64,000 bases of DNA from Bacteroidales bacterium (GTDB lineage: Bacteria; Bacteroidota; Bacteroidia; Bacteroidales; P3), in assembly GCA_017522105.1 (NCBI GenBank), contig JAFXAA010000003.1, forward strand, positions 1 through 64,000. Reading direction: 5' to 3'. Position numbers and translations under genes: made by a program. A model generated the notes under the pieces. It was not told the DNA's origin. It was given only the letters and a program-made list of their open reading frames with translations, and did no database searches. This document shows, piece after piece, positions 1 through 64,000 of the stretch (position 1 is the first letter of the stretch; each line of letters starts with the position of its first letter).

Positions 1-55
1 AAATGAGAAATGAGAAATGAAAAATGAGAGATGGGAAATGTGAGATGAAAAACAT
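1..55. repeat. Degenerate AAATGAG-type short repeat
   Basis: Roughly seven imperfect copies of a 7-bp unit close to AAATGAG fill the window edge and stop shortly before the first gene. This is the first of many short satellite-like arrays in intergenic positions of this window. No coding potential is seen. Confidence 0.7.
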
Positions 56-75
56 GAACTGAAAAGTTAAGGATT

Positions 76-618
76 ATGATACAGAGAATACAGAGTTTTT
101 GGCTTGTGCTGGCGGTGTGCTGCATGGCGGTGTGCTTCATGGCGCCCGTGGCCAAGTACCAGATGGAGATAGCCTCGATGGGGCAGACCGTGGTGACGGA
201 GCTCAACCTTGTGGCGAAGGATGCGCCTGACTTCAGCGAACAGATGATGGTGCAGGGCGCCACGATAGAGTACGGGCAGAAGCTGACGGGCTTCGCCACA
301 TGGCCGCTGGTGGTGCTCGCCGTGCTGGTGGGCGCCGTGGCGCTGGCCAGCGTGTTCCTCTTCCGCAACCGTGTGGTGCAGATGAGGATGGTGGCTGTGG
401 CTTTCCTGCTCAATGTGGTGTATGTCTTCCTGGTCTTCTTCTGGGCTGTGGATGCTTATGCCGAGGCCATACCGTCGGCCATGCACGACGCCGCGCCGCA
501 GGTGAAGTGGGCGGCAGGGGCCTTTGCCCCCATAGTGTCGCTGGTATTCCTCGTGCTGGCACACCGCGGCATCAAGAAAGACGAGGCCATGGTGCGTGCC
601 GCCGACAGGCTGAGGTGA
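76..618 (+). CDS. DUF4293 family integral membrane protein
   Basis: This 180-residue protein starts at an ATG and has four hydrophobic segments, at about residues 8-26, 75-96, 104-126 and 144-164, with a roughly 45-residue polar loop between the first two. The opening MIQRIQS and the four-helix layout match the DUF4293 family, a Bacteroidota-restricted inner-membrane family with no known function. It sits upstream of tsaE in the same direction with a 42-bp gap made of short repeats, so co-transcription is likely. The function remains unknown; the family call is from the N-terminus and topology only. Confidence 0.75.
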   Translation: MIQRIQSFWLVLAVCCMAVCFMAPVAKYQMEIASMGQTVVTELNLVAKDAPDFSEQMMVQGATIEYGQKLTGFATWPLVVLAVLVGAVALASVFLFRNRVVQMRMVAVAFLLNVVYVFLVFFWAVDAYAEAIPSAMHDAAPQVKWAAGAFAPIVSLVFLVLAHRGIKKDEAMVRAADRLR

Positions 619-655
619 GGTTGACGGGTTGATAAGTTGATAGGTTGATAAGTTG
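619..655. repeat. GTTGATAA-type short direct repeat
   Basis: Three to four imperfect copies of an 8-bp unit (GTTGATAA/GTTGATAG) fill the gap between the DUF4293 stop codon and the tsaE start. They leave no room for a conventional ribosome binding site. Confidence 0.75.
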
Positions 656-660
656 GAAAA

Positions 661-1077
661 GTGGAAATAAGGTTTGACAGTATAGGACAGCTGCCGGAGG
701 TGGCACGGAAATTGCTGACGACATTCGGCGACGACCGTTTCTTCGCCTTCTTCGGCAAGATGGGGGTGGGGAAGACCACGCTGATCAAGGAGCTGTGTGC
801 AGAGCTGGGGGTGAAGGAGAACGTGTGCAGCCCCACGTTTGCCATAGTGAACGAATACAGCACCCGCGAGGGCGAGCCGGTGTACCACTTCGACTTCTAC
901 CGCATGAAGTCGGTGGCCGAGGCCTACGACATAGGCTACGAGGAGTACTTCTACAGCGGATGCTACTGCTTCACGGAGTGGACGGAGAAGGTGGAGGAGT
1001 TGCTGCCGGAGCGCTATGTGAGGGTGGAGATAGAGGAGAAGGACGGAAAGAGAATATTGAAAGCGAGCCATTCATAA
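661..1077 (+). CDS. tsaE: tRNA threonylcarbamoyladenosine biosynthesis ATPase TsaE
   Basis: TsaE is the P-loop ATPase that works with TsaB and TsaD in the cytoplasm to install N6-threonylcarbamoyl on A37 of ANN-decoding tRNAs. The Walker A motif GKMGVGKTT lies at about residues 38-46, and the downstream CSPTFAIVNEY and HFDFYR blocks are characteristic of the family. At 138 residues it has the normal length. The start is a GTG at 661, directly after a repeat array; no better start is visible. It lies between the DUF4293 gene and rsfS in one orientation. Another t6A-related gene, mtaB, is found much further along the window at 54.5-56 kb. Confidence 0.95.
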   Translation: MEIRFDSIGQLPEVARKLLTTFGDDRFFAFFGKMGVGKTTLIKELCAELGVKENVCSPTFAIVNEYSTREGEPVYHFDFYRMKSVAEAYDIGYEEYFYSGCYCFTEWTEKVEELLPERYVRVEIEEKDGKRILKASHS

Positions 1078-1123
1078 GAGAGCGAGAACTGAATGGCGAC
1101 AAGAAAAAGGAATATAACAGACA

Positions 1124-1495
1124 ATGACCAATAGAGAAAAAGAAGCGTTGGTGCTCGCCAAGCTGGCGGCACAGACACTGGACGAAAAGAAAGGCGAGGA
1201 TGTGCGAGTGCTCGACCTGCGCAAGGTGCACGGAGCTCCGGCGGAGTTCTTCGTGATAGCCAGCGGCAATGTGCCGTCGCACGTCAGCGCCATGAGCGAC
1301 GCCGTCCACGAGACGGTGAAGAAAGCCACCGGCATGGGTCCCCACAAGGTGGAGGGCTACAACAATGCCGAATGGATACTGATGGACTACTTTGACGTGG
1401 TGGTGCACATCTTCCAGAAGGACAAGCGCGCCTTCTACCGCCTCGACGAGCTGTGGAGCGACGGCGAGGAGGTGGAGATTTCAGTTAAGAGTTAA
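1124..1495 (+). CDS. rsfS: Ribosomal silencing factor RsfS (YbeB/Iojap family)
   Basis: RsfS binds ribosomal protein uL14 on the large subunit and blocks subunit joining when nutrients are scarce. The 123-residue protein shows the family core: LDEKKGEDVRVLDL near residue 20, then FFVIASG with the SH of VPSHVSAM, then KVEGYNNAEWILMDY and VVVHIF. The last codons (VKS and the stop) are written in the GTTAAGA heptamer repeat that continues into the ftsH start, so the C-terminus has been shaped by that array. The rsfS-ftsH-cdsA-psd order is a compact Bacteroidales neighbourhood. Confidence 0.95.
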   Translation: MTNREKEALVLAKLAAQTLDEKKGEDVRVLDLRKVHGAPAEFFVIASGNVPSHVSAMSDAVHETVKKATGMGPHKVEGYNNAEWILMDYFDVVVHIFQKDKRAFYRLDELWSDGEEVEISVKS

Positions 1496-1516
1496 GAGTT
1501 AAGAGTTAAGAGTTAA
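1484..1516. repeat. Perfect GTTAAGA heptamer array at the rsfS/ftsH junction
   Basis: Four perfect tandem copies of GTTAAGA plus a partial fifth run from the last sense codons of rsfS, through its stop, up to the ftsH ATG at 1517. The whole leader of ftsH is therefore repeat sequence. Confidence 0.95.
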
Positions 1517-3583
1517 ATGGCACAACAGCAACAGAACAACAAACAGCAGGGAGGCGACCAGGGGCGTGGCAACAAGCCTTTCAGGTTGAAGCCGATGTCG
1601 ATAATATACATTGCGCTGTTCGTTATCATAGGTTTTCTATTGTTCGGCGGCGGCGGTGGCTCGTCCATGAAACAGCCCATCACGTGGGAGCGTCTGGAGC
1701 CGATACTGGAGAAGCATGACTACGAGAGCATAACGGTCATCAACCAAGAGGTGGCCGAGATACACATCAAGCCCGAGGCCGTGCGCCGCGACACGGCGGC
1801 CTACCGCGATCTGATAAGCCGCACCCTCACCGGTGCGCAGGGGCCGCAGGGGATATATGTGTACAACATAGGTACCTACGAGCACTTCGACAACCAGCTG
1901 GCGCGTGTAGAGGCCAAGACCGGCGAATACATAAGCTACAGGATTGAGAGCCGCAGCAATGCGTGGAAAGACATCCTCGTCTTCTTCGGGCCGCTGCTGA
2001 TGCTCATCTTCTTCTTCTGGATCATGAGTGCCATGACGCGCCGCCAGATGGGTGGCGACGGCAGTGGGGGCGGCTTCGGCGGCCTCTTCGGCATGGGGCG
2101 CAGCAACGTGAAACAGTATGACGCCACCAAGCAGAACAACGTCACCTTCAAGGACGTGGCCGGACTGGCCGGAGCCAAGGAGGAGGTGATGGAGGTTGTG
2201 GACTTCCTGAAGAACCCCAAGCGCTACACCGACTTGGGAGGCAAGATACCCAAGGGTGTTCTGCTGGTAGGCCCTCCGGGCACCGGCAAGACCCTGCTGG
2301 CCAAGGCTGTGGCTGGCGAGGCGGGAGTGCCGTTCTTCAGCATGAGCGGCTCGGACTTCGTGGAGATGTTCGTCGGCGTGGGTGCTTCGCGTGTGCGCGG
2401 CCTCTTTGACGAAGCCAAGAAGAAGAGCCCCTGCATAGTGTTCATCGACGAGATTGACGCCGTGGGGCGTGCCCGCGGACGCGGCGGCTTCGCCGGCAGC
2501 AACGACGAGCGTGAGAGCACGCTGAACCAGCTGTTCACCGAGATGGACGGCTTCTCCAGCACCACCAACGTCATCGTGCTGGCGGCCACCAACCGTGCCG
2601 ACGTGCTCGACAAAGCCCTGCTCCGCGCCGGGCGCTTCGACCGCCAGATATATGTGGAACTGCCCGACCTCGAAGAGCGCAAGGCCATCTTTGCGGTGCA
2701 CATGAAAAACCTGAAGCTCAACGACGACAAGACGAGCGAGGGCTATGTGGACAAGGAGTTCCTGGCCAAGCAGACGCCGGGCTTCAGCGGTGCCGACATA
2801 GCCAACGTGTGCAACGAGGCAGCCCTCGTGGCCGCCCGTAAAGAGAAGAAACGGGTTGAGAAGCAGGACTTCCTGGATGCCGTGGACCGCATAGTGGGCG
2901 GTCTGGAGAAGCGCACCAAAGTGCTCACCGACCAGGAGAAACACACTATCGCCTACCACGAGAGCGGCCACGCCTCGGTGAGCTGGCTGCTGCGCTGGGC
3001 CAACCCGCTGGTGAAGGTGACCATAGTGCCGCGCGGCAAAGCCCTGGGTGCAGCCTGGTATCTGCCGGAGGAGCGCCAGATAACCACCTACGAGCAGATG
3101 TTCGACGAGATGACCAGCCTCATGGCCGGCCGTGCCAGCGAAGAGATAGTCTACGGCAAGATAAGTACCGGGGCCCTGAACGACATAGAACGTGCCACCA
3201 AGATGGCGCAGGCCTTGGTGACCTACTACGGCATGAGCCCGGAGGTGGGCAACATAAGCTTCTACGACAGCACTGGACAGAGCGAGTATGCGTTTGGCAA
3301 GCCCTTCAGCGAGAAGACCGCCGAGACCATTGACCGCGAGGTGCGGCGCATGGTGGAGGAGGCTTACGCCAAGGCCAAGGAACTGCTGACGAGCCACAGG
3401 GAACAGCTGGACCAGCTGGCCACGCAGCTCTACGAGAAGGAGGTGCTCTTCCGCGAGGACCTGGAGCGCATCTATGGGCCGCGGCCGTGGGAGAGCGAGA
3501 CCCCGAAGGAGCAGACAGCCGACGAAGAGGCCGAGACCAAGGCCATCGAGGAAAACAACGACAAAGACTTCGAGGAGGTATGA
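1517..3583 (+). CDS. ftsH: ATP-dependent zinc metalloprotease FtsH
   Basis: FtsH is the membrane-anchored AAA+ protease that degrades unstable membrane and cytoplasmic proteins. The 688-residue protein has a Gln/Asn-rich cytosolic tail (1-20), two membrane segments (about 27-43 and 152-171) flanking the periplasmic domain, and then a Gly-rich linker. The AAA module carries Walker A GPPGTGKT at 252-259, Walker B DEID at 311-314 and the arginine-finger region RAGRFDR at about 370-376. The M41 zinc site HESGH is at 481-485. The acidic tail is typical. Length and all catalytic motifs look intact. Its stop codon overlaps the cdsA start (ATGA), which suggests translational coupling. Confidence 0.98.
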
Positions 3584-4434
3584 AGAATTTTTGGGTGCGC
3601 GCAATAAGCGCGGTGGTTTATGTGGCTCTGTTTCTGGGCTGCATCTATAGCGGAGAGCTGCTTGGCAACCGCACACTGGGCGGCATCATACTGTCGGCCT
3701 TCCTGCTTTTTGTTGCCTGCGGCTGCACCTTTGAGTTCTTCCGCATAGTGAGGCAGCAAGGCGCCACGCCCTGTGTGCCGCTGGGCTATGGGCTGACAGC
3801 GGCGGCGCTGCTGATGATAGCCGTTGTGCCGGTGTGCGATGCGCTGCACGGCTTCCAGCTCGTGATGGTGGCCTTCACGCTGATGCCTTCGGTCTTTGCG
3901 GTGTGCGCCGTGGTGCAGCTGTGGTACCGCAGCGAGCAACCCTTCCGCGACGCTGCCTACACCATGCTCCCCATGCTCTATGCCGCCGTGCCGCTGGGAC
4001 TTATGACATGGCTGCACTTCGACCACAATGTGCTGGTCATGGTGCTCATCATGGTGTGGATGAACGACAACGGCGCCTATATGGGCGGCTCGCTGCTGGG
4101 CAAGCACAAGATGTGGGAGCGCCACTCGCCGGGAAAGACGTGGGAAGGCACAGCCATCGGCGTTGTCGTGGCGCTGCTGACGGCATATTTCATAGGCCCG
4201 TTGTTCAACGACAGAATTGCATGGTACCACTGGCTGGCGCTCGGCTTTATATGCAGTGTCATCGACACGCTGGGTGACCTGGTGGAGAGCATGCTCAAGC
4301 GCTCTGTGGGCATGAAAGACAGCGGCAAGATCATGCCGGGGCACGGGGGCTTCCTCGACCGCTTCGACAGCCTGCTGATAGCTGTTCCGTTGGCTTATGC
4401 GTACATCGCATTAATCGTGGAACCCGGGATGTAA
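3580..4434 (+). CDS. cdsA: Phosphatidate cytidylyltransferase CdsA
   Basis: CdsA makes CDP-diacylglycerol from phosphatidate and CTP at the inner membrane, feeding phosphatidylserine and phosphatidylethanolamine synthesis. I chose the ATG at 3580, which overlaps the ftsH stop by four bases, giving 284 residues; a longer in-frame GTG at 3487 lies inside ftsH and is unlikely. The protein has about eight hydrophobic segments and the C-terminal CDP-alcohol signature, with MKDSGKIMPGHGGFLDRFDS near residues 243-262. The next gene is a phosphatidylserine decarboxylase, so two steps of the same lipid pathway sit side by side. Confidence 0.95.
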   Translation: MKNFWVRAISAVVYVALFLGCIYSGELLGNRTLGGIILSAFLLFVACGCTFEFFRIVRQQGATPCVPLGYGLTAAALLMIAVVPVCDALHGFQLVMVAFTLMPSVFAVCAVVQLWYRSEQPFRDAAYTMLPMLYAAVPLGLMTWLHFDHNVLVMVLIMVWMNDNGAYMGGSLLGKHKMWERHSPGKTWEGTAIGVVVALLTAYFIGPLFNDRIAWYHWLALGFICSVIDTLGDLVESMLKRSVGMKDSGKIMPGHGGFLDRFDSLLIAVPLAYAYIALIVEPGM

Positions 4435-4464
4435 TAAAATGTAAACGGCAGATACTAAATAGAC

Positions 4465-5124
4465 ATGAAGATACACCGCGAAGGAAAAACGATAATACTG
4501 CTCACGGCAGGGGCCACGTTCCTGATATGGTTTGCCATGCTGTTGTTCACGCACCATTGGACGGTGCTGCATTATGTTTTTCTCGGTGCGCTGGTGGTGT
4601 TCGACCTGCTGGTTGCGGCATTCTTCCGCATACCGCGACGCATATTTACCGTCAACGACAGTGAGCTCATCTCGCCCGCCGACGGCACGATAGTGACCAT
4701 AGAACAGGTCTTCGAGAAGCACTATATCAAAGAAGAGTGCATGCAGGTGAGCATCTTCATGAGTGGCACCGACGTGCATGTGAACCGCTACCCCTGCGAC
4801 GGTGTGGTGGAATATGTGAAGTTCCGGCGCGGCAACTATTTTGTGGCGTCGTACCCAAAGAGCAGCGACCTCAACGAGCGCACCGAGGTGGGCATGAAAC
4901 TTGCTAACGGCAAGAAGATAATGATACGCCAGGTAGCCGGAGTGATGGCACGCCGCATAGTGTGCTACGCCAAAGAGGGCGAGGCTGTGAGACAGAACCA
5001 GGAGATGGGCTTCATCAAGTTCGGCTCGCGCATAGACCTCTTCCTTCCGCTCGACTTCCCCATCAGCGTACAGCTGCAGGACAGAGTGAAAAACGCCATA
5101 AGCCCCATAGCGGAGATCGTATAA
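4465..5124 (+). CDS. psd: Phosphatidylserine decarboxylase family protein
   Basis: This enzyme converts phosphatidylserine to phosphatidylethanolamine with a pyruvoyl cofactor made by self-cleavage. The 219-residue protein begins with two membrane segments (about 8-29 and 34-54). SPADG at 70-74 and the DVHVNR block at about 103-108 are family hallmarks. The predicted self-cleavage site is Gly187-Ser188 in KFGSRID, the short-form equivalent of the LGST motif of longer enzymes. It lies 30 bp downstream of cdsA and one base upstream of the pseudouridine synthase gene, so it is part of the same operon. Confidence 0.93.
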   Translation: MKIHREGKTIILLTAGATFLIWFAMLLFTHHWTVLHYVFLGALVVFDLLVAAFFRIPRRIFTVNDSELISPADGTIVTIEQVFEKHYIKEECMQVSIFMSGTDVHVNRYPCDGVVEYVKFRRGNYFVASYPKSSDLNERTEVGMKLANGKKIMIRQVAGVMARRIVCYAKEGEAVRQNQEMGFIKFGSRIDLFLPLDFPISVQLQDRVKNAISPIAEIV

Positions 5125-5125
5125 G

Positions 5126-5824
5126 ATGACCATAGCCGACCAGATACTCTACGAAGACAACCACCTGCTGGCGCTCAACAAGCTTCCGGGCCAGATAGCA
5201 CAAGGCGACAAGACGGGCGATGTGCCACTTGCCGAGCTTCTGAAGGCCTATATCAAGGAGCGGGACGCCAAGCCTGGCAACGTCTTCTGCGGTGTCATAC
5301 ACCGGCTGGACCGTCCTGTGAGCGGCGTCATCCTGTTTGCCAAGACTTCCAAGGCCTTGAGCCGAATGACGCAGCTCGTCAAAGAACGCGACTTCAGCAA
5401 GCGCTACTGGGCTGTTGTCAAGAATGCTCCGGCTCAGCCGGTGGCCACGTTGGAGGACTGGCTCGTGAAGGACGAGGCGCACAACAAAAGCCGTGTTGTG
5501 TCGGAAGGCACGCGTGGCGCCAAGCTGGCGTCGCTGGATTACCGTGTTGTGGCTGTCAGCGACGGAGGCTACCACCTCCTTGAGGTGAACCTGCACACAG
5601 GCCGCCACCATCAGATACGGTGCCAGCTGGCGCACATGGGGTGTCCTATAAAGGGTGACCTCAAATACGGAGCCCCGCGCAGCAACCCCGACGGCAGCAT
5701 CTCCCTCCATGCACACTCCGTCACCTTCCCTCATCCCGTGACGCACTCCTCCATAACAATCACGGCTCCCAACACCGACATCGAACGCATGTTCAACATA
5801 GCAAACAATAAAAGTACAACATAA
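5126..5824 (+). CDS. RluA family 23S/tRNA pseudouridine synthase
   Basis: The protein isomerises uridine to pseudouridine in RNA. The catalytic motif HRLDRPVSG is at residues 59-67, with Asp62 as the expected nucleophile. The later block LLEVNLHTGRHHQIRCQLAH is the RluA-family uridine-binding region. At 232 residues it has the catalytic domain only and lacks an N-terminal S4 domain, so the exact target site cannot be assigned. It starts one base after the upstream stop, and its own stop overlaps the start of the C25 peptidase gene (TAATG). Confidence 0.93.
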   Translation: MTIADQILYEDNHLLALNKLPGQIAQGDKTGDVPLAELLKAYIKERDAKPGNVFCGVIHRLDRPVSGVILFAKTSKALSRMTQLVKERDFSKRYWAVVKNAPAQPVATLEDWLVKDEAHNKSRVVSEGTRGAKLASLDYRVVAVSDGGYHLLEVNLHTGRHHQIRCQLAHMGCPIKGDLKYGAPRSNPDGSISLHAHSVTFPHPVTHSSITITAPNTDIERMFNIANNKSTT

Positions 5825-8178
5825 TGAAAAAGACCATCCTGTCGGCTCTTATGCTGGCAACAACCATCTTTGCCCACGCGCAGGTCGTTACAGAAAACAC
5901 CTTTTCGCGTCTGTCGTTGAGTTATACAGCCCCCGACGAGCACATTGTGACAACAGAGCTCGGCGGGCAAAAATACATGCAGATCAACGCAGGCGACTAT
6001 GTGCTCTCCGGCAGGGTGGGCAGTCCGGCACTCCCTGTCTTCTCGAAGCTCATTGAGATACCGTTTTGTGCCGATGTTAAAATCAACATCAGCAACATGA
6101 AGTACGATACCATAGGTACATCTGTGTCGCTTACATGGCTGCCTATGCAACGCCCGCCAAGCAAAAGCGACACGGGCACTGTGGTCGTCATCGATGAAAA
6201 GGTTTATTCCACAGATGACTTCGTGTCGATGCCCCTGGCTTCAGTCTCAGATATTGCCGTGGCCCGAGATCGCCGTATTGCCACGTTGACCATCTCCCCC
6301 TTCAGCTTGAATCCGTTAACAGGCCAGTATGTAGTATGCCGTTCGGCAGATATCACAATAGAGTATATCGGCGCCGATTCGGTATCCACTAACGAACACT
6401 ACAATCGCTACAACACTCCTGCCTTCTCTGTTGGAGAAACCCTCAACAAGCTATACGGTGTCAGTTCCTCGAAAAGCATTCGCACCAGTGCCCCGACGCG
6501 CATGATTGTGGTCGTGCCCACAACGCTTGAATGCAATGCCGTTGGGCGTTTTGTCGAATGGAAGCGCCGTTGCGGCATGCTCGTGGATGTTGTGAACTAT
6601 GGTACAGGTTCCATCACTTCAAACACGGCTCTCGCCAGTCACCTGCTTTCATATTATGAAAATGCAACAACGGAGAGTCCTGCGCCGACATACATCCTTC
6701 TTTTGGGTGATAATGAGCAACTTCCCGCATTCAGCAGCCGCATGCCCAATCCAAGCAACCCGAACTACGATCCCTCCAACGACCACATTACAGACTTGTA
6801 CTTTGTCACCTGGACCAGCGGCGACATAGTGCCAGACTGCTATCAAGGGCGTCTTTCGGCCAAGGATACCAACACCCTTACCTCCATTATCAACAAAACT
6901 CTTCTTTATGAGAGCTACTCCTTCCCAGACCCCTCCTATCTCGCGAATGCCGTGCTCATCAGCGGTGTTGACGGGGGCTACTCCGGCGACAACGCCTACA
7001 AATACTCCGATCCCACTATGGACTACATAGCAAATCTCTATGTGAACTCCAATAACGGTTACAGCAACGTCAAATACTACAAAAACAACACCTCCTTCGC
7101 GCCGACAGGCGTAACCGTCACCGGTAGCAGCCAGACCACCGCTACCGCCACGGCACTCCGCTCCATCTACAACACTGGTGCCGGCTGGGTGAATTATTCT
7201 GCACACGGCGATTGGGACTGCTGGTACAGGCCCTCTCTTACTGTGAATAATGTCAACTCATTGTCTAATAATAATATGCCGATGTTTATGATTGGCAACT
7301 GCTGTCTTACAAACAAGTTTGAGAAAGCCACCTGCTTCGGAGAATCCCTCCTTCGCAAAGGCAACAACGCCGGTGCTGTAGCCTACATCGGAGGCACTAA
7401 CTCTACCTATTGGCCACAGGACTTCTACTGGAGCGTTGGCGTACGCTCCAACATTAGCAACACAATGAACACAAACTACAACTCATCCAACCTCGGCATG
7501 TATGACCGTCTCTTTCATACACATAATGAGTCACGTATAAACCAGGCTATTACAGCCGGTGCCATGCTTTTCTTTGGCAACAATGCCGTCCAAGGCTCCT
7601 CCTCGTCCGCCTCTTTCAAAAAATACTATTGGGAAATATACGAACTCATGGGTGACCCCTCGCTCATGCCCTGGCTCGGGCTGGCAGAAACATTGCCACT
7701 ATTCTCCGCCTCTGCATCAGAAAATACCATATATATAACCACAGTCCCATACGCATACGTTGCACTTATTGATACCACCACACACAACCTTGTCAAAGCC
7801 GTCTATACCACAAGTAGCGGCAATGCCACCATACAGCTCCCTGGAGGTGTCGACCTCAGTAGATGCTCTTATGCTGTTACTGCACAAGGATATAAACCTT
7901 ATTTTTCTGTTCCGGTCAATGTGCATGTCGACCTTGGCCCCGTGGCTACAGAGGTCAAACTATACCCCAACCCCGCCACCACCAGTTGCACCATTGTTTG
8001 CGACTCCATGCGTTCGGTGAGCCTTATAGACAGCCGTGGCACCCTGTTGAACACCTTTACCCCCTCTGACAGTATCTGCCACATAAACCTGCAGGGCCTC
8101 GGCCTCCCCAGCGGTATTTATTTCGTTCAGGTACAGACTGCGGATTCCCTTTGCACACAGAAGCTTATAGTGAAATAG
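5824..8178 (+). CDS. Gingipain-like C25 cysteine peptidase with type IX sorting domain
   Basis: This is an exported protease of 784 residues. A signal peptide (1-20, ending AHAQ) is followed by a propeptide-like region to about residue 220 and then the C25 catalytic fold. The likely catalytic His is 461 in NYSAHGDW and the nucleophile Cys493 in IGNCCLTN; the strand YILLLGDNEQLP at about 290-301 is typical of gingipain-like domains. The last 70 residues start with VKLYPNPATT and form a por-type C-terminal sorting domain, implying secretion by a type IX system and surface attachment. Its substrate specificity (Arg or Lys) cannot be read from sequence alone. It is the last gene of the run and is followed by a strong hairpin terminator. 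Confidence 0.9.
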   Translation: MKKTILSALMLATTIFAHAQVVTENTFSRLSLSYTAPDEHIVTTELGGQKYMQINAGDYVLSGRVGSPALPVFSKLIEIPFCADVKINISNMKYDTIGTSVSLTWLPMQRPPSKSDTGTVVVIDEKVYSTDDFVSMPLASVSDIAVARDRRIATLTISPFSLNPLTGQYVVCRSADITIEYIGADSVSTNEHYNRYNTPAFSVGETLNKLYGVSSSKSIRTSAPTRMIVVVPTTLECNAVGRFVEWKRRCGMLVDVVNYGTGSITSNTALASHLLSYYENATTESPAPTYILLLGDNEQLPAFSSRMPNPSNPNYDPSNDHITDLYFVTWTSGDIVPDCYQGRLSAKDTNTLTSIINKTLLYESYSFPDPSYLANAVLISGVDGGYSGDNAYKYSDPTMDYIANLYVNSNNGYSNVKYYKNNTSFAPTGVTVTGSSQTTATATALRSIYNTGAGWVNYSAHGDWDCWYRPSLTVNNVNSLSNNNMPMFMIGNCCLTNKFEKATCFGESLLRKGNNAGAVAYIGGTNSTYWPQDFYWSVGVRSNISNTMNTNYNSSNLGMYDRLFHTHNESRINQAITAGAMLFFGNNAVQGSSSSASFKKYYWEIYELMGDPSLMPWLGLAETLPLFSASASENTIYITTVPYAYVALIDTTTHNLVKAVYTTSSGNATIQLPGGVDLSRCSYAVTAQGYKPYFSVPVNVHVDLGPVATEVKLYPNPATTSCTIVCDSMRSVSLIDSRGTLLNTFTPSDSICHINLQGLGLPSGIYFVQVQTADSLCTQKLIVK

Positions 8179-8197
8179 ATTAATTGACGGAGGAAGA

Positions 8198-8230
8198 ACG
8201 GGCTGGTGCAAGGTGCTTGTGCCAGCCCGT
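8198..8230 (+). terminator. Hairpin terminator after the C25 peptidase gene
   Basis: A 15-bp stem (two G-U pairs) with a GTG loop begins ACGGGCTGG and ends CCAGCCCGT, 20 bp after the stop codon. It lacks a long T tract but is positioned to end transcription of the peptidase operon. Confidence 0.75.
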
Positions 8231-8239
8231 TTACGTGTA

Positions 8240-8338
8240 CGAGTGCATTGGCGTCAAAGACAGCAGGCAGCGCAATCGTTGCGTTGCCAGCTGTCTTTGT
8301 GTTCTGTCTGTTTTAACTCCCGGCAACCCATGCACTCG
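8240..8338. repeat. Nested inverted repeats between convergent genes
   Basis: An outer pair CGAGTGCAT (8240-8248) and ATGCACTCG (8330-8338) encloses a long inner hairpin, 8255-8299, whose outer arms are CAAAGACAGC and GCTGTCTTTG with a second paired stretch inside. The element sits between the converging C25 peptidase and decarboxylase genes. It may be a bidirectional terminator or a REP-like palindrome. Confidence 0.65.
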
Positions 8339-8358
8339 GTGTTACTGCCGCAGGTACT

Positions 8359-9759
8359 CTAATACCCCAGTATCTTAAGCATGGATTTGTAGCTCTGCTC
8401 TTTTGCGAAGAGTTTGGTGGTGTAGTCGCCGTTCTCGTCTTTGTCTATTATGACATGCTTGGGCGCCGGTATTAGGCAGTGCTGTATGCCGCCGTAGCCG
8501 CCGATGCTCTCCTGGTAGGCTCCGGTGTGGAAAAAGCCTATGTACAGCGGGTCGTCTTTCTGCAGCTTGGGTAGGAAGATGGCGTTGGCGTGGCTGTCGG
8601 CATTGTAGTAGTCCTCGCTGTCGCATGTCAGACCTCCAAGGAACACACGCTGGTACTCGCAGTCCCAATGGTTGATGGGCAACATGATGAAGCGCTGGTT
8701 GATGCCCCATGTGTCGGGCAGTGTGGTGATGAAGCTGCTGTCAATCATGTACCACAGCTCACGGTCGTTCTGTTGCTTCTGGTCGAGGATACTGTAAAGG
8801 GTTGCGCCGCTCTCACCAACGGTGAAGCTGCCGAACTCTGTGAATATGTGAGGTTCTTCCACGCCGCGGTTGGCGCAAATGGCTTTTATCTGAGCCAGTA
8901 TCTCTTCGGCCATGTACTCGTAGTCGTAGTTAGCGGCCAGGCTTACTTTGCTTGGGAATCCGCCGCCTATGTTCAGCGAGTCTAATTCTGGACACACTCG
9001 CTTGAGGTCGCAGTAGACGTTGACGCACTTGGCCAGTTCGTTCCAGTAGTATGCTGTGTCGCGTATGCCAGTGTTGATGAAGAAGTGCAGCATCTTGAAG
9101 TGGAACTTCCTGTTTGGCTTTATCTGCTCCTCATAGAAGCTGACTATGTCGTGGTAGCGGATGCCGAGGCGCGAAGTGTAGAAGTCGAATTTGGGTTCCT
9201 CTTCCGAGGCGATTCTTATGCCAAGTGACATGGGTTCGGGGCAGCTCTCTAACATTGTGTCGAGCACCTTGAACTCGTTTTTATTGTCCAGTACGGGTAT
9301 TACGTTGCGGAACCCATCGGTAAACAAACTGACGATATTCTCAATGTATTGTTCCTTCTTGAAGCCGTTGCATACAATTACCTTCTCCTTGTTTATCAGC
9401 CCCTGTGCATGCAATTCTTGTATTAGATTGATGTCAAAGGCTGACGAAGTCTCCAGGTTTATGTCGTTTTTCAGGGCTTCCTCCAGTACGAATGAGAAGT
9501 GGCTGCTTTTTGTGCAGTAGCAGTAGTTATATGTTCCGCGGTAGTCTGTTTTAGCTATTGCAACGTTGAACAGTCTTTTGGCGCGCTGTATCTGTGAACT
9601 TATTTTGGGTAGGTAAGTGATTTTGAGTGGTGTGCCATATTGCTTGATGATTTCCATAAGGGGGATGTCGTGGAAGTACAGTTCGCCGTCTTCCGTACGG
9701 AATTCGTCCTGCGGAAAGTCAAATGTCTGGTCGATCAGGTCGTAGTACTTGTTTTTCAT
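8359..9759 (-). CDS. speA: Fold-III PLP decarboxylase, probable arginine decarboxylase
   Basis: The 466-residue protein is an alanine-racemase-fold (fold type III) decarboxylase. It probably makes agmatine from arginine for polyamine synthesis. The PLP-lysine region is CYCTKSSHF near residue 78; the GGGFPSK motif at about 270 and the CDSEDYYNAD block near 393 (the Cys of the two-fold active site) fit the family. Closely related Bacteroidota proteins of 460-470 residues with the opening YxDLIxQTFDFPQ are labelled arginine decarboxylase, but this is shorter than the classical 630-residue SpeA. Diaminopimelate or carboxynorspermidine decarboxylase is a less likely alternative. I chose the ATG at 9759 rather than an upstream start because the conserved N-terminus begins there. 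Confidence 0.75.
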   Translation of the reverse strand: MKNKYYDLIDQTFDFPQDEFRTEDGELYFHDIPLMEIIKQYGTPLKITYLPKISSQIQRAKRLFNVAIAKTDYRGTYNYCYCTKSSHFSFVLEEALKNDINLETSSAFDINLIQELHAQGLINKEKVIVCNGFKKEQYIENIVSLFTDGFRNVIPVLDNKNEFKVLDTMLESCPEPMSLGIRIASEEEPKFDFYTSRLGIRYHDIVSFYEEQIKPNRKFHFKMLHFFINTGIRDTAYYWNELAKCVNVYCDLKRVCPELDSLNIGGGFPSKVSLAANYDYEYMAEEILAQIKAICANRGVEEPHIFTEFGSFTVGESGATLYSILDQKQQNDRELWYMIDSSFITTLPDTWGINQRFIMLPINHWDCEYQRVFLGGLTCDSEDYYNADSHANAIFLPKLQKDDPLYIGFFHTGAYQESIGGYGGIQHCLIPAPKHVIIDKDENGDYTTKLFAKEQSYKSMLKILGY

Positions 9760-9820
9760 ATTATCTAATGTGTTTAGTTTACAGTATTTTTGTCGATCCG
9801 GCTCACTTGGATTCTGTGTG

Positions 9821-9828
9821 CAAATATA
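9821..9828 (-). promoter_or_regulatory. Bacteroidota -7 promoter box for the decarboxylase gene
   Basis: The minus strand reads TATATTTG, an exact TAnnTTTG -7 box, about 62 bp upstream of the ATG. No clear TTTG -33 element is visible at the expected distance. Confidence 0.65.
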
Positions 9829-9985
9829 CAACTAATTTGAATAAGTTGAAAAAAATATTTGTTTTTGCTGCAAAAAGATTTTGTCTTTCTTGGAGGTTCT
9901 CTCTTTTTGGTTGCCTCTTAGGTGTGTATGGGTATGGCAATGGCTTTACAGAAGACTCTGGTGCTGTGGTGTGATGTAAAAATGT

Positions 9986-10012
9986 AAGGCGCAGCTGCAA
10001 AAGCTGTGCCTT
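9986..10012 (-). terminator. Terminator of the FKBP gene
   Basis: Read on the minus strand, AAGGCACAGC and GCTGCGCCTT form a 10-bp stem with one imperfect pair, followed by a T-rich tail (ACATTTTTAC). It lies 27 bp after the FKBP stop codon. Confidence 0.75.
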
Positions 10013-10038
10013 GCTCTATGGTTATTTATAGATGAATG

Positions 10039-10740
10039 CTACCGGCTTGAAATGGAGTGCAGCTCTAGTTCGTATATGAGTGGAGTGTAAGGTGGAATGT
10101 CGCCAGATCCAGAAGCGCCGAAAGCGAGTTGGTAAGGGAAGTAGAAACGGTAGATGCTGCCTTTGTTCATGAGTTGAAATGCTTCAATGAGTCCGGGGAA
10201 CATGGGTTTTCCGACGACATGGCTGATGGGTTCTCGTTTGCCATAGGTTTGGTCGTATGGTTGTCCGTCAAGCATGGTGAAACTGCGGTAGTCAAAATAG
10301 ATGTGGGCAGCATAATATGCATTGGGACCAGTACCGGCTTTAATCTGTTCATAGTAAAAACCTGATGGGTGTCGTTTGATGTTTGGATTGGTTGCCACTA
10401 GGTTTGAGAAGTATTGGTCTTGCAGCTTATCAATGTTCTGTTTCTGGCTTTCGTTGTCTCTTGAGGCCCTGTGTTGTGCGGCTTGTATCATCTGATTGAG
10501 TGCAGAGTGATATACGCTGTCGCTGATGGGCTGTGGCATACTGTCGAAGGTGGCGCGGATGGCCTGAAGAAAGATTTCTTTGTCTATTTTCCCAAAAGGA
10601 CCGCGGACGATGCTTTCGGCGGTGTTGCGCCCGAGAATCCATGAGACAGAGTCTTCGGCGTCTTTTAGTTGCGGCGTTCGGCTGTTGTTGCAAGAGGCGA
10701 AGGTGAGGCCTACAGCAATAATGATGAATAATCTTTTCAT
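10039..10740 (-). CDS. FKBP-type peptidyl-prolyl isomerase lipoprotein
   Basis: A 233-residue envelope lipoprotein: the signal peptide ends in the lipobox TFASC, with acylation predicted on Cys17. Residues about 30-110 resemble the dimerising N-terminal domain of FkpA/Mip-like proteins, including a Gln/Lys-rich helix. The C-terminal half is an FKBP domain with the YxFDY strand and the end LAFGASGSGDIPPYTPLIY, which retains the family's IPPxTPLIYELEL pattern. It probably assists folding of exported proteins. The gene stands alone between a terminator and the glycosylphosphotransferase gene. Confidence 0.88.
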   Translation of the reverse strand: MKRLFIIIAVGLTFASCNNSRTPQLKDAEDSVSWILGRNTAESIVRGPFGKIDKEIFLQAIRATFDSMPQPISDSVYHSALNQMIQAAQHRASRDNESQKQNIDKLQDQYFSNLVATNPNIKRHPSGFYYEQIKAGTGPNAYYAAHIYFDYRSFTMLDGQPYDQTYGKREPISHVVGKPMFPGLIEAFQLMNKGSIYRFYFPYQLAFGASGSGDIPPYTPLIYELELHSISSR

Positions 10741-10820
10741 TTATGTTTTTAATATTTATGATTTAAAGTAAATGTTTTGGTCAGTGTAAATAAATGTTCG
10801 CCCCCGCTATGATATGTGGC

Positions 10821-12242
10821 TTATTTGCCGCGTCCCTGGATAATGATGATGACGGTGTAGAGTAATATTTTAAGGTCTGTGGAGAGTGTCATGTTATCAA
10901 GATAGAGAAGGTCGTAGCGCAGACGTTCAACCATTTCGTCAACAGTGGAGGCGTATCCGTAGCGGACCTGACCCCATGATGTTATGCCGGGCTTGATGCG
11001 CTGTAGGAGGAGGTATTCTGGTGCACGCTTGACGATTTGGTCTATGTAGAATTGTCGCTCTGGGCGTGGCCCCACAAGCGACATGGTGCCACGAAGGACG
11101 TTGTAGAACTGAGGTATCTCGTCAAGGCGAACCTTGCGCATAAAGCGGCCGAAGGGGGTGATGCGTGGGTCATTGTCTTTTGAGAGTGCGGGTCCGGCCT
11201 GTTCTGCATCTACGTACATGGAACGGAATTTGTGCATCTTGAATGGTTTGCCGTGGTATCCTATACGTTCCTGGGCGTAGAAAACAGGACCTGGCGAGGT
11301 GGCTTTGACAATGATGGCTGTGATAAGGTAGACGGGTGAGAGAATGATGAGCGCGAGGAGGGATATGATGATATCAAAGATGCGTTTGAGGGAATATTGC
11401 CATTCGGGCATAAGTCGATTGTTGATGACAATGAAGGGTGAATGGAAGATTGAACGCTGGTGGATGGCGCCGACAGAGAGGTCTCGTGCATCTGGCGTAA
11501 TCTTTATTATTATATCGCCACAAGAGTTGATGGCGAGAAGTATTTGCTGTAGGAGGTCGCGCTGGTCTGGTTCAAGGGCAATGATAACCTCTTCCATATT
11601 GTGCTGTTTGGCCACGCTGCGGAGGTCTTCGAGGCTGCCAAGCGATGGCATGATGGTGTAGAGCGCTGATGTTTGCGACTGGTTGGGGGTGGGGTCAATG
11701 TAGCCGATGAAGAGATTGCCGGAATAGGTCTCTTGGCTTTCAAGGTCGTTGTAGGTCTGAAGGGCGCGTGGGCCGGAACCTATCATTACGGTTGGGAACC
11801 CGAGTCGCCTGGCGTGTACGGCGCGCACGGTGTGGGATGTGATGATGAGTCTGGGAATGTAGGTGAGCGTGAAATGTACGACAAAGAGGAATAGGAAGGA
11901 TGCATAGTAGTTGCGATATGTGCTTATGTGGTCGTCAACGAGTAGGAGGAAGAAGATAGCGACGACGCCTATGAGAGAGGCGAGAAGCGTGTCAAGGAGT
12001 TCTGTGAGACGTGCGCGGCGCAGAACGTTGCGGTAAGAGCCTTGTATGGCATAGAGGGAGAGCCATCCGGCAGGCACAAGTATGAGTCCGAGCCAGAGGT
12101 TGCTGTCGTTGAAAAAGTGGGCTGCGTCAGTGAAGCCCGTATGCTCGAGTGCGAGTTTTCGGAAGAGGAAGAGGAGGGCCCATGCAAGCATGGCTGAAAG
12201 GGTGTCCGAAATGAGGTATTTGATGCGTTGTCTCTTTTCCAT
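10821..12242 (-). CDS. Exopolysaccharide polyprenyl glycosylphosphotransferase
   Basis: This enzyme transfers a sugar-1-phosphate from a nucleotide sugar onto undecaprenyl phosphate to start polysaccharide repeat-unit synthesis at the inner membrane. The 473-residue protein has four N-terminal membrane segments (about 12-28, 46-66, 82-102, 110-130), a Rossmann-like middle domain, a fifth membrane segment near 285-310, and the C-terminal bacterial sugar transferase domain. That domain shows KRIFDIIIS, KMHKFRSM, the DEIPQFYNVL block and the MSLVGPRPE motif. The sugar specificity cannot be assigned. The lipoprotein gene upstream is only 6 bp away and is probably co-transcribed. Confidence 0.92.
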   Translation of the reverse strand: MEKRQRIKYLISDTLSAMLAWALLFLFRKLALEHTGFTDAAHFFNDSNLWLGLILVPAGWLSLYAIQGSYRNVLRRARLTELLDTLLASLIGVVAIFFLLLVDDHISTYRNYYASFLFLFVVHFTLTYIPRLIITSHTVRAVHARRLGFPTVMIGSGPRALQTYNDLESQETYSGNLFIGYIDPTPNQSQTSALYTIMPSLGSLEDLRSVAKQHNMEEVIIALEPDQRDLLQQILLAINSCGDIIIKITPDARDLSVGAIHQRSIFHSPFIVINNRLMPEWQYSLKRIFDIIISLLALIILSPVYLITAIIVKATSPGPVFYAQERIGYHGKPFKMHKFRSMYVDAEQAGPALSKDNDPRITPFGRFMRKVRLDEIPQFYNVLRGTMSLVGPRPERQFYIDQIVKRAPEYLLLQRIKPGITSWGQVRYGYASTVDEMVERLRYDLLYLDNMTLSTDLKILLYTVIIIIQGRGK

Positions 12243-12248
12243 GGTGTG

Positions 12249-13199
12249 TCAGAGGGAAATGCTTGTGGTGATGAGTTTGACGTTGTCGATGTCTATGGTT
12301 CCGCCCGACCCGTTTTCATCGACGGCGGAGAATGAAAGGCGGAATGTAGAGGGGTGGTTGAAGTAAGCCCAGGTGCGGCCGAGGTTGATGTAGAGGTGCT
12401 GCCAGTGGTTGATGGGGTTGACTGTCATAACGGGGATGCGGTCTTCGGCTTGTCCAGCGCGGGAAGAAGCGCGCATGTATACGGAGAGTGGCAAGGTGTT
12501 TTTGATGTCGAGTTCGAGGTAGATGATTTTGCCTGGGTCTGTGACGGAGAAGGTGTCTGTGGCGTCGAAGGTGACAAATCCGCCGTCGGAAGGGCTGACT
12601 GTGAGGTGGCCGTAGCCGCCACCAGTGCAAGCGCCGGCAGGGTCGTCCTCAACCCATTGGAGTGGAGTGGAGAACCGGATGCCAGCGCGTGGCCGCTCGA
12701 AATGTTCAAATAGCTGAAGGGTGTCCACGAGTGGATGCGGACGGTAGGCGGTGGTGTCGACACCCAAGTTGAGTGTGTCGCCCGTGCGCAGCGTCGTGCT
12801 GTCGGCGGCCGTGTGGTGGATGGGTGAGTAGAAGGTGTAGTAGGGCATCGCACCCGAAATGCCACTTTGCTCCACGGCGGGAAATATGTCTATGTAATCG
12901 GCCTTGCCGTCGTATAGTATCGGTATGGTGAAAGGCATGCGGAAGAGCCCCACGGTGTCTACTGATGAGCGTCCAGGGTAATGGGCAACGACGTAGGCAG
13001 CGACAATGTCGTGAGTGTAAAAGCCTTCGTTGGTGGTGATTGTCGGCGTCTGGCGCAGGGTTATGCCTTCTACGTGGAGGAATGCTGGCGGCACAAAATC
13101 AGTGTCCCTGCTGCAAGAGGCAATGGAAAGTGAGAAAATGAAGAATGAAAAAAGGATAATTGTCCTGGTGCGTTGTATTGGCGCCAGCCCATTTTTCAT
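12249..13199 (-). CDS. Putative surface lipoprotein, function unknown
   Basis: With the start at 13199 the protein has 316 residues, a hydrophobic signal segment and the lipobox IASC (Cys29). A start 42 bp further upstream (13241) is possible, but that stretch is part of an AATGAAG-type repeat array. The body is beta-rich, and its C-terminal half (from about residue 165, with repeated Asp/Thr-rich strands and the end GGTIDIDNVKL) looks like a jelly-roll, carbohydrate-binding-like domain. It lies immediately upstream of the glycosylphosphotransferase gene, which hints at a role in surface polysaccharide. No specific family was recognised. Confidence 0.7.
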   Translation of the reverse strand: MKNGLAPIQRTRTIILFSFFIFSLSIASCSRDTDFVPPAFLHVEGITLRQTPTITTNEGFYTHDIVAAYVVAHYPGRSSVDTVGLFRMPFTIPILYDGKADYIDIFPAVEQSGISGAMPYYTFYSPIHHTAADSTTLRTGDTLNLGVDTTAYRPHPLVDTLQLFEHFERPRAGIRFSTPLQWVEDDPAGACTGGGYGHLTVSPSDGGFVTFDATDTFSVTDPGKIIYLELDIKNTLPLSVYMRASSRAGQAEDRIPVMTVNPINHWQHLYINLGRTWAYFNHPSTFRLSFSAVDENGSGGTIDIDNVKLITTSISL

Positions 13200-13230
13200 T
13201 CCATGATCTTCGCGCATCTTTCTCAGTACT

Positions 13231-13256
13231 TCATTCTTCATTTTTCATTCTTCGTT
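13231..13256. repeat. AATGAAG-type short repeat upstream of the lipoprotein gene
   Basis: On the minus strand, imperfect copies of GAATGAAAAATGAAGAATGA run into the possible upstream start codon at 13241. This makes start choice for the lipoprotein uncertain. Confidence 0.7.
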
Positions 13257-13297
13257 TCTTAAAACGTCATATTAACGGCGGTGTGGAAAAAATATTA

Positions 13298-13328
13298 TTT
13301 GATGATTGAAAAATAATACGTATTTTTG
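13298..13328 (+). promoter_or_regulatory. Promoter of the GHKL ATPase operon
   Basis: TTTG at 13298-13301 and TATTTTTG (TAnnTTTG) at 13321-13328 are 19 bp apart, the standard Bacteroidota -33/-7 pair. The ATG follows 29 bp later. Confidence 0.8.
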
Positions 13329-13357
13329 CAGTCGCAAAACGATAAAGAACTGGAACA

Positions 13358-13906
13358 ATGAAAGAGTTGGCGATGCACGTCTACGACCTGATGGAGAACT
13401 CCACTGCGGCCAATGCGAAGGATGTGAAACTGACAATAGTGGATAGTTTGAAGAACAACGATTTCCACTTTACTATTGAGGATAATGGCAAAGGAATGAG
13501 CCCTGAATTCCTGGCCAAGGTTACGGATCCCTACACCACTTCTCGCACCACGCGCAAGGTCGGCCTTGGTTTACCGTTGATAAAGATGAATACCGAGAAA
13601 TGCGGTGGCGGCATGAAGCTTACCTCCGAGGTGGGGGTCGGCACACGGCTTGAGTTCTGGTTCGAGCACAACAACTGGGATCGTCCGCCGATGGGCGATT
13701 TGCCTGGGACTTTGGTGATGCTGCTTTCGGCACATGAGGACATACATTTTGTTATTACATATCGCACTGACGTGGACGAATTTGTACTCGACACCGATGA
13801 ACTGAAAGAGGCGCTGGACGGCATGTCTTTGAACGATATACACATCATCAACTACCTCAAGGAGATGATAAGTGAGAACCTGAAAGAGATACAAGCCAAC
13901 GAATGA
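13358..13906 (+). CDS. Small GHKL-fold ATP-binding protein
   Basis: The 182-residue protein is mostly a histidine-kinase-like ATPase domain with no dimerisation domain or phospho-acceptor His box. The N box is MENSTAAN (12-19), G1 is DNGKGM at about 42-47, and G2 is GLGLPL at about 68-73. The last 80 residues are specific to this subfamily. Homologous stand-alone GHKL proteins are known next to hydrogenase or NADH-oxidoreductase genes in anaerobes, but no such gene is nearby. Here its stop overlaps the start of a phosphoesterase gene, so the pair may work together. Role unknown. Confidence 0.8.
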   Translation: MKELAMHVYDLMENSTAANAKDVKLTIVDSLKNNDFHFTIEDNGKGMSPEFLAKVTDPYTTSRTTRKVGLGLPLIKMNTEKCGGGMKLTSEVGVGTRLEFWFEHNNWDRPPMGDLPGTLVMLLSAHEDIHFVITYRTDVDEFVLDTDELKEALDGMSLNDIHIINYLKEMISENLKEIQANE

Positions 13907-14400
13907 TGCATATTGGTGTATTGAGCGACACTCACGGCACGCTGCCCAAACAAGTGTACACCTTCTTCAAGGATTGCGACGAACTGTGGCACGCCGGCGA
14001 CATAGGCCCCGGTGTGCTGGAGGAGCTTCGGGCGTGGAAGCCTGTACGTGCCGTGTGGGGCAACTGTGACAGTTTCAGCCTGCACTATGAGCTTGAAGAA
14101 CGCGCCTTCTTCGAGGTGGAGGGTCAGCGTGTGTTGATGACGCACATCGGTGGCTGGCCCGGTCACTATCCCTACGAGCTGCGGAGGACACTCGAACTGG
14201 CTAAACCCGACATCTTTGTCTGTGGTCACAGTCACATTCTGAAGGTGATGTATGACAAGGAATTCAACTTCCTGCACATTAACCCTGGCGCCGCCGGTCG
14301 GCAGGGTTTCCACAAGGTGGGCACGCTGGTGCGCTTTGTGTTGAAGCCAGAACCGGCAGAACTTGAGATAATGGATTTCCCCAAAATACCAACTGAATGA
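13903..14400 (+). CDS. YfcE/MJ0936-type metallophosphoesterase
   Basis: A 165-residue calcineurin-like phosphoesterase with the metal-binding series DTHG (9-12), HAGDIG near 32, GNCD near 53 and GHSH near 108, followed by NPGAAG. All dimetal ligands appear present. Related proteins hydrolyse phosphodiesters in vitro but the natural substrate is usually unknown. Two adjacent ATGs are possible (13903 and 13906); both overlap the previous stop. Its own stop overlaps the phoH start, so translation of the four-gene set is probably coupled. Confidence 0.88.
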   Translation: MMHIGVLSDTHGTLPKQVYTFFKDCDELWHAGDIGPGVLEELRAWKPVRAVWGNCDSFSLHYELEERAFFEVEGQRVLMTHIGGWPGHYPYELRRTLELAKPDIFVCGHSHILKVMYDKEFNFLHINPGAAGRQGFHKVGTLVRFVLKPEPAELEIMDFPKIPTE

Positions 14401-15359
14401 ACGAACCGTCCATAGAAAGAATATTTTCATTAGAGGAAATAGACTATGCCCGCTTCTGGGGGCAGAACGACAAGTTGCTTGAGTTTGTGAGGCTGCTCTT
14501 CCCCAAGCTGAAGCTCATAGTGCGTGGAGACATGCTGAAGGCCATAGGCAGCGAGGAAGACATCGCCTGGTTCGACGGCAAGCTGCAGGCCATGATGACC
14601 TACTATGACAAGTTCGGCCGCCTGACGGAGAACGCCATCATGGGCATCATGGAGAGTGGCGGCGGCAGCCCGGAGGCCGAGGTGAGCGACGAGGTGCTGG
14701 TGCATGGCCGCAACGGCCTGCTCATCAAAGCCCGCACCCCCAACCAGCAGCGGCTTGTCCGTGCCGTCTACGACCACGACATGGTCTTCGCCATAGGCCC
14801 TGCCGGCACCGGCAAGACCTACACCGCTGTGGCTATGGCTGTGCGTGCGCTTAAGAACAAGGAGATACGCCGCATCATACTGACACGCCCCGCCGTGGAG
14901 GCCGGCGAGAATCTGGGTTTCCTGCCGGGAGACTTGCGCGACAAGCTTGACCCCTACCTGCAGCCACTCTATGACGCCCTGCGCGACATGATACCGCAGC
15001 AGAAGCTGCTCTCCTACTGGGAGGACAACACCATAGAGATTGCGCCGCTGGCATTCATGCGAGGCCGTACGTTGGACAATGCGTTCGTCATCCTCGATGA
15101 GGCCCAAAATGCTACAAGTGCACAGCTCAAGATGTTCCTCACACGCATGGGTCGCAATGCCAAGTTCGTCATCACCGGCGACCTCACACAGGTCGACCTC
15201 CCGCGCCACCAGCAGAGCGGCCTGCTCCAAGCTGTCAACATCCTCAAGGACGTGAAGGGTATAGAAGTGATACGGCTCGACAACAGCGACGTCATTCGCC
15301 ACCGTCTTGTCACCGATATTATACGTGCCTATGACAACCTGCCCAAACTGCAAGATTAA
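14397..15359 (+). CDS. phoH: PhoH family ATPase
   Basis: A 320-residue cytoplasmic P-loop protein of the PhoH (PhoH-like/YbeZ) type, implicated in RNA metabolism. An N-terminal KH-like region (to about 100) precedes Walker A GPAGTGKT at 134-141, the LTRPAVEAGE block, the FMRGRT motif, Walker B VILDEAQN and the sensor TGDLTQVDLP. Length and motifs are normal. The start overlaps the upstream phosphoesterase stop by four bases, and its last 29 bases are shared with the start of ispE. Confidence 0.95.
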   Translation: MNEPSIERIFSLEEIDYARFWGQNDKLLEFVRLLFPKLKLIVRGDMLKAIGSEEDIAWFDGKLQAMMTYYDKFGRLTENAIMGIMESGGGSPEAEVSDEVLVHGRNGLLIKARTPNQQRLVRAVYDHDMVFAIGPAGTGKTYTAVAMAVRALKNKEIRRIILTRPAVEAGENLGFLPGDLRDKLDPYLQPLYDALRDMIPQQKLLSYWEDNTIEIAPLAFMRGRTLDNAFVILDEAQNATSAQLKMFLTRMGRNAKFVITGDLTQVDLPRHQQSGLLQAVNILKDVKGIEVIRLDNSDVIRHRLVTDIIRAYDNLPKLQD

Positions 15360-16098
15360 CCTTGGCTTGCACGTCATCGGCAAGCGTGCTGACGGCTATC
15401 ACGACCTTGAGACAGTCTTTCTGCCGGTCAACGACCTCCACGATGAACTTGAGGTCGAGGAGTGTGACTCCTTAAAGATGACGCAGGAGGGTATCGTCCT
15501 CGACAATACTCCCGAAGACAACCTGTGCGTGAAGGCTTGGCGTCTGGTGCACGAAGAGTTTGGCATTCCGCCGGTGCACATACGCTTGAAGAAACATATT
15601 CCCTTCGGTGCCGGCCTTGGCGGTGGCAGCAGCGATGCAGCCTTTACTCTCAAAATGCTCAACGAGATGTACTCCCTCGGCCTCGACGCCCAGGCTCTCG
15701 AACTTCGCGCCGCCAAACTCGGTGCCGACTGTGCCTTTTTCATACAGAATCGTCCCGCCTATGCCACCGGCATCGGCGATGTACTCACCCCGATAGCACT
15801 TGACATGAGCCGGTACCGGATATGCATAGAGATTCCCGCCGGAGAGCATGTGAATACCAAGGAGGCTTACCATGGCCTGAACAGAGACCTTTTCGGCCAG
15901 CCGCGTCCTGACCTGCGCGAGGCAATCCGTCGCCCCATTGAAGAGTGGCGCCACCTCATCGTCAACGATTTCGAGGCCTCTGTCTTCCCCGCCCACCCAG
16001 CCATTGCGGCCATAAAAGAAGACATGTACGCGCGCGGGGCACTCTATGCTTCCATGTCTGGTTCCGGCGCTGCCGTCTTCGGTCTCTTCGAGAAATAA
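15331..16098 (+). CDS. ispE: 4-diphosphocytidyl-2-C-methyl-D-erythritol kinase IspE
   Basis: IspE phosphorylates CDP-methylerythritol in the non-mevalonate isoprenoid pathway. I chose the ATG at 15331 because the protein then opens MTTCPNCKINLGLHV, which lines up with the family's conserved N-terminus; an upstream start at 15307 would lie deeper inside phoH. The GHMP-kinase glycine loop PFGAGLGGGSSDA is at about 91-103, and the C-terminal motif MSGSGAAVFG is intact. The protein has 255 residues. It overlaps phoH by 29 bases. Confidence 0.95.
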   Translation: MTTCPNCKINLGLHVIGKRADGYHDLETVFLPVNDLHDELEVEECDSLKMTQEGIVLDNTPEDNLCVKAWRLVHEEFGIPPVHIRLKKHIPFGAGLGGGSSDAAFTLKMLNEMYSLGLDAQALELRAAKLGADCAFFIQNRPAYATGIGDVLTPIALDMSRYRICIEIPAGEHVNTKEAYHGLNRDLFGQPRPDLREAIRRPIEEWRHLIVNDFEASVFPAHPAIAAIKEDMYARGALYASMSGSGAAVFGLFEK

Positions 16099-16100
16099 AT

Positions 16101-16131
16101 TTTGCCATGTAAAATATAATATGTACTTTTG
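16101..16131 (+). promoter_or_regulatory. Promoter of the aldolase gene
   Basis: TTTG at 16101-16104 and TACTTTTG (TAnnTTTG) at 16124-16131 are separated by 19 bp. The ATG of the aldolase gene lies 36 bp downstream. Confidence 0.85.
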
Positions 16132-16167
16132 CAAAATCAATTCAACAATAAATAAAACAACAACAAT

Positions 16168-17166
16168 ATGGTAGACTACAAGAAAATAGGCCTTGTGAAC
16201 ACCCGTGAGATGTTCAAGAAAGCCGTCAATGGCGGTTACGCTATCCCAGCCTTCAACTTCAACAATATGGAGCAGATGCAGGCCATTATCATGGCCGCTG
16301 TCGAGACCAAGAGCCCCGTCATCCTACAGGTGAGCAAGGGCGCGCGCGAGTATGCCAACCCCACGCTGCTGCGCTACATGGCCGAGGGTGCCGTGGAGTA
16401 TGCCAAGGAGCTCGGCTGCCCCAACCCGCAGATTGTGCTGCACCTCGACCACGGCGACAGCTTCGAGACCTGCAAGAGCTGCATCGACATGGGCTTCAGC
16501 TCGGTGATGTACGACGGTAGCGCGCTGCCCTACGAGGAGAACATCCGCATCTCCCGCCAGGTGGTGGAGTATGCCCACAAGTACGATGTCACCGTCGAGT
16601 GCGAGCTCGGCGTGCTGGCTGGCGTTGAGGATGAGGTGGCCTCCGAGGTGAGCCACTACACCAAGCCCGAGGAGGTCATCGACTTCGCCACCCGCACCGG
16701 CTGCGACTCCCTCGCCATCAGCATCGGCACCAGCCACGGCGCCTACAAGTTCAAGCCCGAACAGTGCACTGTCGACCCGCAGACGGGCCGTCTCGTGCCT
16801 CCTCCTCTGGCTTTCAATGTCCTTGAGGCCATTGAGAAGAAGCTCCCCGGCTTCCCCATTGTTCTTCACGGTTCCAGCTCCGTGCCGCAGGAAGAGGTGG
16901 ACACCATCAACGCCAACGGTGGCGCCCTCAAGGCCGCTGTCGGCATCCCCGAGGAGCAGCTGCGCAAGGCCGCCAAGAGCGCCGTCTGCAAGATCAACAT
17001 CGACAGCGACTCCCGCCTGGCTATGACCGCCGCCATCCGCAAGCATCTGGCCGAGCACCCCGACCACTTCGACCCGCGCCAGTACCTCAAGCCCGCCCGC
17101 GAGAGCATGAAGAAGATGTACATCCACAAGATTGTCAACGTCCTCGGCTCCAACGACAAGCTCTAA
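16168..17166 (+). CDS. fba: Class II fructose-bisphosphate aldolase
   Basis: This zinc-dependent glycolytic enzyme interconverts fructose-1,6-bisphosphate with dihydroxyacetone phosphate and glyceraldehyde-3-phosphate. The 332-residue protein carries AIPAFNFNNMEQ near the N-terminus, the zinc-binding LHLDHGDSFE, the ISIGTSHGAYKF block and VLHGSSSVP, which together hold the His ligands and the phosphate-binding loop. It has its own strong promoter and a textbook terminator, so it is a single-gene unit, and its strongly biased codon use is what one expects of an abundant protein. Confidence 0.97.
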   Translation: MVDYKKIGLVNTREMFKKAVNGGYAIPAFNFNNMEQMQAIIMAAVETKSPVILQVSKGAREYANPTLLRYMAEGAVEYAKELGCPNPQIVLHLDHGDSFETCKSCIDMGFSSVMYDGSALPYEENIRISRQVVEYAHKYDVTVECELGVLAGVEDEVASEVSHYTKPEEVIDFATRTGCDSLAISIGTSHGAYKFKPEQCTVDPQTGRLVPPPLAFNVLEAIEKKLPGFPIVLHGSSSVPQEEVDTINANGGALKAAVGIPEEQLRKAAKSAVCKINIDSDSRLAMTAAIRKHLAEHPDHFDPRQYLKPARESMKKMYIHKIVNVLGSNDKL

Positions 17167-17190
17167 CCTTTCGCCGTATAGGCATTAAGA

Positions 17191-17225
17191 AAGGGTGCAG
17201 GCACAGGCCTGCACCCTTCTTTTTA
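17191..17225 (+). terminator. Rho-independent terminator of fba
   Basis: A perfect 12-bp stem (AAGGGTGCAGGC paired with GCCTGCACCCTT) with the loop ACAG is followed by CTTTTT. It lies 24 bp after the fba stop and faces the converging lipoprotein gene. Confidence 0.93.
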
Positions 17226-17240
17226 TTCTGTCTTGTTCTC

Positions 17241-17798
17241 CTAACCCTCCTCTTTGGCTTGAATGACGATGGCGGTGTCATAGGCAATGTTGAATGCAAT
17301 TCCTTTGCCGTTCATCAGTGTGCCTTGCACGCTTATGGAGACTTTGCCGTCCGTCACCTTCACCGTCGCCGTACCGCTCGTAAAGGCTGACTCGCTCAGG
17401 CTTTCGCCGTCAAGGAAGCACCAGAAGTTCTGTGGCATGTTCTGGAACTTCAGGTCGAGCACTGGGGCTCCGGCGTTCTCTGTACCGATGCCGACATGGA
17501 ATGTCAGCGTGATGCCTTCGTTGTGCTGGCTGATGTCGTAGGTGCCGTTGTATGCGCTGCTCTCCACGTTGCCGTAGATTGCGAACGAGTGGCTTTCGCC
17601 ATAGCACTCAAAGTCTATCCCGTGAGTGTTCAACGTCGCGTGCCCCGTGCCGGGGTACTTCGTGCCGTCGTACACCAGCTCGTTGCTGTTCACCGTCATG
17701 CTGCTGTCGGCGCTGCCGCTGCTGGATGCATCTTCCTTGCTGCAGCCTGTAGCCATGAGGGCCAGTACAGCAGCTGCCATTGTGAGGATTTTCTTCAT
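17241..17798 (-). CDS. Small lipoprotein, function unknown
   Basis: The 185-residue protein has a signal peptide and the lipobox ATGC (Cys19), then a Ser/Gly-rich linker to about residue 35. The rest alternates short strands and resembles a calycin- or jelly-roll-like beta domain, with no recognisable catalytic motif. It lies 14 bp downstream of sppA in the same orientation and may be co-transcribed. No family was recognised. Confidence 0.7.
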   Translation of the reverse strand: MKKILTMAAAVLALMATGCSKEDASSSGSADSSMTVNSNELVYDGTKYPGTGHATLNTHGIDFECYGESHSFAIYGNVESSAYNGTYDISQHNEGITLTFHVGIGTENAGAPVLDLKFQNMPQNFWCFLDGESLSESAFTSGTATVKVTDGKVSISVQGTLMNGKGIAFNIAYDTAIVIQAKEEG

Positions 17799-17812
17799 GA
17801 TGTGTTAGCGTA

Positions 17813-19630
17813 TCAATAGCTCACCGTCACGAAGGGCAGCCTGGCCTGCAGGCCCTCGCTCTCGCTGACGAAGCGTATGTCCTGCTCCAGACGCGAAAGG
17901 GCTTTCATCTCCTTCTGCATGGCTTTCCAGCGCAGGGCCATGCGCATTTTGGCCATGAGTGTCAGGTCGTCGTCCTGCTCTTCGCCGAAGAGTTCGGCCA
18001 GCTGTGTCCACGTGTCTTTCTCCTCGGGATATTCCTTGACCTTGTAGCTGTCGAGGCCGGCCTTCTCGGCGGCTATGCTGATGGCCAGGTCTATGCCGCC
18101 AAGGGTGTCCACGAGGCCGATGCCCAGTGCGTCGGCACCCGTCCACACGCGTCCGCGCGCAATATTGTGCACCTCGTCGTAGCTCATGTGGCGTCCTTCG
18201 GCCACGCGGCCCACGAACACCTTGTAGAAGTCCTCTACGTTGCGTGTCCACAGCGCCTTCACCGTCGGCGACAGCGGGCGCATGATGCTCAGCCCTGCAG
18301 CGTTGCGGTTGGTGCACACTGTGTCGGTGTGCAGGCCAAGCTTCTGGTTCATCAGTTTGCCGACGTTGGGTATGGTGCCGAACACGCCTATGGAGCCCGT
18401 GATGGTGGTGGGCTGGGCCACGATGACGTCGGCCATGCAGCTCATCTCGTAGCCGGCCGAGGCAGCCAGATCGCCCATGCTCACTATGACAGGCTTCTCG
18501 GCCTTGGCGGCTATGACGGCGTGCGTCATGCTCTCGCTGGCCGTGGCCTGACCGCCGGGCGAGTTGACGCGCAGCACTATGGCCTTCACGTCCTTGTCCT
18601 TTGCGGCCTGCTTGAGGGCCTTCACTATGTCGTCGCCGTAGACGCCCTCGTCGAGCCCTTTGGCCGAGCCGTCAACGACGTTGCCCTCGGCGTAGATGAC
18701 CGCTATGGCGTCCTTGGCCTTGTTGGGCTTGCTCTTGACGTTCTCTGCGTACTTCTCCACGCTCACCATCTTCTTGCCGCCATACTCTTCCTTGAGCATC
18801 TGCTTCACGTCCGCCTCGAAGCAGAGGCTGTCCACCAGGCGCTGCTGGCGTGCACCGTCGGCGAAGAGGCCGCTGAGGTCGTCGGCTATGGTGTTGAGCT
18901 TGGCCACCTCCATGCCGCGGCTGGCGGCAATCTGGGCAGTGGCAGTGCGCCAGATACTGCCTATGTAGGCGCGTATCTGCTCGCGGTTGGCGTCGCTCAT
19001 GTTGGTGCGGGTGTACACTTCGCCGGCGCTCTTGTAGGAGCAGCTCTCGGGTCTGATGAGCTGCATCTCCACGCCGAGCTTGTCAAGCATGTCTTTGTAA
19101 TACATCACTTCGCCGCCCATGCCGCGGAAGTCCATCATGCCGCTGGGGTGCAGACACACCTTGTCGGCCAGCGAGGCCGCGTAGTAGCCACTCTGCGAGT
19201 AGGCCGTGGCGTAGGCCACGATGGGCTTGCCGCTCTCCTTGAAGGCTTGCAGGGCGTCGCGCAGCTCGGTCATCGAGCCCCAGCTGATGGCGCTGGCGCC
19301 CGGGTCGGTGAGGTACAGCGCCGTGATGTGCTTGTCGTCGGCGGCAGCCTTGATGGCATGCACGGCGTCGATGAGACCCACGCTCTTGCCCTCGCCGAAG
19401 GACATGGAGAAGCCGGTGCCCGTGCGGTCGCCGCTGATCTTGCCGAGGTCGACCTTCAGCACCGTGTTGTCACCCACGATGACGGTGCTCTTGCTGTCCA
19501 TCTTGCCCAGCGACACCACCATGGATATCATCATTATCAGCATCAGCAGTCCGCTGACCACCGACACAATCACCACGCCCAGCGCGCTGGCCAGCATAGT
19601 GGCTCCGAAACTTAACGGTTTTCTTTCCAT
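17813..19630 (-). CDS. sppA: Signal peptide peptidase SppA, 67-kDa type
   Basis: SppA (protease IV) degrades cleaved signal peptides in the cytoplasmic membrane. The 605-residue protein has one N-terminal membrane anchor (about 12-40) and two tandem S49 domains. The expected Ser/Lys dyad is visible: Lys200 in SYKSAGEVY of the first domain and Ser391 in DLAASAGYEMS of the second, followed by the TGSIGVFG block. The length matches the long form found in Gram-negative bacteria. It is followed closely by a small lipoprotein gene and preceded by tex in the same direction. Confidence 0.95.
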   Translation of the reverse strand: MERKPLSFGATMLASALGVVIVSVVSGLLMLIMMISMVVSLGKMDSKSTVIVGDNTVLKVDLGKISGDRTGTGFSMSFGEGKSVGLIDAVHAIKAAADDKHITALYLTDPGASAISWGSMTELRDALQAFKESGKPIVAYATAYSQSGYYAASLADKVCLHPSGMMDFRGMGGEVMYYKDMLDKLGVEMQLIRPESCSYKSAGEVYTRTNMSDANREQIRAYIGSIWRTATAQIAASRGMEVAKLNTIADDLSGLFADGARQQRLVDSLCFEADVKQMLKEEYGGKKMVSVEKYAENVKSKPNKAKDAIAVIYAEGNVVDGSAKGLDEGVYGDDIVKALKQAAKDKDVKAIVLRVNSPGGQATASESMTHAVIAAKAEKPVIVSMGDLAASAGYEMSCMADVIVAQPTTITGSIGVFGTIPNVGKLMNQKLGLHTDTVCTNRNAAGLSIMRPLSPTVKALWTRNVEDFYKVFVGRVAEGRHMSYDEVHNIARGRVWTGADALGIGLVDTLGGIDLAISIAAEKAGLDSYKVKEYPEEKDTWTQLAELFGEEQDDDLTLMAKMRMALRWKAMQKEMKALSRLEQDIRFVSESEGLQARLPFVTVSY

Positions 19631-19659
19631 CTTCTAGATATTATTATATTGTATGTAAT

Positions 19660-19690
19660 TCATCATTCATCGTTCATTATTCATCATTCC
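19660..19690. repeat. ATGAATA-type short repeat at the tex 3' end
   Basis: Imperfect ATGATGAATAATGAACGATGA-like units (minus strand) span the tex stop codon, so the last residues MMNNER of Tex are encoded by the repeat. Confidence 0.7.
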
Positions 19691-21787
19691 CTTCAGCGTC
19701 AGGCTTATCCTGTGGCGCCGCAGGTCCACGTCGAGCACCTTCACCTTCAGGTGCTGGTGCAGGTGCACCACCTCGCCGGGGTCTGCCACGCGGCGGTCGG
19801 CCATCTGGCTGATGTGCACAAGGCCGTCCTGGTGCACGCCGATGTCCACGAAGGCCCCGAAGACCGTGATGTTGGTCACTATGCCCGGCAGCACCATGCC
19901 CGCCTGCACGTCCTCTATCTTGCTGACGTTCTTGTCGAACTCAAACACCTCGAACCGCGCCCTGGGGTCGAGGCCCGGCTTCTCCAGCTCGCGCATGATG
20001 TCCTTCAGCGTCGGCATGCCGCAGTCCTCGGTGGCGAAGTCCTCGAGCCGTATCCTGCCGCGCAGCTCCTTGTCCTTCATCAGGGTCTCCACGTCTGTGC
20101 CCACGCTCTGCGCCATGCGCTGCACCAGGGCGTAGCGCTCGGGGTGCACGGCGCTGCGGTCCAGCGGGTTCTTGCTCTCGCGCACGCGCAGGAACCCCGC
20201 GCACTGCTCGTAGGCCTTCTCGCCCAGCCCCTTCACCTTCAGCAGGCTCTGGCGGTCGGCGAAGGCGCCGTTGCGGTTGCGGTGCTCCACTATCTTGTCG
20301 GCCAGTGCGGGCCCTATGCCGCTGACGTAGCTCAACAGCTCGCGGCTGGCAGTGTTCAGCTCCACGCCCACGCTGTTCACGCAGCTCTCCACGGTGTCCG
20401 CCAGGCTCGCGGCCAGCAGCTTCTGGTCCACGTCGTGCTGGTACTGCCCCACGCCGATGCTCTTGGGGTCTATCTTCACCAGCTCGCTCAGCGGGTCCAT
20501 CAGGCGGCGTCCTATGCTCACGGCGCCGCGCACCGTGATGTCGTAGTCCGGGAACTCGCGCCGCGCCACGTCGCTGGCGCTGTAGACGCTGGCCCCCGCC
20601 TCGCTCACGCTTACGGCCACCACCTTGTTCTTGAAGCGGCATCGCTGCACCACCTCCTCGGTCTCCCGGCCGGCGGTGCCGTTGCCTATGGCTATGGCCT
20701 CTATCTCGAAGGCCTCCACCATGGCTTCCAGCTTGCTCACGGCGGCGCGCTCCTCGCGCACCGACGTGAAGGGGTATATCGTCTCGTTGTGCAGCAGCTG
20801 CCCTTGTGCGTCGAGGCACACCACCTTGCAGCCCGTGCGGAAGCCGGGGTCTATGGCCAGCGTGCGCTTCTGTCCCATGGGTGCCGCCAGCAGCAGCTGG
20901 CGCAGGTTGTCGGCGAAGACGCGTATGGCCTCGCGGTCGGCCTTCTCCTTCAGCTGGTTGCGGAATTCGGTCTCTATCGAGGGCTCCACCAGACGCTTGT
21001 AGGCGTCTTCGGCGGCCTGCCGCACCTGGCGCTGGCAGCCGCTGTCGCCGTTCATGTGCTTGGGTTCCAGGGCCGCTATGGCCTCGCTGCTGTCGTCGGG
21101 GCGCACATGCACGCGCAGCACGCCGGCCTCTTCGCCGCGGAAGAGGGCCAGAATGCGGTGCGACGGCGCCTTGCCGATGGGTTCCTTCCAGTCGAGCCAC
21201 GACTCGAACTTGCCCACGCGCTCGTCGTCTTCCTTGACGCCGCGCGCCAGGCCCGACGTCAGCATCGCCTTGCGGCGGAAGATGTTGCGCACGCGGTTGC
21301 GCACGGCGGCGTCCTCGCTCATGCGCTCGGCTATGATGTCGCGCGCACCCTGCAGGTCCTCCTCCGTCCACTCGCCGCTCTCCGCTCTCCACTTGCCGTT
21401 CATGATGCTGTCCGCCAGCGGTTCCAGGCCCTTCTCGATGGCCATGGTGGCGCGTGTGCGGCGCTTGGGGCGGTAGGGGAGGTAGAGGTCTTCGAGGTCG
21501 GTGAGCGTCTCCGCGGCCTCTATCCGGCCGCGCAGCTCGGGCGTCAGCTTTCCCTGCTCCCCGATGCTCTGCAGCACCGCCTCGCGGCGCTTGTCCAGCT
21601 CCTTGAGGCGCACCAGCAGGTCGCGGATGGCGGCAATCTGCACCTCGTTCAGCGAGCCTGTGGCCTCCTTGCGGTAGCGCGCTATGAAGGGCACCGTGGC
21701 CCCCTGCTCCAGCAGTTCTATGGTCTTCTCCACCTGCCGCTGGTTGAGTTCCAGCCGGCTGGCGATGATTGTGGCATGATTACTCAC
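19667..21787 (-). CDS. tex: Tex family transcription accessory / S1 RNA-binding protein
   Basis: Tex is a cytoplasmic nucleic-acid-binding protein linked to transcription and RNA turnover. The 706-residue protein has the helical N-terminal region (EGATVPFIARYRKEATG near 28-45 is diagnostic in form), a YqgF/RNase-H-like domain (TLAIDPGFRTGCK), a helix-hairpin-helix region and a C-terminal S1 domain with VTNITVFGAFVDIGVHQDGL. Residues about 129-142 (MNGKWRAESGEWTE) look like an insertion encoded by a CTCCGCT-type repeat, absent from the usual alignment as I know it. The last six residues are also repeat-derived. Confidence 0.93.
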   Translation of the reverse strand: MSNHATIIASRLELNQRQVEKTIELLEQGATVPFIARYRKEATGSLNEVQIAAIRDLLVRLKELDKRREAVLQSIGEQGKLTPELRGRIEAAETLTDLEDLYLPYRPKRRTRATMAIEKGLEPLADSIMNGKWRAESGEWTEEDLQGARDIIAERMSEDAAVRNRVRNIFRRKAMLTSGLARGVKEDDERVGKFESWLDWKEPIGKAPSHRILALFRGEEAGVLRVHVRPDDSSEAIAALEPKHMNGDSGCQRQVRQAAEDAYKRLVEPSIETEFRNQLKEKADREAIRVFADNLRQLLLAAPMGQKRTLAIDPGFRTGCKVVCLDAQGQLLHNETIYPFTSVREERAAVSKLEAMVEAFEIEAIAIGNGTAGRETEEVVQRCRFKNKVVAVSVSEAGASVYSASDVARREFPDYDITVRGAVSIGRRLMDPLSELVKIDPKSIGVGQYQHDVDQKLLAASLADTVESCVNSVGVELNTASRELLSYVSGIGPALADKIVEHRNRNGAFADRQSLLKVKGLGEKAYEQCAGFLRVRESKNPLDRSAVHPERYALVQRMAQSVGTDVETLMKDKELRGRIRLEDFATEDCGMPTLKDIMRELEKPGLDPRARFEVFEFDKNVSKIEDVQAGMVLPGIVTNITVFGAFVDIGVHQDGLVHISQMADRRVADPGEVVHLHQHLKVKVLDVDLRRHRISLTLKGMMNNER

Positions 21788-21879
21788 CTGTGTTCAAGTT
21801 ATTTATTGGTGTTGGTGACCTTCCGTTGATGAATGCAAATATACAAATATTTATTGTAACGGCCAAATGCAACGCCAAA

Positions 21880-22145
21880 AAATATCCCCTCCGGCTCCCC
21901 TACGGCTCCCCACCGGAGCCCCTACGGCATTTCTTCAGTAGTTCTTCAGTAGTTCTTCAGTCAAACACTGAAATACTACTGAAGAACTACTGAAGAACTA
22001 CTGAAGAAGTGCCGTTGCGGAGGCGACGGAACTACGCCCCTGGGCGGAAGAAGTGCCGTTGCGGAGGCGACGGAACTACGCCCCTGGGCAGAAGAAATGC
22101 CGTAGGGACTCCGTGGCGGAGGGGTGGGGGAGGGGATTTTTCGTC
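21880..22145. repeat. Palindromic element with internal tandem repeats upstream of msrA
   Basis: A roughly 265-bp structure. Outer arms pair AT-rich/CCCCTCC with GGAGGGGATTTTT. A 22-bp arm at 21915-21936 matches the reverse complement of 22091-22112 with one mismatch. Inside, CTTCAGTAGTT units (about 21938-21960) face their complements (ACTACTGAAGA units, about 21977-22008). Two 44-bp direct repeats, 22003-22046 and 22047-22090, differ only at their last base. No ORF is credible here. It resembles a MITE or a composite REP element. Confidence 0.8.
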
Positions 22146-22186
22146 GCCGCAGCGCAATAAAAACTGCGGTGCGCCGTTCTTGGGGC

Positions 22187-22693
22187 ATGGAAAAGACGAT
22201 ATACCTTGCCGCCGGGTGCTTCTGGGGGGCGCAGCACTACCTGAAGCAGATACGCGGCGTGACGGCGACGATGACGGGTTTCGCCAACGGGAAAAGTACG
22301 GCGGCGGTCACCTATGAGGAGGTCTACACCGACCGCACGGGCTATGCCGAGACGGTGCGTGTGGACTATGACCCCGAGGTGTTGTCCCTGCGCAAGCTGC
22401 TGAAGCTCTATTTCTTGAGTATCGAGCCGACGAGTGTCAACCGGCAGGGCGAGGACAGGGGCACGCGCTACCGCACGGGCATATACTATGTGGATCCGGA
22501 GGACTGCGGCACCATTGCCGACGTGATGCGCGAGGAGCAGGCGGGCTACAGCGCCCCGCTGGCTGTGGAGGTGGAGCCGCTGGCGGTGTTCCATCCGGCC
22601 GACGAGAGCCACCAGGACTATCTGGACAAGCACCCCGACGGCTATTGCCATCTGCCGCAGGCGCTCTTCGAGGCTGCTCGCCACGCCAATTAA
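22187..22693 (+). CDS. msrA: Peptide methionine sulfoxide reductase MsrA
   Basis: MsrA reduces methionine-S-sulfoxide in oxidised proteins. The 168-residue protein starts MEKTIYLAAGCFWG, with the catalytic Cys11 in GCFWG, and shows the family blocks VTYEEVYTDRTGYAETV, TSVNRQGEDRGTRYRTGIYY and DESHQDYL. I chose the ATG at 22187 because it places the catalytic motif at the normal distance; an upstream in-frame GTG at 22124 lies inside the repeat element. The C-terminus is short and has no resolving-Cys motif that I can see. Confidence 0.95.
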   Translation: MEKTIYLAAGCFWGAQHYLKQIRGVTATMTGFANGKSTAAVTYEEVYTDRTGYAETVRVDYDPEVLSLRKLLKLYFLSIEPTSVNRQGEDRGTRYRTGIYYVDPEDCGTIADVMREEQAGYSAPLAVEVEPLAVFHPADESHQDYLDKHPDGYCHLPQALFEAARHAN

Positions 22694-22695
22694 TT

Positions 22696-22725
22696 TTTGC
22701 CATTTAGAAAAAAGTTGTATCTTTG
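22696..22725 (+). promoter_or_regulatory. Promoter of tRNA-Leu and downstream operon
   Basis: TTTG at 22696-22699 and TATCTTTG at 22718-22725, 18 bp apart, form a near-perfect Bacteroidota promoter. The tRNA begins about 65 bp downstream. Confidence 0.85.
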
Positions 22726-22790
22726 CAGTTACAACCATTGACGGCGGCATGGCTTATGTGCCCAACAATCAATGTGTAACGAGAGAAGAA

Positions 22791-22872
22791 GCGGATATGG
22801 CGTAATTGGTAGCCGCGCAAGACTTAGGATCTTGTCCCGCGAGGGGTGGGGGTTCGAGCCCCCCTATCCGCA
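22791..22872 (+). tRNA. tRNA-Leu(UAG)
   Basis: A cloverleaf is readable: acceptor arms GCGGATA (22791-22797) and TATCCGC (22865-22871), anticodon stem CAAGA/TCTTG with loop CTTAGGA and anticodon TAG at 22825-22827, a long variable arm as expected for a class II leucine tRNA, and the T-loop TTCGAGC. The CCA end is not encoded. The next gene starts 22 bp later. Confidence 0.96.
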
Positions 22873-22894
22873 CAGGAAAAACAGGAGTTGACAG

Positions 22895-24199
22895 GTGAAA
22901 GTCGACAGAACATACAACGGCATTGCTGCAGCGCTCGGGCGCATGCTGGTGCTGGCGTTGTGTGTTTTTTTTGTCGCGCGGGCGCACGCAAGTTATATTG
23001 TGGTGCCGATGGATGATGTGCAGAAGAACCATCTGAAGGCTTACGGCGTGGCCTACTGGGTCTTGCAGCGCGAGGCCGAGGTGACGTGGCTGCTCAACTA
23101 CCGTGGCGGAGCCTTCATGACCAAGTATGCCGAGGGTATAGAGCGTGAATGCCGCCTGCGGGGGGTGACGTGCGAGGTGATTGCCGACGGGCAGAGCAGC
23201 GCCATATTGAGCCATATTGCCGAGCCGGCGGTGAACATGGACGCCGTGCGTCTGCACAAGGCACCCAAGATTGCCGTCTATTCGCCCAAGAACAAGCTGC
23301 CGTGGGACGACGCGGTGACGCTGGTGCTGACCTACGCCGAGATACCCTACGACGTGGTCTACGACGAGGAGGTGATGGGCGGCGTGCTGCCCACCTACGA
23401 CTGGCTGCACCTGCACCACGAGGACTTCACGGGCCAGTACGGCAAGTTCTGGGCCAACTACCGCGGACAGCAGTGGTACATCGAGGATGTGCGCAGCCAG
23501 GAGGCTATGGCCCACAAGCTGGGCTTCAGCAAGGTGAGCCAGTTGAAGCTCGCCGTGGCCCACAAGATAAGGGACTTCGTCATGGGCGGCGGATTCCTCT
23601 TCGCCATGTGCTCGGCGCCCGACAGCTATGACGTGGCCCTGGCCGCCGAGGGGGTGGACATCTGTGCCGAGATGTTCGACGGCGACCCCATGGAGCCGCG
23701 CGCCCAGGACCGCCTTGACTACAGCAAGTGTTTTGCCTTCAAGGATTTCCGCATCAGTGTCAACCCTGCGGAATATGAGATATCGACCATCGACATTGAC
23801 GACCGTCAGCGGCAGCGCCAGGTGAACGAGAAGAACGACTTTTTCGTGCTTTTCGACTTCTCGGCCAAGTGGGACTGGGTGCCCACGATGCTCACGCAGA
23901 ACCATACGCGCGTGGTGCACGGCTTCATGGGCCAGACCACGGCCTTCCGCAGCCAGTATGTGAAGACTTCGTGCGTGGTGCTGGGCGACAACAAGGAGCT
24001 GGGCGAGGTGCGTTACCTGCACGGCGAGTACGGCAAGGGCACCTGGACTTTCCTCGGCGGACACGACCCCGAGGACTACCGCCACTTTGTGGGCGACCCG
24101 CCGACGGACCTTTCGCTCTATCCCAACTCGCCGGGCTACCGTCTTATACTGAACAACATCCTCTTCCCGGCGGCAAAGAAAGAGAAGCACAAGACGTGA
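22895..24199 (+). CDS. Conserved exported Bacteroidota protein of unknown function
   Basis: The 434-residue protein has an N-terminal signal segment and a mature region starting near ASYIVVPMDD. Conserved-looking blocks are NHLKAYGVAYW, WLLNYRGGAFM, IAVYSPKNKLPWDDAVTLVL, YDWLHLHHEDFTGQYG, and HGEYGKGTWTFLGGHDPEDY. I recall very similar Bacteroidota proteins carrying the label asparagine synthetase B in databases, but I see no amidotransferase or PPi-loop motif, so that name should not be trusted. The LHHEDF and GGHDPED segments could form a metal or substrate site. The start is uncertain: GTG at 22895 or ATG at 22943, both giving an export signal. It heads a four-gene run ending with a C10 peptidase. 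Confidence 0.75.
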   Translation: MKVDRTYNGIAAALGRMLVLALCVFFVARAHASYIVVPMDDVQKNHLKAYGVAYWVLQREAEVTWLLNYRGGAFMTKYAEGIERECRLRGVTCEVIADGQSSAILSHIAEPAVNMDAVRLHKAPKIAVYSPKNKLPWDDAVTLVLTYAEIPYDVVYDEEVMGGVLPTYDWLHLHHEDFTGQYGKFWANYRGQQWYIEDVRSQEAMAHKLGFSKVSQLKLAVAHKIRDFVMGGGFLFAMCSAPDSYDVALAAEGVDICAEMFDGDPMEPRAQDRLDYSKCFAFKDFRISVNPAEYEISTIDIDDRQRQRQVNEKNDFFVLFDFSAKWDWVPTMLTQNHTRVVHGFMGQTTAFRSQYVKTSCVVLGDNKELGEVRYLHGEYGKGTWTFLGGHDPEDYRHFVGDPPTDLSLYPNSPGYRLILNNILFPAAKKEKHKT

Positions 24200-24253
24200 T
24201 GAGAATTGAAGAATGAAGAATGGATACCAGTCACTAATCACCAATCACCGACA

Positions 24254-25531
24254 ATGAAACAGACAGCACTATACATCCTGCTAACACTTGCCACCATGAC
24301 TGTGGCAGCGCAGAACGGAGCGTGGGTGGTCTACGACACCAAGAGCTCCGACATCGTGAGTAACAACGTATCGGCCCTGGCCACCGACAGCAAGGGCGTG
24401 TGGGTGGGCTCCTACCAGGGCCTGAGCCGCCTCAATGGTGGCACGTGGACGGACTACTCGATGTTCAATGAAAAACTGAAGAACCAGTCGGTGAACTGCC
24501 TTATGGTGGACGGCCGCGGAGTGGTGTGGATAGGCACTGACGACTACGGTGTCATTGAGTTCGACGGCACCCATTGGACCGAGTACAGCGAGGAGACACG
24601 CCGCCTGAAGATGAAGTTTGTCAAGGAGATCGTGCAGGACAAGGACGGCGTCTTCTGGATAGGCGTCACGCTGGGCGGCCTGGTGCGTTTCGACGGCTAC
24701 ACGTGGGAGAAGTACACGCCAGACGACTGCGACCTGCTGAGCGACTTTGTGCTCGACCTGGCCGTGGACCGCGCCAACCGCAAGTGGATCACCACCAATG
24801 GCGGTGTGAGCGTGTACAACGACCGCCGCTGGGTGAACTACACTGTGGACAACTCCGGCCTGCCGGACAACATAGTGCCGGCCATAGCCATCGACGACAA
24901 CAACGTCAAGTGGTTCGGCACGCTGAACGGCCTCTGCTCCTTCGACGGCGAGGAGTGGCTCACATGGAACACCTCCAACAGCCCGCTGCCCTCCAACCAG
25001 GTGAACGACATAGCCATTGACGACGACGGCCTGCTGTGGATAGGTACCAGCGCCGGCGTGGCTGTCTTCGACGGCAAGGACGGTTGGGTGGTATTCACGT
25101 CGAAGAACAGCCCTCTGCCCGCAGGCAACATCTACAAGGTGGCCAACGACAACAGGGGCAACCACTGGTTTGGCAACGACAGCAAGGGCGTGGCGAGGCT
25201 GAGCGGCTTCAGAATGCCCTCGAAGGAGGTGCCTGTGGTGAGGCGCGAGGAGCGCAGCGAACAGAGAACCGGCAGGGAGGATCCCGGCGTGGGCAAGGGC
25301 GAGGAACGGGTGCGCATCAACCCCCACCTTCAGGACGGCTACATCACCATCACCATGGAGAGCTCGCACGCAGTGGTCACCTTCACCAACAGCAACGGCA
25401 AGGTGGTGAAGACCATCACGAACTACAGGAACAACCAGCGCATACCGATCAGCAGGATGTCGAGGGGCATGTATGTAGTGGGTGTCAAGACTGCACGCGG
25501 AGAGAAGAAGATAAAATTTAACCTCAAATAA
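24254..25531 (+). CDS. Exported beta-propeller protein with Reg_prop-like repeats
   Basis: With the ATG at 24254 the protein has 425 residues and a signal peptide ending TVAAQN. Residues about 30-320 hold seven or so repeats of the form NxVxxLAxDxxGxxWIGTxxGLxxFDGxxW, the two-component-regulator propeller pattern, so it should fold as a beta-propeller. The tail (about 345-425) contains a beta-rich segment with NGKVVKTI and MSRGMYVVGVK that resembles a type IX-like C-terminal domain, though weakly. There is no kinase or DNA-binding domain. It sits 4 bp before dsbD. Confidence 0.8.
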   Translation: MKQTALYILLTLATMTVAAQNGAWVVYDTKSSDIVSNNVSALATDSKGVWVGSYQGLSRLNGGTWTDYSMFNEKLKNQSVNCLMVDGRGVVWIGTDDYGVIEFDGTHWTEYSEETRRLKMKFVKEIVQDKDGVFWIGVTLGGLVRFDGYTWEKYTPDDCDLLSDFVLDLAVDRANRKWITTNGGVSVYNDRRWVNYTVDNSGLPDNIVPAIAIDDNNVKWFGTLNGLCSFDGEEWLTWNTSNSPLPSNQVNDIAIDDDGLLWIGTSAGVAVFDGKDGWVVFTSKNSPLPAGNIYKVANDNRGNHWFGNDSKGVARLSGFRMPSKEVPVVRREERSEQRTGREDPGVGKGEERVRINPHLQDGYITITMESSHAVVTFTNSNGKVVKTITNYRNNQRIPISRMSRGMYVVGVKTARGEKKIKFNLK

Positions 25532-25535
25532 GGCC

Positions 25536-27590
25536 ATGAAAAAGATAGCCCTTCTGTTGTTGTGCGCTTTAGCCGTCGTCGGTGTACAGGCGCAGCAGCT
25601 CGACCCCGTGAAGTGGAAGTACACCGTCAAGGAGACCTCCGCCACGGAAGCGGAGCTTGTGTTCACCGCCACGCTCGATGCGGGCTGGCACCTCTACTCG
25701 CAGTATACGGACCCCAACGGCCCTTTGGCCATTGAGTTTACCTTCGCGGACAGCAAGGACTACGAGCGCATGGGCAAGGTGCAAGAGCCCAAGCCCCACG
25801 AAGAGATGGACGACATCTTCAATTGCATTGTCAAGTCGTTCGAAGGCACTGTGGTCTTCCGTCAGAAGGTGAAGCGCGTCAGCGACAAGGATTTCGTCGT
25901 CAAAGGAACCCTTAGCTACCAGCTCTGCAACGACGGCAGTTGCATAGCGCCGGAAGACCGCGACTTCAGCTTTAAGGTGCCGGGTGCCAAGGCCGAGGAA
26001 AAGGTTGCGGAAGAACCCGTCCAGGCTGTGGCTGAGGATGCGGCTGCAGCCGATACCATCGAGGCTGTGGCGGCTCCCGACGGCACAGAAAATCCTGTCG
26101 TGATGCCCGTACAGGAGGAGCAGAAGCAGAAAAGCCAGAGCCTGCTTGTGGTCTTCCTCTTGGCTGTGGGCGGTGGCATCCTCACCATGTTCACGCCGTG
26201 CGTCTTCCCGATGATACCGATGACGGTCAACTTCTTCGTGCGCGGTGCAGAAAACAAGCGCAAGGGACGCCGTCAGGCTTGGTTCTTCGGCTTGAGTATA
26301 GTCTTCCTCTTCGCCGTTCTGGGAGCAATCTTGGCAGCCTTCCTCGGCCCCGAGGCCCTCTACACCCTCGGCACGCATTGGATACCCAATCTGCTGTTCT
26401 TCATCATATTCTTTGTCTTCGCACTGAGTTTCTTCGGCCTCTTCGAGATCAAGATGCCTGAGAAGTGGATCAACAGCAGCGACGAGCAGGCCGACAAGGG
26501 CGGTCTCCTTGCCCCCTTCTTCATTGCGCTGACCACAGTGCTGGTGTCCTTCAGCTGTACAGGTCCTATACTCGGTGCCGCTCTGGTGGGTCTCACCACC
26601 AGCTCGACGGATCGCTGGGTGAGTCTCGTCACCATGCTGGGCTTCGGCATAGGCTTTGCCGCTCCCTTCACGCTGCTTGCCATGTTCCCGCAGATGCTGG
26701 GCAACATGAAGAGTGGCAGCTGGCTCAACACTGTCAAGATTGTTTTCGCTTTCCTTGAGCTGGCCTTTGGCCTTAAGTTCCTGCAGCAGGCCGACCTCTA
26801 TTGCAACTGGGGGCTTCTGCCGCGCGACACCTACCTGGCCCTGTGGATAGTCATCTTCGGCCTGCTGGGCTTCTACCTCCTCGGCAAGCTGCGTTTCAAG
26901 GGCGACGACGAGGTGAAGGAGATAGGCACCCTGCGCCTCTTCCTGGCCATTGCCGATCTGGCCTTCGTCGTATGGATGATACCGGGCCTCTGGGGCGCCC
27001 CGCTCAAGGGCATCAGCGGCTTCCTCCCGCCCATGGAGAGCCAGAGCTTCAACATAGAGAAAATTGTCGTTGAGAACATGCCCGCCGCCACAGGTACAGT
27101 GCAGGTGGGCAAGTTGCCTGCCGACCGCAAGTATGCCGACAAGCTGCATGTGCCGCTGGGCTTTGAGGCGTTCTTCGACCTTGACGAGGCCAAGGCCTAC
27201 GCCCGCCAGCATGGCAAGCCCGTCTTCATAGACTTCACGGGCAAGACCTGCGCCAACTGCCGCGAGATGGAACACTACGTGTGGAGTGACCCGGAAGTGA
27301 AGCGCCTCCTTAACGAGGAGTTTGTCATGTGCTCGCTTTATGCCGACGAGAATACCATAGAACTGCCGGAAAACGAGTGGGTGACAGATGAGAAAGGCAA
27401 GATTTTAAAGACCCTCGGGCGCAAGAATCTCAACTTTCAGAAGACTGAATATAATATGAACGCCCAGCCATACTATGTCATCGTCAACGCCGACGGCAAG
27501 GTTCTCACCAATGAGAACTACAAGTACGACCGCGATGTGCAGAAGTTTGTGAACTGGCTCAACGAAGGAATAAACAACAACAAAAAATGA
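25536..27590 (+). CDS. dsbD: DsbD-type thiol:disulfide interchange protein
   Basis: DsbD moves reducing power from cytoplasmic thioredoxin across the inner membrane to periplasmic proteins. The 684-residue protein has a signal peptide, an N-terminal alpha-like domain (with LCNDGSCIAPED near 128-139), an Ala/Glu-rich linker, and a membrane domain of about eight helices. Within it the redox Cys pair is expected in MFTPCVFPMIP and FSCTGPILG. The C-terminal thioredoxin domain has CANC at 572-575. Its gene lies between exported proteins and a secreted Cys peptidase, and its stop overlaps the peptidase start, so it may help keep exported thiol enzymes reduced. Confidence 0.93.
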   Translation: MKKIALLLLCALAVVGVQAQQLDPVKWKYTVKETSATEAELVFTATLDAGWHLYSQYTDPNGPLAIEFTFADSKDYERMGKVQEPKPHEEMDDIFNCIVKSFEGTVVFRQKVKRVSDKDFVVKGTLSYQLCNDGSCIAPEDRDFSFKVPGAKAEEKVAEEPVQAVAEDAAAADTIEAVAAPDGTENPVVMPVQEEQKQKSQSLLVVFLLAVGGGILTMFTPCVFPMIPMTVNFFVRGAENKRKGRRQAWFFGLSIVFLFAVLGAILAAFLGPEALYTLGTHWIPNLLFFIIFFVFALSFFGLFEIKMPEKWINSSDEQADKGGLLAPFFIALTTVLVSFSCTGPILGAALVGLTTSSTDRWVSLVTMLGFGIGFAAPFTLLAMFPQMLGNMKSGSWLNTVKIVFAFLELAFGLKFLQQADLYCNWGLLPRDTYLALWIVIFGLLGFYLLGKLRFKGDDEVKEIGTLRLFLAIADLAFVVWMIPGLWGAPLKGISGFLPPMESQSFNIEKIVVENMPAATGTVQVGKLPADRKYADKLHVPLGFEAFFDLDEAKAYARQHGKPVFIDFTGKTCANCREMEHYVWSDPEVKRLLNEEFVMCSLYADENTIELPENEWVTDEKGKILKTLGRKNLNFQKTEYNMNAQPYYVIVNADGKVLTNENYKYDRDVQKFVNWLNEGINNNKK

Positions 27591-29413
27591 AACGTATAGT
27601 ATTGGCGATAATCGCTATGTCATTGGGCTTTGCCACCGTAAAAGCCGCAACTGTGGATGTCAATGCCACACGTCATGTGGCTGCCGCCTTCTGGAACACA
27701 AACCGTCCGGCCGAAGTCAAGGCCATCGATGAAAATGCACTCTTCCTTCGTGACTGCGGAGACTTGCCCCACATGCACATCTACTCCGTGCAAGGCACCG
27801 GCTTCGTCATTGTCTCGGCCACCAATGCCGCCGTACCCATCCTTGCCTACTCCTTCGACAGCCCCTTCCCCGAGGAGATCCATCCATCCCTGCGCTACAT
27901 GCTGAATGGCTACGAGAGCCAGCTACGCTATGCAGATTCCCTTGGCCTTACTCCCTCGTCTGAAGTGCAGGACGCCTGGGATGCCCTCGTCAAACCCACG
28001 GGCAAAGCTGCGGGAGCCAAAGCTACGGCCATAGCACCCATGGTGACTACCCGTTGGGACCAGGGCTCGCCATACAATAAGTTCTGTCCCTACGACTCCG
28101 TGAGCCATGTCAAGACTGTAGTAGGCTGTGTCGCCACCGCCATGGCACAGATTATCCGCTTCTGGAAACACCCCTCCTGCGGAACCGGCAGCCACTCTTA
28201 CCTCCCCGAGCAGCGTACGCAGGGCGCCATTGACACCCTCACCGCCGACTTTGAGAACACTACCTATATCTACGCATACATGCCCTACATGGTAGTGGCG
28301 GACGTCTCGCCGGTGCGCGAAGTCAACGCTGTGGCCACCCTCTCCTACCATTGTGGAGTTGCTGTGGACATGATGTACGGCAGCTCCAGCGGCGCCTACA
28401 CCAGTTGCGGCTATTGGTCCGATGCCTGCGCCGTCAGCGCCTTCGTGGACTACTTCAAGTACGACCCCGACATTCAGTTCGCCGAGCGATACAACTATTC
28501 CGACAGCGCTTGGCGTGAGAAGATTGAAACCGACATCGCCGCCGGACGTCCAATTTACTATTCCGGACGCGACCAAGACGGCGGCCACGCCTTTGTCCTC
28601 GACGGCATGGATCAGCAACGTCGCTACCACTTCAACTTCGGCTGGGGCGGCTACGGTGACGGCTACTTTAACCTTTCCAATATAGCGCCAATCAGTAGCG
28701 GCACCGGCTCCAACCCCACCAACACCTTCAACTACAGCCAGAGCGCTATCTTCAACATCAAGCCCATTCCCACCGTCCTCGACACGGTGGATGTATACGA
28801 TACCGTCTGCTACGACGCCACATCCTACACTTTTTACGAATATACCTTAACACCGGCAAATAATACTTTCACACTTGTTCATCTTGACACAGTCTACCGT
28901 CTCCATCTCAATATAGCACAGCGCCGCTTTGTTTACCTTAACGCCAATGGCGGTATGGGAGGAACCGTAACAACACGCTATTGTTACCTGAACGGCTATG
29001 TCGTTCCCGAATGCACATTTACAAAAGAAGGATATCGTTTTGTGGGCTGGTCGACATCGCCAGATGGTGAAGATGTCATTCACAATGTCGGAGACACAAT
29101 AAATGTGCGTAGAAACCTTGTTCTATATGCGATATGGCAGAATGAAAACTTGGGATTAGAAGAAGTCCAGCACAACAATGTGGACCTTTGGCCCAACCCC
29201 ACCACTGGTGACATCAACATCTCGGCACCGGACCTGCAAGGTGCAAGCTTAGAAATCTTCGATGCCACGGGCCGCACTGTGCTAAGTACTGACAACCTTC
29301 AGACTCTTGGAGGAACAGTCCAAATTCCCCTGCATGCATTGCCTGTAGGGGCATATACAATGCGTATAGCAACGGCGAATGGCCTCTATAATCAGCGAAT
29401 AATCAAACGATAG
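27587..29413 (+). CDS. C10 (streptopain-like) peptidase with InlB-type repeat and sorting domain
   Basis: A 608-residue exported cysteine protease. A signal peptide (1-20) leads to an inhibitory Spi-like propeptide (about 21-145). The catalytic domain has Cys181 in VVGCVATAMAQ, His334 in GGHAFVLDG and the GWGG motif at 352-355, all expected for C10 enzymes. A single Listeria-Bacteroides (InlB B) repeat follows at about 449-520 (NGGMGGTVTTRYCYLNGY to LYAIW). The C-terminal 80 residues open LWPNPTTGDI, a type IX sorting domain. Its start overlaps the dsbD stop by four bases. Confidence 0.92.
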   Translation: MKRIVLAIIAMSLGFATVKAATVDVNATRHVAAAFWNTNRPAEVKAIDENALFLRDCGDLPHMHIYSVQGTGFVIVSATNAAVPILAYSFDSPFPEEIHPSLRYMLNGYESQLRYADSLGLTPSSEVQDAWDALVKPTGKAAGAKATAIAPMVTTRWDQGSPYNKFCPYDSVSHVKTVVGCVATAMAQIIRFWKHPSCGTGSHSYLPEQRTQGAIDTLTADFENTTYIYAYMPYMVVADVSPVREVNAVATLSYHCGVAVDMMYGSSSGAYTSCGYWSDACAVSAFVDYFKYDPDIQFAERYNYSDSAWREKIETDIAAGRPIYYSGRDQDGGHAFVLDGMDQQRRYHFNFGWGGYGDGYFNLSNIAPISSGTGSNPTNTFNYSQSAIFNIKPIPTVLDTVDVYDTVCYDATSYTFYEYTLTPANNTFTLVHLDTVYRLHLNIAQRRFVYLNANGGMGGTVTTRYCYLNGYVVPECTFTKEGYRFVGWSTSPDGEDVIHNVGDTINVRRNLVLYAIWQNENLGLEEVQHNNVDLWPNPTTGDINISAPDLQGASLEIFDATGRTVLSTDNLQTLGGTVQIPLHALPVGAYTMRIATANGLYNQRIIKR

Positions 29414-29433
29414 AAAAATAAAGTAAAGAAAAA

Positions 29434-29465
29434 TTTGGCCATGTGGGGAAAAGTTCGTACCTTTG
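29434..29465 (+). promoter_or_regulatory. Promoter of the initiator tRNA gene
   Basis: TTTG at 29434-29437 and TACCTTTG (TAnnTTTG) at 29458-29465, 20 bp apart, lie about 30 bp upstream of the tRNA. Confidence 0.85.
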
Positions 29466-29494
29466 CACCCGATTTCAGCGATGAAATAAGAGAG

Positions 29495-29566
<72 letters not shown>

Positions 29567-29572
29567 CCGAGC

Positions 29573-29601
29573 AGGACAAGTCAGTGGACTTGTCCTTTTT
29601 T
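29573..29601 (+). terminator. Terminator of the initiator tRNA gene
   Basis: AGGACAAGTC pairs perfectly with GACTTGTCCT around an AGTG loop, followed by a run of seven T. A diverged copy of this terminator plus the tRNA tail recurs at 31441-31478. Confidence 0.95.
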
Positions 29602-29996
29602 TGTTTCTTGCACCTGCCTGGTTTCGTGTGTGCGTGGGTCGCCGACTTCTTTCTGCCACGTAGCGAGTAGGAGATTTTAAGTTTGGTCTGTGCGTTCATA
29701 ATGCTAATGTTTTAATGTCTTATGAATATAAATAGTAGGTAGGTTTGAAAAGTGACAAAAAAATCCCAGAAAAAAAATCTGGGATTCGCGACGCATATAG
29801 ATTTGATGGGGGTAGGTAGGCTGTTTTTGTAGTCAATTATTACAGGGGTTACCTGCCTTCCATCAATTAGTTAATAGTAAGTGGAAGAGGGTGATATATA
29901 CTGAAACCATGAGCATTTTACATAGGGATGTGTATTCAAAGGACAAAAAGGCGACTATAAATGTCGCCTTATTTGTGAATTCTTAAAATTGAAGAA
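29602..29996. other. Gene-free AT-rich stretch with two minus-strand terminators
   Basis: No credible ORF. AATCCCAGA/TCTGGGATT (29762-29786) reads on the minus strand as a stem followed by seven T, and AAGGCGAC/GTCGCCTT (29948-29970) as a stem followed by five T, so both end leftward transcription from the lipoprotein genes. The rest shows nothing recognisable. Confidence 0.7.
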
Positions 29997-30449
29997 TCAT
30001 TCGGCTGCATATTGTTTATACAATTTGACCATTCTGTCTAGTGTCACAACACAAGCACGTTTGTAATCACTTATCGAGCCACGACTATATCTATCCCATG
30101 AATTTTGACCTTTCCCATCTTCTGATTGAACATACTCATGAAATCTAGTGCTGGATTCAGTACTAGGATTCATTCCAGAGTAAATCAGAAGATATACCCA
30201 TGCGTCTTTTTTAATACGACCTTTCACATCATCAACAGTTAAGTGTGAAACTATTATAGTTAACTCATCCCATATTTTACATTGGGTTGTGAAATCTATC
30301 TTGTCAAATGTTTCTAGACAGCGGTGTATGTTGGGTTCATTATCACAGTAGGTAACCCATTGGTCTGCTGTCTTAATGTTATGTCCACCACAGGACACAA
30401 GGAATACCAAGCATACGACAAACTTCAAAAAACATATTGTTTTCTTCAT
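29997..30449 (-). CDS. Small AT-rich lipoprotein in the tRNA-adjacent insertion
   Basis: The 150-residue protein starts at the ATG at 30449, has a hydrophobic signal and the lipobox LVSC (Cys20). The mature part is helical, with residues such as DQWVTYCDNEPNIHRC and a C-terminal WDRYSRGSISDYKRACVVTLD block; no family was recognised. Base composition is much richer in A and T than the flanking genes. It lies 34 bp downstream of a second small lipoprotein gene and is probably in the same transcript. Confidence 0.7.
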   Translation of the reverse strand: MKKTICFLKFVVCLVFLVSCGGHNIKTADQWVTYCDNEPNIHRCLETFDKIDFTTQCKIWDELTIIVSHLTVDDVKGRIKKDAWVYLLIYSGMNPSTESSTRFHEYVQSEDGKGQNSWDRYSRGSISDYKRACVVTLDRMVKLYKQYAAE

Positions 30450-30483
30450 AATATAAGCCAATTATAAGACTATTTAATAATGC

Positions 30484-30927
30484 TTATTTTAGATTAACCT
30501 TAACAATGTCACCGAGTAACGCTTGTTTATTTTCCTCCAGTGTCCCATTACAATATATAGATGTAGAACCAGAATAATCAAAATCTGGACAAAATGATAC
30601 CGCCAAGCATTTTGCGCCTAACGATAAATCAGCAGCATGAATCTCGTATATAACAACATAAAAAGTATGCAAAGCACCATTATACATCTGCTCGTTGACC
30701 ATATTAACACAATACGCTGTGCAAGATTTTACATCTGTGTACGTCCGTTTTATTACCTCCCATCCAAATCTAACATGGGAAGGAACATTGGTTGTTATCT
30801 GAGCTGTGACCATTTCCGCCTCATTCTTTTGGCTGTTTTTGGCGACTTCCTTTTCTTGCGGATTGTTGTTGCAAGATAGCATACAAAAAGCAATCAATAC
30901 TCCCCAAAACAATGTAACTTTTTTCAT
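30484..30927 (-). CDS. Small AT-rich lipoprotein, first gene of the insertion pair
   Basis: With the ATG at 30927 the protein has 147 residues and the lipobox MLSC (Cys19), after which an Asn/Lys/Glu-rich linker runs to about residue 40. The mature domain contains several Cys (about residues 66, 70, 105, 112, 125) that could form disulfides in the envelope. No family was recognised. A longer in-frame start at 31011 would hide the lipoprotein signal and is unlikely. Confidence 0.7.
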   Translation of the reverse strand: MKKVTLFWGVLIAFCMLSCNNNPQEKEVAKNSQKNEAEMVTAQITTNVPSHVRFGWEVIKRTYTDVKSCTAYCVNMVNEQMYNGALHTFYVVIYEIHAADLSLGAKCLAVSFCPDFDYSGSTSIYCNGTLEENKQALLGDIVKVNLK

Positions 30928-31240
30928 AATACAATCCCTAAATTTGTGTCGGGCGCAACTTCTGTTCTCGGCTCGGAGGAAAAAACCAAACAACGAAGAA
31001 AGTGGAGCCATCCATCAACGCCCTATCCTTTTTGCGTGAGGGCTTCGACTCCCTATAGTGTAAAGTATTTGGTGCAATGAACCGCTCCACGAAGGATATA
31101 TAGAAAAACTATAATCCCACGGAGCATTTCATCTTCCCTTATTCCAAACACTTTTTGTGTGAGTTGTCGAAGTTCACGCAATCGGAATAAAGCGAAAATG
31201 CGCTTTCTAACGGTAAACCTTTCCTTGCGGTTTACGGGTG
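30928..31240 (-). other. Long untranslated leader with hairpins before the lipoprotein pair
   Basis: About 300 nt separate the predicted start of transcription (near 31234) from the first ATG. The stretch contains hairpins such as AAAGCG/CGCTTT (about 31191-31207) and TAAACC/GGTTTA (about 31213-31234). It also holds two similar blocks with the core CTTTTTGYGTGAG, near 31028 and 31149. No ORF is supported. Confidence 0.5.
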
Positions 31241-31271
31241 CAAATATACAACTTTTTTCTTATCCGACAAA
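31241..31271 (-). promoter_or_regulatory. Promoter of the insertion lipoprotein pair
   Basis: On the minus strand TTTG (31271-31268) and TATATTTG (31248-31241) are 19 bp apart, a perfect -33/-7 pair pointing toward the lipoprotein genes. Confidence 0.85.
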
Positions 31272-31440
31272 AACAATTTCAATTTGTTTTTTTAAAGAGG
31301 CTATAATATATTGTACTACAGACATCAGCCATGATGTTGATTGGGCGCTATCGGCTTCGTCGGGTCGGGAATCCACTCGCGTATCGTCCACAACTTTTCC
31401 AAATCTTCAAGAAATCGGTGCGAAAAGATAACAGTTGAGC

Positions 31441-31478
31441 CTACCGAGTAGGACAAGTCAGTTGGCTTGTCCTTTTTT
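31441..31478 (+). repeat. Diverged copy of the tRNA-fMet tail and terminator
   Basis: CTACCGAG, then a GGACAAG/CTTGTCC stem and six T, match 29564-29601 at all but a few positions. Both copies keep the stem paired through A-to-G/wobble changes. The pair brackets the AT-rich insertion at 29.6-31.4 kb, like attachment-site duplications at tRNA 3' ends. Confidence 0.8.
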
Positions 31479-31840
31479 GTTTCCTGCAGGACGGCTGGTT
31501 TTGCCGAATGTCAGGCAGCCAGTCGGGCGCCAATAGTCTTTGCGGGCTCCCGGAAACACACGTTTATGGAAGCCACCCACATGGAGACCCTATGGAGTCC
31601 CTATGGCCGTTCTGCAGCGTAGTTTAAATGTATCACAACAAGCAAAGCAATGTTGCTTGTTGTCTTCTCTCAGGTGCGCCTTTTGATGGCGGCAAGCGCC
31701 TACGTCGTGCTGCCGCAGGTGCTGGAATGTCGTCTGGAAGCCGTCATGAAGTAATAAATAATAGGGATGAAGAATGTGTTAATGCGTAAATGCGTTAGTG
31801 CTGACGCGCCAACACAATTGCACAATAACGCATTCTGCTA
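31479..31840. other. Gene-free stretch with a hairpin
   Basis: A perfect 10-bp hairpin, CAACAAGCAA with TTGCTTGTTG, lies at 31636-31662. A short open stretch at about 31660-31754 ends in a TAA and could be the 3' remnant of a lost gene. Near 31770 is an AATGCGTTA-type short repeat. Nothing else is supported. Confidence 0.5.
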
Positions 31841-32770
31841 TTATTCTTCATTCTTTGTCTTCATCTGCGCTATGACTACACCGGCGATGACGATGGCGAT
31901 GCCGGCAAGCTTGAGCCAGCTGAATTGCTCCTGTCCGATGAGGATGGCTGCGATGAGCGAGAAGACAGGTATGGCGTTGTTGAAGATGCATGCCTCGGAG
32001 GCGCCGAGGTTGCGCACGCCGAGGTTGTAGAAGGCGTAGGCGAGGGTGGAGCAACAGATGCCGAGGGTGAGGAGGAGGAGGAGCATCTTGGGCGAATAGC
32101 TGAGGAGCGGCAGGTGGCTGCCGTCAAAGGCGAGTACGAGGGGAAGGAAGTAGATAAGTCCGATGAGGTTCTGCCATGTGGTGATGGTGAGTGGGCGGTA
32201 GCGATCCACGATCTTGACGAGGAGCAGAGTGTATACCACCGCTATGGCCACGGCCCCTGCGAGGAAGAGCAGGCCTTGTGTGTTGCCGCCGAGGGCGTCG
32301 CCGCCGAGGATGAGGATGAAGACACCGCCGAGGGAGAGGATGACACCGCCTATCAGGGGCAGGCTTATGCGTTTGCGGTAGGCCACCCACATGCCGAAGG
32401 GCACGAAGAGTGGTATGGTGGCTATGATGACGGAGGCGAGGCTGCCGCTGACGAGCTTGACGCCGCTGGTCTCGCAGAGGTGGTAGATGAAGGGTTCGCA
32501 GAGTGCGAGGAGGAGGAACCACTTGAGGTCGCCGTTCAGCAGTGAGCGGAGTCCGCGGCCGGGGCCGCGGCGTATGGGTTCGAGGTTGTGGCTGAGAGCC
32601 AGCAGCGGGAACATGACGACGGTGGCTATGGCGAGTCTCATGGCGATGAGAATGGTGACGGTCATGTGCTCTTCGGTGAGGAAGAGTTCCTTGGTGAGGA
32701 TGAAACTGATGCCCCAAAAGATGACGGATGTGCTTATGAGGATATAGGTGAGTGTCTTTGAGCGTTTCAC
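31841..32770 (-). CDS. EamA/DMT-family transporter
   Basis: A 309-residue inner-membrane protein with ten hydrophobic segments arranged as two EamA repeats, the drug/metabolite transporter layout. The first repeat opens ISTSVIFWGISFILTKELF, and the second repeat starts near LLFLAGAVAIAVVYTLL. Such proteins export or import small metabolites; the substrate cannot be predicted. The final residues and stop sit in a region of AATGAAGAATAA-like repeats. It is downstream of tamL in the same orientation, separated by a TTAAACC repeat array. Confidence 0.9.
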   Translation of the reverse strand: MKRSKTLTYILISTSVIFWGISFILTKELFLTEEHMTVTILIAMRLAIATVVMFPLLALSHNLEPIRRGPGRGLRSLLNGDLKWFLLLALCEPFIYHLCETSGVKLVSGSLASVIIATIPLFVPFGMWVAYRKRISLPLIGGVILSLGGVFILILGGDALGGNTQGLLFLAGAVAIAVVYTLLLVKIVDRYRPLTITTWQNLIGLIYFLPLVLAFDGSHLPLLSYSPKMLLLLLTLGICCSTLAYAFYNLGVRNLGASEACIFNNAIPVFSLIAAILIGQEQFSWLKLAGIAIVIAGVVIAQMKTKNEE

Positions 32771-32797
32771 ATTAAACCTTAAACTTTAAACCTTAAA
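32771..32797. repeat. TTAAACC-type heptamer array
   Basis: Imperfect tandem copies of TTAAACC/TTAAACT/TTAAAAC fill the gap before the transporter start and cover the stop codon of tamL. Confidence 0.8.
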
Positions 32798-35180
32798 ACG
32801 GGTAGTTGATACCGAAGTTTGTTACTATCTGGTTGAAGCGCCAGTGTGGCGGGCGCCAGCGCTGCTCCATGGGGTAGCCGGGGTCGTAGAACGGTATGCC
32901 GAAGTCGACGCGCAGGGTGGCGATGGAGACGGCCACGCGGAGGCCGAGGCCGGCGCCGACGGCTATCTCCTGCGGCAGGCTGTTCCATTTGAAGTGTCCG
33001 TTGTCATATTGTTCCGAGGGGGTGAAGAGCCATACGTTGCCCATGTCGGCGAAGACGGCGCCCTCGAAGATGCCTGCTATCGGGAAGCGTCCTTCGATGT
33101 TCATCACGAGTTGTATGTCGCCCACGCGCTCCACGTCGGCCACGGCGTCGGACCCCTCGTGCACGTAGCCACCGGGGCCGAGGCGGCGCAGCTGCCATGC
33201 GCGCATGGTGGTGGGGCCGCCGCCGAAGAAGCTCTTCTCGTAGGGCATGGAGACGGAGTTTCCGTAGGGGATGCCGGTGCCCACGATGACACGCGTCACA
33301 AGGCTTGATTTGTCGCCTATGTAGAGGTAGTGTGTCACCTCCGCGCCGGCGCGTATGTACTGCGAGAAGGGGACGCCGAGAATCTGGCGCACATTGTTCT
33401 CGTCGGTCTCGGCGTGGCTGAGGGTAGCCATGCCGGCAAGCAGGTTGCCGGCGGTCTCCACAGAGAGGTGGAGGGCTGTGAAGTTCTCGCGCGAGGCGTA
33501 TTTCTGGTTGCTGAAGGTGTAGTCGTAGCGTGCTGCGAGGATGAAGTGGCTGCTGTACTGGTATTTAAGGCGCAGGTCGTTGATCTGGTCTATGCGTGAG
33601 GCGAAGCCGTCGTCGAGGCCGAGCATACGCACGAAGGTCATCTCTACGGGCAGGAGCTGGTTGCTGGCGCGACGGGAGTGGCTCCAGGTGTAGCCGAACG
33701 AGGTGTTGGCGAGCACTCGTTCAAAGTAGTAGCGGTACTGGTAGCTGCCGCCGGCGGAGAAGAGGGTGTGTGGCTTTATGCGTTGGAAGACGATGTTGCG
33801 TGTGAACGGCAGCAGGAATATGGGCATGTCGAGCGAGATGTCTATGCCCGTCTCGAAGGCGGAGAAGTTGTCATAGAAACTCTGTCCGCGGTTGCGGAAG
33901 ATGAGTTTTGGCAGCTCGAAGAGCACAGAGCTCTTGACCTTCAGCAGTTCAGCGCCACCAAAGAGGTTCTTGTGCTGGTATTCTATGGCTGTCTCTACGC
34001 CGAGGTTGCCACCGGTGAAGAAGTTCTGCGTGCTGTCGCCGGCACCGAGAGGGGAGGCGTTGGTGAGCTCTATGGAGAGCGACAGCTTCTGTTGCGTGGC
34101 GGGCACCAGCTTGATGTGGGCGTCGACAAGCGGCAGGGAATCGGTGGATGCCGGCGACGGCGACATGTCGATGTTGATGTACTTGAAGTTGCGCAGGCCG
34201 AGGAGTGAGTTATAGGTATCGTTGATGTAGTGCGGACGGTAGGTCATGCCGGGGAATACCATGAGTGTGCGGCTGATGGTTTGTGGCTTGATGTCCATGG
34301 GGCGGTCGTAGACGAAGATGTTGTCTATGCGCCGTGAGGCTCCCGGATAGGTGTGTATCAGTGTGTCGAAGGATGTCGGCGCGTTGCGCAGGCCTGCGTT
34401 GCTGTTCGGGTAGACGAAGACATTGTTGATGTGGTATACCCGCAGGTTGCGGCTGTCCACAAGCACGTCGATGCTGAGTTTTGAGGCCGAGTAGGTGGTG
34501 TCGACGCTGAAGCGCACGTTGTCGTTGGAGGCCAGGTAGTAGCCTGCCTCACGGAGGTTGGTGACCAGGCGGTTGCGCTCTGCGGCGATGTTGTCTTGGT
34601 CGTATGGGGTTCCGGCTTTCAGCGGCGAGCCCTCCTCCAGCTCTTCGAGCAGACGTCTGACGGCGGGGCTCTCGGTGCGGTACACCACCTCGTCGATGGT
34701 GTAGCGAGGCTTGGCTTTGATGCTGTAGCGTATGGCTATGTTGCGTCGTCCCACGTCTATGGTGTCGAAGACTACGCGGCTGCCGAAACAGCCCTTGGCT
34801 TCCATCATCAGCTGCAGCTGCCGTGCCGTCTGTTTGGCTTTGTTTTCGTCGTATATGACCGGTGCCTGGCCGAGGCGGTGCAGGCCGTTGTTCCATAGGT
34901 TGGACGTGGTGTCGGTCATGAAGCAGTAGATCCACATGCTCACCGGCATGCTCTTTATCCCGAGGAACTTGGTGTTAGGGCGTTGCACGTAGTATTTCTT
35001 GGCCTGCTTGGCGGCATCTTTCACCTCTGGCGTCACGGCGCTGCTGTCGGCCATCTGCACGTCAAGCACTATGTCGTGCAGCACATGCTCGCCGGGGCCT
35101 ATGTAGCGGCCTATGGTGCAGCTGGTGGCCATCAAGGCCGCTGCTACGGCGAGGATGATATGTGCGGCCTTATTTCTCAA
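32793..35180 (-). CDS. tamL: TamL/BamA-like outer-membrane assembly lipoprotein
   Basis: A 795-residue Omp85-family protein with an N-terminal lipobox ATSC (Cys21), the feature that separates Bacteroidota TamL from classical TamA. POTRA-like domains occupy about residues 25-320 (for example IRYSIKAKPRYTIDEVVYRTES), and the C-terminal half is a 16-strand barrel with FFGGGPTTMRAWQLRRLGPGGY, the family's RGY-like lid motif region, ending in aromatic Phe. It should help insert proteins in the outer membrane. The reading frame opens with TTG at 35180, overlapping the Kdo transferase stop by 11 bases; no ATG in frame gives a complete signal peptide. Confidence 0.9.
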   Translation of the reverse strand: MRNKAAHIILAVAAALMATSCTIGRYIGPGEHVLHDIVLDVQMADSSAVTPEVKDAAKQAKKYYVQRPNTKFLGIKSMPVSMWIYCFMTDTTSNLWNNGLHRLGQAPVIYDENKAKQTARQLQLMMEAKGCFGSRVVFDTIDVGRRNIAIRYSIKAKPRYTIDEVVYRTESPAVRRLLEELEEGSPLKAGTPYDQDNIAAERNRLVTNLREAGYYLASNDNVRFSVDTTYSASKLSIDVLVDSRNLRVYHINNVFVYPNSNAGLRNAPTSFDTLIHTYPGASRRIDNIFVYDRPMDIKPQTISRTLMVFPGMTYRPHYINDTYNSLLGLRNFKYINIDMSPSPASTDSLPLVDAHIKLVPATQQKLSLSIELTNASPLGAGDSTQNFFTGGNLGVETAIEYQHKNLFGGAELLKVKSSVLFELPKLIFRNRGQSFYDNFSAFETGIDISLDMPIFLLPFTRNIVFQRIKPHTLFSAGGSYQYRYYFERVLANTSFGYTWSHSRRASNQLLPVEMTFVRMLGLDDGFASRIDQINDLRLKYQYSSHFILAARYDYTFSNQKYASRENFTALHLSVETAGNLLAGMATLSHAETDENNVRQILGVPFSQYIRAGAEVTHYLYIGDKSSLVTRVIVGTGIPYGNSVSMPYEKSFFGGGPTTMRAWQLRRLGPGGYVHEGSDAVADVERVGDIQLVMNIEGRFPIAGIFEGAVFADMGNVWLFTPSEQYDNGHFKWNSLPQEIAVGAGLGLRVAVSIATLRVDFGIPFYDPGYPMEQRWRPPHWRFNQIVTNFGINYPF

Positions 35181-36414
35181 TGGTATTCATTATCGTGTCG
35201 GTGCTGCCGAGGTTGCGGCGCATGAGTTGGAGACAGGCGTCGGAAGCGGCATGGTAGATGTCGTCGTCGGTAAACAATTTCCGTAGGAACGACACATCGG
35301 GATGTTCGTCTACAATCATGCAGCCTCCAAGTTCGATGAGGTCGTGTGCCTCTTGGAATTTGTGGTAGTTCGGGCCGAAGACGACGGGCTTGCCGTAGGC
35401 TACGGCCTCGAGAATATTGTGTATGCCCACGCCGAACCCTCCGCCGATATAAGCCACGGTGGCGTAGCGATAGAGCTTGGAGAGGAGGCCTATGTTGTCG
35501 ATGATGAGGACATGGCTTTTTGCACTATAAGAACTAGTCGAACTTGAAAGACTGGAATATCTTATGCTGTTGGGGAACAGGTCTTCGATGCTGCGCAGGT
35601 GCTCTTCGTGTATCTCGTGCGGGGCGATGATGATGCGTTCGGGGAACCACTGCTTGCTCTCGCGCAGGCGTGCGATAAGCTGCTCGTCGGGTGGCCAGGT
35701 GCTCCCGGCCATCAGCACTTTGCCGCCGTATCCGTCAAGGAACTTCTCGACAACGGCGTCTCTTTCGGCGGCCTGGGCTATCTGGTGCACGCGGTCGAAG
35801 CGTGTGTCGCCTGCCAGGGAACAATGGTCGATACCATGGCTGCGGAGCAGCTGCAGGCTCTCCTTGTTCTGCACGAAGAGGTGGGTGAAGCAGTCGCGGA
35901 GCTGCCGGACGAACCAACGGCCCCAGGGCTTGAAGAAGTATTGCTCCGGACGGAAGATGGCCGAGAAAATGTATGTGTCTATGCCGCGCTGGCGCAGGGC
36001 GTTCAGGTAGTTGTACCAGAACTCGTACTTGACGAAGAAGACCTTGTCGGGATGTGCAGCATCCAGGAAGCGGCGCACGTTGCCAGGGGTGTCCATGGGC
36101 AGGTAGCATACGGCCTCGGCCTTGGCGTAGTTCTTGCGCACCTCGTAGCCCGAAGGAGAGAAGAAGGTGACGAGCACCTGATGGTCGGGGTGCCGCTCGC
36201 GGTAGCGCTCCAGCACCGGCCGTGCCTGCTCGAACTCGCCGAGGCTGGCAGCGTGGAACCACACGGTGGGCCTGTCGCCGGCCAGCTTGGCCAGTGCCGC
36301 TGGAGTCTCACGCCATCCGCGCACCATCTGGCGTGCCTTCACGTGACCGCAGAGCGCCGCCACGCGTATGCCGAGAGTGTAGAACCAGATGCCTAAAGTG
36401 TATAAGAGTCTCAT
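35170..36414 (-). CDS. waaA: 3-deoxy-D-manno-octulosonic acid transferase WaaA
   Basis: WaaA/KdtA adds Kdo to lipid A precursor at the inner membrane. The 414-residue protein opens with a membrane anchor (MRLLYTLGIWFYTLGI) and contains the GT30 signature WFHAASLGEFEQARP near 50-64, the VKYEFWYNY block, and the nucleotide-sugar site GGGFGVGIHNILEAVAYGKPV. A Ser-rich segment (about SSLSSSTSSYS) near 300 precedes VLIIDNIGLLSKLY and looks like a low-complexity insertion. I chose the ATG at 36414, which gives the expected anchor; the frame is open to 36495. It is followed by tamL with overlap, a sensible outer-membrane biogenesis pair. Confidence 0.94.
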   Translation of the reverse strand: MRLLYTLGIWFYTLGIRVAALCGHVKARQMVRGWRETPAALAKLAGDRPTVWFHAASLGEFEQARPVLERYRERHPDHQVLVTFFSPSGYEVRKNYAKAEAVCYLPMDTPGNVRRFLDAAHPDKVFFVKYEFWYNYLNALRQRGIDTYIFSAIFRPEQYFFKPWGRWFVRQLRDCFTHLFVQNKESLQLLRSHGIDHCSLAGDTRFDRVHQIAQAAERDAVVEKFLDGYGGKVLMAGSTWPPDEQLIARLRESKQWFPERIIIAPHEIHEEHLRSIEDLFPNSIRYSSLSSSTSSYSAKSHVLIIDNIGLLSKLYRYATVAYIGGGFGVGIHNILEAVAYGKPVVFGPNYHKFQEAHDLIELGGCMIVDEHPDVSFLRKLFTDDDIYHAASDACLQLMRRNLGSTDTIMNTIEK

Positions 36415-36443
36415 TGTTCTTGTGATGGTGTTGATATCGCCAA

Positions 36444-37265
36444 TCAATAATAGTAGTAATCGTAGGTCGTCTTGCCCATGAGCGGGAACATCCACGACAG
36501 GCGCACGCCGTACATCAGGTCAAAGTAGCGGTTGTTGTCTTTGCTCTTAAGCCCCATGAGGTTGTCGAGTTGGTAGGGGCGGGTTGACCAGCTGAGGCAT
36601 TCGCTCACCTCGAACATCACCTTGAAGTTCACGTAGGTGGAGATGTTGCTCATGAACACGAAGCCTATGCCTTCCGTCAGGATGGCGCCATGGCGCAGGT
36701 GGTCGTAAATTTTGGCGTAGTCGCCGTTGATCTGTGGCACGGGGCTCTCGTTCATGTCCTGCGAGAAGACCGTCTTCTGCATGAACCATCCGCCGCTGAG
36801 CTTGAACATGATGCCGGAGTTGGGGTTGCCTTTTATGACGGGTATTATTTTGGCTGCGCCCAGGCGGGCCGCGAGGCTTCTGTTGTATGCCGCCACGGCT
36901 CCGTCGTAGCCGCCCCAGCTGTATAGCACCCCGTTGTCGCCGTAGATGCTCATGCGGCTCTCGCGGTTGCGCAGGTTGTCGCTGTTGTAGCCGAACCATA
37001 GGTCGGCGTCCAGCGTCACCATCCAGTTGCTCTTGTACTTGTAGTCGCAGCCTATGGAGAAGTCGAGGTACGGCCCTTTGTAGAGGTCGCGCATGCTGCC
37101 GCCGGTCATGCCGGTGCTCGCTGCTCCGCTGCCGGGCATCAGCGCGCCGGCAGTGAACCCAATGATATGGCACTCCAGCGTGTCCGCGCTCAGCTTCACC
37201 TGTCCGCGCGACAGGGTGGGCAACAGCATGGCCGTCAGCGCTATTATCCAAAATTTATTTCTCAT
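36444..37265 (-). CDS. Exported outer-membrane beta-barrel-like protein
   Basis: The 273-residue protein has a signal peptide (to about TLSRGQ, residue 22). The mature part is a series of alternating aromatic strands (FSIGCDYKYKSNWMVTLDADLWFGYN, for instance, split over two strands) and ends in Tyr-rich MGKTTYDYYYY, as expected of a small outer-membrane barrel. No family was recognised. It is 29 bp upstream of the waaA start in the same direction, so it may be the first gene of the waaA-tamL transcript. Confidence 0.75.
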   Translation of the reverse strand: MRNKFWIIALTAMLLPTLSRGQVKLSADTLECHIIGFTAGALMPGSGAASTGMTGGSMRDLYKGPYLDFSIGCDYKYKSNWMVTLDADLWFGYNSDNLRNRESRMSIYGDNGVLYSWGGYDGAVAAYNRSLAARLGAAKIIPVIKGNPNSGIMFKLSGGWFMQKTVFSQDMNESPVPQINGDYAKIYDHLRHGAILTEGIGFVFMSNISTYVNFKVMFEVSECLSWSTRPYQLDNLMGLKSKDNNRYFDLMYGVRLSWMFPLMGKTTYDYYYY

Positions 37266-37280
37266 GTCAAAAAAAGTTCG

Positions 37281-37288
37281 TATCTTTG
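37281..37288 (+). promoter_or_regulatory. -7 box of the proS promoter
   Basis: TATCTTTG, an exact TAnnTTTG box, lies 66 bp upstream of the proS ATG. No convincing -33 TTTG is visible. Confidence 0.75.
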
Positions 37289-37354
37289 CAAACTGTCTAT
37301 TGAAACGATAGACGACTCAAAATATTGTATAATAAATAAAAAAATATAGCTTCA

Positions 37355-38827
37355 ATGGCAAAAGACTTTCCCAAACGCAGTGAGAACTACTCCGAATGGT
37401 ACAACGAACTGGTGGTGCGCGCCGACCTGGCCGAGCAGAGCGCCGTGCGCGGCTGCATGGTCATAAAACCCTATGGCTATGCCATCTGGGAGAAAATGCA
37501 GCACCAGCTGGATAAGATGTTCAAAGAGACCGGCCACCAGAACGCCTACTTCCCCCTATTCATCCCCAAGAGCTTCCTCAGCCGCGAGGCCGAGCATGTC
37601 GAGGGCTTCGCTAAGGAGTGCGCCGTGGTGACCCACCACCGCCTGATGAACGCCCCCGACGGCAGCGGCGTCGTCGTCGACCCCAGCGCCAAGCTCGAGG
37701 AAGAGCTCATCGTGCGTCCCACCTCCGAGACCATCATCTGGAGCACCTACAAGAACTGGATCAAGTCCTACCGCGACCTGCCCATCCTCTGCAACCAGTG
37801 GGCCAACGTTGTGCGCTGGGAGATGCGTACCCGCATGTTCCTCCGCACCGCCGAGTTCCTCTGGCAGGAAGGCCACACCGCCCACGCCACCCGCGAGGAG
37901 GCCGAGGAGGAGGCCCGCCGCATGCTCGAGGTCTATGCCGAGTTTGTGGAGAAATACATGGCCGTGCCCGTCCTCAAGGGTCACAAGAGCCCCAACGAGC
38001 GCTTCGCCGGCGCCCTCGACACCCTCTGCATCGAAGCCATGATGCAGGACGGCAAGGCCCTGCAGGCAGGTACCTCCCACTTCCTGGGCCAGAACTTTGC
38101 CAAGGCCTTCGAGGTGCAGTTCCTCAACAAGGAGAACAAGCTCGAATACGTATGGGCCACCTCGTGGGGCGTCAGCACCCGACTCATGGGCGCCCTCATC
38201 ATGACTCACTCCGACGACAACGGCCTCGTCCTGCCGCCGCACTTGGCACCCATCCACGTGGCCATCGTGCCCATCTGCAAGAGCGACGAACAACAGCGCC
38301 AGCTCGACGAGCACATCGCACCCATCATCAAGGCCCTCGAAGCCAAAGGCCTGGTGGTGAAATATGACAACCGTCCCGAGTACAAGCCCGGCTGGAAGTT
38401 CAACGAGTACGAGTTCAAGGGCGTCCCCGTGCGCCTGGCCATCGGCCCCCGCGACCTGGAGAACGGCACCTGCGAGGTATGCCGTCGTGACACGCTGGAG
38501 AAGATCACCATGCCCATCGAAGGCATCGCCGACCACGTCTACGACCTCATGGAGCAGATCCAGCAGAACCTCTTCAAGAAAGCCGCCGACTTCCGCGCCA
38601 GCATGACCCGCAAGGTCGACACCTGGGACGACTTCAAGGTCGAGATCGAGAAGAACGGCTTCCTCCTCTGCCATTGGGACGGCACCCAGGAGACCGAGGA
38701 GCGCATCAAGGAAGAGACCAAGGCCACCATCCGCTGCATCCCCTTCGACGCCCCCGAAGAGGAAGGCAAGTGCATCTACAGCGGCAAGCCCAGCCACCGC
38801 CGCGTCGTCTTCGCACGCAGCTACTGA
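37355..38827 (+). CDS. proS: Prolyl-tRNA synthetase, short (archaeal/eukaryotic-like) type
   Basis: A 490-residue class II synthetase that charges tRNA-Pro. Motif 2 contains [20 protein letters not shown] and the conserved TSETIIW block precedes it; the anticodon-binding domain starts near HVAIVPI (about 305), and a C-terminal zinc-like domain ends in RRVVFARSY. There is no 180-residue insertion domain of the long bacterial type, so it belongs to the shorter form common in Bacteroidota. It is a single-gene unit with its own promoter and terminator, and it marks the left border of the defence island. Confidence 0.96.
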
Positions 38828-38851
38828 TAACGCCTTGTGTTATATTGAATT

Positions 38852-38890
38852 AAGCGGCAAGTGGCAGACGCCACTTGCCGCTTGATTTTA
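38852..38890 (+). terminator. Rho-independent terminator of proS
   Basis: A perfect 14-bp stem, AAGCGGCAAGTGGC with GCCACTTGCCGCTT, loop AGAC, followed by GATTTTA. Confidence 0.9.
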
Positions 38891-39141
38891 CGCTGTCCCA
38901 ATGCCTTGGTTTATAGCCATAAGTAAGTCTATAGGTTCTACTCACCTTTTACTCACCTTTTACTCATCTTTTACTCAAACTTTGCCCACCTCCGTAGTAA
39001 CACCGTAGTAGCTCCCATGTTCCTCCGCTGTACGTCCGACCGCCATCAGCGGAACGGCTGCCGACTGACAACAGATTATTACCCCGTCAACATAATCCAG
39101 TCACCAGACACAAAGGTGACAACCAGAATCAGCATATCACA
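38884..39141. other. Repeat-bearing spacer at the left edge of the defence island
   Basis: An 11-bp unit, TTTTACTCACC, is repeated about four times at 38937-38980 and is followed by two GTAGTA-containing copies near 38993-39011. The last 40 bp appear to be the decayed beginning of the Fic reading frame. No intact gene. Confidence 0.75.
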
Positions 39142-39888
39142 GTGGAACTGCTACGTAGCCTTTCAGCATTGGTAATGAAAAACACGGGGTCGGAATACAA
39201 CACCATGTTGGGCAATTTTTCGGCAGCCAAGGGTGAGTTGAGGCTTTTGAATGTGAGTGCCGGAATAGGTGGAAGGTCATATCTGTCGTATCAGAAGGTT
39301 CCCGCTCGGCTACAGGAATTCTGTCAATGGCTCAATGCCGAGCGGAAACACCTGCACGAAGCAGACATTGAAGCGGTATATGACTTGAGTTTCGAAGCCC
39401 ACTACAGGCTTGTGAATATTCATCCTTGGGCCGACGGTAATGGTCGTATGAGCCGACTGGTGATGAATATGATACAGTACGAATTTGGCGTAGTGCCGTC
39501 GATAGTGAAAAAGGAGAAACGTAAGCAATACATCAGCTCTCTTGAACAAAGCGAAGAAGCAGAAGATTCAAAGAATTTCAAGACCTTCATGCTCCAGCAT
39601 CATTGCGATAACCTGCTGAAACAGATTGAGGAGTACAAGCATAGCATGGGCGATGAAATCCATAGTGCCAAATCCGACAGCGCCTTGAATGGCACTATGG
39701 CACTAAGGATTATAGGCGCCTTACGCGCCAAGCCGTCAGCCACGATGGACAATCTGTCCAATACCCTGGGAATAGCCAGAAGGACGCTGGTACGATATAT
39801 GAACAAGTTGCAGGAAGACAACAAGATAAAACGAGTGGGTGGCAGACGATACGGACATTGGGAAATCATAAAGGAGGACAATGAATGA
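39142..39888 (+). pseudogene. N-terminally truncated Fic/DOC family protein
   Basis: Fic proteins usually transfer AMP to a target hydroxyl. The readable part is 248 residues from a GTG at 39142. The Fic core motif is HPWADGNGR at 94-102, and a winged-helix DNA-binding domain follows at about 185-245. The first residues VELLRSLSALVMKNTGS are normally preceded by 80-100 residues including the inhibitory helix. In this frame the sequence stays open back to about 39040 and still looks family-like from about residue -7 (QNQHIT), but has no start codon. I read it as a gene that lost its 5' end. If translated, it would lack self-inhibition. Confidence 0.75.
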
Positions 39889-40371
39889 TCCATTCGCAAG
39901 AACGTAGGAAACTTGTCTATTCCAGGTCTCTGCATAGTGCCATGAATCGGAAGAAAAGAGGCCGGTTATGCAAAGACTATTGACAATCCTTGTCAGCCAA
40001 GCCGACGGCAAACCACGGTGACCTCTCGGCGATCCATCGGCAGTTTTCTTTCTTCGTCCATTCTTCGTGGTTTCTATATGTCTTCTTTGCTGCAATAACG
40101 TACCACCTAAAAAACACATTGCACAAACAACCCATAAACAATAGCAATTCCCGTGGGTGGCCGTTATCGGCCGTCCACCCCATACCTACCCCCATCATGC
40201 CCATTAAACCCATCGTGCCCGTTTAACCCATTCTGCCTGGCTCCATTGGAAACACGGCCTGCGACGCTAGCACGGCCAAGTGCATAGGGCTGGAGCAAAC
40301 GCATTCTCCATGTCCTCTCGGCGACCATATTATTTCAGTATTACATTTTTAACAGCCGTTAAAAAATACAT
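39889..40371. other. Gene-free spacer between the Fic remnant and the DUF2971 gene
   Basis: No ORF is credible. It holds a hairpin with arms GGGTGG and CCACCC at about 40153-40180 and, just after it, imperfect repeats of a CCCATTAAA/CCCGTTTAA unit (40198-40232). The function is unknown. Confidence 0.6.
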
Positions 40372-40402
40372 TTTGCCATTCAAGAAAAAATGAGTATCTT
40401 TG
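40372..40402 (+). promoter_or_regulatory. Promoter of the defence operon
   Basis: TTTG at 40372-40375 and TATCTTTG at 40395-40402, 19 bp apart, lie just upstream of the DUF2971 gene. No other comparable promoter was seen before the AbiH gene, so one transcript may cover the restriction system. Confidence 0.85.
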
Positions 40403-40419
40403 CAGTTTGAAAAAAAGAT

Positions 40420-41247
40420 ATGTGCAACGACAAGTTATACAAATATCTTGACGCGAGCGGTGGATCGGCAATGCTGTACAACAGCACATTAATGTTCACC
40501 AACGCCACACAGTTGAACGACCCGTTCGACTGCCATCCATTATATGTTCATTTTTCAAGAGAAATGCCAACACCTTACAAGGGTTGGCCGCCCGAAACTG
40601 TTTCAGAGTTAGAATACAACAAAGGCTTACAACGGAGAGACAAAACATATATTTGCAGTCTTTCGAAAGTTTACGACTCCATTTTGATGTGGAGCTACTA
40701 CAACCAACATCAGGGTATTTGTATCGGGTTGGATATGGAAAAAACGAGGAAGTGTCTGAACCGCATGATGGGCCTCTTTTATGGTTGCCCCGAACTTGAA
40801 GTTCAGTATCGGGATGTGATTAAAGAGCCATGCTCAATAAAAGGCCCCAACGATTTTCTCTGCAATCTTTTTGCCACCAAAGCAAAAGATTGGCAACACG
40901 AACAGGAGGTGCGTCTTATAGCGTACGACCCATCGCCAATGTATATGCGCCTGTTACCCGGACAATATGAGGAGGACCCATCCTTTTGCACAAAACTCAC
41001 TCGCATATTCCAAAAGAAAATGGACGAAACATCCATGGATTGGAAAGACGTCCGAGCCTTTCTTGACATCGGTGGCGAGTGCTTTGAATCCGTCTACTTG
41101 GGGGTGAACTTGAATAAGAAAAAGAACGCAGAAAGTAGGGAAAAAATAATCAAGGCTGCCCGCAAGTGCAACCCCGACATCAAAATATACCAAATGACAA
41201 TTGACCCCGAAGCCTTTAGGATGAAGCATGAACCGGTAGGTTTCTAA
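40420..41247 (+). CDS. DUF2971 family protein
   Basis: The 275-residue cytoplasmic protein has the DUF2971 pattern: YKYLDAS near the start, FTNATQLNDPFDCHP at about 26-40, the SKVYDSILMWSYY block near 83-95, GICIGLDM, and a late KDWQHEQEVRLI motif. The biochemical function of the family is unknown; members are often found in defence and mobile regions. It is the first gene after the promoter and lies 12 bp before hsdM, so it is transcribed with the restriction-modification genes. Confidence 0.88.
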   Translation: MCNDKLYKYLDASGGSAMLYNSTLMFTNATQLNDPFDCHPLYVHFSREMPTPYKGWPPETVSELEYNKGLQRRDKTYICSLSKVYDSILMWSYYNQHQGICIGLDMEKTRKCLNRMMGLFYGCPELEVQYRDVIKEPCSIKGPNDFLCNLFATKAKDWQHEQEVRLIAYDPSPMYMRLLPGQYEEDPSFCTKLTRIFQKKMDETSMDWKDVRAFLDIGGECFESVYLGVNLNKKKNAESREKIIKAARKCNPDIKIYQMTIDPEAFRMKHEPVGF

Positions 41248-41259
41248 ATCTCAAAGAGT

Positions 41260-42972
41260 ATGTCAACAGAAGAACTGCAAAAACGGACAACCGTCAATAT
41301 ACAGGAGAAAGCCAATCTGATTTGGGCTATTGCCGATAAACTGGTTGGCACATACAAACCTCACGAATACGGCAATGTGGTATTGCCCATGTGCGTCATC
41401 AAACGATTCTCCGACACTCTTGCACCGACCAAGCAGGCCGTGTTGGACGCCTACGAACTTTATGCCGTGAAGCGTAAGCTGGCAGTCTATGATGGCTTCC
41501 TGCGTGATGCCGCTGGCTTCGACTTCTACAACACTTCTCGCTTCACTTTCGACGGATTGTTGGCCGATGCCGACAACATAGCCGACAACTTCCGCAGCTA
41601 CCTCAATCACTTTTCCAAGAATGTGATTGACATTATTGAGAAGTTCGACTTCGACAAGGAAATCTCCAAGATGGAGCATAACGGCATACTCTACAATGTC
41701 ATTGCCGAGTTCTGTTCCAAGAAAGCCTATATGGGTGCCGACGCGATTTCGGCTGTCGATATGGGTTACATATTTGAGGAACTGGTAAGGAAGTTCTCAG
41801 AGAGCTACGACGAACAGGCAGGAGCACATTTTACCGCCCGTGACATTATCTATCTGATGGCCGAGCTGCTGATTGCCGAACAGTCCGACACGCTCCGCAA
41901 ACAGGGCGTTACAGCTTCCATATACGATATGGCGATGGGTACAAGCCAGATGCTCGACTGTCTGGGCGAAAAGCTCCGCGAGATTGACCCCGATGCACAA
42001 CTGACGGAGTTCGGGCAGGAACTGAACGAACAGACCTTTGCCATTGCCAAGTCAAACCTGCTCATCAAGGGTGGTCAAGCCGACAATATGCAGCACGGGA
42101 ACACCCTGAGCGATGACAAATTTGACGGCTACCGTTTCGACTATATCATTTCCAATCCACCGTTTGGCATCGAGTGGAAAAACGAGAAATCGGCTGTCGA
42201 GGCCGAACATCGGCGTGGTTCCGCTGGCAGGTTCGCACCTGGCCTCCCTGCCATAGGTGACAGCCAACAACTGTTTATGCTCAACGGTGTTGCTAAGCTC
42301 AAAGACAATGGCCGGATGGCTATCATTCAAAATGGTTCGCCATTGTTCAAGGGCGACGCTGGCAGCGGAGAGAGCGAGATTAGAGGCTATCTGCTGGAAA
42401 ACGACTGGCTGGAAGCCATAGTGCAGATACCAAACGATATGTTCTACAACACGGGTATTGCCACCTACATTTGGATTGTCACCAAGAACAAATCAACCCA
42501 GCGTGTAGGCAAGGTGCAGCTGATTGATGCCAGTCATTGCAGCCACAAACGCCGTAAGCCCATAGGCAACAAACGCAACGAGTTCACAGACGATTGTATT
42601 GCACTGGTGAGGAAAGCATATCTGGCCTTTACCGACGGTGTGTTTGAAGATGGTGACTTGCAGGTCGAAGTCAAGATAAAAGACAATGAAGATTTCAAGT
42701 TCCGCAAGGTGACGGTGGTTGACGGAAAGGATAAGGACACCGAGACCATCCCTTGGAAAGAGGACGTTGAAGACTATATGCAGCGGAATGTCTATCCCTA
42801 CCTACCCAAAGCCAAGATAGACCCCAAGAAGACCAAGATAGGTTACGAGATACCCTTCACACGGGAATTCTACAAGTACGTTGCACCACGTAAGAGTGAA
42901 GACATATTCGCCCACCTGCAAGAGCTTGACCAACGTGAGCAGGAGTTGATGACTAAAATAATGGGGAGATAG
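41260..42972 (+). CDS. hsdM: Type I restriction-modification methyltransferase subunit HsdM
   Basis: HsdM methylates adenine in the target site and forms the M2S core with HsdS. The 570-residue protein has the helical HsdM N-terminal domain (KANLIWAIADKLVGTYKPHEYG), an AdoMet-binding DMAMGTSQML segment in place of the usual DPxxGSG, and the catalytic NPPF at 299-302. The DPxxGSG-equivalent difference is worth noting, because the usual motif is DPACGSGG. Start and stop are clean and hsdS follows after 4 bp. Confidence 0.95.
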   Translation: MSTEELQKRTTVNIQEKANLIWAIADKLVGTYKPHEYGNVVLPMCVIKRFSDTLAPTKQAVLDAYELYAVKRKLAVYDGFLRDAAGFDFYNTSRFTFDGLLADADNIADNFRSYLNHFSKNVIDIIEKFDFDKEISKMEHNGILYNVIAEFCSKKAYMGADAISAVDMGYIFEELVRKFSESYDEQAGAHFTARDIIYLMAELLIAEQSDTLRKQGVTASIYDMAMGTSQMLDCLGEKLREIDPDAQLTEFGQELNEQTFAIAKSNLLIKGGQADNMQHGNTLSDDKFDGYRFDYIISNPPFGIEWKNEKSAVEAEHRRGSAGRFAPGLPAIGDSQQLFMLNGVAKLKDNGRMAIIQNGSPLFKGDAGSGESEIRGYLLENDWLEAIVQIPNDMFYNTGIATYIWIVTKNKSTQRVGKVQLIDASHCSHKRRKPIGNKRNEFTDDCIALVRKAYLAFTDGVFEDGDLQVEVKIKDNEDFKFRKVTVVDGKDKDTETIPWKEDVEDYMQRNVYPYLPKAKIDPKKTKIGYEIPFTREFYKYVAPRKSEDIFAHLQELDQREQELMTKIMGR

Positions 42973-42976
42973 GCGT

Positions 42977-44272
42977 ATGAGCAGGGCAATGAAAGATAGT
43001 GGAATACCGTGGATTGGTGAGATACCAAAGGGTTGGGACACTCTGAAAATAAAACAAGTGATGCGAAATAAAAGCATCAAAGGTTTCCCCAACGAAACTG
43101 TTTTGTCTTTATACCGTGATTATGGAGTGGTGCCAAAAGATAGCCGAGATGACAACCACAACGTCACCTCAGAAGATACAAGTAGCTATAAACTTGTTGA
43201 GATTGGCGATTTTGTAATCAACAAAATGAAGGCTTGGCAAGGTTCAATGGCAGTATCTCAATACAGAGGCATTATTAGCCCAGCATACTACATTTGTCAT
43301 TTCAAGAATGATGGTGTAGATAGGAGATACATCCACCATTTGCTTCGCAACGACTCGTATAAGGCTGAATATATGAGGCTTTCCACAGGATTGCGTGTTG
43401 GTCAGTGGGATTTGAACATTGATGACTTTTTGTCTATTCCAATGGTTCTTCCTCCTGTTCCAGAACAGCAACGTATCGCGGAGTTCTTGGATAGGAAGTG
43501 TGGTGAGATTGACGAGGCGATAGCCTTGCAGGAAGATTTCATCGAGGAACTGAAAGTCTATAAGCAGTCCGTTATCACCGAAGTCGTCACCCGTGGCCTC
43601 AATCCCAATGTGAAGTTCAAAGACAGCGGTATTGATTGGATTGGGCAGATACCTCAAGGATGGGAAGAGACAAAAGTTTTGAATCTTTTGTCAATGCCAA
43701 TAACAGATGGTCCTCACGAAACACCTAAGTTATATGACAAAGGAATACCTTTTATTTCTGCCGATGCAGTATCTAATGGATGTATTAATTTTGAAAACAA
43801 ACGAGGTTATATTTCAGAAGAATACTATTTGGAGTGTTGTAAAAAATATACCCCACAAAAAGGGGATATTTATATGATAAAATCTGGTGCTTCAACAGGA
43901 AGAACCGCCATTGTTGAGACTGATATGATTTTTACAATATGGTCTCCTTTAGCTGTGTTTAGAGTCAATCCAACCTATTTGTATGAAAGGTTCCTTTTGT
44001 ACGTTTTACGTTCTGATGGATTTCAAAAACAAGTCGAAAACAAATGGACTTATGGGACACAGCAAAATATTGGAATGAGAGTATTGGAAAGACTTATTGT
44101 AAGTTATCCCACTCTGAAAGAGCAGCATCAAATCGCCGACTACCTTGACAACAAATGTACCGAGATTGACAGCCTTATCGCCATCAAACAGCAGAAGATT
44201 GAGGAACTGAAAGACTACAAGAAGAGCATCATCTACGAATACGTGACAGGAAAAAAGGAAGTCGATGGCTGA
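42977..44272 (+). CDS. hsdS: Type I restriction specificity subunit HsdS
   Basis: HsdS chooses the DNA target of the type I complex. The 431-residue protein has two target-recognition domains. Each begins with a similar segment (KDSGIPWIGEIPKGW near residue 4 and KDSGIDWIGQIPQGW near 215) and ends in a coiled-coil conserved region (PEQQRIAEFLDRKCGEIDEAI; QHQIADYLDNKCTEID). The second recognition domain (about 43.67-44.12 kb) is markedly AT-rich, as expected when recognition domains are exchanged by recombination. No second hsdS or recombinase was found nearby. The stop overlaps the next gene by 8 bases. Confidence 0.95.
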   Translation: MSRAMKDSGIPWIGEIPKGWDTLKIKQVMRNKSIKGFPNETVLSLYRDYGVVPKDSRDDNHNVTSEDTSSYKLVEIGDFVINKMKAWQGSMAVSQYRGIISPAYYICHFKNDGVDRRYIHHLLRNDSYKAEYMRLSTGLRVGQWDLNIDDFLSIPMVLPPVPEQQRIAEFLDRKCGEIDEAIALQEDFIEELKVYKQSVITEVVTRGLNPNVKFKDSGIDWIGQIPQGWEETKVLNLLSMPITDGPHETPKLYDKGIPFISADAVSNGCINFENKRGYISEEYYLECCKKYTPQKGDIYMIKSGASTGRTAIVETDMIFTIWSPLAVFRVNPTYLYERFLLYVLRSDGFQKQVENKWTYGTQQNIGMRVLERLIVSYPTLKEQHQIADYLDNKCTEIDSLIAIKQQKIEELKDYKKSIIYEYVTGKKEVDG

Positions 44273-45524
44273 TACGAAAACATATAATGGGAAGTGGTGG
44301 ATTCCCACGGAATTAGATAAAACAGAAGACTTTCGTTTTGCTGGAACTCTAACCATAGAAGGCGATGGCAGTTGTAGTCTTTTGATAAAAGCCCAACCCG
44401 ATGGGAATAAATCATTTGAAAGCATTCCAGTGTTTTGGGGAGAAGATGAGAGTGGTGGTAAATATACCCTATTTGCGCTAACAATGACACAGTGGAATGT
44501 TGGTAAGTCATTGCGGTATAAGGCGAAATATGTTATTTGTGGTATCCATATATTATCTATGGACGAGCCATTTTTTGACGAGTGTCATGTTGAGTTTCCT
44601 TACCTTCAAACATGGACTGGTGCCACGATGCTGGACATTCCTCAGGATTATGAAGCGAACACTTTTACTATAGAGTACGGAAAAGACCATGTGTATGTTG
44701 AAGGAAAACTTGAAACATGGCTGCACTATAGAGTCGTAGACAGAAACGTGTGCAAACAGGGAATGTTGGAGTTCACATCTTGGAAAGAAACCCAATACCA
44801 TCTCATTTCGGAAAAACATTTGTCCATAAAGTCGTTTAACAAATACATAAGAGAATTTGCGCAGTTCCTCTCATTAGCTTTGTATAGCAAACAGAATCCA
44901 TCGGTTATTTATTTCCGTAAAAAAGGCGAAGAGAATGCTCACAGAATGTTTTTCATAGCACCGCATTCTCAGAAACCATTCGATACTGTGCTTATCCCCT
45001 TGTCTATGTTTAGGGATAGATTGTCCAATTTTATTTCAGGTTATCATTCCGCATTTGACAAGATTGAAACGTTGAATAGATATCTCATAACATCTATCCA
45101 CTTCAGTGATTTTGACGCACCGGTATTTATTGTTGTTGCTCAAGCATTGGAAGGATATTACCAACGTTTTTTGAAAGGGAAAGAAGGTGTAAGTAAGCGG
45201 AAATGGGAAGCATTATTAAATCATTTTGAAGATGTAAAAGCATTAAGGGAGTGTAACATAGATGCAAATATTGTAAAAGACACACGAGACACGTACTCAC
45301 ATTTGTATATAGAGAAAGATTCAAAGAAATCAAATGTTGCCGAAGGAATGGACTTGGTAATGCTTACTCAAAAATGTAGAATATTGTTAACGTGTTGTTT
45401 ACTTAAGGAAATAGGAATGACCACTGAAGAGATTAGCTCATGTTTTGACAGAAATATTCTGCATTTCATGGTTTATAATGTAAAAAAGTACGAGACGGAG
45501 AAGCAAAATGAGGAAATGAAATAA
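44265..45524 (+). CDS. ApeA-like HEPN anti-phage protein inside the type I operon
   Basis: The 419-residue protein resembles ApeA, a defence protein with a beta-rich N-terminal domain and a C-terminal HEPN ribonuclease domain. The N-terminal part opens YNGKWWIP and runs as beta strands to about residue 170, followed by a helical region. The HEPN catalytic motif R-x4-H is present as R341-DTYS-H346 (RDTYSHLY). HEPN proteins of this type cleave RNA during phage infection. The gene overlaps hsdS by 8 bases and lies 15 bp before hsdR, an arrangement that ties it to the restriction system. Its codon use is AT-rich. Confidence 0.8.
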   Translation: MADTKTYNGKWWIPTELDKTEDFRFAGTLTIEGDGSCSLLIKAQPDGNKSFESIPVFWGEDESGGKYTLFALTMTQWNVGKSLRYKAKYVICGIHILSMDEPFFDECHVEFPYLQTWTGATMLDIPQDYEANTFTIEYGKDHVYVEGKLETWLHYRVVDRNVCKQGMLEFTSWKETQYHLISEKHLSIKSFNKYIREFAQFLSLALYSKQNPSVIYFRKKGEENAHRMFFIAPHSQKPFDTVLIPLSMFRDRLSNFISGYHSAFDKIETLNRYLITSIHFSDFDAPVFIVVAQALEGYYQRFLKGKEGVSKRKWEALLNHFEDVKALRECNIDANIVKDTRDTYSHLYIEKDSKKSNVAEGMDLVMLTQKCRILLTCCLLKEIGMTTEEISSCFDRNILHFMVYNVKKYETEKQNEEMK

Positions 45525-45539
45525 AACCCGAATCATAAT

Positions 45540-48500
45540 ATGGAAGATTCTGAGAAAAGATTTGAAAGCGACATAGAAGCCTATCTGCTCAGCGAGGGTG
45601 GGTATACAAAAGGCGACCAGAAGACATACGACAAGGCGAAAGCCATCGATATGGCTACGCTCATCAGTTTTATATTGCAGACCCAGCCGAAGACGTGGCA
45701 GAGGTATCAGAACGTGTACGGCGAGAGAGCAGAGAAGCAGCTGTACACCATCTTTCAACAGAATGTCGCCGACTTCGGGCTGATACACGTTTTGCGCCAA
45801 GGCGTGAAAGACCGTGGCATTGAACTTCGATTTGCCTACTTCCAACCAGCTTCTCATAAAAACGAAGAGTTGGTGGAGAAATACCAGCAGAACATATTGA
45901 CCTGTACACGCCAGTTCGCTTACTCGAAGCAAAACCATAACACTATCGATATGGTGCTGTCGCTGAACGGCATTCCAGTAGTGGCCATTGAATTGAAGAA
46001 CCAGTTGAAAGAGCAGAGCGTGGAGAACGGTAAACGCCAGTGGCGAGAAGACCGCGACCCCAAGGAACCGCTGTTCCATTTCAACAACCGCATACTGGCC
46101 TACTTCGCTGCCGACATCTACAACGTCTATATGACCACCGAATTGAAAGGCGAGGATACATTCTTCCTTCCGTTCAACCAAGGCAGCAACGGAGCTGGCA
46201 ATATTGGTGACGGAGGCAATCCAAAGAACCCCGACGGCTACGCCACCAGTTACCTTTGGGAGCGAGTGCTGAAACGTGATATGCTGCTGGCCATACTGCA
46301 ACGCTATATCAGCCGTGAGGAAAAAGAGACCATCTTGTTGGAGAAAGGTAAGAAGGTCAAGAAGAAAAGTGTCAAGATTATCTTCCCCCGATACCACCAG
46401 CTCGATGTAGTAGAAAAGCTCGTTGATGATACCCGTAAGCAGTGCGAGGGCAAGAACTACCTGATACAACATTCGGCTGGCAGTGGTAAGAGCAATTCGA
46501 TAGCTTGGCTCACCTATCGCCTGGCTTCGCTGCACGACGAGGAGGACACCGAGATGTTCCAGAGTGTCTTTGTAGTCACTGACCGCCGAGTGCTGAACCG
46601 CCAGTTGCAAGAAACCATACTTGGCTTTGACCACAAAACTGGTCAGATTGTCACCATAACCGACAAGGATAACTCGACCAAGTTACGCGAAGCCATCAAC
46701 GACAAGAAGCGTATCATTATCACCACACTTCACCGCTTCCCACTTATCTACAAAGAGCTTGACGGACACCAAGGCAAGCGTTTCGCTATCATTGTGGACG
46801 AAGCCCACAGTTCCCAGAGTGGCAAGAGTGCAGAGAAGCTGAAAGCTGCCCTTGCTGACACCGACGAGGCACTGAAAGAAATGGCCGAGCTGGAAGGCCG
46901 TACCGAAGAGGAGCTGAAAGACGGTATGGACGTAATGACCGAGACCCTGCTGACCCAAGGACGGCACAAAAACGAATACTTCTACGCATTCACAGCAACC
47001 CCCAAGCCGAAGACTTTGCAGACATTCGGCATCGAGGCTGGCAAGGGCGAAGACGGTCAGCCACAATACACCGCTTTCCATCACTACTCGATGAGACAGG
47101 CCATCGACGAGGGTTTTATCCTCGACGTGTTGCAGTTCTTCACGCCGATAGAAACCAGCTACAAGGTGGCCAAGACCATTCAGGATAATCCAGAATACGA
47201 AGAACCGCCAGCACTAAAGGCTGTGCGCGAATACCACGACAATCACCAGTTTGTGATCGAGCAGACAGCAGAGCTGATTGTGGAAAAGTTCAGGGAAATT
47301 ACGCTGACCAAGATACATGGCAGGGCCAAGGCAATGGTGGTGTCGCCAAGCAGAGCACACGCCGTGCGCTACTATCTGGCCATAAAGGAATACTGCAAAC
47401 AGAAAGGCTATACCGATGTGTCGCCATTGGTGGCCTTCAGTGGTACGGTCAGCTACGCTGGCAAAGAGTATACGGAACCGCAGCTGAACAGCACGGGTGA
47501 TTTGAAGATTAGCGAGTCGGCATTGCCTATGTACTTTGCCAGCGATATGTACAATGTGCTGGTAGTGGCCGAGAAATACCAGACAGGATTTGACGAGCCG
47601 CTGTTGCACACGATGTTCGTCCTGAAGGGACTGAAAGGCGTTAAGGCCGTGCAGACACTTTCAAGGCTGAACCGCAGCTGCAAGGATAAGATAGACACAT
47701 ACGTCTTCGATTTCGTCAATTCTGCCGAAAGCATACAGGCATCGTTCAAGCCGTTCTACGAAGATACGCTGCTGGCCGAGCCAATAGATGTCAATGTGGT
47801 ATATCGTTACCTGACTGAGTTGAAATCGTATCACCTGTGGAGCGACGAGGTGGAAGAAGCCGTCTATGCTGTCTATAACGAAAACCAGGACAACAAGACA
47901 CTAGGCAAACTGTCGAGTGTGCTGAAACCAGTGGTGGACGATTTTGGACAGTTAGACGAAGAAGATCGCTTCAAGGTGCGTTTCCTGGTCAAGTCTTTTG
48001 TCCGCTTCTACGCATATATGGCTCAGATTGCACGCACTTTCGACCGCGACCTGTTCAAGACTTACATCTTCTGTGAATACCTCTACAAACTGCTTCCTAA
48101 GACACCGCACGAAAAAGTGGATTTGAGTGGCAAGTTGACGCTGGAACATCACCTGTTCAAGGTTCAGCCCAGTGGAGCTATACAGCTGAAGCCGACAACC
48201 GAGGAAAAGACCATCAAAGGTGAGAAAGGCGGCAAGGGCAAGAAGGAAGATGAGAAGCGCGACTTGCTGGACAACATTATTGAAAAGATTAACCTGATGT
48301 ATCAGGGCAACTTTACCGAAGCTGACCGTGTGATTGTGGAGAGCATTTTCGACCGTTTGCAAGGCTCAGGCAAGACGCTGGCAAAGCAAGCCAAGACCAC
48401 TGATGTCAATATGTTTGCTCGCAACATCTTCCCGAAGACCTTCGACAAGGTGGCCCAGAAGTGTTATACAGAACAAATGGACGCATTCGCCCGTTTGTTT

Positions 48501-49106
48501 GAAGACCCGCAGTTTTACAAAACCGTTTTGGAAACTACAGCGAAGGCTATGTACTTCAAGTTCAAAAACGACGCGGAACAGGCCAAGGTGATACCATACA
48601 ATGAGGAGGAAGAATCGTCAAATATGCCAATGGCTGCGGAAGACATCTTTATCTATGGTAGTATTCCTGTTGACCTTCCGAATACAAAAAGAACGGATTT
48701 GGTTGGAGAAAAGCTGGATTTGATATTGATGTATGCCATCGGGCAACCAAATGCCCGCAAAAAGACGGAAGCAGCAGGAAAAATTGCGTTGGGAATAAAG
48801 GAAATCATGTTGGAGAATGAACAGTTGGCGGCATACACGAGTTTGAAGTATCTTTTGTTTCATTATTGGAGCAATCCAAAAGCTTATCTATTGACAAAGG
48901 AACCTTTGTTGGTGGATCCGGACAAGGTGCCATCAGATTACCTAAAGAGAATGGAGAAAGATGCAGTAAAATATCTACTTCTGGAATATAGCCCAGACAG
49001 TCCATCAAATCTTGGCAATATCGATGTCCTCAAGACACAGAGAAGAGGTGAAATCAGATATTTGCCTTTTGTAACTACCATTGAAAGTATTGTCAAAGAT
49101 GAATAG
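45540..49106 (+). CDS. hsdR: Type I restriction endonuclease subunit HsdR with C-terminal extension
   Basis: HsdR translocates DNA and cuts it when the site is unmethylated. The 1188-residue protein has the N-terminal nuclease (NTIDMVLSLNGIPVVAIELKNQ holds the D...ExK catalytic residues near 138-157), Walker A SAGSGKS at 312-318, and DEAH at 420-423. The helicase and helical domains end near residue 1015. Residues about 1017-1188 form an additional tail, not part of the usual HsdR, encoded by AT-richer DNA. It starts after an acidic linker (NEEEESS) and contains IFIYGSIPVDLP and LLFHYWSNPKAYLL; I recognise no domain. Confidence 0.93.
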   Translation: MEDSEKRFESDIEAYLLSEGGYTKGDQKTYDKAKAIDMATLISFILQTQPKTWQRYQNVYGERAEKQLYTIFQQNVADFGLIHVLRQGVKDRGIELRFAYFQPASHKNEELVEKYQQNILTCTRQFAYSKQNHNTIDMVLSLNGIPVVAIELKNQLKEQSVENGKRQWREDRDPKEPLFHFNNRILAYFAADIYNVYMTTELKGEDTFFLPFNQGSNGAGNIGDGGNPKNPDGYATSYLWERVLKRDMLLAILQRYISREEKETILLEKGKKVKKKSVKIIFPRYHQLDVVEKLVDDTRKQCEGKNYLIQHSAGSGKSNSIAWLTYRLASLHDEEDTEMFQSVFVVTDRRVLNRQLQETILGFDHKTGQIVTITDKDNSTKLREAINDKKRIIITTLHRFPLIYKELDGHQGKRFAIIVDEAHSSQSGKSAEKLKAALADTDEALKEMAELEGRTEEELKDGMDVMTETLLTQGRHKNEYFYAFTATPKPKTLQTFGIEAGKGEDGQPQYTAFHHYSMRQAIDEGFILDVLQFFTPIETSYKVAKTIQDNPEYEEPPALKAVREYHDNHQFVIEQTAELIVEKFREITLTKIHGRAKAMVVSPSRAHAVRYYLAIKEYCKQKGYTDVSPLVAFSGTVSYAGKEYTEPQLNSTGDLKISESALPMYFASDMYNVLVVAEKYQTGFDEPLLHTMFVLKGLKGVKAVQTLSRLNRSCKDKIDTYVFDFVNSAESIQASFKPFYEDTLLAEPIDVNVVYRYLTELKSYHLWSDEVEEAVYAVYNENQDNKTLGKLSSVLKPVVDDFGQLDEEDRFKVRFLVKSFVRFYAYMAQIARTFDRDLFKTYIFCEYLYKLLPKTPHEKVDLSGKLTLEHHLFKVQPSGAIQLKPTTEEKTIKGEKGGKGKKEDEKRDLLDNIIEKINLMYQGNFTEADRVIVESIFDRLQGSGKTLAKQAKTTDVNMFARNIFPKTFDKVAQKCYTEQMDAFARLFEDPQFYKTVLETTAKAMYFKFKNDAEQAKVIPYNEEEESSNMPMAAEDIFIYGSIPVDLPNTKRTDLVGEKLDLILMYAIGQPNARKKTEAAGKIALGIKEIMLENEQLAAYTSLKYLLFHYWSNPKAYLLTKEPLLVDPDKVPSDYLKRMEKDAVKYLLLEYSPDSPSNLGNIDVLKTQRRGEIRYLPFVTTIESIVKDE

Positions 49107-50358
49107 GCTTGTACTCATAGGCAACGGCTTCGACTTGGCTCATGGTCTCAAAACCAAATATGAGCACTTCATAGATTGGTATTGGGAAGAATGGGGTAAT
49201 CGATTGATGGTCGGTAAGAAATATAAATACGAAGATGAGTTTTGCTTGTTTGAATTACGAGATAAGGTTGGCATCGGTAATTGGTACTTGGTACGTGATT
49301 GGTATTTCCAAGATATAAAGTTGAATGCTAAGGAATTCGTACAAAGGGCAAAAAATGACACAAACTTGTGCATATTTAATTACAAAAGCCCTTTCTTTGA
49401 GCAAATCAACAAAAGCATAGAGGACAAGGGATGGGTGGATATAGAGAACGAATATTATCTTTTACTGAAAAGATATGCCATAGAAAAACCCTCAAAAAAT
49501 GACGTTATAAACCTAAACAAACAATTACATTTTTTGCAGGACAAATTAATTGAGTACTTAAGTGAGATTAATGAACAAGACAAAAATACCATAGATAAAA
49601 TCAAAGAAAAAATCTTTGCACCAATTAATTCTTCTGATGTAGCCGTTGGAGCAACGAAAGTTTTAAATGAATATGTGGATTGGTGTATGGGGCTGCAGCA
49701 TGGCGAATTGGAAAGGAAATTGAAAGAATATGGTATTGATAGTGATCGTAGTTTTATTTATTTAAACGAGGTTGATGAATATTGGCAAAACCGCACCAGT
49801 TTTGTTGACTATCCTAGAGTGTTTAGATTACCCGATAATATAATGCTCCTGAACTTCAACTACACTAATACCGCAATGCAGTACATGCCATTGGAAGGAC
49901 AAATATTTTTCCTCAACCATATTCATGGAGAGGTATCAAATCCTCAAAATGTCATTTTCGGCTATGGTGATGAATTGGATGATGACTACAAGGCTATCCA
50001 AAATATTAATGACAATGATTATCTTAAAAATGTCAAGTCAATACGGTATTTAGAATCATGCAAATATAGAAGTGTATTGTCATTTATAGACTCTGCCCCA
50101 TTTCAAGTTTGTATTATGGGGCATTCTTGCGGCAACAGCGACCGAACTCTACTTAACACACTTTTTGAGCATAGGAATTGTATCTCTATCAAGCCTTACT
50201 ATTACATAAAAGAAAACGGAGATGACAATTATTTAGAACTGGTACAAAACATCAGTCGTAACTTTACTGACATGAAACTTTTCCGCGACAGAGTAGTTAA
50301 CAAAGAATATTGCGAACCACTTACGCATAAAAAAAAACAACTAAATTTGATGGTTTGA
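49099..50358 (+). CDS. AbiH-type abortive infection protein
   Basis: The 419-residue protein opens MNRLVLIGNGFDLAHGLKTK, the hallmark of the bacteriophage abortive-infection AbiH family, and has the characteristic LNFNYTNTAM and MGHSCGNSDRTLL blocks further on. AbiH was first described as a plasmid-encoded phage-resistance gene in Lactococcus; the mechanism is unresolved. I chose the ATG at 49099, which overlaps the hsdR stop by 8 bases, rather than a TTG at 49081. Overlap with hsdR suggests co-translation. It is strongly AT-rich compared with the host backbone. Confidence 0.9.
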   Translation: MNRLVLIGNGFDLAHGLKTKYEHFIDWYWEEWGNRLMVGKKYKYEDEFCLFELRDKVGIGNWYLVRDWYFQDIKLNAKEFVQRAKNDTNLCIFNYKSPFFEQINKSIEDKGWVDIENEYYLLLKRYAIEKPSKNDVINLNKQLHFLQDKLIEYLSEINEQDKNTIDKIKEKIFAPINSSDVAVGATKVLNEYVDWCMGLQHGELERKLKEYGIDSDRSFIYLNEVDEYWQNRTSFVDYPRVFRLPDNIMLLNFNYTNTAMQYMPLEGQIFFLNHIHGEVSNPQNVIFGYGDELDDDYKAIQNINDNDYLKNVKSIRYLESCKYRSVLSFIDSAPFQVCIMGHSCGNSDRTLLNTLFEHRNCISIKPYYYIKENGDDNYLELVQNISRNFTDMKLFRDRVVNKEYCEPLTHKKKQLNLMV

Positions 50359-50383
50359 CAAGACGGCAAAACCGATACACACA

Positions 50384-51124
50384 ATGAAATACAAAAAGCA
50401 TATATTTTATTGGTTATTCCCCTTTGTTTTGATGCTCGTCGCTTGTTCGCGAGAAGATGTGGTATTTGATAGCATTGATTCGTCGCCAACACCTAATAAC
50501 AATGAAGAACCAGAAGTGATGTATGGTTGCAACCTATTAAAAAACGGTGGTTTGGAGGATTGGGAAGTAGTGCCTATCGGAATGTATGATTACATTATTG
50601 ACTGGCTTCCTCATAATAATGGAAATGTGAAGATGGAGTGGGTAACAGTATGTGAAGGCAAGCGTTCGGCCAAAATGAAGTCTTTGAAAACTGGTTCATC
50701 TGCTCGTGTGGATCAGTGTATACCGGTAATACCTGGTGATAGAATAAGAATTCGGTTTAATTATTTTGTGGAACAATGGAAAACAAATGGAGCGAGAACA
50801 TATTGCTATTTTAGAACCAAAGCCGTTGAGTCATCAACTATTCCGACAGATGAACTGAAGGCGTTTTATAGTGACAATGATTATTATGTCATTAGGGGTG
50901 GCGGATATGGTATCAAGTATCTTCCCCATAGCACAGGTATTTGGCAAACATTTGATGAAACTATTGTGGTTCCACCAACGGCAAATTATTTTGTTTTTGG
51001 GGTAAATAGCTATTACGGTACAACAATATATATTGATGATTGCTATGTCGGTGGGGAAATCAGGCACAGTGATTATTCTGCCAGGGATGACTTATCAAAC
51101 GAAAAACAGGAAGAATCTAGGTGA
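50384..51124 (+). CDS. Lipoprotein with jelly-roll-like domain, downstream of AbiH
   Basis: The 246-residue protein has a signal peptide with lipobox LVAC (Cys21), a short acidic linker and a domain from about residue 48 to 225. That domain opens CNLLKNGGLEDWE and contains GSSARVDQCIPVIPGDRIRIRF and IYIDDCYVGG, the layout of CBM4/9-like jelly rolls. It should sit on the outer membrane or cell surface, unusual for a gene placed 25 bp after an intracellular defence gene. It may be cargo rather than part of the system. Confidence 0.75.
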   Translation: MKYKKHIFYWLFPFVLMLVACSREDVVFDSIDSSPTPNNNEEPEVMYGCNLLKNGGLEDWEVVPIGMYDYIIDWLPHNNGNVKMEWVTVCEGKRSAKMKSLKTGSSARVDQCIPVIPGDRIRIRFNYFVEQWKTNGARTYCYFRTKAVESSTIPTDELKAFYSDNDYYVIRGGGYGIKYLPHSTGIWQTFDETIVVPPTANYFVFGVNSYYGTTIYIDDCYVGGEIRHSDYSARDDLSNEKQEESR

Positions 51125-51242
51125 GAATGTGTTAATGTGTGATTGCGTTTGCTCGGCAAGTCATGTCTCCCACGGAGCCATGCAGAGTGTGTAAATGTAT
51201 GAATGTGTAAATCATAGAATATGTAAATGCGTTAGTCTGTAA

Positions 51243-51274
51243 TTTTGACATTTGAAATAAAACCCGTATCTTTG
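51243..51274 (+). promoter_or_regulatory. Promoter of the second Fic gene
   Basis: TTTG at 51243-51246 and TATCTTTG at 51267-51274, 20 bp apart, lie 60 bp upstream of the Fic ATG. Upstream of it (51125-51240) is a stretch rich in AATGTGTAA-type units with no gene. Confidence 0.85.
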
Positions 51275-51333
51275 CATCCGGAAACAATCATAGGGCGGAC
51301 ATAAAACAATACAGAAAGATAGTTGGACTAAAT

Positions 51334-52338
51334 ATGACGGAATTACCAAGGAAATACAATCAGGCTGACGAGAACAACCGAAAGATTTCTGCTTATCGGC
51401 CTCTGCCACCAGAGACGCTGAATTCGCTACGTGAATACTACCGTGTGGGGCTGACCTATACCAGTAACGCACTGGAAGGAAACAGTCTGACGGAGTCGGA
51501 GACCAAGGTTGTCATCGAGGATGGACTGACAATAGAGGGCAAGCCTCTGCGCGACCACTACGAAGCTGTTGGTCACGCCAAGGCGTATGACTATATCTAC
51601 AGTATCACCGAGAATGAAAAGCTGTGTGAGGAAGATATCATCACTCTGCATCGTCTGTTCTACCAACAGATAAATGCTGAGGAAGCTGGACGTTACCGCA
51701 CAGTGAAGGTGTATATCAGCGGCAGTCGCTATGCTGTGGCTGCAGTATCGAAAATTTCCGCAGAGATGCAGAAGCTTGTCAAGTGGTACAACGATAACGA
51801 GAAAAAGCTGCACCCTGTAGAACTGGCTGCTATGCTGCACCAACGTTTCGTTTTCATTCACCCATTTGTTGATGGCAACGGACGTGTGGCACGTTTGCTT
51901 ATGAACCTTTCACTGCTGCGCAACGGATATACCATTGCCATCATTCCTGCTATTCTCCGCCACGAGTATATCCATTCGCTCGAAATGGCACATGTTAGCC
52001 CAGAAGTATTCACCGACTTTATTGCCGACCGTATAATCGCTACCCAGCTCGACCTGCTCCGACTGATGGGAGACGGGGATGATACTGTAAATGATACTGT
52101 AAATGATACTGTAAAACGTGTCGATACACCTCGGCTTTCCAAGACAGAGCAAGCTGTGTTGGCGGCTATCGGCATGCATCCAGACTATTCCTATGAACAG
52201 TTGGCGGCAGTGTGCGGTGTTTCGCGTCCCACGATTGCAAGGACGATAAAGACTTTACAAGCCTGCAACTGCATCCGCCGTATAGGTTCTGACAAGAAAG
52301 GCCGCTGGGAAATCATTAACGAATCAAGAATCTCATAA
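51334..52338 (+). CDS. Fic family protein with N-terminal inhibitory helix and wHTH
   Basis: A 334-residue, complete class II-like Fic protein. The self-inhibitory motif [ST]xxxE[GN] is present as SNALEGN at 44-50, and the Fic core is HPFVDGNGR at 176-184. Residues about 250-261 are a linker built from DTVN repeats, and a winged-helix domain follows (about 268-330, EQAVLAAIGMHPDYSYEQL). It probably AMPylates a cellular protein; the helix-turn-helix domain could couple this to its own expression. It closes the defence island at the right edge, opposite the truncated Fic gene at the left edge. Confidence 0.93.
   Translation: MTELPRKYNQADENNRKISAYRPLPPETLNSLREYYRVGLTYTSNALEGNSLTESETKVVIEDGLTIEGKPLRDHYEAVGHAKAYDYIYSITENEKLCEEDIITLHRLFYQQINAEEAGRYRTVKVYISGSRYAVAAVSKISAEMQKLVKWYNDNEKKLHPVELAAMLHQRFVFIHPFVDGNGRVARLLMNLSLLRNGYTIAIIPAILRHEYIHSLEMAHVSPEVFTDFIADRIIATQLDLLRLMGDGDDTVNDTVNDTVKRVDTPRLSKTEQAVLAAIGMHPDYSYEQLAAVCGVSRPTIARTIKTLQACNCIRRIGSDKKGRWEIINESRIS
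52081..52116. repeat. In-frame 12-bp triplicate in the Fic gene
   Basis: Three copies of GATACTGTAAAT (the last ending AAA) encode DTVN-DTVN-DTVK, the hinge between the Fic and winged-helix domains. Confidence 0.95.
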
Positions 52339-52739
52339 GGGCAACACGACAATGCGTTAATGTGAGGGTATTGGGCAGTTGCTCTCCGCTCTCCGCTTTC
52401 AACTCCCCACTATTGTTCAGGTCCGCTCTAACTCCGGTCTAACTCCGCTCCAGGTCCGCTCGAAAATTGCTCCGCTCGGATGGCGAAAATGGCGGTGCCG
52501 GGATGGTGGGTGTCGCTGAAGCGGGTGGGGGAGTACTGTAAGTGGAAAGTGGAAAGTTGAAAGTTGGAGGTGTTTTGGGTGCGACAGCCTCACTTTCCAC
52601 ATGCTTTTCCATTGCTGCTTGCAATATTTTTTGCAAACTTTCGTTAAAAAGATGTCACTGATAAGGAATAACCACGACAACCACCATAAAACTTAAAACT
52701 TTAAACCATAAACTTAAAATCTTAAACTTTAAACCTTAT
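52339..52739. other. Repeat-rich spacer between Fic and deoD
   Basis: Contains CTCCGCT-type units (52382-52396), AGGTCCGCTC/TAACTCC units (52419-52477), GTGGAAA/GTTGAAA units (52539-52567), a TTGCAA...TTGCAA palindrome near 52619-52637 and TTAAAAC/TTAAACC units (52690-52739) that run straight into the deoD start. No ORF is supported. Confidence 0.8.
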
Positions 52740-53453
52740 ATGAACAACACCCCCACTCCTCACATCGGCGCACGGAAAGGCGAGATTGCCGACATCGTCA
52801 TCATGGCGGGCGACCCGCTGCGCGTCAAGTTCATGGCCGAGAACTACCTGGAGAACCCCGTGCTTTTCAACCAGGTACGCGGCATGCTGGGCTACACCGG
52901 CATGCGCGACGGTCGCCGTATCAGCGTCATGGGCCACGGCATGGGCGGCCCCTCGATAGGCATCTACACCTACGAGCTGTACAACTTCTACGACGTGCAG
53001 ACCATCATCCGCGTGGGCTCCGCCGGCTCCATCCAGGAGGACCTCCACGTCGGCGACCTCGTCATCGCCACCGGCGCCTGCACCAACTCCAACTACGCCG
53101 CGCAGTACGAGCTGCCCGGCACCTTCGCCCCCATCGCCGACTTCCAGCTCGCCCGCCGCGCCGTGGAGGCCTGCGAACGCATGGGCTACCGCCACCGCGT
53201 GGGCAACGTGCTCTCGTCCGACATGTTCTACGCCGCCAACGCCCACAACGACCGCTGGCAGCGCATGGGCGTGCTGGCCGTGGAGATGGAGATTGCGCAG
53301 CTCTACATGAATGCGGCCTACGCCAAAAAGAAGGCCCTCGGCATCTGCACCGTCTCCGACCACCTGATCACCGGCGAAGCCACCACCGCCGAGCAGCGCC
53401 AGACCACCTTCACCAAGATGATGGACGTGGCGTTTGAGATAGTTAGGAGTTAA
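52740..53453 (+). CDS. deoD: Purine nucleoside phosphorylase, DeoD type
   Basis: DeoD cleaves purine (deoxy)nucleosides with phosphate for salvage. The 237-residue protein has the hexameric bacterial PNP pattern: TPHIGARKGEIAD, MAGDPLRVKF, the GHGMGGPSIGIYTYEL block, RVGSAGSIQ, and VEMEIAQLYMNA, with the Asp of VSDHL near the end. Length is normal. Its leader is made of TTAAACC-like repeats, and its 3' end (GTTAGGAGTTAAGAGTT) again runs into a short repeat. Confidence 0.96.
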   Translation: MNNTPTPHIGARKGEIADIVIMAGDPLRVKFMAENYLENPVLFNQVRGMLGYTGMRDGRRISVMGHGMGGPSIGIYTYELYNFYDVQTIIRVGSAGSIQEDLHVGDLVIATGACTNSNYAAQYELPGTFAPIADFQLARRAVEACERMGYRHRVGNVLSSDMFYAANAHNDRWQRMGVLAVEMEIAQLYMNAAYAKKKALGICTVSDHLITGEATTAEQRQTTFTKMMDVAFEIVRS

Positions 53454-53554
53454 GAGTTATGAGTTTTTGATTAAAAAAAACATCAATTTGTATAATAATT
53501 TAGTTAATTTTACGTTAATCGGGCAAATTGTTTAACTTCTAAAACTATATCATT

Positions 53555-54286
53555 ATGAAGATTTGCAACAAGATGTTTGCCGAATGTCTGGGTACATTCG
53601 TGCTGGTGCTCGGCGGCTGCGGTACCGCGCTGTTCGGACACGTAGGTTTCCTCGGTGTGGCCATCGCCTTCGGCCTCACTGTCATTGCCATGGCCTACGG
53701 CGTGGGCCACATCAGCAGCGCCCACCTCAACCCCGCCGTCTCGTTTGGTGTGTGGATTAACGGCCGTATGTCGTTGAAAGACATGCTTCTCTACTGGGTG
53801 AGCCAGTGCGTCGGCGCCATCATCGCCGGTGCTGTGCTGCTCTGCATCTGGAATGCCGCCGGCATGGGCCAGACGGGTGTCTTCGCCGCCAACGGCTACG
53901 GCGCTGAGTTCGCCGCCGCCACGGGCAATCCCGACTATCTGAGCGTCAGCATGTGGGGTGCCTTCCTCGTCGAGGCCCTGCTGACCTTCGTCTTCCTGAT
54001 GGTCATCCTCGGTGTCACCGACGACCGCCACGCCAACGGCAAGTTCGGCGGCCTGGCCATCGGTCTCACCCTGGTGCTCATCCACCTTGTGAGTATCCCG
54101 CTGACCAACACCAGCGTCAACCCCGCTCGCTCGCTGAGCCAGGCCCTCTTCAGCAACGCTGACGGCTGGAGCGCCTGCAGCCAGCTGTGGCTCTTCATCG
54201 TGGCCCCGCTCGTGGGCGCCGCCCTCGCCGGCCTGGCCTACAAGTGCCTCGGCGGTTGCTGCTGCAAGAGCTGCAAGAAAGACTGA
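53555..54286 (+). CDS. aqpZ: Aquaporin Z-like MIP channel
   Basis: A 243-residue inner-membrane channel for water with six membrane helices and both NPA half-helices: HLNPAVSFG near 67-75 and NPARSLSQ near 187-194. The residues around the second NPA match water-selective rather than glycerol channels, though this is by eye. The cytoplasmic tail is unusually Cys-rich (GGCCCKSCKKD), four Cys in the last ten residues. It is a single-gene unit with a terminator just downstream. Confidence 0.93.
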   Translation: MKICNKMFAECLGTFVLVLGGCGTALFGHVGFLGVAIAFGLTVIAMAYGVGHISSAHLNPAVSFGVWINGRMSLKDMLLYWVSQCVGAIIAGAVLLCIWNAAGMGQTGVFAANGYGAEFAAATGNPDYLSVSMWGAFLVEALLTFVFLMVILGVTDDRHANGKFGGLAIGLTLVLIHLVSIPLTNTSVNPARSLSQALFSNADGWSACSQLWLFIVAPLVGAALAGLAYKCLGGCCCKSCKKD

Positions 54287-54306
54287 CCTGTGGTTTTGTG
54301 ACCACT

Positions 54307-54344
54307 AAGAGCGGCTCGCGCCTTTGGCGCGGGCCGCTTCTTTT
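54307..54344 (+). terminator. Terminator of aqpZ
   Basis: An AAGAGCGGCTCGCGCC arm pairs with GGCGCGGGCCGCTT (one wobble pair) around TTTG, followed by CTTTTA, 20 bp after the stop. Confidence 0.9.
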
Positions 54345-54435
54345 ATGCTGCTGCCAGCGAGCCCCTTCGCCACAACCACGGCCATGCTACGGCCGTCCTA
54401 TCGCATCTGGGGCATGCATGGCCGATGCGCGGCCG

Positions 54436-54475
54436 AAGGAGGGCCGAGGAGGGGCCGAAGGGGGGCCGAAGGGAC
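54436..54475. repeat. GGCCGAAGG-type short repeat
   Basis: About four imperfect copies of a GGGCCGAAGG unit lie between aqpZ and mtaB, with no gene. Confidence 0.7.
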
Positions 54476-54550
54476 TGTATTCAAAAGGCGGGAAATTAGC
54501 TTGTTGCGCCCGTGTGGGTGCCATATACTGCTGATTGTCAGGGTGTGGGC

Positions 54551-56056
54551 TTAAAGGGTGTCGCCGCCCAGATGGCCGTCGCCGGAGAGGGTGTCGGGGC
54601 CTATGGTCATTTGCTCGACGGTGCCGACGAGGCTGTCGTCGTAAGGGCGGCAGAGGCGGATGTAATTGTCTGTCCAGCCCTCCATGAACTTGAATGAAGA
54701 ATGAAGAGTGAAGAATGAAGAATTGTCCTGGCGCATGTTGTCTGGCCATTTGATATTCTTCATTCTTATTTCTTCATTCTTCATTTCTGTCTGCTTGCTT
54801 TCCCAGAGGACGGGGCGTGTCTTGCCGAGCTGGCTCTGGATGAAGGCCTGGTGTTTGCGCTCGCTGAGTTCGAGGAGGCGTGCCGTGTGCTCGTGGCGCA
54901 CGGGGACGGGTATTTTCTCGCCGAGGCGGAGTGCGGCTGTGCCGGGGCGGTCGCTGTAGGTGAAGACGTGGAGGTAGGAGATGGGGAGCGATTCGACGAA
55001 GTCGAGGGTGCGTGCGAACTCCTCCTCGTTCTCGCCGTTGAAGCCCGCCATGATGTCGGCGGCGATGCAGGCGTCGGGCATGACGGCCTTGATGCGTTCG
55101 AGCTTGGCGCGGTAGAGGGCGGTGTCGTAGCGGCGGTGCATGAGGGAGAGCACGTGGTCGGAGCCTGCCTGGAGGGGGATGTGGAAGTGGGGGAGGAAGG
55201 CGCGTGAGGAGGCCACGAAGTCTATGATGTCGTCGGTGAGGAGGTTGGGTTCGATGGAGGAGATGCGGTAGCGCAGTATGCCCTCTATCTTGTCGAGGCC
55301 GCGGAGGAGGTCTAGGAAGCTTTCGCCCTGGTGCTGGCCGAAGGTGCCGGTGTTGACGCCGGTGAGCACCACCTCGCGTGCGCCTTCGTCGGCTATGCGG
55401 CGGGCCATGCAGAGGGTCTCCTCGACGGAAGCCGAGCGCGAGCGGCCGCGGGCGAAGGGGATGGCGCAGTAGGTGCAGAAGTAGTCGCAGCCGTCTTGTA
55501 TCTTGAAGAAGGTGCGGGTGCGGGCTGATTCTCCCGCGGAGGAATACTGTAGGGTGAAAGTGTTGGTGGTTGCGTTATTGTTTGATTTTTCGCTAATTTG
55601 ATTTGATTCAGCGGTGCTCAAGGCCGCTCCCTGCGGTCGGGCAGGCGTTATTGCGTTAGTGGCTGGCGCGTCAGCCGACTGGCCACTGGGCACTGACCAC
55701 TGGCCACTGACCGCTGACCACTCTCCGCTTTCCACTATCTCTGGCAGTAGGTGTTTGCGGTCGTTGCCGAGGACGAGGGTGACGCCGGGGATTTTCTCTA
55801 TTTCGCCGGCGGCGACCTGTGCGAAGCATCCCATGACGACGATGCGTGCGTCGGGGTTGAGGCGGTGTGCGTGGTGGATGGCTGTGCGGCACTTCTTCTC
55901 GGCCACGGCTGTGACAGTGCAAGTGTTGATGATGTAGAGGTCTGCTGGCTGACCCCAGTTGACGACAGTGTGGCCCATGGCGGCGAGGCGGCGCAGGGTG
56001 TCTGATGTCTCGGCGAAGTTGAGCTTGCAGCCCAGGGTATGTGCGGCGATGAGCAT
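54551..56056 (-). CDS. mtaB: tRNA t6A37 methylthiotransferase MtaB with two insertions
   Basis: MtaB adds a methylthio group to t6A37 of tRNA, using two 4Fe-4S clusters. The MTTase domain has Cys10, Cys46 and Cys77; the radical-SAM motif is CDYFCTYC (Cys190, 194, 197); a TRAM domain starts at WTDNYIRL near 461. The 501 residues exceed the usual 430-450. Two extra segments explain this: about 110-178 (starts SGEWSAVSGQWS) and about 420-457 (KQTEMKNEEIRMKN). Both are encoded by short-repeat DNA like the intergenic arrays, yet the frame stays open and the catalytic motifs are intact. Confidence 0.93.
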   Translation of the reverse strand: MLIAAHTLGCKLNFAETSDTLRRLAAMGHTVVNWGQPADLYIINTCTVTAVAEKKCRTAIHHAHRLNPDARIVVMGCFAQVAAGEIEKIPGVTLVLGNDRKHLLPEIVESGEWSAVSGQWSVPSGQSADAPATNAITPARPQGAALSTAESNQISEKSNNNATTNTFTLQYSSAGESARTRTFFKIQDGCDYFCTYCAIPFARGRSRSASVEETLCMARRIADEGAREVVLTGVNTGTFGQHQGESFLDLLRGLDKIEGILRYRISSIEPNLLTDDIIDFVASSRAFLPHFHIPLQAGSDHVLSLMHRRYDTALYRAKLERIKAVMPDACIAADIMAGFNGENEEEFARTLDFVESLPISYLHVFTYSDRPGTAALRLGEKIPVPVRHEHTARLLELSERKHQAFIQSQLGKTRPVLWESKQTEMKNEEIRMKNIKWPDNMRQDNSSFFTLHSSFKFMEGWTDNYIRLCRPYDDSLVGTVEQMTIGPDTLSGDGHLGGDTL

Positions 56057-56058
56057 TA

Positions 56059-56096
56059 TTAGTTATGAGTTTTTAGTTATGAGTTTTTAGTTATGG
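56059..56096. repeat. AGTTATGAGTTTTT-type repeat upstream of mtaB
   Basis: Three imperfect copies of a 14-bp AGTTATGAGTTTTT unit lie directly upstream of the mtaB start codon. Confidence 0.8.
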
Positions 56097-56140
56097 GTGG
56101 AGGTGGGAAATGTTAAAATAGTGTTAAAGTGCAGATTTAT

Positions 56141-56171
56141 TTTGCCAGAATGTAGAATATGTGTATCTTTG
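56141..56171 (+). promoter_or_regulatory. Orphan promoter of the putative small RNA
   Basis: TTTG at 56141-56144 and TATCTTTG at 56164-56171, 19 bp apart, form a strong promoter pointing right. No plus-strand ORF follows, and both neighbouring genes are on the minus strand. Confidence 0.85.
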
Positions 56172-56176
56172 CAGTC

Positions 56177-56314
56177 GGAAAGAAGAGGGGAAGACACCCC
56201 TTAATGATTGGGAACTAATGGAAAAGGTGCTCCAAACTACCTTCTAAATTTTGGATTTTGTAATAGTGTTTAATGGTAGATACAGCCCCCTGTCTTGGGG
56301 GCTGCGTCTTTTTT
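56177..56314 (+). ncRNA. Predicted small non-coding RNA of about 138 nt
   Basis: A strong promoter at 56141-56171 and an intrinsic terminator at 56283-56314 delimit a transcript without a credible ORF. Pairable arms include AGGGG/CCCCT near 56186-56201, CCAAA/TTTGG near 56232-56254 and CTACC/GGTAG near 56237-56279. Start and ends are approximate. Size and setting could fit 6S-like RNA or a lineage-specific Bacteroidales RNA class; I cannot name it. Confidence 0.7.
56283..56314 (+). terminator. Terminator of the putative small RNA
   Basis: CAGCCCCC/GGGGGCTG stem, loop TGTCTT, then GCGTC and six T. It ends 8 bp before the stop codon of the converging minus-strand gene. Confidence 0.92.
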
Positions 56315-56321
56315 ATGCCTT

Positions 56322-57371
56322 TTATTTTTCCTTGTCACGGATGAGTTGCTCAAGGGGTGAGTCCTCCTCATACTGGCGGCTGCGCACCATCTTGAGGCCG
56401 TCCTCGTCGGGGAAGATGACGAAGTCGGGCTGTGGCTCGAGGATGAGGATGTCTCGTCCTTCGGCGTCCTTGGAGGTGCCCTGCACGCAGTTCATAGCCA
56501 CGAGGATGCGGCTCTTGCGGTTGGCGTAGGCGAAGTGTTCGCTGCCGAGGCGGTCGTAGAGGGCTTCGGAGCTCTCGTGGCTGACGCGTTTGGAGCCGTC
56601 CTTGAGGTAGACGACGACCTTGGCCTTGCCCTGCGGGGCGAGGCATGCGATGTCGAAGATGGATACGAACTCGGTGTCAGGGGTGAGCAGGCGTACGCGT
56701 CGGTCGCTGAGGGTGCCGTGGTTCCATGTCTCGTCGATGGTGAGGTGGTTGTCCTCGAAGAAGCGGTAGGAGCCGTGGCGGAAGCCGTCCTTGTAGTGAC
56801 CGTCGCGGATGAGGAGGCCGTTGTCGTCGTATTCGACGAGGCGACCTTCGAGGCCGCCACGGACGTAGACGCCTGTGATGTAGCCTCGCTCGCCGATGCG
56901 CTTCCACCAGCGGCCGTGGCGGTGGTTGTCGGCCCAGATGGCCACCTCGGCGGTGTCGCCCTTGGAGGTGTAGATGATGTGGGGGCCGTGCTTGACGCCC
57001 ATCTTGTAGGAGGCCTCCTTGACGAGGCGTCCCTGCTCGTTGAAGAAGCGCCAGAGGCCGTCGCGGTTGCGCTGGTTGAAGGAGCCCGTGGCGAGGAGGT
57101 GGCCCTGCTCGTCGTAGGCCTCGTGGCGGCAGACGCGGCCGGGCTCGCTGTAGGTGTTGCGGATGCGCACAGAGCCGTCGTGGTAGTAGTAGGTGAAGGT
57201 GCCGGTCTCGAGGCCGTCGACGAAGGTGCCCTCGTAGATTTTGGAGCCGTCCTTGTCGGTGCGCACCCAGTGGCCTTGTCGGCGCCCTTGCTTGTCGATT
57301 GTGTTCTGTGCCACGGCGCCGACGGAGGTCAGCAGCAGCGTGGCCGCGAGGATGAAGGTTGTCTTTTTCAT
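56322..57371 (-). CDS. Exported MORN/YwqK-repeat protein
   Basis: The 349-residue protein has a signal peptide ending VAQN (residue 23). Residues about 24-215 contain seven or so repeats of the form GxxxGxxxxYYxDGSxRxxxxYxxG, the MORN-like pattern of the YwqK family (for example YEGTFVDGLETGTFTYYYHDG). The C-terminal part, about 230-349, is unique and includes VVVYLKDGSKRVSHESSEALYDRLG. The family is often labelled an antitoxin, but no toxin gene is adjacent, and export makes a beta-hairpin scaffold in the periplasm more likely. It faces the small-RNA terminator. Confidence 0.8.
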   Translation of the reverse strand: MKKTTFILAATLLLTSVGAVAQNTIDKQGRRQGHWVRTDKDGSKIYEGTFVDGLETGTFTYYYHDGSVRIRNTYSEPGRVCRHEAYDEQGHLLATGSFNQRNRDGLWRFFNEQGRLVKEASYKMGVKHGPHIIYTSKGDTAEVAIWADNHRHGRWWKRIGERGYITGVYVRGGLEGRLVEYDDNGLLIRDGHYKDGFRHGSYRFFEDNHLTIDETWNHGTLSDRRVRLLTPDTEFVSIFDIACLAPQGKAKVVVYLKDGSKRVSHESSEALYDRLGSEHFAYANRKSRILVAMNCVQGTSKDAEGRDILILEPQPDFVIFPDEDGLKMVRSRQYEEDSPLEQLIRDKEK

Positions 57372-57443
57372 GGTGTGTACTTGCTTATTTGTTTGGATAA
57401 CGAGGTTTTATATAAATTATTTTAATATGTAGAAAAAAAGATG

Positions 57444-57451
57444 TATTTTTG
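57444..57451 (+). promoter_or_regulatory. -7 box of the phosphonate operon promoter
   Basis: TATTTTTG matches TAnnTTTG and lies 36 bp before the first gene. A convincing -33 TTTG is not visible. Confidence 0.7.
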
Positions 57452-57487
57452 CATCGTGAAAGGTGAATGAACAAACAGTGAAAAGCG

Positions 57488-58267
57488 ATGAAGAATGTAG
57501 CAGTGATACTGGCGGGAGGTATCGGTAGCCGCATGTACAATGAAGCAGTTCGCTCCACAATGTCGCGTTCTGCTTTATTGCCCAAGCAGTTCCTCGAAGT
57601 GGGTGGACGTGCTGTGGTGGAGTATTCCATCGATGCCTTCGACAGCCACCAGTCCATCGACGAGGTGGCCGTGGTGGTGCATCCCGAGTGGAGGCGCCGC
57701 ATGGAAGAGATTGCGGAGGCGCGCAAGTGGCGCAAGCTGGGGAAGATAGTGGACGGCGGCAGCGAGCGCTACATGTCGAGCCTCAATGCCGTGATGGCGT
57801 ATATAGACTATCCCGACGACACCAACCTGCTGCTGCACGATGCTGCGAGGCCCTGTGTGTCTGGGGCGTTGATAGGCCGTGTGGCCGAGGCCTTGAAACA
57901 CAACGAAGCCGTGGGCGTTGCTGTGCCGAGCACGGACACCATGTGGGAGGTGCATCCCGACATGAGTGGAGAGTTTGGTGCCGGAAGCGCAGAATTCGAG
58001 ATACCGCGCCTGGTGGCGCGCATACCCGAGCGGAGGCTCATGTGGCGAGCGCAGACGCCGCAGGCTTTCCGTCTGCCGCTGATCCGCGATGCCTACCAGC
58101 GAGCCCTGCAAGACCCTCAGTTCAGGGCCACCGACGACTGCGGAGTGGTGCGCAGGTACCTGCCTGGGGTGAAAATAGCCGTCGTCGAAGGTGAAGAGAG
58201 AAATATGAAACTGACAAACGCGGACGATATGTCCTTGGTGCAAAAATATATCAACAGCAATGGATAA
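57488..58267 (+). CDS. IspD/TarI-like cytidylyltransferase of the phosphonate operon
   Basis: The 259-residue protein is an IspD-like nucleotidyltransferase: [11 protein letters not shown] (6-16), LLPKQF near 35, [10 protein letters not shown] near 115, and AQTPQAFR near 188. A 12-residue insertion (about 18-33) separates the glycine loop from the PKQF motif. IspD makes CDP-methylerythritol, and TarI makes CDP-ribitol. In this operon, a CMP-phosphonate synthase that activates a 2-carbon phosphonate is the better guess, by analogy with PntC-like enzymes. Whether this gene instead serves isoprenoid synthesis is open, since ispE is 42 kb away. It overlaps the next gene by 8 bases. Confidence 0.8.
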
Positions 58268-59570
58268 GAAGACAGTATACGTCGGCATGAGTGCCGACAT
58301 GATCCATCCGGGTCATCTGAACATAATACACGAAGCCGTGAAGCTTGGCAGCGTCACCGTTGGCGTGCTCACCGATGCGGCAATAGCGAGCTACAAGCGT
58401 CTGCCGTACCTCACCTACGAGCAGCGCGCCGAGATAGTGAGCAACATAAAGGGTGTTGACAGGGTGGTGCCGCAGACCACGCTGGACTATGTGCCCAACC
58501 TGCGAGAGCTGAAGCCGGACTATGTGGTGCATGGCGACGACTGGAAGGAGGGGGTGCAGCAGAAGACCCGCCAGCGCATCATAGAGTGCATGGCTGAGTG
58601 GGGTGGCAAGGTGATAGACATTCCCTACACGCAGGGTATCAGCAGTACGGCCATGAACCAGCGGCTGAAAGAGATAGGCACCACGCCGGAGATACGCATG
58701 AAGAGGCTGCGCCGTCTCATTGGCGCCAAGAAGATAGTGCGCATACTGGAGAGCCACAGCGGTCTGACGGGCCTTATAATAGAAAACACGTCGGTTGAGG
58801 TGAACGGCAAGAAGGAAGAGTTCGACGGCATGTGGGCCAGCAGTCTCACCGACAGTACCAGCAAAGGAAAGCCGGATATCGAGGCCGTGGACATCACCAC
58901 GCGCCTGCACGACCTCAACGATGCGCTGGAGGTGACCACCAAGCCTGTTATCTTCGACGGAGACACCGGCGGCAAGGTGGAGCATTTCGTCTTCACTGTG
59001 CGCACCCTGGAGCGCCTCGGAATATCGGCGGTTATCATAGAGGACAAGGTAGGCCTGAAGCAGAACTCGCTCTTCGGCACCGATGCCGTGCAGACGCAGG
59101 ACACCATAGAAGGGTTCTGCGCCAAGATACGCGCCGGCAAGAACGCGCAGATAACCGACGACTTCATGGTTATTGCCCGCATAGAGAGCCTCATCGCCGG
59201 CAAGCCGGTGGAGGACGCCCTGGAGCGTGCCTTCGCTTATGTGGCCGCCGGTGCCGACGGCATCATGATACACAGCAAGAACAAAGACGGCATGGACATC
59301 AAGGAGTTCTGTCAGCGCTTCCGCGAGAAAGACGTGGAGACGCCCATCGTGGCGGTGCCCACCACCTACAACCAGTACACCGAGGACGAGTTGGCCTCGT
59401 GGGGCATCAATGTGGTCATCTATGCCAACCACATGCTGCGTGCTGCCTATCCCGCCATGGTGAACTGCGCCAAGAGCATACTGATGCACCAGCGCAGCCT
59501 TGAGGCCAGTGAGGAATACTGCATGCCCATAAAGGAAATACTCACCCTTATACCAGGTACAAAGAAATGA
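58260..59570 (+). CDS. Cytidylyltransferase-phosphoenolpyruvate mutase fusion
   Basis: A 436-residue two-domain protein. Residues 1-135 are a glycerol-3-phosphate-cytidylyltransferase-like domain with HxGH at 16-19 (HPGH) and [13 protein letters not shown] near 122-134. Residues about 145-436 are a PEP phosphomutase with the signature [10 protein letters not shown] starting at 261, the isocitrate-lyase-fold active site. PEP mutase makes phosphonopyruvate from PEP, the entry step of phosphonate synthesis. The fused domain probably activates a phosphonate or phospho-alcohol with CTP. Fusions of PepM to nucleotidyltransferases are known in glycan-tailoring clusters. It is the second gene of a five-gene operon. 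Confidence 0.9.
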
Positions 59571-60688
59571 TACGTCCAGAGTTCTTCATGGAACGGCTGA
59601 AGGCCGTGGGGGTGGAGTTCTTCGCCGGGGTGCCGGACTCGCTGCTGAAAAACATTTGTGCCTATATGACGGACAACCTTGATGAAAGCCATCATGTCAT
59701 CGCCGCCAACGAAGGCGGGGCTGTCGGTCTGGCGGCAGGCTACCACCTTGCCACAGGCAAGCCTGGCTGTGTGTATATGCAGAACAGCGGAGAGGGCAAT
59801 GCCGTCAACCCGTTGGCCTCGTTGATGGACAAGGACGTGTATGGCATGCCATTGCTGCTGATTATAGGGTGGCGAGGGCGCCCGGGTGTGCACGACGAGC
59901 CGCAGCATGTGAAGCAAGGCAAGATAACCACGGGACTGCTCAACACCCTCGGCATCAACTATGATGTCCTTGCCAAAGAAGAGTCTGTGGCAGAACGTCA
60001 GATAGAGAATGCTGCCAAGGCGCTGCGCAACAACGAGGTCTATGCCTTGGTGGTGGAGAAGGACACCTTCGACAGCTATTCGCTGAAGAACACGCGGCCG
60101 GAGCGTTGTGTGATGAGCCGCGAGGAGGCCATACGCATTGTAGCGGCGAGTATGCCGGCTGATGCCGTTGTTGTCGGCACGACAGGCATGATAAGCCGTG
60201 AACTGTTTGAATACCGTACCGCCATGAGTCAGGGTCATGAGCGTGACTTCTTGACTGTGGGTTCCATGGGACATGCGTCGATGATAGCCCTCGGCATTGC
60301 CATGCAGCAGCCAGGCCGCAAGGTCTATTGCTTTGACGGCGACGGTGCGGCCATCATGCACATGGGCAATATGGCAATCGTCGGCAGCAAGGCCCCGCGC
60401 AACTTTGTGCACGTAGTGTTCAACAATGGCGCACATGATTCGGTGGGTGGACAGCCAACAGTGGGTCATTATATTGACATGGTCGGCATAGCCAAAGCCA
60501 TGCACTATGCGCATGTCTCAACGGTGAGCAATCCCGAAGAGTTGCGTAAATGTCTTGACGTCATGCCCTCCGACGGCCCGGTGATGCTTGAAGTGCGCGT
60601 GAAGAGGGGCAACCGAAAAGACCTCGGCAGACCTACAACCACCCCGGAACAGAACAAGGAAGCCCTCATGACGTTCCTTAAGAAATGA
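59567..60688 (+). CDS. Phosphonopyruvate decarboxylase
   Basis: This thiamine-diphosphate enzyme converts phosphonopyruvate to phosphonoacetaldehyde, pulling the unfavourable mutase step forward. The 373-residue protein opens with [17 protein letters not shown] and [16 protein letters not shown], carries [11 protein letters not shown], and has the TPP motif [13 protein letters not shown] followed by [12 protein letters not shown]. These match the phosphonopyruvate/sulfopyruvate decarboxylase family. The neighbouring PEP mutase makes phosphonopyruvate the clear substrate. Its start overlaps the upstream stop by four bases. Confidence 0.93.
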
Positions 60689-60692
60689 TGCC

Positions 60693-61787
60693 ATGCAGAA
60701 GATATTGAACGGATATTGTAGCATCGAGGCAGCTTTGCGCGAGGTCGGTGCCAAGAAGTTCATGCTGGTATGTGATTCTTCGTATGCTTTCTTGCCGATA
60801 AAAGACCTGCTTAACCCCGCTGTCGTCTTTGACCAGTTCACGCCAAACCCGCTGTATGAAGATGTATGCAAAGGTGTCGGCATGTTTAACGCCAACGGCT
60901 GCGATGCCCTTGTCGCTGTCGGGGGCGGCTCGACAATCGACGTGGCGAAGTGCATAAAGCTTTACTGCAGGATGGACCCTTCGCGCAACTATCTTGAGCA
61001 GGAATGCTTTGATAGCGGCATACCGCTGATAGCGGTGCCCACCACGGCTGGTACAGGCAGCGAGAGCACGCACTATGCCGTCATTTACTATGAGGGCAAG
61101 AAGCAGAGCGTGGCCCATGCAAGCATTGTCCCCGACTATGCTGTCCTGGAGCCTATGCTGCTCAAGACCTTGCCACTTTACCAGAAGAAGTGCACAATGC
61201 TCGATGCTCTCTGTCAGGGCATAGAATCGCTGTGGAGTGTCAACTCGACAGAAGAGAGTATGCTGTACGGCAAGATTGCCATACAGGGAATAATGGATTA
61301 TTGGCACGAATACATAGAGCAAAACACCGACGAGGCGGCCCGTGGCATCATGTCGGCGGCCAACTATGCCGGGCGTGCCATCAACATTACGCAGACAACG
61401 GCGCCACATGCCATGAGCTACAAGCTCACGTCTATATATGGGTTGCCGCACGGCCATGCCGTGGCTCTTTGCTTGCCCGAGGTGTGGATGTATATGCTTG
61501 AGCACCCTGACCAGTGCATAGATCCGCGTGGTCGCGAGCATCTGGAGTTCGTCTTTGAGTGGTTGGGACGGTTGATGAATTGCGACTCGGCCTACAAAGG
61601 CCTTATGATGTTCCGTGCCATAATGTTCTCTCTCGACATGCCGCTGCCAAAATGCCACGACCGTGCCGCCGAGCTTGAAGTGCTGACATCATCCGTCAAT
61701 CCGGTACGGCTGAAGAACAATCCCGTGGCGCTGTCCGAAGACACATTGCGTTACCTCTATAACAGAATACTTCCATGCGAGAATTGA
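60693..61787 (+). CDS. Iron-type alcohol dehydrogenase, likely phosphonoacetaldehyde reductase
   Basis: The 364-residue protein has the group III alcohol dehydrogenase pattern: GGGSTIDVAKCIKLY near 72-86, VPTTAGTGSE near 114-123, and the metal ligands in TAPHAMSY and LPHGHAVALCLPEVW. In operons with PEP mutase and phosphonopyruvate decarboxylase, such enzymes reduce phosphonoacetaldehyde to 2-hydroxyethylphosphonate. There is no aminotransferase in the cluster, which argues against 2-aminoethylphosphonate as the product. It overlaps licD by 13 bases. Confidence 0.88.
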   Translation: MQKILNGYCSIEAALREVGAKKFMLVCDSSYAFLPIKDLLNPAVVFDQFTPNPLYEDVCKGVGMFNANGCDALVAVGGGSTIDVAKCIKLYCRMDPSRNYLEQECFDSGIPLIAVPTTAGTGSESTHYAVIYYEGKKQSVAHASIVPDYAVLEPMLLKTLPLYQKKCTMLDALCQGIESLWSVNSTEESMLYGKIAIQGIMDYWHEYIEQNTDEAARGIMSAANYAGRAINITQTTAPHAMSYKLTSIYGLPHGHAVALCLPEVWMYMLEHPDQCIDPRGREHLEFVFEWLGRLMNCDSAYKGLMMFRAIMFSLDMPLPKCHDRAAELEVLTSSVNPVRLKNNPVALSEDTLRYLYNRILPCEN

Positions 61788-62467
61788 TAGTGAAACTTGC
61801 CACATTCCTTGGCTTGTACAGCTTCCTGATGAAGATAGACAACCGGCGCGAGACCCGGAAGCAGAACCGTGCCTTTATGAAATATGGGCTCGAAGCCCTG
61901 CGCGAGGCGGTTGCGGCCACCGATGAGTGCGGTGGCAAGCTCTTCCTCGCCTTCGGCTCGTTGTTGGGAGCCTACCGTGAAAAGGGTTTCATACCGTTTG
62001 ACTATGACCTCGACACAGGCCTTATGGCCGACGAACGCACCGACGAACTCGTCGCTGCCATGCGCCGCCATGGCTTCACCCTCCTGCGGCAGTACTATAT
62101 CAAGACCACAGGCCGCATCTGCGAGGACAAGTACGACTACAAGGGAGTGCATATCGATGTCCATTATTTCTATCACAATGCCGACGGCGACATCTATTGC
62201 GACCTCTGTCTGCCACACGAAAGCAAGCCGTGGCGCGAGGCCAATGCCACCGACGGTTTCCCCACCATTATCCGCACTGTGCCCGACAGCACTTTTTCCA
62301 AGCAGGACTTCCTTGGATTAAAGGTGTATATGCCTGACCGCACAGAAGACTGGCTCCGGACCCTCTATGGCGAACATTTCATGATTCCAGACCCCAAGTG
62401 GACGATGGGAGACCATAAAAAACGCTCCCAGACCAACGGAGAGCGTATGTATCGGCGCCAGCTCTAA
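61775..62467 (+). CDS. LicD family phospho-/phosphonotransferase
   Basis: LicD enzymes move phosphocholine-like groups from a CDP/CMP-activated donor onto glycans. The 230-residue protein has the core AFGSLLGAYREKGFIPFDYDLD (about 66-87, metal-binding Asp residues included), then the HIDVHYFYH block and a C-terminal PDRTEDWLRTLYGEHFMIPDP typical of the family. As the last gene of the operon it probably attaches the CMP-phosphonate product to a surface polysaccharide or lipid-linked sugar. Its stop overlaps the converging glycosyltransferase stop by four bases. Confidence 0.9.
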   Translation: MRELIVKLATFLGLYSFLMKIDNRRETRKQNRAFMKYGLEALREAVAATDECGGKLFLAFGSLLGAYREKGFIPFDYDLDTGLMADERTDELVAAMRRHGFTLLRQYYIKTTGRICEDKYDYKGVHIDVHYFYHNADGDIYCDLCLPHESKPWREANATDGFPTIIRTVPDSTFSKQDFLGLKVYMPDRTEDWLRTLYGEHFMIPDPKWTMGDHKKRSQTNGERMYRRQL

Positions 62468-63555
62468 GGTAATACGGCCCGGAACTTGTCCACCATGCGG
62501 TCGGCCGAGTAGTTCTCAACGAACATCTGGCGGCTGTATGCGTTGAAGCGGGGGTGTGGCGTGGAGCAGAAGCCGTTGATGGCCCCCACGAATTCATCGG
62601 CCGTCAGGCAGCAGGCCCCCGCTTTGGCATAGTCCACTTCGTAGCCGCTCCAGGCCTCCGGCGTGCCTATGATGTTTTTGCCGTACATCATGCTCTCGCA
62701 TGTCTTCACCTTCATGCCGCTGCCTTTGAAGATGGGCAGCACCATCAGGTCGGCCTCTTCGAAGACGGGAGCCAGGTCGGGGACATTACTCTGCACCTCA
62801 ATGTCGCTGCGCAGCCACTCGGCATCCTTCAGCCTCTCCATACCTTTGCCCACCACCAGCATGCGTATGTCAACCCTTGGCAGTACGTTCTTCACGAACC
62901 ATTCAATGCCCTCCACATTGGCGGGGAAGTATGCGCCGAGGAAGACGCAAAGCGGCCGTTTGGCTACGTAGGCTGTTGGGTAGGTGTCGCGCTGGTAGGT
63001 GTCTACGAAGGCTATGGGAATCAGCTGGTCGGCATGTCTGCCGTAGCGGCGGAAGAACTCATCGTCGTCGCGTCTGCTGAGTGCTATGGTGCGGTCGGCA
63101 TAGCGGCAGCTCCAGCGGTCGTTGCGGTCGGCGCAAGGCACCACAAGCCACCGCATCGGGTTGAGCCTGTTGGAGTATTTGGCTGCGAAATAGACCGCTT
63201 CCACGTTGTGGAAGAAGCAGATTACGCGTCCTTTATAGCCACTTTCCTTCAGCTTCTTGGCCACGATGCCAAACACCGAGCGGTCCACAAAGACCACATC
63301 GTATACCGCGGCCTTCTCCACTATGGCTTTCACCCGCTGCGGTGTCAGGCCGAAGTAGTAGCCAAGCGGCATGTACATCACCCCTTGCAGGTACTCCCAC
63401 GCCGTGCGGCGGTGTGCCTCGTCGTGGATGAAGTAGGTGTCCACGTTTTCTTCGCCGGCTATGCGGCACAGCACCGTTCGGTTCAGCTCGCTGGCTTTCT
63501 CACCGCCTTCGGGCACCCCGCGGGTCTTCTTGTATCTTATGACCAGTATCCTCAT
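62464..63555 (-). CDS. GT4/GT1-like glycosyltransferase
   Basis: The 363-residue protein is a GT-B fold glycosyltransferase: the N-terminal half has HDEAHRRTAWEYLQG and FFHNVEAVYFAAKYSN, and the C-terminal half has VVGKGMERLKDAEW and the donor-site block FEEADLMVLPIFKGSGMKVKTCE. Its sugar donor and acceptor are not predictable. It converges with the phosphonate operon, and could build the glycan that LicD decorates. It overlaps the YfhO-like gene start by four bases (ATGA). Confidence 0.9.
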   Translation of the reverse strand: MRILVIRYKKTRGVPEGGEKASELNRTVLCRIAGEENVDTYFIHDEAHRRTAWEYLQGVMYMPLGYYFGLTPQRVKAIVEKAAVYDVVFVDRSVFGIVAKKLKESGYKGRVICFFHNVEAVYFAAKYSNRLNPMRWLVVPCADRNDRWSCRYADRTIALSRRDDDEFFRRYGRHADQLIPIAFVDTYQRDTYPTAYVAKRPLCVFLGAYFPANVEGIEWFVKNVLPRVDIRMLVVGKGMERLKDAEWLRSDIEVQSNVPDLAPVFEEADLMVLPIFKGSGMKVKTCESMMYGKNIIGTPEAWSGYEVDYAKAGACCLTADEFVGAINGFCSTPHPRFNAYSRQMFVENYSADRMVDKFRAVLP

Positions 63556-64000
63556 GCTTCATTGCGCTTGCGGTAGTAGAGCACTATGCCGCCGCAGGCC
63601 AGCAGCACCAGCACCACAGAGCCGATGATTGTCACCGTGTCCATCCTGTGGTACAGCGGCGCCTCGTCCTTGAACTCAATCACGTGGTCGCCGGCCGGTA
63701 TCACCATGGCGCGGAGGATGTAGTTGGCACGTATGTATTCAGCAGGCTTGCCGTCGATGTAGGCGCGCCAGTCGGGCTCATAGTACACCTCGCTGAACAC
63801 AGCCAGACGTTCGCCGTTGGTGTGGCTGCGGTAGCGCAGGTGGTCTGGATTGTAGGGCTTCATGTGCTCCATTTCTATGCGGTCGGTGCTGTCCGTTCTC
63901 CATTGTGCACCTTCAAGCGCCCATTCCTCGCGGTTCACCACCGCCGTTGTCGCCGGGTTGGTGGTGTTCAGCGCCAGTATCTCGCCATTGGCGTCGTCCA
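63552..64000 (-). CDS. YfhO-like membrane protein, C-terminal part (cut by window end)
   Basis: Only the 3' part of the gene is in the window; the reading frame stays open to the window edge. The visible 149 residues include FSEVYYEPDWRAYIDGKPAE and a final membrane helix (SVVLVLLACGGIVLYYRK), the C-terminus of the YfhO family. YfhO-type proteins are large polytopic glycosyltransferase-like proteins implicated in glycosylation of teichoic acids or lipids. Partnership with the GT4 gene is likely because their ends overlap. Confidence 0.88.
   Translation of the reverse strand, partial: DDANGEILALNTTNPATTAVVNREEWALEGAQWRTDSTDRIEMEHMKPYNPDHLRYRSHTNGERLAVFSEVYYEPDWRAYIDGKPAEYIRANYILRAMVIPAGDHVIEFKDEAPLYHRMDTVTIIGSVVLVLLACGGIVLYYRKRNEA

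Follow-up and report, generated by a model that had tools for sequence, protein, structure and literature searches.

A four-gene cassette downstream of ispD in a Bacteroidales genome that probably makes and uses CMP-2-hydroxyethylphosphonate

In the window, the whole 64,000-nucleotide stretch of Bacteroidales DNA analysed here, four genes downstream of ispD are likely (probability about 0.73) to form a cassette that makes and uses CMP-2-hydroxyethylphosphonate, with LicD moving the head group to a surface glycan or glycolipid. 2-Hydroxyethylphosphonate (HEP) is a rare phosphorus compound, and the aminoethylphosphonate (AEP) route is better known. In the proposed pathway, the PEP mutase domain would convert phosphoenolpyruvate to phosphonopyruvate, which the decarboxylase would turn into phosphonoacetaldehyde; the Fe-type dehydrogenase would reduce this aldehyde to HEP, the mutase-fused cytidylyltransferase (CyTase) domain would couple HEP to CMP, and LicD, with CMP-HEP as donor, would attach the phosphonate head group to a hydroxyl of a glycan or glycolipid at the cell surface. 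Family assignments and motif states can be read in the sequence; from them we infer that HEP is the product, that it is activated as CMP-HEP and what accepts it. Support for CMP-hydroxyethylphosphonate as the probable activated product is strong. The features are as follows.

57488 to 58267, plus strand: ispD (259 aa), probably the sole MEP-pathway cytidylyltransferase of the genome, overlapping the next gene but probably not a phosphonate enzyme
58260 to 59570, plus strand: CyTase-PEP mutase fusion ORF (436 aa)
58260 to 58679, plus strand: N-terminal CyTase domain (PF01467), predicted HEP cytidylyltransferase; match to 5x3d with E 1.4e-59 and 63% identity
58305 to 58316, plus strand: HxGH catalytic motif, HPGH, residues 16-19, intact by comparison with 5x3d and relatives
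58635 to 58649, plus strand: GISST motif, residues 126-130, intact by the same comparison
58680 to 59570, plus strand: PEP mutase domain of the same protein (PF13714; TIGR02320 equivalog passed)
59040 to 59069, plus strand: [10 protein letters not shown], residues 261-270, the PEP mutase signature EDKxxxxxNS as given in PMC6697681
59567 to 60688, plus strand: TPP-dependent phosphonopyruvate decarboxylase (373 aa; TIGR03297 equivalog passed)
60693 to 61787, plus strand: Fe-type alcohol dehydrogenase (364 aa), predicted phosphonoacetaldehyde reductase, with D171, Q175, T235, H239, Y243 and H253 as the BkTauF site
61775 to 62467, plus strand: short LicD-family transferase (230 aa; Pfam LicD), predicted to use CMP-HEP as head-group donor for a glycan or glycolipid

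The first-pass annotation had described five overlapping or near-overlapping plus-strand genes at 57488-62467, and the ORF list and Pfam bear this out. The five ORFs are tightly packed, with overlaps of 8, 4 and 13 bp and one 4-bp gap at their junctions, and match, in gene order, IspD, CTP_transf_like plus PEP_mutase, the N and C domains of TPP_enzyme, Fe-ADH and LicD, all above the curated cut-offs. The phosphonate cassette itself probably comprises the fusion, decarboxylase, dehydrogenase and LicD genes. Conserved co-occurrence in related genomes, which the annotation had proposed as a check, was indeed found: the order fusion-decarboxylase-dehydrogenase recurs in relatives, often followed by LicD, so the cluster is not a product of chance. 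Repeats within the operon were nothing of note, and searches of plasmid and phage records gave matches all below 60% identity.

The fused protein is of the Fom1 type, with PF01467 N-terminal to the PEP mutase, both the HxGH and ISS[TS] motifs kept and the mutase signature present; the mutase passes its NCBIfam equivalog with 415.6 bits (cut-off 319.55). The solved CyTase matched by the N-terminal domain, 5x3d, carries only the PDB label PEP phosphomutase, and we take it to be Fom1, the fosfomycin enzyme making CMP-2-hydroxyethylphosphonate. The fused CyTase is thus predicted from this likeness to be a HEP cytidylyltransferase, converting CTP and HEP to CMP-HEP. Between relatives the fusion protein is 97% identical and its neighbours about 70%, and in the seven closest pairs dN was 0.017-0.048 for CyTase plus mutase compared to 0.098-0.282 for neighbouring genes, a comparison that left out one LicD because it is a different gene. 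Since every gene has diverged heavily at synonymous sites (pS 0.55-0.97 in nine pairs), the 97% identity does not support gene conversion or recent transfer and is explained by purifying selection on the protein.

The decarboxylase passes its NCBIfam equivalog with 493.3 bits (cut-off 312.5). The dehydrogenase, in contrast, falls well short of the cut-off of Phn_Fe-ADH (TIGR03405; 145.3 vs 423.7 bits), although this is its top NCBIfam match. Its best PDB match, distant as it is, is the sulfoacetaldehyde reductase BkTauF (6JKO; PMC6616044), and the two share four ligands (Asp, Gln and two His) together with the Thr and the aromatic residue of the substrate site; Tyr stands in place of BkTauF Phe265, as in a number of BkTauF homologues, Ile replaces Phe252, and the substrate of BkTauF is a sulfonate. 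The pattern D-[Q/H]-T-H-Y-H, corresponding to the ligands and the two essential substrate residues of BkTauF, is kept in 73/73 dehydrogenases (67 distinct sequences) of more than 150 bits and more than 250 aa, a set that leaves out L087 as too short or weak. These residues suggest that the Fe-type dehydrogenase is a phosphonoacetaldehyde reductase, as predicted.

A survey of fused loci places the CyTase motifs in a wider context. From 128 loci examined, two without a strong mutase match were dropped (L160 and L161), the remaining 126 instances gave 118 distinct loci, and removal of L038, which has N at the motif, left 117 distinct fused loci, from many phyla, whose motifs could be read; 80 of the survey loci were taken from 571 genome-contig loci as the 80 most like the window protein, and the window's own family probably accounts for some of them. 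Neighbours were sought within 6.5 kb of the mutase, as far as the available sequence reached, at more than 100 bits for the dehydrogenase and AepZ and more than 60 bits for LicC. The CyTase motifs are intact at 70/117 loci, 63 of which have the dehydrogenase and four AepZ, and no LicC- or DUF6564-type nucleotidyltransferase lies within 6.5 kb of any of the 70, where another family could be missed since just LicC-, DUF6564- and IspD-types were sought. The second catalytic His is lost at 43/117, with no dehydrogenase at any of them and another nucleotidyltransferase at 40 (LicC at 32, DUF6564-type at seven and a cytidylyltransferase-AepZ fusion at L152); no substitute was found at L048, L100 and L107. 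An intact CyTase does not always mean HEP, given the four loci that adjoin AepZ; these have no LicC within 6.5 kb, and L159 has one 60-bit LicC match further off. L066 keeps mutase and decarboxylase and has no dehydrogenase within 6.5 kb (8.7 kb examined).

Taken together, we lean, by a modest balance of the evidence, towards a joint reading in which the intact fused CyTase would be the activating enzyme of its locus, nearly always for HEP from a TauF-like dehydrogenase, and the HEP route would be a second widespread surface phosphonate system, in several phyla and viral contigs. The aepXYZ-type AEP loci, that of B. fragilis among them, would carry the domain as a conserved pseudoenzyme, with its task passed to a LicC/PntC-type, DUF6564-type or other cytidylyltransferase. 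Bacteroides fragilis S82 (L122) shares with the window a homologous fused mutase and decarboxylase and, as predicted for the window, a surface phosphonate, but AepZ replaces the dehydrogenase, a separate LicC/PntC-type nucleotidyltransferase is present, and the CyTase reads HPGL rather than HPGH. The available part of PMC6697681 describes Fom1 as a CyTase-PEP mutase making CMP-HEP and PntC as a PF12804 phosphonyl-tailoring cytidylyltransferase for AEP; it takes a nucleotidyltransferase domain in fusion as a sign that the phosphonate is activated, with intact and degenerate domains not separated in that part. The Streptomyces wedmorensis Fom1 treated there has the fusion order, intact motifs and route via HEP in common with the window, in which, however, decarboxylase, dehydrogenase and LicD follow the fusion and no adjoining fosfomycin tailoring gene was seen. 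CMP activation of a phosphonate for the surface, as by PntC, is also proposed here, whereas the mutase-fused PF01467 domain is the sole candidate found at the window locus besides IspD. The related loci suggest a simple rule by which HEP- and AEP-type loci could be distinguished by sequence: reading two motifs would predict the activating enzyme and, largely, the phosphonate made, and names testable residues. It would then be plausible that HEP decorates the surface of uncultured Bacteroidales from rumen and gut, the habitats given in the records of the nearest loci.

Viral loci were looked at after the motif rule was formed. Of 29, 28 had a strong mutase match, and removal of four duplicates and three without a readable motif (L194, L197 and L199) left 21 distinct loci, all of which keep HxGH and SST/SSS, although in L176 and L191 D or N replaces the G before ISST, so that these are not intact by the bacterial criterion. 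Nineteen have a dehydrogenase match under a domain E-value threshold of 1e-4 (34-90 bits, below the 100-bit limit), none has AepZ, and L193 has a LicC match of 48 bits. The association between motif and neighbours rests on about four evolutionary switches, which limits its statistical weight (four independent pairs, about three of which agree in direction, p 0.25). Exchange of domains between mutases of the HEP and AEP types is a candidate explanation of this history: in the CyTase tree a single branch separates the lost-His group from the rest (SH-aLRT 99, from few columns), the mutase tree needs four changes, and L103 and the intact L083 are 90% identical in the mutase but 52% in the CyTase; however, a single clade survived an AU test (p 0.118).

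It is conceivable, at long odds, that the dehydrogenase acts on another substrate and the aldehyde is not reduced to HEP, an unlinked enzyme making a different phosphonate, for instance AEP. The missed TIGR03405 cut-off and the frequent promiscuity of Fe-type dehydrogenases agree with this, but the active site matches that of a sulfoacetaldehyde reductase, and no AepZ above its cut-off was found at the locus or in the genome, where the best match reaches 37.9 of the required 360.8 bits (genome 92% complete), in line with the annotation's remark that no aminotransferase is present. An aminotransferase consistently associated with the locus in relatives, which the annotation had named as grounds for AEP, was sought: dehydrogenase and AepZ occur together at 0/117 loci, AepZ lies within 6.5 kb of 0/67 distinct dehydrogenase loci, and in the window's own family it exceeds its cut-off at fused-mutase loci only in eight without the dehydrogenase. 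The annotated HEP chemistry with CMP activation is hence supported by the absent AepZ, the sulfoacetaldehyde-reductase-like site and the CyTase match to 5x3d.

The annotation counted two cytidylyltransferase domains in the pathway; both are present, but a pathway role is likely for only the fused CyTase, gene 1 being most likely the ordinary isoprenoid enzyme IspD. Gene 1 misses the TIGR00453 cut-off (164.4 vs 181.3 bits), and the name IspD was kept because it passes Pfam PF01128 and is the sole full IspD in its IspF-bearing genome (92% complete). That it is instead a second phosphonate cytidylyltransferase, the fused CyTase having another role, would fit the low score, its 8-bp overlap with the fusion gene and the presence of IspD within 6.5 kb at 22/27 related loci of the window's type, yet we consider it improbable. 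Exactly one full IspD is present in 26/27 cassette genomes, the single copy of the remaining genome being cut by a contig end, and across 39 genomes 33 have one full copy, three have two, one has a contig-end-cut copy and two have none. IspD is non-adjacent in 5/27 cassette genomes (G120 and G040, with more than 8 kb upstream of the fusion free of IspD, and G006, G013 and G153, with the fusion at a contig end and at least 6.1 kb of other DNA after IspD) and lies near just 1/45 intact loci from other collections (L084), and the fused CyTase is strongly constrained. Single copy, IspF and non-adjacency led us to reject IspD as a pathway member. Downstream of IspD in congeners without a full fusion, the genes are assorted (10 loci; 10 proteins from six scanned): CTP_transf_like, asparagine-synthase-like, DUF362, NIF3, zinc ribbon, DAHP-synthase-like, SIS-CBS (twice), IgGFc-binding-like and acyltransferase.

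The terminal LicD passes PF04991 weakly (32 vs 22.6 bits gathering score), but carries the core G[ST]LLGAYR...IPxDxDLD, as do 16/16 chosen orthologues, which is consistent with its predicted role of loading a surface glycan or glycolipid with the head group of CMP-HEP. LicD is not specific to HEP, since it lies near 37/70 intact loci (20/25 in the window's own family; flanks are often short) and 19/43 lost-His loci. A small secreted fosfomycin-like phosphonate with HEP or CMP-HEP as an intermediate, suggested by the CyTase being closest to 5x3d, taken to be the fosfomycin enzyme Fom1, is the least probable alternative, because the cassette ends in LicD, the radical SAM neighbour in the window passes the MtaB equivalog cut-off, and none of 10 downstream genes sampled at 10 other dehydrogenase loci resembles a member of the fosfomycin tailoring families. 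These 10 comprise one LicD, two CDP-glycerol glycerophosphotransferase-like genes, four glycan or sugar-nucleotide genes (Polysacc_synt_2, polysaccharide deacetylase, epimerase and GT2) and three others (ATPase-nuclease, glucose/sorbosone dehydrogenase and GFO/IDH/MocA oxidoreductase).

The five plus-strand genes stand in the order and with the overlaps described by the first-pass annotation (ORF listing of the window), and Pfam and NCBIfam name their products IspD, CTP_transf_like plus PEP mutase (the fusion), phosphonopyruvate decarboxylase, Fe-type alcohol dehydrogenase and LicD. Curated NCBIfam equivalog cut-offs were exceeded by the mutase and the decarboxylase; gene 1 and the dehydrogenase scored below those set for the IspD equivalog and for phosphonate-type dehydrogenases. 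A search of 190 genomes of the window's own family, from which the neighbourhoods of 40 fused loci were taken, bore out the expected co-occurrence, giving 27 window-type loci (fusion, decarboxylase, dehydrogenase and usually LicD), eight with the aminotransferase AepZ of the aminoethylphosphonate (AEP) route in the dehydrogenase's place, four triple fusions and one other. This is a conserved, real cassette adjoining ispD. 2-Hydroxyethylphosphonate (HEP) and CMP-HEP, the route originally proposed, are strongly supported by sequence as its predicted products; as for the proposed surface attachment, we only infer that the cassette attaches the predicted phosphonate group.

The cytidylyltransferase (CyTase) domain of the window fusion has as its top solved match 5x3d (labelled PEP phosphomutase; E 1.4e-59, 63% identical), which we take to be the Fom1 CyTase, and its HPGH and GISST motifs are both intact. 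Of the 62-63 dehydrogenase-linked CyTases that could be read at each of fusion positions 11, 12, 44, 46 and 93, at least 62 carry S, A, S, K and D, respectively, as does 5x3d, whereas the four intact AepZ-linked CyTases have G, T, K, S and T; position 20 is opposite, 5x3d carrying the AepZ-type residue. Kinship may account for the difference, as the four AepZ-linked CyTases are drawn from one family. The N-terminal domain of Fom1 makes CMP-HEP (PMC6697681), and in this superfamily the two HxGH histidines are described as catalytically critical (PMC6060094). No statement on HxGH loss in fused PEP mutases was found by a term search of part of PMC6697681 or by literature search.

The top PDB match of the window dehydrogenase is 6jko, the sulfoacetaldehyde reductase BkTauF; sulfoacetaldehyde corresponds to phosphonoacetaldehyde with sulfonate in place of phosphonate. 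PMC6616044 gives Asp192, Gln196, His261 and His275 as the BkTauF zinc ligands and reports that changing Thr257 or Phe265 to Ala almost abolished activity; the window enzyme has Asp171, Gln175, His239, His253, Thr235 and Tyr243 at this site. The pattern is kept in 73/73 relatives tested (67 distinct), the second place being Gln in 64 and His in nine.

The set was enlarged by scanning one genome per species, which contributed the best 80 of 571 relatives, and by taking 8 loci from a phylum sample of 395 genomes; together this gave 117 distinct loci with readable motifs. The CyTase was intact at 70, of which 63 have the dehydrogenase and four AepZ; none has the separate nucleotidyltransferase LicC, and three have neither gene (L070 and L153, each with <2 kb of downstream DNA, and the uncut L066). 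The second His was lost at 43, with the dehydrogenase at none, AepZ at 30 and LicC at 32, and triple fusions were 4/117. Within the own family, the AepZ loci combine an HPGL CyTase with a LicC-type nucleotidyltransferase encoded separately. In the four triple fusions a LicC-type domain precedes CyTase-mutase; these loci have the dehydrogenase and have lost the second motif. AepZ exceeded its cut-off in 9/190 genomes, seven holding the eight AepZ loci and two, G143 and G189, lacking a strong fused mutase. In an AEP locus, L041:11388-14147 encodes a LicC-type domain joined to an LPG-synthase-like membrane domain; a CDP-alcohol phosphatidyltransferase lies next to it, and phosphonolipid synthesis is predicted.

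Eleven lost-His loci have no LicC. Three (L048, L100, L107) show no substitute enzyme, and one has a fusion of its own:
L152, 8433-9812: fusion of a cytidylyltransferase domain with an AepZ-like aminotransferase, then a CDP-alcohol phosphatidyltransferase.
The other seven (L098, L101, L102, L104, L105, L106, L125) share a metallophosphoesterase, an extended SDR and a DUF6564 nucleotidyltransferase near the fusion, the last found by tblastn at none of the other loci; with neither AepZ nor dehydrogenase, they perhaps represent a third phosphonate route.

The motif and neighbour labels require 4-5 changes on the mutase tree and yield only four independent pairs, about three in the same direction (p 0.25), so Fisher values for the association overstate the evidence. 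Among the seven closest pairs, dN is 0.017-0.048 for the CyTase and the mutase. Median CyTase/mutase divergence ratios are 1.28 (lost-His), 1.04 (intact) and 1.94 (triple fusions); as the CyTase diverges only slightly faster than the mutase at lost-His loci, the domain is retained even where predicted inactive. L103 and L107 share 90% identity with L083 in the mutase domain and 52-53% in the CyTase, which could reflect either domain shuffling or fast change once catalysis was lost.

The same picture is repeated in a viral set not used to form the rule (29 contigs, giving 21 distinct fused loci whose motifs could be read): HxGH and SST/SSS are kept in 21/21, with D or N for the preceding G in two, a dehydrogenase match occurs in 19/21 and AepZ in 0/21. 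The viral dehydrogenases are short, with scores of only 34-90 bits. A weak check of viral nature on ten proteins gave one dUTPase, two methyltransferase matches and seven without a match. The contigs (L173-L200) carry an intact-looking CyTase-mutase, mostly with a two-part split decarboxylase and a shortened dehydrogenase, and a CMP-HEP pathway in viruses is predicted. Viral phosphonate synthesis was absent from titles and abstract openings in a literature search and from portions of PMC6375957 and PMC8931226.

Of the two cytidylyltransferases initially counted in the operon, the one encoded by gene 1 is probably not a pathway enzyme. In its own genome (2.28 Mb, 92% complete) gene 1 is the single IspD (second-best match 19.8 bits) and IspF is present; in a 39-genome set including this one, picked for a fusion (38) or fusion remnant (1), 38 have IspF and 33 have a full IspD in exactly one copy. 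One full IspD is found in 26/27 window-type genomes, the sole copy in the remaining one being truncated by the contig end, and IspD lies ≤6.5 kb from the fusion in 22 and elsewhere in five. In G120 and G040 the >8 kb preceding the fusion contains no IspD; in G006, G013 and G153, with the fusion at a contig end, IspD is followed by 6.1-8.9 kb of other DNA. Since IspD is single-copy, accompanied by IspF and apart from the fusion in 5/27, the best reading of gene 1 is the MEP-pathway enzyme, with the cassette placed at its locus. In G084 (L162:5498-14001), ispD is followed by a fusion-gene remnant and CTP_transf_3, HMGL-like, PfkB and GT52 genes, a different set lying before the same glycosyltransferase as in the window; the cassette seems to have been replaced.
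That glycosyltransferase is encoded on the minus strand at 62464-63555 of the window; it converges on LicD and lies near it in several relatives.
Since G084, which no longer has the cassette, also carries this gene, it probably does not belong to the cassette.

All 16 chosen LicD orthologues match PF04991 and contain the G[ST]LLGAYR...IPxDxDLD core. The only PDB match of the window LicD under E 0.1 is FKRP (E 8e-4), and its sole NCBIfam match, far under the cut-off, is a diacylglycerol cholinephosphotransferase model, which makes a glycolipid acceptor possible; work by Yu in 2014 reportedly placed HEP in actinobacterial phosphonoglycans. LicD is near 37 of the 70 intact loci, and at some other dehydrogenase loci (L036, L092, L145) the next gene is CDP-glycerol glycerophosphotransferase-like, so the cassette's transferase looks exchangeable.
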